From a virus, in the IMG/VR virus record IMGVR_UViG_3300035670_006355, positions 1 through 24,507 of that record: a stretch of 24,507 nucleotides of DNA; one strand, 5' to 3'. Positions 1 through 24,507 of this stretch are shown here, in pieces. A program made the position numbers and the translations under genes. The notes under the pieces were generated by a model. The model was given only the letters and a program-made list of their open reading frames with translations, ran no database searches and was not told where the DNA came from. Positions within the stretch are counted from its first letter, which is position 1. Every line of letters begins with the position of its first letter.

Positions 1-101
1 AATATTTTACAAAATGTTACTGTTTCTTTGGAGGAACCTTTCTCACGGGTAGAGCCGCTGCAAGAGTTCCACTGGCAAACAGTAACATTTTGTAAAATAT
101 T
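1..101. repeat. Perfect 25-bp inverted repeat at the left edge
   Basis: Bases 1-25 are the exact reverse complement of bases 77-101, and the 51-base centre carries a further short complement (GGAAC at 33-37 with GTTCC at 66-70). The element could fold into a long AT-rich hairpin, or be a small element with terminal inverted repeats. The left arm starts at the first base of the window, so a contig edge, a genome terminus or an assembly fold-back must be considered. No coding sequence is visible inside it. What is seen is the repeat; its role is unknown. Confidence 0.9.
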
Positions 102-546
102 TTATGGCCGCCCCTCAATTATTTATTTTTTACCAATTTTTTATAAAATTTTGTGAACGTTTTTGCCCGAGCGCCCGAACATCTAGAAGTAGCATTTAGG
201 ATAACATTAGAAATAGGGTACCTGAGCAGGAGGGGATGTTACGGCTGGTTGGTGGGAGTAAGCTTAACCTAGGCAGGAGGGCCAATAGCCGGTATGGGAG
301 GCACAGGGCCGAAAAAATTTTGTATGGTTCGGGCTTCAGCTTAACAGAACAGTTTTCAAAAGTGTGAGGGGGGTATGTAACGAAGTGGAATACCTCCGAG
401 GTACGGGGGGGGTATATTAGTAATGTAACTAGTCGCTATTGAGAAGAACACCCCGTAGGGGTAGGTTATGGGGTAGGGGGGGGTTACACAAGAAAGCCTA
501 CACTTACGTATAGGCATATTGTTCTAAATATTTGATTGATATATGA
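102..546. other. Left non-coding region with G-tract repeats
   Basis: No supported gene lies in this stretch. Its plus strand is G-rich, with runs of 6 to 8 G at 368-373, 405-412 and 476-483. Each run is followed within about 20 bases by GTAAC or GTTAC, and a looser copy (GGGGATGTTACGG) lies at 232-244. A 9-base word GCAGGAGGG occurs at 226-234 and 273-281. Short hairpins are possible at 389-401 (TACCT/AGGTA) and 450-462 (ACCCC/GGGGT). A 31-codon plus-strand reading frame beginning at 104 has no ribosome site and is not called. The region lies downstream of the leftward operon. Confidence 0.6.
488..515 (-). terminator. Intrinsic terminator of the leftward operon
   Basis: Read on the minus strand, 515 to 496 forms an 8-bp stem GCCTATAC/GTGTAGGC (one G-U pair) closed by a GTAA tetraloop of the stable GNRA type, and is followed by the U-rich tract TTTCTTGT. 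It lies about 30 bases beyond the stop of the last leftward gene. Shape and position fit an intrinsic terminator. A second short hairpin, ACCCC-TAC-GGGGT followed by GTTCTTCT (450-462), could act as a backup. Confidence 0.65.
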
Positions 547-819
547 TTATAGACCGTCTTCAGGGATGATTCCAGCTTCTAGAATTGCCTTATATTTCTC
601 ATAAATAAAGTTGGTCAGGTCTGACATTTCATTAGCGTCTGGGAAATATACGTCCCGTCTAGCCTTGGCCACGTCTACCAGCAACTGAAGCAGTATTAGG
701 TGGTCTGGGCTAAGGGGAACATTCCTGGGTAGCTTCATAGCAACTTCAGTGATGTCGTATATAGAATCCCTTATTATGGATTGAATCATAAATAGTGGTA
801 CAGGGTTAGTTTTATGCAC
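547..819 (-). CDS. Hypothetical protein, 90 aa, last gene of the leftward operon
   Basis: The product is a small acidic protein of unknown function, apparently soluble, with no signal peptide, membrane span or motif I recognise. The start is a GTG at 819, preceded at good spacing by AAGGA; it overlaps the stop of the acetyltransferase gene by 8 bases, so the two are probably translationally coupled. A second Met at residue 11 is possible but has no clear ribosome site. It is the promoter-distal gene of the operon and is followed by a hairpin terminator. Confidence 0.65.
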
Positions 820-1384
820 GATATTTCCTTATTAGTTCTCTTAAAAATTCTTCGGTTGGTTGTTCGAATAGGTCTTTGTGATATTTAGACAACAGATTGT
901 CGCTTAAATCCCACCAACGAAGCTCCTTAAGAAGCTCAATAATTGGCACTGGGAACCTATACTTTACTACCTTAGCGGGATTTCCTACAACTACCGCGTA
1001 GGAAGGAACGTCTTTAGCCACCACAGCGTGGGAACCTACTATGGCGCCGTCTCCGATGGTCACCCCGTTCAGGATACAGGCCTTACGCCCAATCCACACA
1101 TCATTTCCGATGGTTACGCCTCCCTTGGAGTGCGGATGTCCAGGCACCTTTCCTGTGGATATCCCAGGTATAGTCGTGAACCCAAACGGATACTGCGTTA
1201 TTAGGTCAGACCTATGTTGCCCACCGAGCAGAATTTCCACATTCATAGCTATAGAGCAGAACTGCCCAATAGTCAGTGGCATGCCTTCTCCCCACTCATA
1301 AACATCTAATGTCTCCGTCCCGTATGTCCCGCGGCCTATCTCTACCCGAGACTTACCTAACATCACTATCTTAGACTTACCCAT
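812..1384 (-). CDS. Hexapeptide-repeat acetyltransferase, CatB/Vat (xenobiotic acyltransferase) type
   Basis: The 190-aa product has the left-handed beta-helix of acetyl-CoA-dependent O-acetyltransferases. The N-terminus has IGRGTYG, then a coil with IGQFCSI and LGGQHRSD, whose His matches the catalytic base of CatB and Vat enzymes. The repeats [19 protein letters not shown] and [18 protein letters not shown] follow, and then a WW-containing C-terminal helix. Length fits the family (about 190-220 aa). I chose the ATG at 1384; in-frame GTG 1396 would give a GTGA overlap with the upstream gene, and TTG 1408 is also open. The substrate is unknown: relatives inactivate chloramphenicol or streptogramin A or acetylate surface sugars. 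In a phage, modification of host surface glycans is at least as likely as drug resistance. The family call is firm; the substrate is not. Confidence 0.85.
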
Positions 1385-1392
1385 ACGTGTTC

Positions 1393-1569
1393 TCACATAA
1401 ACCCACAAGTGTTATCGAAGTGGTCAGTATGTATTCTACTGTACCTGAGCCTGTCCGAGGCCGTAGTTATATGCCATAGAGCCGACATAAGAGCCAAATC
1501 TCGTTGGTTCCAGTCAACTTCCAGGCGGTCTAGGATTTCGGGGATTACCCCACTGTAGTCTCTATCCAT
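1393..1569 (-). CDS. Hypothetical protein, 58 aa
   Basis: This is a small protein of unknown function with no recognisable domain. The start is the ATG at 1569, which overlaps the preceding stop as TGATG and has GAGGG seven bases upstream; this is better supported than the in-frame Met at 1590, which lies inside the upstream gene. It belongs to the chain of tightly coupled small genes in the distal half of the leftward operon and sits just upstream of the acetyltransferase gene. Confidence 0.65.
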
Positions 1570-1829
1570 CACAGTACCCTCACATCGCACATGCGTAAAA
1601 ATAGTTGTTTGTCAAAGCCACCGCTTTCTAGTGGAATCATTACATTAGGGTCATTATATATATAATAATACCCAGAATTAAACATCCAGATTTCGTCCTC
1701 GTTATGCTCTGTATCAAATAAATCCAGAACATCCTGAACAATCATCGTAGTCTCATCGGTAGGGTAGGATGCCCCAATAATCTGATACGGCTTATATGTA
1801 CGTAAGTCCGGTGCCCCTATTAAAATCAT
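1569..1829 (-). CDS. Hypothetical protein, 86 aa
   Basis: The product is a small acidic protein rich in Tyr and Asp; its middle holds DLFDTEHNEDEIWMF followed by a Tyr cluster. There are no membrane spans or motifs I can name. The ATG at 1829 overlaps the preceding stop as ATGA, and a GGAGGAG sequence lies about ten bases upstream, so translation is probably coupled to the upstream gene. It is a small accessory gene of unknown role. Confidence 0.65.
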   Translation of the reverse strand: MILIGAPDLRTYKPYQIIGASYPTDETTMIVQDVLDLFDTEHNEDEIWMFNSGYYYIYNDPNVMIPLESGGFDKQLFLRMCDVRVL

Positions 1830-2266
1830 AATTTGATATCTCCTCCACCGCCACCCATACTACCAGGGCCATATTGTGCATCTAGTCTTGCGAGCGTATC
1901 CCTAAGGTATTTTCGGCTTTCTAAGCCAAAGTACGTAGGGGCGCGGAATGGCCAGTCACTATACGGAAACGGTGCGTCTTCTTCGTGTATGGCAATACTC
2001 TGTATCATAACCGAGTAGTTTTCGTCTAAATCCTCATGCGGAGCTGAATTAAATACGGTAACTATGCCGTATCCAGGTATTATTATTGTACCCCAATCTG
2101 AGGAAATTAAATCTGCCCCGTTTAGGGTAAACATCGGCAGTTTCAAATCGGCAGTAACATCGATTCTAGCCATTTTATTCTGATGGGGCAAGAACTTCCG
2201 TTTTTGAGACCAATACGCACGTAGGTACTGGTCTCCGATTCTCCGCATTTTTTGCTTGGTTTTCAC
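1826..2266 (-). CDS. Hypothetical protein, 146 aa
   Basis: The function is unknown. The N-terminal 30 residues are basic (KTKQKMRR, YWSQKRKF); the rest is mixed, with an aromatic PFPYSDWPFRAP stretch and a Gly-rich end (GSMGGGGG). The frame is open back to 2365, but that would overlap the preceding gene by about 100 bases. The GTG at 2266 lies one base after the preceding stop (TAAaGTG) with GAAGAAG upstream; the ATG at 2248 is the alternative. The Gly-rich C-terminus encodes the GGAGGAG that serves as ribosome site for the next gene. Confidence 0.6.
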   Translation of the reverse strand: MKTKQKMRRIGDQYLRAYWSQKRKFLPHQNKMARIDVTADLKLPMFTLNGADLISSDWGTIIIPGYGIVTVFNSAPHEDLDENYSVMIQSIAIHEEDAPFPYSDWPFRAPTYFGLESRKYLRDTLARLDAQYGPGSMGGGGGDIKL

Positions 2267-2267
2267 T

Positions 2268-2573
2268 TTACTTCTTCTTTCCCCACGAGGAATTTGGTTT
2301 ACTAGCGGACGGGCTAAAGTTGGCATTGCCGAACCTGAACGTACCACGCCAAAGCTGGTCATCATCTAACGGAAGCGGAGGGGCTGTAGGGATGTTGTCC
2401 GCTACGTATGCACGGGCTACTTCGATTGGAAGCCCTACGCCTGTTGTCTCTACACCGTCGATAATAACTGTACTCATAATAGTTAGAGTGGTAATTTCGC
2501 TTTCAGTTCCATCATCTTTCTTTAAAATTAATCTGCGTTTATTGTTATCAATTCGTTCTACTACGTATGCCAT
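2268..2573 (-). CDS. Hypothetical protein, 101 aa
   Basis: The function is unknown. The N-terminal half is predicted beta-rich with a Lys/Arg stretch (NNKRRLILKKDDG); the C-terminal part is rich in Pro, Ser and Asn and ends in GKKK. The frame opens at 2630, but the ATG at 2573 has a consensus AGGAGG at ideal spacing, so I place the start there. It lies immediately downstream of a small membrane-protein gene (6-base overlap avoided by this start) and may be coupled to it. Confidence 0.7.
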   Translation of the reverse strand: MAYVVERIDNNKRRLILKKDDGTESEITTLTIMSTVIIDGVETTGVGLPIEVARAYVADNIPTAPPLPLDDDQLWRGTFRFGNANFSPSASKPNSSWGKKK

Positions 2574-2578
2574 AATAT

Positions 2579-2761
2579 CTATCCTCCTAAGGTTATCAGT
2601 GCTGCTAATAGGACTACGGAGCCTATCCACAGTATTACTACAATTCGTTCCAGGTTTTCGCCTTGTTGCTCCTCGATTGCTGGGTAGTCTGGCAACTTTG
2701 TATGTTTTAGTATTGGTGCTACAAATTTGCCTGTGTCACAGTCTTTCATTGGGCCGCCCAT
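2579..2761 (-). CDS. Small membrane protein with C-terminal transmembrane segment, 60 aa
   Basis: The first 38 residues are hydrophilic; residues about 40-60 (IVVILWIGSVVLLAALITL) form one strongly hydrophobic segment ending at the C-terminus, so the protein resembles a tail-anchored inner-membrane protein. The start ATG overlaps the preceding stop as TAATG, with AGAGAGG upstream. Small single-span phage proteins include lysis, superinfection-exclusion and host-takeover factors; nothing here distinguishes these. Its place among early-type genes argues mildly against a lysis role. Confidence 0.7.
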   Translation of the reverse strand: MGGPMKDCDTGKFVAPILKHTKLPDYPAIEEQQGENLERIVVILWIGSVVLLAALITLGG

Positions 2762-3216
2762 TATTTACCTCTCTTAACTCGTGGTTTATATTTTAATCTA
2801 AATTCTCTCAGTTCAGTCTTGAACTCCTCAAAGTCCTTGATGCCCTCTAATTTCATCGAACTGCTAAATCTTACAAACGAGCCTTTAACTCGCTCATCGT
2901 GTGTAGCAATTCTAATTTTAGTTTTGTCCCGCTTGGTAAACTTAAAGTCGTGTCCGTCTAGTTTAATGGCTAGAATGCGCCCTAAGTGCTCCTTACCCTG
3001 TCTGTTATGGTGACTAATATCCCGTACGTCCTCTAACAGGCGAACCAGCATGTTGGCCGTATAGATATCCATTACCTCCCGATTCCTGGCAAACTTCTTT
3101 ATAGTTGTCTGCACTATATCAATAGATGGGCAGCTCCAGGGTGTTGTTTCTATGGACTCTAAGCGATGTTTAATTTCCCTACTGGCCATTAAGTTATCAA
3201 AGTCGTTATCGGGCAT
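2761..3216 (-). CDS. Hypothetical protein, 151 aa
   Basis: The product is a charged, largely helical protein of unknown function with a very basic C-terminus (KYKPRVKRGK) that could contact nucleic acid. No named domain or catalytic motif is visible. The ATG at 3216 is preceded by GGGAGG at six bases and overlaps the upstream gene by 11 bases. The stop overlaps the start of the small membrane protein gene (TAATG). Confidence 0.7.
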   Translation of the reverse strand: MPDNDFDNLMASREIKHRLESIETTPWSCPSIDIVQTTIKKFARNREVMDIYTANMLVRLLEDVRDISHHNRQGKEHLGRILAIKLDGHDFKFTKRDKTKIRIATHDERVKGSFVRFSSSMKLEGIKDFEEFKTELREFRLKYKPRVKRGK

Positions 3217-3499
3217 CTTTTTCCTCCCAGTATTCCAAAATCTCCATGTATTCCGACGCAGGGGTAATCATGTGAAACATCTGCGGCTTCCCATCAAACT
3301 GACACGCATCGTGCGGCCTGCTCGTTATGTTGAATGGCACCAGTAATGGCCCCTCGGGAGCCTTGATTAATATTACTGTCGGGCCTGCGAAGTACCCGCT
3401 ATTGTTCCAATCCTTACTGAACGCCTGACCCTCGCGTACTACCTTCTCTACGACGTCCCCACGCTTTGTCTTAATTCTAATCTTAGCCATTATAGTCAT
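3206..3499 (-). CDS. Hypothetical protein, 97 aa
   Basis: This is a small protein of unknown function, basic at the N-terminus (MAKIRIKTKRGD) and acidic at the C-terminus (EYWEEKDAR). The start at 3499 overlaps the preceding stop as ATGA and has GAGG eight bases upstream; Met-4 (3490) is an alternative. It is downstream of a short 57-aa gene and is probably coupled to it. Confidence 0.65.
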   Translation of the reverse strand: MTIMAKIRIKTKRGDVVEKVVREGQAFSKDWNNSGYFAGPTVILIKAPEGPLLVPFNITSRPHDACQFDGKPQMFHMITPASEYMEILEYWEEKDAR

Positions 3500-3669
3500 G
3501 ATGCAAACCTCACCCCCGATAACTCGCCATCCCCAAAAGCCATAAGCGCAATGGATAATGCCTCATCTGCGGCATACATAACGTGGATACAGCTCCTGAG
3601 CCGTATAGTGTATATATCGTAAAATCCGTCCCCTAGAACATTCGGCCTAGATTGTATGCCAACTTTCAT
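3496..3669 (-). CDS. Hypothetical protein, 57 aa
   Basis: This short gene fills the only gap in this part of the operon. The reading frame starts MKVGIQSRPNVLGDG and ends GDGELSGVRFAS, with no stop between. Its ATG at 3669 overlaps the preceding stop as ATGA and is preceded by GGAG at proper spacing; its own stop overlaps the next start, again as ATGA. That double coupling makes a real gene likely despite its length. The function is unknown and no motif is recognised. Confidence 0.65.
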   Translation of the reverse strand: MKVGIQSRPNVLGDGFYDIYTIRLRSCIHVMYAADEALSIALMAFGDGELSGVRFAS

Positions 3670-3863
3670 ATTAATTCTCCAAAGGAACAGGTAGCAACTG
3701 ATAAGTACTCATCGATATCTTTCTCGAACACGGAAAATTCGATAAGTCTGTCTAAATCCGGCCTGAAATATTTGTAGCAATACGATACACGCCAGGACTC
3801 GCTATTGCTGGAGGAGGTCGTAAGTATCTCTCGACGTAGTTCTACTTTCATGTTAATCCTCAT
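3666..3863 (-). CDS. Hypothetical protein, 65 aa
   Basis: The function is unknown; the product is small, mixed in charge and rich in Ser near residues 15-25. The ATG at 3863 overlaps the helicase stop as ATGA and has GGGAG five bases upstream. A GTG at 3869 and an ATG at 3851 (preceded by GAGG) are possible alternative starts. It is coupled on both sides to neighbours by ATGA overlaps. Confidence 0.6.
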   Translation of the reverse strand: MRINMKVELRREILTTSSSNSESWRVSYCYKYFRPDLDRLIEFSVFEKDIDEYLSVATCSFGELI

Positions 3864-4981
3864 AACCACTCCCTAACTATCGTACACTTGGTTGCCGCTC
3901 TTGTTACTGCTGTATACAACCAGTTTGTTTCCATGTCCCCGAATACTTCCGATTCATCTAGGACTAACACCTTATCAAAGGTGCTCCCTTGGCTCTTGTG
4001 GCACGTAATTACGTACCCGTACGTGGCCATTACTAAGTTTCCTCTCATAGTGGCTTGATTATAGCGCCTTTGAGTGTCACTGTCAACTGGTTCGTTGGTA
4101 AACAAGTATTTCGGTATCCGGATTTCTGTTAATTCTTGCGACAGACTATCTCTAACCCACACAGCCAGGACGTCAGCCCGTTTTCTGTAAGGTTCAACCT
4201 TCTCTACGGTGTAAATCTCCCCGTTATACATGCGATGCTCAGGACTGTTTCTCAGGATAATGATGCTCTCCCCTGGATTTAGCACACCATCGTGGCCCAG
4301 TATCTTGCGAACTTCCCTGTTATAGTGAATTCTCATGGCATTAGTGCCACATATTACGATGTCGTGTGAAAGGACTACTTCCTTAGTCAAGTCGTCGTAG
4401 GTCAAGAACTCTAAGTCTCCTCCGACACTAGGTTCGTATGTGCCTTTGCCTATAAGTGCCCGAGCATACCTAAGAACGTCGGACTGAAGCGCTTGTCTGT
4501 GTACTTCGGTCAATCTGATGGCTGCCTCGCTTTGTTTCATGGCGGCCGAGCCTCCCACAGGAGGGAGCTGCTCGAAGTCTCCGAATGCTAGAATTGGAAC
4601 TCCAAACCATTCCAAGTCCTTCAACAATTCTGTACTAATCATCGATATTTCATCAATAATTATGAGGTCAACCCCTTTCATGCCAGCTTTTGGTCGTCTC
4701 TTAAACGTTACTTTTCCGCCAGCCTTTACTACAGGCATATAAATCGTACTGTGAACAGTATTGGCAGACACGCCCTTGCTTCTCAGCACTGACGCGGCTT
4801 TCCCCGTGAACGTTACAACTACTGGTTTTAGTTCTGTGTTACGCACCAAATGGCTGATTATCGTCGACTTTCCCGTCCCCGCTTCCCCTACCACTAGCAT
4901 CGGAGGTTTTTTTGCTTTTATCTTCAACCACCCCTTTACCTTTTCCACTGTCGCTAGTTGTTCCTGAGTCAGTTGGAGCAT
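3860..4981 (-). CDS. SF1 DNA helicase, Dda/RecD-like
   Basis: The 373-aa product is an ATP-dependent 5'-3' type superfamily 1 helicase by motif. It has a Q-motif-like N-terminus (LTQEQLATVEKV), Walker A GEAGTGKST at residues 32-40, Walker B IIIDE at 107-111, motif III GDFEQLPPVGG at 134-144, and the C-terminal UvrD_C_2 motifs VITCHKSQGSTFD and YTAVTRA. In phages such helicases unwind DNA at forks or remove bound proteins, like T4 Dda. It lies downstream of polymerase, exonuclease and endonuclease I, and is the only helicase gene in the window. The start at 4981 has AAGGA seven bases upstream and is needed for the Q motif. It begins inside the previous gene, giving a 143-base out-of-frame overlap. 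Confidence 0.92.
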   Translation of the reverse strand: MLQLTQEQLATVEKVKGWLKIKAKKPPMLVVGEAGTGKSTIISHLVRNTELKPVVVTFTGKAASVLRSKGVSANTVHSTIYMPVVKAGGKVTFKRRPKAGMKGVDLIIIDEISMISTELLKDLEWFGVPILAFGDFEQLPPVGGSAAMKQSEAAIRLTEVHRQALQSDVLRYARALIGKGTYEPSVGGDLEFLTYDDLTKEVVLSHDIVICGTNAMRIHYNREVRKILGHDGVLNPGESIIILRNSPEHRMYNGEIYTVEKVEPYRKRADVLAVWVRDSLSQELTEIRIPKYLFTNEPVDSDTQRRYNQATMRGNLVMATYGYVITCHKSQGSTFDKVLVLDESEVFGDMETNWLYTAVTRAATKCTIVREWL

Positions 4982-5486
4982 CTTTAGTTTCCTTCTTATT
5001 GGCCATCAGAATTGCCAAGGCCCTATGAGTCATCTCAGTGAGAGATCCTATCATGTAAGTTAAGTGTTCGTTGTTATCACTGTAGTCGATTACGTCCGCT
5101 TCCGCTGCGTCCTGAAGCTGAAGAACCGCATGTAAGCATTCGTGAGCTATGGTATTAGCCAAGGTAAACTCATCTTGCATCTTACCATCCGGCATCCTTG
5201 CCGTAGGGTTAATAAAAATAGTTAATACATTGTTCTGCAGTAGGCACGAACCAAAGGGCGCTAAGTTACGAAGGTAATCTTCGTCTTTCTCATCCTCATC
5301 TAAGTCCGGAGTTTCTGGGTCTTCTACTAACACTGTTAGCTGGAATACTGGAGCCGGAAAGTACGGTAGGTAGATAATAATTCCTGAGAACTTCAGTCCG
5401 TGGGTAGCCCCCGGAGACGCCTGGATAACATCATACCCAGTTAATAGTTCCGCCCTTTTAATATCACTTTGCTTAAATTTTTTCAT
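4839..5486 (-). CDS. Putative zinc metallopeptidase-like protein (HECLH motif)
   Basis: The 215-aa product has a mixed N-terminal domain with an acidic patch at about 59-70, then the zinc-binding HExxH signature at 115-119 (IAHECLHAV). A Glu at 140 in NNEHLTYMIG is placed like the third ligand of gluzincin-type folds. Residues about 163-215 are a low-complexity Lys/Ser/Thr/Gly/Asp tail. Similar HExxH proteins occur in other phages with unknown substrates, so proteolysis is an inference from motif. The start ATG overlaps the HNH stop as ATGA. The tail from residue 169 onward is encoded by the same DNA as the start of the helicase, in another frame; a frameshift or a lost earlier stop could explain the long tail. 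Confidence 0.65.
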   Translation of the reverse strand: MKKFKQSDIKRAELLTGYDVIQASPGATHGLKFSGIIIYLPYFPAPVFQLTVLVEDPETPDLDEDEKDEDYLRNLAPFGSCLLQNNVLTIFINPTARMPDGKMQDEFTLANTIAHECLHAVLQLQDAAEADVIDYSDNNEHLTYMIGSLTEMTHRALAILMANKKETKDAPTDSGTTSDSGKGKGVVEDKSKKTSDASGRGSGDGKVDDNQPFGA

Positions 5487-5935
5487 TCAACCACTCCACA
5501 GGTATTTGTTATCCGCAGATATCTGCATACTGTCATCTGAGACACACCAAACATCTTAGCGATGTCTCGCTGAGATACGCCACATTTACTAAAATCAAGT
5601 ATAGCCACAATATCCGTATTAGTCAACTTCTTTTTCTGCACTCGACCTAAATTTTTATAGGAGTGAACTATATTTTCCCTATGACTAATGGCTTCAAGAT
5701 TAATAATCGCATAGTTAGCCTTATTCCCATCGATGTGGTTAATCTCTAGTCCGTCTGGAATTTTTCCGTTATAGTGTTCCCATACAACTCTGTGCGCCAG
5801 TGCTGATTTTTCTCCTGTCCATATAATAGGATATCCGTAAGTATTCTTAGACACGGCCGTTATTTTACAAACATCGGTAAACTCCCGCCAGAATGTGTTT
5901 GTTTTTTCTGAGTATATCAGTTTAGACCTTTTCAC
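5483..5935 (-). CDS. HNH homing endonuclease with C-terminal helix-turn-helix
   Basis: The 150-aa product has an HNH_3-type nuclease core at about residues 46-92. The core holds AHRVVWEHYNG (His-48), EINHIDGNKANYAIINLE (Asn-66, His-67) and the closing SHRENIVHS. After it, SQRDIAKMFGVSQMTVCRYL (121-140) reads as a DNA-binding helix-turn-helix. This build is typical of free-standing phage homing endonucleases. The frame opens at 5944, but GTG at 5935 forms a GTGA overlap with the endonuclease I stop and follows AAGGAG, so I start there. The gene sits between endonuclease I and the metallopeptidase-like gene, and near-identical 18-base sequences bound its two ends, which fits a mobile insertion. 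Confidence 0.88.
   Translation of the reverse strand: MKRSKLIYSEKTNTFWREFTDVCKITAVSKNTYGYPIIWTGEKSALAHRVVWEHYNGKIPDGLEINHIDGNKANYAIINLEAISHRENIVHSYKNLGRVQKKKLTNTDIVAILDFSKCGVSQRDIAKMFGVSQMTVCRYLRITNTCGVVE
5489..5506. repeat. Right member (gene 3' end) of 18-bp near-repeat flanking the HNH gene
   Basis: AACCACTCCACAGGTATT here matches AACCACTCCTTAGGTATT at 5939-5956 with two mismatches; both lie the same way and both are followed within a few bases (leftward) by TTTTCA. The pair brackets the HNH gene. On the coding strand the repeat provides the GGAG ribosome site and the end of the upstream frame. Confidence 0.8.
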
Positions 5936-6318
5936 CGTAACCACTCCTTAGGTATTATCTTGTCGGCATACATAAATCCGTGTTTATTGCACCAATCAGC
6001 ATAGGTTGACTTTGCTCCCTTGTATAACTTACTCTTAGAGTTAGTAAAAATAAATCGGATATCTAGTTTAGGATTTTGAGCACGAATTAAAAGGTGCTTC
6101 TGCCTGTCCGCAAGCATAAATCGTCCCTTAGTCTCAATGATTATACCGTTAGGTAATACGAAATCTGGCGTATATTTATGCTCTTTTTCTGGGACAATGT
6201 AGCGTAGTTGCCACTGTTCATAGTCGGCCGCTACTCCTGCTTTCTGTAACTGTTTGGCTATATCCATCTCCAAACCGCTGCGGAATCCTAGCTTTTTACC
6301 TAAATTCTTCCTAGCCAT
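5932..6318 (-). CDS. Endonuclease I (Holliday-junction resolvase), T7 gp3-like
   Basis: The 128-aa product matches the T7 endonuclease I family over its whole length. The signature is GLE (Glu-17), YTPDF (Asp-52) and IETKG (Glu-62, Lys-64), then KHLLIR and SKLYKG, and a C-terminal DKIIPKEW. The four catalytic residues have the same spacing as T7 Glu-20, Asp-55, Glu-65 and Lys-67, with a three-residue shorter N-terminus. The enzyme cuts branched DNA and, in T7, helps debranch replication products before packaging and degrade host DNA. The ATG at 6318 has AGGAG at five bases. It follows the polymerase gene and is followed by the HNH gene. Confidence 0.95.
   Translation of the reverse strand: MARKNLGKKLGFRSGLEMDIAKQLQKAGVAADYEQWQLRYIVPEKEHKYTPDFVLPNGIIIETKGRFMLADRQKHLLIRAQNPKLDIRFIFTNSKSKLYKGAKSTYADWCNKHGFMYADKIIPKEWLR
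5939..5956. repeat. Left member (gene 5' end) of 18-bp near-repeat flanking the HNH gene
   Basis: This copy contains the last codons of endonuclease I (EWL) and the AAGGAG ribosome site for the HNH gene. Its partner at 5489-5506 gives the same service to the next gene. The arrangement suggests that the HNH gene arrived with, or created, a copy of this junction. Confidence 0.8.
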
Positions 6319-6374
6319 GCTATCTCCTTGGCGGTTCTGCCGTCTATGTAACGTCCGTTTCTTTCATTTTTCAT
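6300..6374 (-). CDS. Possible 24-aa leader peptide between polymerase and endonuclease I
   Basis: A tiny frame begins with an ATG that overlaps the polymerase stop (ATGA) and reads MKNERNGRYIDGRTAKEIAW before ending 19 bases inside endonuclease I. The ATGA coupling matches other real junctions in this operon, and the GRTAKEIA stretch resembles part of a helix-turn-helix, but 24 residues is too little to judge. It may instead be chance or a remnant. Confidence 0.22.
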   Translation of the reverse strand: MKNERNGRYIDGRTAKEIAWLGRI

Positions 6375-8308
6375 GACTTATTCGCCCAACTATTGCCTAC
6401 ATATATTTCAATCTCAATAGGGAAGTTCATCTGTAACGGTTTAACACTTTCCCTGCATATCTCTGGAAGGGCTGCCACAAACTCCTCTACCAAATCCTCG
6501 CGCACCTGGTAGGCATATTCATCGTGTACGAAAAGAATTGGCATAACATCCTTTGTGGCATCCCATCTAGACGCAATGTACTCGTAGACTTCAATCAATA
6601 TGTATTTGCTAATTATAGCACCTAGACCTTGCCCCTGCATATTCAAGCACGCATGCTCGCTGCTAGGCAGAACCCTATGACCGTCGATAAGTGTAGTATA
6701 GCCGTTGAGGAGATACTCGGTTATAAAGTAGTCCCTTGTGTACATCAGACCTGGGCACGTACGGCCCATAGTTTCGATTGCCTTCTTTCCGTCATCAATC
6801 TGGCGGCCAGGTTCTTTAGGGGAGATGTACAGTCCTAACTTAGCTGGCCCTGCGCCATATAAGAATGCGAAGAACATAGTCTTAGCTGTGTCTCGTGATA
6901 CCTCTTTACCAAAGGTGGCGCTAAGAGCGGCCGCATTTAGTGAGTGGGTATCGGTTCCCTGTACTTTATCTCCACGGAGCACCTGGTTAAGGAGGGCTGG
7001 TTGACCGCTGACCCTATATACCAATTCTGCAATAGTCCCCACCTCGAGATTTGAAATGTCAAACCCAACGAATTTAAATCCCTCTGGAACCGTGAACGCT
7101 CTACGTATCTCCTCACCATATAGCTTCTTCTTCGACGTGGTTTGACCCAAATTTGGGAGGGCATGGGACGCGCGAAAAGTTCTAGTCCCATAGCTATTAA
7201 TAACACCGTGTAAACGACCTTCTTGAACATTATCAATATATCCTTTCCCTGAGTATTGTTTACCGTCCCCTACGATGGAGCCTATACGTTTGACCAAGTC
7301 TCGATAATAGGACACCAGCTTCAGTTCTGGGTAGATAATTTCCAGCAATTCCATGTTTGCCGCATTAAAACTAGGGCTACCCTTATCCGTAAATCCGGTA
7401 GGTACGAAATCAGGATGCTTAGCCATAATAGCCCTATACAGATGCTGGTTACTATTGGGATTAAATTCTTTAACCACAGGTAGCACCCTAGCAGGGTCTT
7501 TCTTAGTAGGCTTAAGTTCTAGGTCTATGAATTCCCGAACGAAAATATTCTTAAGTTCTTCTTTATATTCTTCTTGCAAAGAACGCATCTCAGAGACTAA
7601 GTTGTCTAGCGCCTTAACGTCTATTAACACTCCATTCTCACACAGAACACGAGTCGCATCATTTGCTCGAGTGTTAAAATCGACCAGGTACCTATATGAA
7701 GTGTAATCTTCGTCCGATAATTTATTAACCCTGTCTAGGCAGAATTCATACACGCGTTGAGTGAGTCTAACATCTTGTTCACAGTATTTCAACAAGTCTA
7801 GGCGTACGGTCAGAAAGTCCTTACTTACGTCCTGCTTGTAGCTGCCAAAGAACTGTCCCCACACTTTAAGTCCGTGACTGACGTGGATGTAGTTATCGTC
7901 GTCTTCCTCTACTTCATCGAACTTAGCCTTCTTCATAGATTTGATGAACTCTGGTTTGTTGTCTATGCTGTTTGGGCCTACGTAGGCGGGAATATCTCTC
8001 CCTCCGAATATGCACAAGAGCCGCGACAAGAGGAGGGTGTCTATTACCCTGGCATTCCCTCTGTAACCAAACCTACGGACTACAGGAATATCGTATAAGT
8101 GGGCGTTGTGTCCTACTAGCATATCCTCAGACGTAAGCTGGTTAAGGAACGCAATTCCGTCCGCTAGGGTTCCATCTCTGGTTAAGTCTGGACTATCATG
8201 CCACCACTTAGCCTTTCCATCTTCCACTGTCACCATACATGAAATAATCTGAACGTTGTATGGATTCAGATTGTCCGTTTCCGTGTCAAAGAATACTATA
8301 CGCCCCAT
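6371..8308 (-). CDS. Family A DNA polymerase with 3'-5' exonuclease domain, T7 gp5-like
   Basis: The 645-aa replicative polymerase has both domains intact. Exonuclease: DTE (Asp-8, Glu-10), GHNAHLYD (66-73) and YCEQD (175-179). Polymerase: motif A VGFDISNLE with Asp-417; motif B RDTAKTMFFAFLYG with Arg-472, Lys-476, Phe-480 and Tyr-484; motif C VHDE with Asp-596. It is shorter than T7 gp5 (704 aa). Most of the shortfall lies at about residues 252-283, where T7 carries its 76-residue thioredoxin-binding insert. At the sugar-selecting site (T7 Tyr-526) it has Phe, as in E. coli Pol I. The start ATG follows TGAGG and overlaps the exonuclease gene by 13 bases. Confidence 0.96.
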   Translation of the reverse strand: MGRIVFFDTETDNLNPYNVQIISCMVTVEDGKAKWWHDSPDLTRDGTLADGIAFLNQLTSEDMLVGHNAHLYDIPVVRRFGYRGNARVIDTLLLSRLLCIFGGRDIPAYVGPNSIDNKPEFIKSMKKAKFDEVEEDDDNYIHVSHGLKVWGQFFGSYKQDVSKDFLTVRLDLLKYCEQDVRLTQRVYEFCLDRVNKLSDEDYTSYRYLVDFNTRANDATRVLCENGVLIDVKALDNLVSEMRSLQEEYKEELKNIFVREFIDLELKPTKKDPARVLPVVKEFNPNSNQHLYRAIMAKHPDFVPTGFTDKGSPSFNAANMELLEIIYPELKLVSYYRDLVKRIGSIVGDGKQYSGKGYIDNVQEGRLHGVINSYGTRTFRASHALPNLGQTTSKKKLYGEEIRRAFTVPEGFKFVGFDISNLEVGTIAELVYRVSGQPALLNQVLRGDKVQGTDTHSLNAAALSATFGKEVSRDTAKTMFFAFLYGAGPAKLGLYISPKEPGRQIDDGKKAIETMGRTCPGLMYTRDYFITEYLLNGYTTLIDGHRVLPSSEHACLNMQGQGLGAIISKYILIEVYEYIASRWDATKDVMPILFVHDEYAYQVREDLVEEFVAALPEICRESVKPLQMNFPIEIEIYVGNSWANKS

Positions 8309-9003
8309 GTTTTCCTCACAGCCTCTATCCGTGGGTTAGTATCAACGTCCTTAAGTGCAATGACTAGATTAGTCTTGAACTCATCCGCGAACAAGTCCAC
8401 TGCCTCGAAGAACTCCTGAGCTATCTCCTCGTCCCACTCCACATGCTGGATGTAGATGCGGTAGTCTGGGGAGACTTCCTCATTATAACTTATAAAATAA
8501 CAGCCTCTGCGCTCCGTAGCGTACATCTCCGCATAAATCTGAGCTAAGTGTTTCTCAGGCATCCCTTCCTGAAAGGCTCTCAGATGGTTACGTGTAGTTG
8601 GACACTTTATCTCAAAAACACATTCATCAGAGGTAAGGCCGTCTGGAGACGCTGCCAACCAAGGCCTGTCAATGTTGTAACAGCTACCTACATCCGATAC
8701 GTTGAAATCATTACCTAATTCTCTGCGGATACATTCAACCGCATAGTCTCTAGCTACCGGCTCTAGGCGAGTTCCCCGTAACATGTGCTCGTTAGGCTCG
8801 AGCTTCTTAACTTCCCCAGTAGTCGCCTCTAAAAGAAGTTCGGCCATTAGCTCTTTACGGCTTTTTGGCCATTTATACGCTGTTCTTTTCCACGTGCTCG
8901 ATACCCTACTGCCGGTAAGGCGAGCCAGCCGAAAAGCGAACCATCCCTCTGTCCGCTGGTGGCTGGTGTCAAAAACAGTTTTAACTTTATTATTATTCGT
9001 CAT
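8296..9003 (-). CDS. YqaJ/lambda-exonuclease-family recombination nuclease
   Basis: The 235-aa product fits the YqaJ viral recombinase fold, a processive 5'-3' dsDNA exonuclease that exposes 3' tails for annealing. Visible motifs are QRTEGWFAFRLARLTGSRV (16-34), RGTRLEPVA with Glu-81, ASPDGL with Asp-121, EIKCP with Glu-131 and Lys-133, and QIYAEMYATE (155-164). The Asp-x9-Glu-x-Lys spacing equals that of lambda exonuclease (Asp-119, Glu-129, Lys-131). It sits directly upstream of the polymerase, where T7-type phages instead have a FEN-like gene 6 exonuclease close by. The ATG at 9003 overlaps the preceding stop (ATGA); its own ribosome site is weak, so it probably depends on coupling. Confidence 0.92.
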   Translation of the reverse strand: MTNNNKVKTVFDTSHQRTEGWFAFRLARLTGSRVSSTWKRTAYKWPKSRKELMAELLLEATTGEVKKLEPNEHMLRGTRLEPVARDYAVECIRRELGNDFNVSDVGSCYNIDRPWLAASPDGLTSDECVFEIKCPTTRNHLRAFQEGMPEKHLAQIYAEMYATERRGCYFISYNEEVSPDYRIYIQHVEWDEEIAQEFFEAVDLFADEFKTNLVIALKDVDTNPRIEAVRKTWGV

Positions 9004-9200
9004 AGTTTAAGGCCAGAGAGTGATATGATATCGTCTGTGAATTTGTCTACGCCTTTAATAGTTCCTTCAGTAAATCCCGCAATTAATTCGGCTACTGCGG
9101 CATCATAAGCATCTCTGCCATCGATGACCTTCATCCCCGCTAATTGTTTAAGCTGGTGTGGTGTAATAAATAATGTTGCTTTAATTGGTTCAATTTTCAT
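9000..9200 (-). CDS. Hypothetical protein, 66 aa
   Basis: This is a small protein of unknown function with two likely helices (ITPHQLKQLAGM and DAYDAAVAELIAGF). There is no named motif. The ATG has AAAGGA at seven bases. A 93-base spacer with a hairpin and an AT-rich leader separates it from the preceding gene, so this may be the first gene of a sub-transcript that continues into the exonuclease and polymerase genes. Its stop overlaps the exonuclease start (ATGA). Confidence 0.65.
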   Translation of the reverse strand: MKIEPIKATLFITPHQLKQLAGMKVIDGRDAYDAAVAELIAGFTEGTIKGVDKFTDDIISLSGLKL

Positions 9201-9246
9201 ACTAGTTTCCTTTATTAGATACTTTATTATTATATTAATATAAAAT

Positions 9247-9282
9247 GCCTTTCGGCGGTTAACGGGCTGTGCTGGACAGCCC
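9247..9282 (-). promoter_or_regulatory. Intercistronic hairpins, possible partial terminator or processing site
   Basis: A perfect 7-bp stem GGGCTGT/ACAGCCC with a 5-base loop (9264-9282) lies a few bases after the stop of the 142-aa gene. It is followed in the leftward direction by a small GCC-GAAA-GGC hairpin (9247-9256) and ATTTTAT. The first hairpin has no U-run; the second is short but U-followed. A TATAAT word occurs in the AT-rich stretch that follows, without a good -35 box. An internal attenuator or RNA-processing site is likely; a promoter is possible. Confidence 0.45.
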
Positions 9283-9293
9283 TCTCACTACAT

Positions 9294-9722
9294 TTATAAC
9301 GTTCTCATCTTGACCGAGCCTGTCGACGGAGTGCGAACAATCGCCCCGCCAGTACCACGAGGTAAGGACGCTACAGGTGCTGGTGCGGCCGCTGCCGGTG
9401 CTGCGGGTTTAGCCAAATCGGCGATTGCAACTTCGCGTTCACTAACAAAATCGATAGTGTCTGTCTGGTTGACGTGGATAATAATCGCGTCACCTTTCTC
9501 AGTCTTAGTTGGCTTGGCCGACAAGGATACAGGAACCAAAAACTGTTGACCGTCAATTGTAACTGTCAAGAACGTCTTTCCGCTAAACTTATCGGAAGAT
9601 GCACCATTGGAACCAACAAACTTAGTAGCAAACGTGCTTCCTAGAGACGTTTCAAATTGTTTGCCGGTTTTCTTAACTGAGTAAGTGATTTTAGTGATGT
9701 GTGTTGGTTTGTTAAAAGCCAT
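9294..9722 (-). CDS. Hypothetical protein, 142 aa; possible DNA-binding accessory protein
   Basis: The N-terminal about 95 residues look beta-rich (ITKITYSVKK, KTFLTVTIDGQQFLVPV, AIIIHVNQTDTIDFV) and could be a small barrel. A linker of Ala and Pro (AKPAAPAAAAPAPVAS) and a basic, Gly/Ser/Thr-rich tail follow. T7-type phages encode an ssDNA-binding protein in this module, but the acidic C-terminal tail of such proteins is absent here, so I do not assign that role. The frame opens at 9782; the ATG at 9722 has AGGAG at six bases and is the better start. It overlaps the primase gene end by 11 bases. Confidence 0.7.
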   Translation of the reverse strand: MAFNKPTHITKITYSVKKTGKQFETSLGSTFATKFVGSNGASSDKFSGKTFLTVTIDGQQFLVPVSLSAKPTKTEKGDAIIIHVNQTDTIDFVSEREVAIADLAKPAAPAAAAPAPVASLPRGTGGAIVRTPSTGSVKMRTL

Positions 9723-10797
9723 TTGTGTCTCCTTCGGTGAGTAATAGGCGTAGGTATTTAACAGTATATTGCCTGTCGTCAATCTTTATTATAGCATGGT
9801 CAGGTTTTCCGTCAAGTATTAATTGCGAAAAATCCAAGGATACTTGAACTCTTTTGTTAATAAGTATTTCAAGTTGGGAACTCCCTGAATACTTCAAAAC
9901 ATCCGCCGCATCTTTCAAGCCGTGAGCATAGTGCCAGTTTACAACACTTGGAGTAACTCCGAGGTTAACCATCTCGAACATAAGGCGGCGAGAGGCGGTG
10001 AGACCGGCCTGGTCGTTATCGAACATTATACAGACGTCATCGAACAACTTCAGGAACTCAATGTCGGCATCTAACCATTTCATGTTGCTGGCCCCACTAG
10101 GTACACTCACTGCGTTAAATCCAGCTTCCATCACGGCTAATGCATCCTTCTCACCTTCGGTGATTACCAGAAGACTTCGGTCTCCCACGATTGCCTTATA
10201 CAGTCCCCACAGGTGGCGAGGTTTGTTGAACCATGCCCACGTGTTCTTAGTGTCATCACTAGTCTTAGGGAACAGCAAATGGGCAGCGTCAATCATTCCT
10301 GAGTCGGCATGATTAGGGTGTAGAAATGCTATGTACTGGCTCTCCGACGTCTCAGCCAGGGTCAGAATATCACCACACTTATCTAGGGTTTTGTGGCTAA
10401 TACCTGACGATAGAAAGTAGTTGTGACCTGCCGTTAGGGTGTTGTGGAATTGCAACGAGGCTATGTCTAGCTTTACAAAGTCTTCAGGAATATTGAGTAA
10501 GCGTCCTATGTATTCACAGGCGTCAAAGTAACTCATATTCTTCTTGTACCTAACTAGGTCAATTAAGTCACCGTGTGTCATCGTCTCGTTTAAAGTTGGA
10601 TGTACCGTCGGGGCGAAGTCTGACCAAGACCCTGCCATATCTCCATCAACATTTACTGCGCAAGATTTGCCGCCTAAATCGAGAGGCGAACCTAAATAAA
10701 CCGTGCCATTAATAGGACGAACTTCTCCATATAAGTCCGTAAGGATTACTAGCGGATTAAGTTTAGCTTCATTCTTAATTTTGGCAAAATCAAACAT
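9712..10797 (-). CDS. TOPRIM DNA primase, lacking zinc finger and helicase domain
   Basis: The 361-aa product makes RNA primers by analogy with DnaG and T7 gp4. The TOPRIM core is clear: VITEGEKDAL with Glu-214, VPSGASNM (232-239), then CIMFDNDQAG with Asp-260 and Asp-262. The N-terminal segment (about 30-62) has the layout of a CHC2-type domain (GKSCAVNVDGDMAGSWSDF) but not its set of zinc-binding Cys/His. No RecA-like helicase domain follows, unlike full-length T7 gp4; the only helicase in the window is a separate SF1 enzyme. The ATG at 10797 lies directly after the previous stop (TAGATG), with AAGGAGG upstream. Confidence 0.85.
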   Translation of the reverse strand: MFDFAKIKNEAKLNPLVILTDLYGEVRPINGTVYLGSPLDLGGKSCAVNVDGDMAGSWSDFAPTVHPTLNETMTHGDLIDLVRYKKNMSYFDACEYIGRLLNIPEDFVKLDIASLQFHNTLTAGHNYFLSSGISHKTLDKCGDILTLAETSESQYIAFLHPNHADSGMIDAAHLLFPKTSDDTKNTWAWFNKPRHLWGLYKAIVGDRSLLVITEGEKDALAVMEAGFNAVSVPSGASNMKWLDADIEFLKLFDDVCIMFDNDQAGLTASRRLMFEMVNLGVTPSVVNWHYAHGLKDAADVLKYSGSSQLEILINKRVQVSLDFSQLILDGKPDHAIIKIDDRQYTVKYLRLLLTEGDTNGF

Positions 10798-11310
10798 CTA
10801 ACCGCGCCTCCTTCTGTGGTTACACACATAGGTGCACATCTCTAACCAGTGTGCTGCTGTCTCGTCACCTTCCTCAACCTTTGTCATGACAGTATCTCCG
10901 TCTAAACAGTGTATGCCGGTGTTGATTATAGCATAAACTCCGTTGCCCATACTTACTATTTCGCCGCCCATAGGGGTGACGTCTTCCGTATTTCCCTTAT
11001 ATCTATTGAGTTCATTGTCGCTTGGGCAGAAGTCACGATACCATTTGCGACTGTATGAGGCTACTTCTAGGTCAAATTCAGCTAAATGAATTTTCTTAAA
11101 CTGGCTGAGCCGTATGTTGTTTTTATCCTGCTCAAATTTTTTGATAAAAGTCATCCACCTATCATTAGTGGTGCACATACGATGAAAAACCAACAGACGT
11201 GCAGAATGGAGACAAAACTTTTGGCCTGATAGAACGACATTATCGTCATCGGCTAATGTAACTCCAAAAGCCTCTAGGAAGGCCACAAATTTTTTAGGGT
11301 TTAGTTTCAT
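10798..11310 (-). CDS. Hypothetical protein, 170 aa
   Basis: The function is unknown. The sequence is mixed alpha/beta, with seven Cys scattered through it and a strongly basic C-terminus (CNHRRRRG) that suggests nucleic-acid contact. No CxxC pair forms an obvious zinc finger. The start overlaps the stop of the first gene of the operon as ATGA, and its stop abuts the primase start. As an early gene next to the primase it may be a replication accessory factor or host-takeover protein. Confidence 0.65.
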   Translation of the reverse strand: MKLNPKKFVAFLEAFGVTLADDDNVVLSGQKFCLHSARLLVFHRMCTTNDRWMTFIKKFEQDKNNIRLSQFKKIHLAEFDLEVASYSRKWYRDFCPSDNELNRYKGNTEDVTPMGGEIVSMGNGVYAIINTGIHCLDGDTVMTKVEEGDETAAHWLEMCTYVCNHRRRRG

Positions 11311-11510
11311 GCACTCTTTCCGTGTACAAACTTGCTCTCGGTAATCTTTAGTTGGTCAACTAGGTCAACCGTGTTACGAACCCTGGTAAGGTGTTTAGAG
11401 CCGTATTTGCGAGTGATATAAACCTCGACCCAATCTATAGGTCGCTGTAGTGGGTGGTTAGGGTCGGCACGCCTGCGGCCTACTTCAATGTCTTTGATTG
11501 TGAACTGCAT
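11307..11510 (-). CDS. Hypothetical protein, 67 aa, first gene of the leftward operon
   Basis: This is a small, basic protein (GRRRADP, ITRKYGSKHLTRVR) of unknown function, with no domain I recognise. It is the promoter-proximal gene of the leftward operon, 25 bases downstream of the start site implied by the candidate promoter. Its ATG follows AGGGAA. First genes of early phage operons often encode host-takeover or regulatory proteins; here that is only position-based. Confidence 0.65.
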   Translation of the reverse strand: MQFTIKDIEVGRRRADPNHPLQRPIDWVEVYITRKYGSKHLTRVRNTVDLVDQLKITESKFVHGKSA

Positions 11511-11541
11511 AATGGTTCCCTAGATTTGATGGCGATACTTC

Positions 11542-11570
11542 ATATTAACACAACCAAGTGTTAATGCAAA
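11542..11570 (-). promoter_or_regulatory. Candidate promoter and operator of the leftward operon
   Basis: On the minus strand, TTTGCA (11570-11565), a 17-base spacer and TAATAT (11547-11542) approximate a sigma-70 promoter, with a start site about 25 bases before the first gene. The inverted repeat ATTAACAC-aaccaa-GTGTTAAT (11544-11565) fills the spacer and part of both boxes, a typical place for a repressor to bind. The boxes are imperfect, so this rests on position and symmetry. Confidence 0.4.
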
Positions 11571-11577
11571 TTAAAAT

Positions 11578-11597
11578 ATGTAAATAAATGTAAATAA
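11578..11597. repeat. Tandem 10-bp direct repeat ATGTAAATAA x2
   Basis: Two exact, adjacent copies of ATGTAAATAA lie just upstream of the candidate leftward promoter. AT-rich tandem repeats of this sort can be activator sites or easily melted origin DNA; the sequence alone does not decide. Confidence 0.7.
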
Positions 11598-11613
11598 CGA
11601 TAAGACGAAACCT

Positions 11614-11763
11614 ATGGCTTATATATATGCAATCGTAAAAAAAAATAGAGCCGTTAAAAGAGGCCCGCAATGGATTCTTTTCTACACTAAGGTATGTTTG
11701 CCTATCCCATTAGGTACGTTTTCAACCACGGGGCTAAAAACGGCCTTTAAATGGCATTCCTGA
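11614..11763 (+). CDS. Possible small ORF, 49 aa
   Basis: An open frame from ATG reads MAYIYAIVKKNRAVKRGPQ and goes on to a TGA at 11761-11763. It is basic and aromatic, with a hydrophobic middle. There is no good ribosome site (GACGAAACCT precedes the ATG), and no homology is recognised. It lies at the start of the divergent region, followed by hairpins. It could be a small regulatory gene, a remnant, or chance. Confidence 0.2.
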   Translation: MAYIYAIVKKNRAVKRGPQWILFYTKVCLPIPLGTFSTTGLKTAFKWHS

Positions 11764-11800
11764 ATGGAGATGTCAGGTAACCTTAATCGTGGCCGTCCTT

Positions 11801-11934
11801 AAAGTGGCGTAGCCGCATTTAAGTATACTTTAAGTTTAAGTATACTTAAGTATATATCTATTCTAACGGCTTCGCCTGTTAAAGTTAAGGCGCGTACGCG
11901 CTTTAAAGAAGTAAAGGCGCGAATGCGCTTTTAC
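11801..11934 (+). repeat. Series of GC-stem hairpins in AT-rich DNA
   Basis: Four compact hairpins follow one another: 11801-11820 (GTGGC-GTA-GCCGC), 11865-11880 (AACGGC-TTC-GCC-t-GTT), 11885-11906 (11-bp near-palindrome centred on GTAC) and 11911-11934 (10-bp stem with GAAT loop). At least three of them contain a G-U pair that is valid only in rightward RNA. None is followed by a long U-run. They may be leader RNA structures, processing sites or weak terminators. Confidence 0.6.
11818..11850. promoter_or_regulatory. Tandem TTAAGTATACTTAA palindromes, operator-like
   Basis: The unit TTTAAGTATACTT(T)AAG occurs twice back to back (11818-11834 and 11835-11850). The second holds a perfect 14-bp palindrome TTAAGTATACTTAA; the first has one additional T. 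Paired palindromes of this size are typical binding sites for dimeric repressors. The protein that would bind is not identified. Confidence 0.5.
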
Positions 11935-11961
11935 ATATAAGGATTGATAATATACCTTATG

Positions 11962-11975
11962 TTTCAAGTTTGAAA
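11962..11975. promoter_or_regulatory. TTTCAA-gt-TTGAAA palindrome, copy A
   Basis: This 6+2+6 inverted repeat lies within the exact 32-base block at the head of leader copy A; the same site is at 12236-12249 in copy B. Its identity in both copies, while nearby sequence has drifted, suggests a bound site. Confidence 0.4.
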
Positions 11976-12099
11976 TAGTTGTAAAAAAGTATTAGATTGG
12001 CTACCAGAGCGAATTTGCCGTAAATAGCATAAATAGACCTCTTTTGTAAATCTCTCTGAAACTCAAGCCTGGCGTGGCTTAGATACAAATTTGAAGGTT

Positions 12100-12111
12100 A
12101 AACGATCGTTT
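12100..12111. promoter_or_regulatory. AAACGATCGTTT palindrome, copy A
   Basis: This perfect 12-bp palindrome sits inside a 19-base block identical in both leader copies, which suggests an operator or other protein-binding site. Confidence 0.45.
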
Positions 12112-12235
12112 TAATTATCCCTATGTAAGTTGAAGCCTCTGAAACCAGCGCCAGTAGGGCTTTACAGAGAGTTTGTCCTTATCTTTATGTAAGGGGAGAA
12201 TAAGTAGCAGAATTTTAGAGAAAACGAAAAATATG

Positions 12236-12249
12236 TTTCAAGTTTGAAA
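12236..12249. promoter_or_regulatory. TTTCAA-gt-TTGAAA palindrome, copy B
   Basis: This is the second copy of the 6+2+6 inverted repeat, about 170 bases before the small terminase start. Confidence 0.4.
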
Positions 12250-12290
12250 TAGTTGTAAAAAAGTGTTACTTAGATACGAAGCTAAATGTT

Positions 12291-12302
12291 AAACGATCGT
12301 TT
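12291..12302. promoter_or_regulatory. AAACGATCGTTT palindrome, copy B
   Basis: This is the second copy of the 12-bp palindrome, about 115 bases before the small terminase start. Its distance fits control of the rightward transcript. Confidence 0.45.
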
Positions 12303-12417
12303 TAATAATAGTTATTATACCCCTATGTAAGTTGATGTCTCCGAAACCCGCGTCAGTAGGGCCTTACAGAGAGTTTGTCAATATCTTTATGTAAGGGGAG
12401 AATAAGGAGCAGAATTT

Positions 12418-13008
12418 ATGGACGGATTAGAGAAAAAGAAAAAGGGGCCAGGTCGCCCACCGAAGGCGGTTAAACTTTTGTCAGATTCTGGAATAGACAT
12501 CGATGGCATAGAAGAAAAATACGCCCTAAAACGGGAGCAAGGAAGTAAGCTAACCCCAGAACTGCTGGTGAGGTTACTTGACGCAGGAACCAGGGGTGAG
12601 AGTATCTCCGAGTTCTGCGCAAAAAATGGATTATCACGCAAGTCTTTCTACAAATATCTTGAAGACGAGACTTTCGCGGAAGCGTTCGAGCACTACAAGA
12701 TGCACGTACAAGCCTATTACACGAGACTGGCCCGTCTGTCCGCTTTAGAGGGGACGGGAGTTTCGGCGAGCGGCTTGCAGGTAGCGCTCAAATTTGCCCT
12801 AGGGTTCGGCCTTAGGGACGTGCACACTCTAGCGACTGGCGAAACAATTGATGCGCTAAAGGCCATCGCGCCGCCGCAGAACGGCCCCACCAACATAACG
12901 ATTGACCTCACAGGGCTTATGCTCAATAAACGCGAAGGGTTAACGTTAGACAATGCTGATGTAGATAAACCAGCACTGGAAAAGCCGAGGATAATAGACG
13001 CAGATTAA
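12418..13008 (+). CDS. Terminase small subunit with AT-hook-like N-terminus
   Basis: The 196-aa product is the likely DNA-recognition subunit of the packaging motor. An N-terminal KKKKGPGRPPK (7-17) resembles an AT-hook. Residues about 58-100 hold a helix-turn-helix (SISEFCAKNGLSRKSFYKYL) followed by EAFEHYKMHVQAYYTRLARL, the pattern common in small terminases. Its gene directly precedes the large subunit by 10 bases. The ATG at 12418 has AAGGAG upstream. It is the first gene of the virion operon and lies just after a duplicated leader. Confidence 0.85.
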   Translation: MDGLEKKKKGPGRPPKAVKLLSDSGIDIDGIEEKYALKREQGSKLTPELLVRLLDAGTRGESISEFCAKNGLSRKSFYKYLEDETFAEAFEHYKMHVQAYYTRLARLSALEGTGVSASGLQVALKFALGFGLRDVHTLATGETIDALKAIAPPQNGPTNITIDLTGLMLNKREGLTLDNADVDKPALEKPRIIDAD

Positions 13009-13018
13009 AGGGATTGAC

Positions 13019-14566
13019 ATGGCAAAGGTAAATAAAATAAACCTAGCGGCCTCATTAGCCAACGGGTTACCAAAGGAGCACAAGCTATTACAGATGCTGT
13101 CCAGTCTGTTCGAATGGCAGGTTGCTGCTTTGACTGGAGATTTTCGGTACGCAGGTATTATGGCCCACCGAGGCTGCGGTAAGACTGCTCTTATTGTCAT
13201 GCGAGCCGCTCTCCTAGCACTACAGAACAAACGCGTAGAAAAGCGTGTACTTATGCCAGATGTCCAAATAATGATCCTTGGGCCGGAAAAGGGCGAGACA
13301 ATCGCCATGTATGGCCCGCAACTAGAATCGATTCTTGACGGCTTTATAGTGGAGAAATCCTTAGACCCACGTACGTCAATCTCGTACATCAAACTAATCA
13401 ACGGAGCTACCATCCGTATCGACGGACTGTCCGCCATCGAAGGTGAAGTTAGGAGTTCCGGAGGCAAAGAAGCAGAGAGCTTACGTGGTAAGAGTATTGA
13501 CCACATGATGATTGACGAGATTGGTATTATCGACATTCAGCCCTCGATGGCTGCGCTGTTACCTACCTTGTTACGGTATGAGACTAAAGGCACCTTGATG
13601 GTGTTTGGTACGCCTAAATCTAAAGATTCCGGATTCTTCTGGCTGTGGGACAAGTGGTTGCCAGCGAACGGAGGAAAGCGTATTAAGATTCCTCTAGGGC
13701 ATGAACTCAGCCCGTTTACTAAAGCCCAGTACGAAGACGCCACGCGAATGTACAGCACTGTACCAGGAGTATGGGAATCGGAATACATGCTAGAGTTTAA
13801 GACCAACGATGTCGCCTCTGTCTACGGCTTAACCATTGACAGGATGATATCCGACGGCAGGATAATAGAAGACGATACCATAGTTCACAATGACCCAACG
13901 TTTGTGGCCCTAGACCTAGGATTCAACGACGATACTGCATTAATTCTGTATCAGGTGGACATGGACGGAAATCCTAAGATTATTGACTACTATGTGAACA
14001 ATAGGCAGCCAATAGAAACATATCTGGATTGGATAGCCGGTTGGTCTACGATGGTGAACTTAAAGTACGTCTACTTACCGCACGATTCAAACGCGCAGGT
14101 AATAGGAAGACAGTTTACGATAGCGGAACAGTTCGCAAAGGCCCTTAGGCCGTTGAACATCCGTGTAGGTATCCTGAAGAAATCGCCACGGGTGGCATAC
14201 GAAATCCCGATTGTAAAAACGATTCTCGGAAAAACCAAAGTTCTAAAGCGTTGCATCCCAATGCTAGACAAATTACGGGAGTATTCCTACGAACCTAGCA
14301 AGCTAGCCATTGGAGAATATACTGATATCCCAAAGGCAAGACAGGATGACCACGTAGCTGACGCTATTCGTTACTTCGCCATGTCTTACAATTCTAGGTA
14401 CGCCGACCTTACCAACGAGAACAAGTTGGAATACGCGGAACGTGGGCTTATTAACAGCGAGTATTTATCCACTACTGAGGCAAATCTACAACAGTATCTC
14501 AAACGTAGAGAACAGAAACCACAACAGGCCTTTCGCATTAGGCACCCGATAAAGATTATGAGGTAA
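13019..14566 (+). CDS. Terminase large subunit
   Basis: The 515-aa ATPase and nuclease drives DNA into the prohead and cuts concatemers. The ATPase domain has Walker A HRGCGKTA (50-57), Walker B MMIDE (163-167) and the coupling motif FGTPK (196-200). The RNase H-like nuclease has FVALDLGFNDD with Asp-299, PHDSNAQ, and a C-terminal DDHVADAIRY with Asp-443, Asp-444 and Asp-448. Length is normal for the family. The start ATG has AAGGG upstream, and the portal gene begins two bases after its stop. Confidence 0.95.
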   Translation: MAKVNKINLAASLANGLPKEHKLLQMLSSLFEWQVAALTGDFRYAGIMAHRGCGKTALIVMRAALLALQNKRVEKRVLMPDVQIMILGPEKGETIAMYGPQLESILDGFIVEKSLDPRTSISYIKLINGATIRIDGLSAIEGEVRSSGGKEAESLRGKSIDHMMIDEIGIIDIQPSMAALLPTLLRYETKGTLMVFGTPKSKDSGFFWLWDKWLPANGGKRIKIPLGHELSPFTKAQYEDATRMYSTVPGVWESEYMLEFKTNDVASVYGLTIDRMISDGRIIEDDTIVHNDPTFVALDLGFNDDTALILYQVDMDGNPKIIDYYVNNRQPIETYLDWIAGWSTMVNLKYVYLPHDSNAQVIGRQFTIAEQFAKALRPLNIRVGILKKSPRVAYEIPIVKTILGKTKVLKRCIPMLDKLREYSYEPSKLAIGEYTDIPKARQDDHVADAIRYFAMSYNSRYADLTNENKLEYAERGLINSEYLSTTEANLQQYLKRREQKPQQAFRIRHPIKIMR

Positions 14567-14568
14567 TT

Positions 14569-16539
14569 ATGGAACTCAAAGATATTTTAGACAAGGTAAG
14601 TCTATACGAAAACACATTCGCCCCGTGGGTAAAGGACGCTGAGTTAGCCGAGAGTGTATACACAAACTCCATGAGCACTACAACCGCATCTGATACCAGC
14701 CTGACAGGTAACCAGTTTCAGGCGGCTGCGTCTGTGTTCAACATTTTACACCACAATACAAGCATTTTGCAGGCACATACATTTACGAAACTTCCTAAGG
14801 CACGTATCACTGCCCGTATTCCAGGAAATAAGAATGCCTCTATCGCGGCTCAGGTACTTGAGAAATCATTAGACACTGCCATGGCGCAGGAACAAGATAC
14901 CTACGAGAACATAGAAAAGGCCGTTTTAGACATGTTTATCGCGGGTCGTGGCACCGTATGGACTATCTACGAAGCAGACGAATCCTCTATTTGCAACGAA
15001 TACGTTCACTGGAAAGACTTTGGCCACACTCACTGGGCCAAGACCTGGGATAGCGTAACCGAGGTATGGCGTAAGATGACGCTGTCAGCCGAAGACATGT
15101 CCGAGTATTTCGGCGTCGAGTGTGAAAACGAAACCTACGAGGTTATAGAATTCTACAGTAAATTAGACGACAAAGTTTATTTTGTGTGTCAGGAATTCGA
15201 TTATGTTCTGCGTGAAGGCGCAAACCCAACAGGAATTGCCGGAGTACTTCCCTGTGTGGCCCCACTATTCGCAGGAACACAGCCCAACACGCTGATACCT
15301 GTAATTCCGTTCTCGCTATATGCCCAACAGGCACTAGACGTAGCTGAATTGACACAACGTATTGGTGATTTAGGTAGTCAACTGAAAGTATCGGGCGCAT
15401 TCGCTAGCCAGTTTGGAGGCGTAATCCCTGAAATCTTCGGGGCACCTAACGGAACTCTAGTCCCCATCGAACTAGGAGACACCTCCACACTAGGTGGGCC
15501 AGTATCGGTTAAAGACATGTTGTTATTAAACCCAGTTGATGTATGGGCGACTACGCTTTCCCAGGCTATAGCTGCTCGCAATGAACTGTTACAGACAATA
15601 GCATTTATTAGCGGAGTTAACGAACTCCAAAGTGGAACGTCATCTAACCCGTACGAGAATAGTAAAGTAACGCAGGCCAAGATTCAGGGAATTAACTCCA
15701 GAGTCAAGCCTAAGCAGATTGCTGTACAGCGATTCTTAGACAGAATCTATAAACTGTCTGGTCGCATGCTGGCCGAACTAATGCCTACAAAGACGTTGGT
15801 TGACCTTAGCGGCGTGGATGTCGTAGCATCTAAGATGCAACAGAAGTTGATTGAGTCGGCAGCCATCGGTAAGATTCCTCTGTCTCAGAAACAAGTCGCA
15901 CAGGTAAACAACCCGTCCCTAGAGACTTTGACCAAGATTCTAAAGGACGAGAAGGAAGTCATGCTGACAATTAGCATTGATAACTCTAGCTTGGTTGTTG
16001 TAGACCGTGAGGAAGAAAAGCAGCTGCGTATGGCAAGCCTATCGGCTATGACCGCAGTACTTCAAGGAGCCGCAGGACTGATTCAACAGCAACCTGAATT
16101 CGCACCTCTGGTATGCAAGTCGCTTAAGTACATCACCTCTACTGGGGCGTACGGCGATGAGCTGTCTAGCGACCTGGATGCAACACTAGAATCTCTAGTC
16201 GAGAAACTGCAAGGAAACACGGCCCAGGGCAACCAGAAGTCGGAAGCTATATTGCAGATGCAGCTTGAGAATCTGAGACACGAGAACGCAATCAGGGAGA
16301 TGACAACTAAGGCTCAGTTGGATGCCGCAGCGCACCAGTTTGATGCCGACGTTAAGTTCAAGCTTGAGCAGATTAAGGCCCAGACTAGCGTTGAAACCCA
16401 ACGCATCAGTGCAGACGCCAATATCAAATCGACAAAGATAGCCCACAGCCAAGCACCGGCTGCCCAAGAAGGCTTAATGTCTAGCTCACCGGCTACTATG
16501 TTTGATGAAAGTTTACTGGATGACAATCCAGATATCTAA
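14569..16539 (+). CDS. Portal (head-tail connector) protein
   Basis: The 656-aa product forms the dodecameric DNA entry channel. The call rests on its place directly after the large terminase, on its size, and on portal-like stretches such as a DMFIAGRGTVWTIYE segment near residues 121-135 and the helix-rich ELTQRIGDLGSQLKV region. The last about 110 residues are a charged, Gln-rich coiled coil (LQMQLENLRHENAIREM and on), longer than in typical portals, which may reach into the head or act as a barrel. The gene is followed at nine bases by the zinc-ribbon gene. Confidence 0.85.
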   Translation: MELKDILDKVSLYENTFAPWVKDAELAESVYTNSMSTTTASDTSLTGNQFQAAASVFNILHHNTSILQAHTFTKLPKARITARIPGNKNASIAAQVLEKSLDTAMAQEQDTYENIEKAVLDMFIAGRGTVWTIYEADESSICNEYVHWKDFGHTHWAKTWDSVTEVWRKMTLSAEDMSEYFGVECENETYEVIEFYSKLDDKVYFVCQEFDYVLREGANPTGIAGVLPCVAPLFAGTQPNTLIPVIPFSLYAQQALDVAELTQRIGDLGSQLKVSGAFASQFGGVIPEIFGAPNGTLVPIELGDTSTLGGPVSVKDMLLLNPVDVWATTLSQAIAARNELLQTIAFISGVNELQSGTSSNPYENSKVTQAKIQGINSRVKPKQIAVQRFLDRIYKLSGRMLAELMPTKTLVDLSGVDVVASKMQQKLIESAAIGKIPLSQKQVAQVNNPSLETLTKILKDEKEVMLTISIDNSSLVVVDREEEKQLRMASLSAMTAVLQGAAGLIQQQPEFAPLVCKSLKYITSTGAYGDELSSDLDATLESLVEKLQGNTAQGNQKSEAILQMQLENLRHENAIREMTTKAQLDAAAHQFDADVKFKLEQIKAQTSVETQRISADANIKSTKIAHSQAPAAQEGLMSSSPATMFDESLLDDNPDI

Positions 16540-16548
16540 GGGGATAAC

Positions 16549-16944
16549 ATGCCTAAGTACGACCGGCACTGTCATAAGTGCAACTCTACTGTTGAGACTA
16601 TAGAACGGATGATGGATAGCGACCCTATCCCGTGCTTAATATGCGATGAGGGGCACATGGTAAGGGCTACATGGTTAGCCCGCCCCTCGTTCTCATGTGA
16701 GCGCGCTGACAAGGTATCAAAACCTGAACCTATGACGTTGCCAGACGGCACCGAGGTAGTGGTTAAGACCGAATCAGAAGCCAGGGCACTGGAAAAGAAC
16801 TTCGATGGTTTGCGTATACACGCGTCGCCTAAAGAGAACATGCAAGATGCCAAACGCAACAGAGAGAACAACCAAAAGAAACTTCGAGAAGAAGTTAAAC
16901 AGAGTTACATTAATGCCGCCAAAGATATAAACCTAGGCGGATAA
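16549..16944 (+). CDS. Zinc-ribbon protein, FmdB-like N-terminus
   Basis: The 131-aa product starts with two CxxC knuckles (Cys-8/Cys-11 and Cys-29/Cys-32), which form a rubredoxin-like zinc ribbon of the FmdB type. The rest is charged and helical and ends in KEVKQ-like basic-acidic repeats. Such genes are common between portal and scaffold genes in podovirus-like clusters, but their role is not known; a head-assembly factor is a guess. Ribosome site AAGGGG precedes the ATG. Confidence 0.8.
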   Translation: MPKYDRHCHKCNSTVETIERMMDSDPIPCLICDEGHMVRATWLARPSFSCERADKVSKPEPMTLPDGTEVVVKTESEARALEKNFDGLRIHASPKENMQDAKRNRENNQKKLREEVKQSYINAAKDINLGG

Positions 16945-16954
16945 GGGGATAAAT

Positions 16955-17686
16955 ATGAAAGAATTTAACAGAGACTTCGTTAGCAGCCTTCAAGATTCTA
17001 TGAAGGACGTATTAGACACTAATCCGGTACCGGCCGATGACCAACCTGTAGGTGACCAACCTACTCTGTCAGACGCAGACGTTACGGATATCATCGATGC
17101 TGTCACTCCGGCTACTCCCGCTGACACACCTAAGCCAGTAGACCCACTAGACAAGGACTGGGAAGACTTAGCTAAGGTATTCAAAGCGGATAAGGCTACT
17201 GTACAGAAAGAAGCCGTGGATACGTTTAAGAAGTTGACCAGCCCAGACGCAGCAGTAAGGGAGGCGGCATTGGCCGACTTAGCCAAAGCTGTTGGCACGC
17301 AGATTTCGAGCACCAGCGCTCAGCCGACCGGAAACGTAGATAATTCCGAAATTGCTGCATTACGCAGCGAGATAGCGCAGCTTAAAGCGCAAACGCAGTT
17401 AGAGGCGCAAGCTAAACTAGCGGCGGAAATAACCAGTTTTGCTAAAAAGCACCCAGATTTTGACAGCGTCCGGCCAGATGTTGCCAAGGTTCTGAAAGCT
17501 GGCTTAGCGACTGACCTAGCAGATGCCTACGCCAAAGTAAAGGCCATGAAAGGTGAAAGCATTGCTAAACCCGTACATATCAAACCTAGTGGTTCAGCGG
17601 TTGTACAGAAAGAGCAACCTAAAAGCTTTATTACTGAGGACTTCTCCTCATTACGTAAAGCCTTAACTGATTCACTTAAAGGATAA
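16955..17686 (+). CDS. Scaffolding protein
   Basis: The 243-aa product is acidic in its first 60 residues, rich in Asp, Pro, Thr and Ala, then helical with a coiled-coil stretch near 130-160 (EIAALRSEIAQLKAQTQLEA), and has a small basic C-terminal helix (SSLRKALTDSLKG). This build, with its place directly upstream of the capsid gene, is typical of phage scaffolds, which direct prohead assembly and leave before packaging. No protease motif is visible. AAGGGG precedes the ATG. Confidence 0.82.
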   Translation: MKEFNRDFVSSLQDSMKDVLDTNPVPADDQPVGDQPTLSDADVTDIIDAVTPATPADTPKPVDPLDKDWEDLAKVFKADKATVQKEAVDTFKKLTSPDAAVREAALADLAKAVGTQISSTSAQPTGNVDNSEIAALRSEIAQLKAQTQLEAQAKLAAEITSFAKKHPDFDSVRPDVAKVLKAGLATDLADAYAKVKAMKGESIAKPVHIKPSGSAVVQKEQPKSFITEDFSSLRKALTDSLKG

Positions 17687-17710
17687 TATTCATATTGAAA
17701 GGAATATCAA

Positions 17711-18802
17711 ATGTCTGATGTAATCGCAACTGGGGGATTACCCTCAGTAATCGGAACGCTTTTACTGCGTTCGCAAAGTGCACGTGCTGGTGTTATCAAC
17801 AGTACCGTATTTAAAGGTAGCCCATTATTGTCCATTTTGGCACAAGCTGGCGCCATCAAACCCTTAGAAAGCTCCATGAGCATTGCGGTCAAAGACCCAG
17901 GTGCTGCTGTTACTACGTACTTCGAAACGGTTAACGCCGCCGGTACAGTTACCAGTTCCTTGTCGGCCGACTTAAGTGCCAACTTACTCATGCGTCACTA
18001 CATGCCAGCGTTCTTAAACAGTTCGTTGATGATTGACGCTCGTAAATTGCAGCTTATCAAAGGTCAAAATGCAATTATTGACTACCTAACCGAAGTTACT
18101 ATGCAACACGCGAATACTAACGCTGTTGGATTTAATGGCCTCGTGTTATCTGGTTTCACTGCTACTGCAGGTACAGCAAACAACATCTCCGGTCTTGCAA
18201 CCCAATTGCCGGTAGTTGCTCGTGTTAGCTCCGCACCTACAGTTCACGCTAGTGACCATGGTGGTATCTACGAAGCCGCCGCTGCTCGTTTAGCTCCTAA
18301 ACGTTTAGTTAACCAAACCATCACCAGCGCAACCGTTGTCGGTCTTATCCGTCAAATGGCTGCTAGCCTTAAAGCTTCTGGTGTTGACAGCACACAGAAA
18401 TTTGCATTGGCAACCCAATCAGGTTTCTTAGACTTAGCTGCCGCTATGGATGGTAAATTTAGCCCGACCCAATTACGCATTCTTGACTTAGGTTTCGAAG
18501 GCATTTCGATTGGTCAAACGGCTATCATTATGGAAGGTGGATTAGACGAAATCACGATTAAGGGCGCTGTAGCTGATGCAGATACGTTCTTCTTTATCGA
18601 TGGCGATGCAGTTAAACTGTACTCCGCTTCTGGCGCGTCTATCGCTCCTGATGCGAACGTTCTGTTTACTGACAGTGGCGACCGTGTCATCTCCGACACC
18701 AACGTTAACAACGCTATCCGTAGCCAATTCTTTGGTCAGTTAGTTGTTGAAAAACCGATGAAATGCGGTGTATTGACAACCAGCTCAACCAACCACCAAT
18801 AA
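17711..18802 (+). CDS. Major capsid protein
   Basis: The 363-aa product is the likely HK97-fold head shell subunit. The call rests on position after the scaffold, length, and content: Ala/Ser/Thr-rich, few charged clusters, with alternating hydrophobic segments. The ribosome site GAAAGGAA is strong. Codons differ from neighbouring genes: Arg is mostly CGT, and Ala and Gly are often GCT and GGT, the pattern of a very highly expressed gene. Four hairpins follow the stop, a place where phages often set a terminator to raise capsid transcript level. No cleavage signal is obvious. Confidence 0.85.
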   Translation: MSDVIATGGLPSVIGTLLLRSQSARAGVINSTVFKGSPLLSILAQAGAIKPLESSMSIAVKDPGAAVTTYFETVNAAGTVTSSLSADLSANLLMRHYMPAFLNSSLMIDARKLQLIKGQNAIIDYLTEVTMQHANTNAVGFNGLVLSGFTATAGTANNISGLATQLPVVARVSSAPTVHASDHGGIYEAAAARLAPKRLVNQTITSATVVGLIRQMAASLKASGVDSTQKFALATQSGFLDLAAAMDGKFSPTQLRILDLGFEGISIGQTAIIMEGGLDEITIKGAVADADTFFFIDGDAVKLYSASGASIAPDANVLFTDSGDRVISDTNVNNAIRSQFFGQLVVEKPMKCGVLTTSSTNHQ

Positions 18803-18812
18803 TAGTAATATT

Positions 18813-18906
18813 GGGTATGCCCTTCGGGGCATCCCTAATGCTACTACGGGGGAGTTCCCCGCCCTATGGGATGTTCATCCCTTTACGTCCCTTAGGGATT
18901 TTATTT
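18813..18906 (+). terminator. Four-hairpin array after the capsid gene
   Basis: Four stems follow one another: 18813-18835 (GGG-t-ATGCCC closed by a TTCG tetraloop, GGGCAT-CCC), 18847-18861 (CGGGG-GAGTT-CCCCG), 18868-18881 (GGGAT-GTTC-ATCCC), and 18888-18898 (TCCC-TTA-GGGA) followed by TTTTATTT. The last ends like an intrinsic terminator. Partial termination here would fit a lower need for tail proteins than for capsid; the first stem could also protect the capsid mRNA 3' end. Confidence 0.7.
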
Positions 18907-18918
18907 GGAGAGAGTTAT

Positions 18919-19584
18919 ATGTCATACACTTTAAAACAGCTATGCGACAACGCGATTATAAACGCGGGTACATCCGATACCTTAGCCTCTTACTATGGGA
19001 GCACGGACAAGCAGGCCCAGAAGGCAATCAGGGCGGCTGATGAGGCTGTAGCTCAGTTACGAGCCTCGCACAACTGGGAGGTGTTACTGACTACTAAGTC
19101 GACAGCCTTTACTTCCTCCCAATTCTACGCCCTAGACTCCGATGTAGAATATATCCATCCAGATAGCTTAGTTAATACTACAACAGGGACTAAGTATATA
19201 TCAATATCGCCAGAACGCGCAGCCGAGATAGAATCAGGCTCCGCAGATGCTGATGTTTCTGAGGTATTCCTCAGGTCAGGGTCTATTAAGTTCATGGCGA
19301 CGGTGACATCCGGAGAAACATTTGAATTCAAATACCAGACGAATAAGGCCATAACCGCAGTCAGCACAACGACGTACGAACGCTTTACGGCTGACACTGA
19401 CACCTGCCTAATCAAAGACGAACTAGTGGTACTTCTAATGGCTATTATACTTCGGGATAATGAAGGTAGTGATTCGAGGGTATTGAGAGAGCGATTCGCG
19501 AGATTATACAGCAGGTATACCGGAGCAGATTCGTATAGAACCAAGGTAAGTCTGTTTAGCAGAGCAGCTATTTGGAGGATATAA
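18919..19584 (+). CDS. Putative tail adaptor (head-tail connector, gp4/gp11-like)
   Basis: The 221-aa product follows the capsid gene and precedes the large tail-type gene, as podovirus adaptors do. It is helical at the ends (AQKAIRAADEAVAQLRASHNW near residues 35-55; DSRVLRERFARLYSRYTG near the C-terminus), with beta-rich sequence between. Helix-rich ends of this kind are common in adaptors that bind the portal, but the role is inferred mostly from position. The frame opens at 18763 inside the capsid gene; the ATG at 18919, with GGAGAGA upstream, is the real start. The stop overlaps the next start as TAATG. Confidence 0.68.
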   Translation: MSYTLKQLCDNAIINAGTSDTLASYYGSTDKQAQKAIRAADEAVAQLRASHNWEVLLTTKSTAFTSSQFYALDSDVEYIHPDSLVNTTTGTKYISISPERAAEIESGSADADVSEVFLRSGSIKFMATVTSGETFEFKYQTNKAITAVSTTTYERFTADTDTCLIKDELVVLLMAIILRDNEGSDSRVLRERFARLYSRYTGADSYRTKVSLFSRAAIWRI

Positions 19585-21158
19585 TGACTAAACCAGTTAA
19601 CATTAGACTGCCGTACCCGCTACGGATAGATGAGAGGGTTCGCGAATTCAACCCACAAAATCCTACGGCCCGTTATCTAGATAATGTTAACGTAAAGGCA
19701 GGAGCACTAGAGTCGAGAAGAGGAAAGAAAATCCTTCTTAAAACGACATCAGGAAACACCCTTAGCAATTTAATCATCCACTATGATGAGGACGTACTGA
19801 ATAACCAAGTATTGTACAAAGTTAGTAACGGAGGCGTTTATAGCCTTAATGTGACCGACATAGGCGGATCTGCATCTGATACACAGATAACTACCCTTAC
19901 AGCAGGAAGCACACTGTCTGCCACACGTATCAGCACATTAGGTGGAAATTATACAGTAATAGCAAACGGAACATCGGCCCCAGGAATATGGGATGGTTCG
20001 ACATTCACCGCGTACACTACATCGGGTGGCACCTATAATATAACCGGCACCGACGCAGCTACAGTATGCAGCAGCAGTATCACCTCAGTGACTACGTATG
20101 CAGGTCACATATTCTTCTTTAACGCGGGTTCTACTAAGTTTTATAGCCTGGCATTGAACTCCATAGCTGGAGCAGTAACTACGGTAGATATGAGTATGTT
20201 TGTACGAGCACGCGGACTAATTGGCGGAGGGGACTTCTTAGCACGGGAAGGGTCTGACCGCTCCCTTGCAGGTTTTGTCGCTATTGGGGACAACGGTCAG
20301 TGCGCAGTGTTTACTGGTACTGACCCTGACGACCTGACCACTTGGAAAATGGAAGGTGTAGCCACGTTGCCAGGCAGGCCTATTGGACGCAGAGCGTGGG
20401 TCAGTGTAGATAGAGATATGTATGTATTGACTACCGCAGGGTTGTGTTCCGTATCCAAGGCACTACTTGGAGATTATTCTCCTATAAGCGCCCCGATTCA
20501 AGAACAACTTCTAAACTGCGACCTAACCAGTGCAGAGTTAGCATTTGATTCGTTACATAGGAGGGTCATTGTCAACCTGAACTCAGCAGCCGATTCGATA
20601 GCCGTAACTCAGTATGTTCTACACCTAGACGATATGGCGTGGACAACATGGAGCGGCGTCCAGGCGGCTTCTTTGTCCTCACAAGGCAGCACCACAGTAT
20701 GCGCCGTAGGAGACACACTATGGCGGGTCGACTATGACAGTCTCGATGAGACGTCTACCGGAGTGTACGCCGACATTGTTAGCAGGATTGAATGGTCTTC
20801 CGGCTCATTTGGTACTCAGTCAAAGAAACGGTGGATTAGAGTGGCACCTCAGTTTAGGGCATACGGAACCATCTCCATAAACATAGGAATGATTTCTGAC
20901 TTCGAGAATCAGAACAGATTGTCAACAGCAGGCTCCTGGACGGGAGAGAACCTATCTTGGGCTGCGTTAGAAGCACTAACCTGGGGGCAGTGGGAAGTAA
21001 TGCCATGGGCTGCCGATGAGGTGTCTCCACTATCGTGGAAGGCTTTATCAGGTACAGGATACTCAGGCGCACTAACTATGACTACGTCTACGGCGATGTC
21101 GCCAATTAAGTTTATATCGTGCTCGTTGATATTAGAAGTAACCAGCACAGCAATCTAA
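19584..21158 (+). CDS. Tail/hub structural protein, 524 aa
   Basis: This long, beta-rich protein carries repeated short strands and Thr/Gly turns, typical of propeller-like or beta-sandwich tail hubs. The N-terminus has NIRLPYPLRIDERVREFNPQ and ARYLDNVNVKAGALESRRGK, a segment often seen in podovirus tail-tube or stabilisation proteins. Ribosome site GGAGG and TAATG coupling to the adaptor gene place the start at 19584 rather than at an upstream TTG. It probably completes the tail below the adaptor; the exact homologue (P22 gp10-like or T7 gp12-like) is uncertain. Confidence 0.65.
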   Translation: MTKPVNIRLPYPLRIDERVREFNPQNPTARYLDNVNVKAGALESRRGKKILLKTTSGNTLSNLIIHYDEDVLNNQVLYKVSNGGVYSLNVTDIGGSASDTQITTLTAGSTLSATRISTLGGNYTVIANGTSAPGIWDGSTFTAYTTSGGTYNITGTDAATVCSSSITSVTTYAGHIFFFNAGSTKFYSLALNSIAGAVTTVDMSMFVRARGLIGGGDFLAREGSDRSLAGFVAIGDNGQCAVFTGTDPDDLTTWKMEGVATLPGRPIGRRAWVSVDRDMYVLTTAGLCSVSKALLGDYSPISAPIQEQLLNCDLTSAELAFDSLHRRVIVNLNSAADSIAVTQYVLHLDDMAWTTWSGVQAASLSSQGSTTVCAVGDTLWRVDYDSLDETSTGVYADIVSRIEWSSGSFGTQSKKRWIRVAPQFRAYGTISINIGMISDFENQNRLSTAGSWTGENLSWAALEALTWGQWEVMPWAADEVSPLSWKALSGTGYSGALTMTTSTAMSPIKFISCSLILEVTSTAI

Positions 21159-21171
21159 GAGAGGAATTATA

Positions 21172-22092
21172 ATGGGCGGATTATTTAGAGGCATAACTGA
21201 TGCCGTAGGACTTACTAGTCCAGCTCCGGAGGTACGTCAACCATCTCCGGCGGAACAGGCACAGGCCAGTAAAGAAGTAGCTATGTGGAATGCCGGTCTA
21301 AATCGCATTTCGCAGGCAACTCCGTTTTCTACGACGGATTACGTATATACAGGAACTGACGCAAATGGGGTTCCTCAGTATAAACAGGTGACTAAGTTTA
21401 CAGAAGCAGGACAACAGCAGTATCAGAACCTGATGACGGCGCAAGCCTCATCTAATCAACTGTTGCCTGGACTTGTTAATCAGTCCCAACAATTGTTAAA
21501 TAGAGACTATAGTAATAATTTAGTTACGGATTACGGCTCGGCTACCACATCACAAGCCGCCTATGAGCAGTACTTGAATCGTGGCACGGAAGAAATCAAT
21601 AAATACTATGACAAGCAACGTCAACAGATTGAACAACGGTTGTTTAATCAGGGAGTGTCGGCCAATAGTGATGCATACCGTACGGCCCTACAGGACTTTG
21701 AGAAGTCTCGTGGGCAGTCGATATCCGACTTAGCTTTTAGTGCATTACAGAGCGCAGACACAAGGGCCATGCAGGCCGCAGCGTTCAAGAACCAGGCCTT
21801 AGCTCAACAACAGTCTATGCAGCAGTCAGGTCTATCCGTGGCCCAGTCTTTGTATACAACGTTGTACGGTGCAGGAAGTGCGTCCATGAATATGGCTGCT
21901 CCGGCTTATGCTCAGATACAAGGTGTTGATTACAATGCCATTATGAATCGTGACGCCGGTGTTCAACAGTACAATGCTAATATGCAGTGGCAATCTGACA
22001 AACAGTTCAATGACCTTATGATGAAGGCGGCCACAGGAATGGCTTCTTCAGGTACAGGACAAACTATGGCCGGAATTAAGTGGGGGCAATAA
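21172..22092 (+). CDS. Gln-rich virion protein, 306 aa
   Basis: The product is a helical, Gln- and Ala-rich protein with few charged clusters. The middle reads as coiled coil (EEINKYYDKQRQQIEQRLFN near residues 139-160; RAMQAAAFKNQALAQQQSMQQ near 200-220). It sits after the tail genes and before two other Ala/Gln-rich genes, the usual place of internal virion or ejection proteins, which leave the head with DNA. No enzyme domain is visible. The ATG follows GAGGA, and the next gene starts two bases after its stop. Confidence 0.6.
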   Translation: MGGLFRGITDAVGLTSPAPEVRQPSPAEQAQASKEVAMWNAGLNRISQATPFSTTDYVYTGTDANGVPQYKQVTKFTEAGQQQYQNLMTAQASSNQLLPGLVNQSQQLLNRDYSNNLVTDYGSATTSQAAYEQYLNRGTEEINKYYDKQRQQIEQRLFNQGVSANSDAYRTALQDFEKSRGQSISDLAFSALQSADTRAMQAAAFKNQALAQQQSMQQSGLSVAQSLYTTLYGAGSASMNMAAPAYAQIQGVDYNAIMNRDAGVQQYNANMQWQSDKQFNDLMMKAATGMASSGTGQTMAGIKWGQ

Positions 22093-22093
22093 A

Positions 22094-23494
22094 ATGGCAG
22101 ATAATCAACAGCCTATCGAGGCACTACCTATTAAGACAGGTAAAGGAGACGCCACGACGGCATCTACTCTAGCTGACATGTTATTACAAAGCCCAGAGGA
22201 AGTAGCAAAACTGATGGCGCTTCAGGAACAAATGTTCCAGAAACAGCAGGAACAATTACGAGCACGGGCATCCGCTGAGGTGGCGCTAAAGGCCAGTGAC
22301 CCGTTTACCGCATGGAGTGCTCTGTCTAATATGGCGGACGCGAGCAAGGCGAAACGTGAAGAGTTTGACCTATTACAGCAACAACAGCTGATGCAGATAC
22401 AACAAGCAGCAGAAGCTAAGAAGAAGGTAGAAGCTAACATTGCGGCTATGGGCGGACAGTTAGGATTAACTCCTGAACAAATCCAACGTGCGCAGATTAC
22501 TGGTAGCATCGAAACTGTGGGTAAGGAAGTCAAAGCAGCAGCGGAAGGAAACGTAGCTGCCCGCACTCAAGACACGCTGGTTCAGCAAGCTAATGCCAAC
22601 TTGGCCAAGACAGCAGCTGATACGGCACAGTCTAAAGCGGCCGCAGCAGCTTCGCTTGCCCAGGCTCAGAAGGCAACCGTAGAAGCCCAAGGAACGATGA
22701 TTGATAACCAGCGTAAGTTGCAAGTCAAAGAGGGAGACTGGGTAGTTGAGAAACAGCCCGACGGTTCAACCCGTAAGGTTCAACTTGGTAAGCTACCTGA
22801 AGGTATGAGATATGTGCAAAACTCCGATGGAACTTTCTCTACGACCTATGATATAGGAACCAGCGAAGGAGCCAATAAGTTAGCCCTAGAGAATCTGACT
22901 ACTGTTCAGCAAGCCATCAACAAGAAAGAGAAATCGTTAGGGACGTTGACTGCACTGTCGAGAGACCCAGCCATTATGACCTTGGGAGAAATCAGCCCAT
23001 TACAGGTTAGCGCTGCTAGAGGTAAACAGTCTGCCGGTATGGCATCTGAGACCGACCTAAAGATTATTGCTTATGACAATGCAATGCAAGACTTAGCTGT
23101 AGGAAGTATGAAGGAAATGTTCGGTGCCAACACCTCTAACCAGGAATTGGCGGCGGCTATATCTATTCAAGGTTCTGCGAGTAGTCCTAAACTACAACGC
23201 GATTGGGCAGTTGCCTATGGCGCCGGTTTGATGGCATCGCAAAAAGAACAACTAGGAATAACACAATCACTAATCAACCAGGGCGTAGCTCCTGCTAAGG
23301 CAGCAGCATTAGCCCAAGAAAAGACCAAGTTTCGTACTTCTGTTGAAACACTGAGAACCTTATTAAACGCCGGAAACTCTGAGCTTATCAGACGTCAAGC
23401 CGATGTTATGAACAGGGCAGGCGTAACACTAGATACAGTACAACGTGGTTTAGGCCAATCTGACTTTGAGAGGCTAATGAGATACGTAAGATAA
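22094..23494 (+). CDS. Internal virion/ejection-like coiled-coil protein, 466 aa
   Basis: The first 200 residues are highly Gln/Ala/Lys-rich coiled coil (QLMQIQQAAEAKKKVEANI, NANLAKTAADTAQSKAAAA). Then come a short beta-rich insert near 210-255 and a helical C-terminus. The composition and location are those of proteins ejected from the capsid ahead of DNA in podoviruses, but no sequence motif proves this and I see no lytic transglycosylase motif. The start is ATG two bases after the previous stop; the ribosome site GGGGGC is modest, so translation may be coupled. Confidence 0.6.
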   Translation: MADNQQPIEALPIKTGKGDATTASTLADMLLQSPEEVAKLMALQEQMFQKQQEQLRARASAEVALKASDPFTAWSALSNMADASKAKREEFDLLQQQQLMQIQQAAEAKKKVEANIAAMGGQLGLTPEQIQRAQITGSIETVGKEVKAAAEGNVAARTQDTLVQQANANLAKTAADTAQSKAAAAASLAQAQKATVEAQGTMIDNQRKLQVKEGDWVVEKQPDGSTRKVQLGKLPEGMRYVQNSDGTFSTTYDIGTSEGANKLALENLTTVQQAINKKEKSLGTLTALSRDPAIMTLGEISPLQVSAARGKQSAGMASETDLKIIAYDNAMQDLAVGSMKEMFGANTSNQELAAAISIQGSASSPKLQRDWAVAYGAGLMASQKEQLGITQSLINQGVAPAKAAALAQEKTKFRTSVETLRTLLNAGNSELIRRQADVMNRAGVTLDTVQRGLGQSDFERLMRYVR

Positions 23495-23515
23495 TCCCTT
23501 AATTGGAGACCCGAA

Positions 23516-24507
23516 ATGGAACAAGCGCCAAAAACAATATCGTTTATTGAAGCGGCAAACGTAACGCCCCAGGCCGATAAGCCGAAGGATACCTGGATGA
23601 CCGACGCCCAGGGAAACAAATGGAATTGGGCAACAGGTGAAGAAATACCTATAGCCCAACCCGCCATAAAAACGCAAGACCAACTGAAGTGGGAGCAGTT
23701 AGCTAACACCCCTCCGTCTACCCCTACGGCCGAAAAGCCAGAAATGGATATGTTGGAAACAGTTGTATACTCCGTAGGGCACGTCTTATCTAAAGCCGCT
23801 TATGGTATTACTGCAGCCCCTCGCGTGGCATACTCGGTAGGCGCCGGTGCAGCAAATCTGGTGCAGAACCTAAAGGCTAATACGGTTGACGCTTTATTTG
23901 GCACGAACAGCGCAGCCGACCGCGTACAGTACGGGTTTTCTGAGGCTTGGGAAAGCACGGATGTATTTACTGATGCCTTTAATATAACAAATCCTAAAGT
24001 AAGCACAGGCGTAAAACTGGCCGGTAACATCGCCGAAACAGTCGGGGCAGTTGCTGTTCCAGGAATGGGGGCAGCTACCGCCGCTACACTAGGCGTTGCA
24101 GGTGGAACGGTACAGACCGCAGCTGACGTTTTAGTTAAGGAAGATAATAGTACAGTAGGAGTTTTGGCTAATCTTGCTACGGTTGTTTTAGGCCCAATAG
24201 CGTTTAAACGTATCGCGGATAAGGCCTTCGCTCTAGATTCCGTTCGGAAGTTAGCCCCAGGTAATCAGGTTGTTCTTGGCGAAGTGGAGAGGGTAAACTC
24301 CATATTGGCCGGAGATAAATTACCTGTCACTACCGGTACTGTTAATCAGGCCGGAGAAGTGCTAGAGACCGCTATAGACCGGATTAAACTCGTAGCGAAA
24401 AGTCCTGAGGAATTGGCAGCTCTAGATGTGATAGCTAAGACTAGGAAACAAGCCATTGAGGCCGCTAATGTAGCGTCTACGAAGGTGGATGAGTTGGCTC
24501 AACAGGT
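23516..24507 (+). CDS. Large virion protein, 5' part (runs off the window), ejection-like
   Basis: The open frame begins MEQAPKTISFIEAANVTPQ after TTGGAG and stays open for 330 codons to the window end. A Pro- and charge-rich N-terminus with a TDAQGNKWNW stretch is followed by long, low-charge, Ala/Gly/Val-rich segments (near residues 83-122, 164-200 and 208-228) that could insert into a membrane. Such amphipathic segments occur in large podovirus ejection proteins. It ends in charged helices. The C-terminal part, which may hold the functional domain, is outside this window. Confidence 0.7.
   Translation, partial: MEQAPKTISFIEAANVTPQADKPKDTWMTDAQGNKWNWATGEEIPIAQPAIKTQDQLKWEQLANTPPSTPTAEKPEMDMLETVVYSVGHVLSKAAYGITAAPRVAYSVGAGAANLVQNLKANTVDALFGTNSAADRVQYGFSEAWESTDVFTDAFNITNPKVSTGVKLAGNIAETVGAVAVPGMGAATAATLGVAGGTVQTAADVLVKEDNSTVGVLANLATVVLGPIAFKRIADKAFALDSVRKLAPGNQVVLGEVERVNSILAGDKLPVTTGTVNQAGEVLETAIDRIKLVAKSPEELAALDVIAKTRKQAIEAANVASTKVDELAQQ

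Follow-up and report, generated by a model that had tools for sequence, protein, structure and literature searches.

What does a second copy of the terminase leader do, if anything, in front of the small terminase gene (terS) of a phage, and how did it come to be there? The locus that raises this question lies in a 24,507-base IMG/VR record of an unclassified phage, the entire record being the stretch of DNA analyzed here (hereafter, the window). The record is classed linear in IMG/VR, and is therefore probably a fragment. As it stands, the locus is a genuine case of leader duplication, from a phage for which no close relatives were found.

Genomic setting of the duplicated leader

The window has a divergent layout, as indicated by its open reading frames, the protein families they encode and the turn of the GC skew. 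Leftwards from 11510, minus-strand genes code for a primase/helicase-type protein, an exonuclease and a family A DNA polymerase, and further minus-strand genes for an endonuclease I (Pfam PF05367) and a Dda-like helicase. Rightwards from 12418, plus-strand genes code for the small and large terminase subunits (terS and terL) and the portal protein, followed by others in structural-module order. The product of 17711-18802 is a candidate for the major capsid protein, named from gene order alone, with no match in Pfam or in the protein searches. The duplicated stretch sits in a region of ~900 nt between the minus-strand early module and the plus-strand packaging and structural modules, within which the GC skew turns, and no other gene is flanked by the two copies, called A (upstream) and B (downstream).

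TerS carries a weak helix-turn-helix match at residues 44-84 (Pfam HTH_7, E = 0.004, below that family's cut-off). The start of the protein, MDGLEKKKKGPGRPPK (12430-12465), has a basic, AT-hook-like N-terminus (KKKKGPGRPPK) ahead of this weak match.

Stenotrophomonas phage BUCT555 and its podovirus-like kin have a similar divergent arrangement, in which terS, terL and a portal gene homologous to that of the window are set against opposite-strand genes. The portal is 22% identical over the alignment to those of BUCT555 and related phages, and proteins are 22-23% identical; however, a duplicated leader was not detected before terL in these phages.

The leader before terS is duplicated in tandem

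A sequence-only reading of this DNA had described a tandem duplication of the leader before the terminase gene, and the alignment of A with B bears this out, with 174 of 191 ungapped columns identical (Table 1). The copies differ by 17 mismatches (9%), nine of which are transitions, and by three indels. The block counts are essentially as they had been given: an exact block of 33/33 (11958-11990 and 12232-12264), previously counted as 32/32, is the longest exact repeat between the copies, and is accompanied by an exact block of 19/19 (12097-12115 and 12288-12306) and a large block of 88/97 (12119-12215 and 12321-12417). About 80 bases of A had been reported to be absent from B, and these correspond to the 83 nt at 11995-12077. 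The repeat is not due to chance, since self-blast of its largest block gives E = 3e-31 and no match to block 1 was obtained in 100 shuffles.

Several details had been overlooked: B contains 11 nt of its own, the repeat extends 17 nt into terS codons 4-9 (16/17 identical), and the last base of A adjoins the first base of B directly. The copies are thus in direct orientation, collinear and abutting, as in a tandem segmental duplication. The octamer TATGTAAG occurs twice per copy (at 12122, 12186, 12324 and 12388) and nowhere else in the window.

Table 1. Coordinates of the duplicated leader, its parts and the terminase genes in the window
Feature	Position	Strand	Length	Remarks
Copy A	11958-12231	+	274 nt	no start codon
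Block 1 of A	11958-11994	+		36/37 identical to 12232-12268; TTTCAAGTTTGAAA at 11962-11975
A-only segment	11995-12077	+	83 nt	no counterpart in B
Block 2 of A	12078-12115	+		palindrome AAACGATCGTTT at 12100-12111
Block 3 of A, leader proper	12116-12214	+		ribosome-binding site replaced by AAGTAG (12202-12207)
Copy B	12232-12443	+	212 nt	extends into terS codon 9
Block 1 of B	12232-12268	+		TTTCAAGTTTGAAA at 12236-12249
Block 2 of B	12269-12306	+		palindrome AAACGATCGTTT at 12291-12302
B-only segment	12307-12317	+	11 nt	AATAGTTATTA
Block 3 of B, leader proper	12318-12416	+		ribosome-binding site AAGGAG at 12404-12409
Segment missing from A	12417-12426	+	10 nt	includes the terS ATG (12418-12420)
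terS, terminase small subunit	12418-13008	+	196 aa	PHROG 4102, E = 3.5e-4
terL, terminase large subunit	13019-14566	+		PHROG 2, E = 4e-26; Pfam Terminase_6N

Origin of the duplication and state of copy A

Judged from its sequence, the locus very probably arose by a partial tandem duplication in which the late-operon leader and the start of terS were copied together, and only copy B would drive terS translation. A single event would have copied ~270-290 nt, comprising the late-operon leader with its ribosome-binding site and about nine codons from the start of terS; a 10-nt deletion would then have removed the start codon of A, and a G to T change would have ruined its ribosome-binding site. 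Copy B alone would accordingly start terS, and A would be an upstream, non-translated copy of the leader. Both lesions had already been pointed out and are confirmed here: the 10 nt that include the ATG have no counterpart in A, and AAGGAG is changed to AAGTAG. Copy A is probably untranslated, and from the 17 nt of terS codons 4-9 that it keeps after the gap, we infer that it derives from a unit that once bore a start codon. None of the observations contradicts a duplication.

It had also been suggested that an old gene duplication was trimmed down to its control region. Such a trimmed whole-gene copy is not needed, because the junction is clean and the repeated unit ends in terS codon 9, so that a simple tandem duplication suffices: A stops at the equivalent of that codon and runs straight into B. 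Concerning coding remnants, no open reading frame runs through copy A, and its interpretation as a terS pseudogene was rejected, as nothing of the gene is present past the first codons, up to the equivalent of codon 9.

The 9% divergence and the three indels indicate that the duplication is not fresh, unless recombination between two related phages joined the copies. Such a crossover could have brought together copies that already differed by 9%, and the divergence therefore does not date the event. The 83 nt specific to A, for which an ancestral state had been proposed, show a weak similarity to the leader of B (shuffle P of 0.004-0.015), which is not their clear best match in the window; this is suggestive of a possible third, older copy inside A.

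An assembly artefact or a strain chimera is barely credible as an explanation of the doubled leader. The virus contig comes from a metagenome, its ends are unplaced, and it has at its first base a perfect 25-nt inverted repeat, a common mark of end artefacts. However, the copies are 9% diverged and differ by three indels. Misassembly is unlikely given that short reads exceed and can span the longest exact repeat (33 nt), and that A and B do not meet at a shared k-mer: across the junction (12225-12240), the copies have no exact overlap of sufficient length for an assembler to use.

Is copy A under selection?

Whatever its origin, copy A may now be either a tolerated relic or a second set of sites for control or packaging proteins. 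The sequence-only reading had proposed control, with the leader kept in two copies as doubled operators. On this view, late transcription would be increased or tuned by the second set of operators or promoters. We consider this possible, though rather doubtful. The copies do lie in a divergent control region, and both palindromes are identical in A and B, as had been stated; moreover, under a partition made post hoc, one of the 56 columns of block 1 and the palindrome block is mismatched, compared with 16 of the other 135. However, the retention for regulation that was read into these palindromes does not follow, since chance suffices. Random placement of 17 mismatches over 191 columns leaves a clean run of at least 33 in 54% of trials (P = 0.54), a mismatch-free run of 33 being the median outcome, and the 26 columns of the palindromes all escape mismatches with P = 0.07. 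Operators and promoters are thus not conserved above the background of the repeat, and the pattern of differences between A and B needs no selection, as both statistics fit random placement. More generally, exact palindromes in a repeat that has diverged by 9% are, alone, no evidence of selection. The feature was well described and has been over-interpreted as selected: of the proposal that A serves regulation rather than translation, the untranslated state probably stands, and the kept doubled operators are no more than a possibility.

To copy A being a neutral relic, the product of a chance tandem duplication that is functionless and has so far not been lost, we give close to an even chance. 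The mismatches and indels are distributed as chance predicts, the translation signals of A are damaged, and nothing comparable is repeated within the 2.5 kb that precede terL in any of 39 distant loci. Direct repeats of ~100 nt at 90% identity are, however, readily lost by recombination in compact phage genomes, and the persistence of such loss-prone repeats to 9% divergence is therefore a hint that they are of some use, or that they were brought together when two lineages recombined.

Promoters, RNA structures and peptides in the leader

Promoter scoring found no strong sigma-70-like promoter common to A and B, which speaks against doubled operators within the limits of a sigma-70-like consensus that may not be that of the host. 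A TTGAAA-17-TAGATT site at 11970 is exclusive to A, because its second hexamer falls in the bases missing from B, and the site common to both copies, TTGTC(A/C)-17-GAGAAT, coincides with the ribosome-binding site. The leader motifs have no other occurrence in the 24.5 kb, a further point against doubled operators. Promoters of a phage-polymerase family were also considered, and no excess of related 20-mers was found elsewhere in the window with respect to control pieces; a dispersed phage-polymerase promoter is therefore disfavoured, within the limits of a fragment.

A structured, riboswitch-like leader RNA was rejected: the leader folds no better than shuffles (within 1 sd; best sub-hairpin z = -1.7 in B and -0.3 in A) and has no match to an Rfam family. 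A 20-codon frame with a TTG start is open in both copies (12130-12192 and 12332-12394). It was rejected as a small conserved leader peptide, since six of the seven differing codons, read by hand, alter the amino acid, and it therefore gives no sign of coding constraint.

Comparison with known packaging sites and promoter duplications

In phages SPP1 and SF6, the packaging site (pac) includes direct repeats, which are located in the noncoding leader of the small terminase gene, its ribosome-binding site and its first codons (PMC4737164, PMC6316719). The repeats in the window likewise cover leader, ribosome-binding site and terS start, and the SPP1-type layout would fit. By analogy, the leader might be a pac or cosB-like packaging start whose duplication doubles the region bound by TerS, a reading that we regard as unlikely. 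The repeats lie at and just before terS, the repeated unit spans the parts of an SPP1-type pac, and TerS combines the weak helix-turn-helix match with a basic N-terminus. However, position and repeats are its sole support, and SPP1 repeats are short boxes, unlike the single ~270-nt unit repeated once here. Moreover, the DNA-binding domain of SF6 TerS showed no sequence preference within pac, so that repeats need not be TerS binding sites. No sequence similarity was found between the SPP1/SF6 pac region and the window; the likeness is one of layout.

A combination of the two functional readings can also be imagined, in which the diverged copies form a two-part site for packaging and late control, with the upstream copy A binding TerS or a late regulator and copy B being translated. 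This would be a long shot; if true, the terminase could control both its own expression and the start of packaging through one doubled element.

Promoter duplication is known from T7-like phages undergoing adaptation: a paper on engineered T7 (PMC5592923) cites a class-II promoter that was seen to be duplicated while another phage adapted, a precedent for doubled operators. The likeness would lie in the duplication of a control segment before a late or middle gene, as a route to a change of dose. Unlike these promoter duplications, the event in the window also took in the ribosome-binding site and the opening codons of terS, and any promoter in the two copies is only putative. The doubled leader is a further example of a known and fairly ordinary phage rearrangement; if functional, it would show how a phage can, in nature, adjust late expression or packaging through a duplicated control segment whose extra start codon has been silenced.

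Search for relatives

Viral contigs were scanned for terL, portal, major capsid protein and DNA polymerase, for the exact DNA pattern of the leader and for degenerate TerL and polymerase motifs; further scans covered terL in genome contigs and the leader, by blastn, in phages and plasmids. No close relative was identified in the phage, viral, plasmid or genome collections, from which near-identical records may have been withheld and which gave distant kin or chance matches only. Neither blastn against phages and plasmids nor the exact pattern in viral contigs recovered DNA related to the leader. The remote protein kin reach ~27% in the best segments of the portal and 21-28% for terL.

The 39 distantly related loci that we compared each have at least 2.5 kb before terL and no leader sequence in common with the window. 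None has a direct repeat of at least 40 nt within 800 nt in the 2.5 kb before terL, and a doubled leader is therefore not general in these phages; one of the 39 (L076) has a 32-nt repeat before terL. One of two contigs matching the TerL motifs (L088) contains an 84-nt promoter-and-leader-like repeat (96%; 5307-5390 and 5870-5953), which precedes two small early genes directed away from terL, and whose sequence is unrelated to the leader of the window except for a short A/T-rich stretch.

Other repeats in the window

The divergent region contains additional repeated elements. At 11818-11851, A/T-rich tandem palindromes (TTTAAGTATACTT) with a period of 17 nt may represent an operator or an element of a replication origin. 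They are followed at 11882-11935 by two successive hairpin-forming repeats (AAGTTAAGGCGCGTACGCGCTTTAA and AAGTAAAGGCGCGAATGCGCTTTTAC), spaced by 27 nt, whose stem ends differ yet stay paired, and which have a plus-strand fold z of -3.2. Just upstream of the first minus-strand gene lies an operator-like interrupted palindrome, ATTAACAC-AACCAA-GTGTTAAT (11543-11564). Finally, the inverted repeat at the very start of the contig pairs positions 1-25 with 77-101 around a loop of 51 nt and has a fold z of -8.7 as minus-strand RNA; it is either a strong hairpin that closes the early region or an end artefact produced by fold-back.
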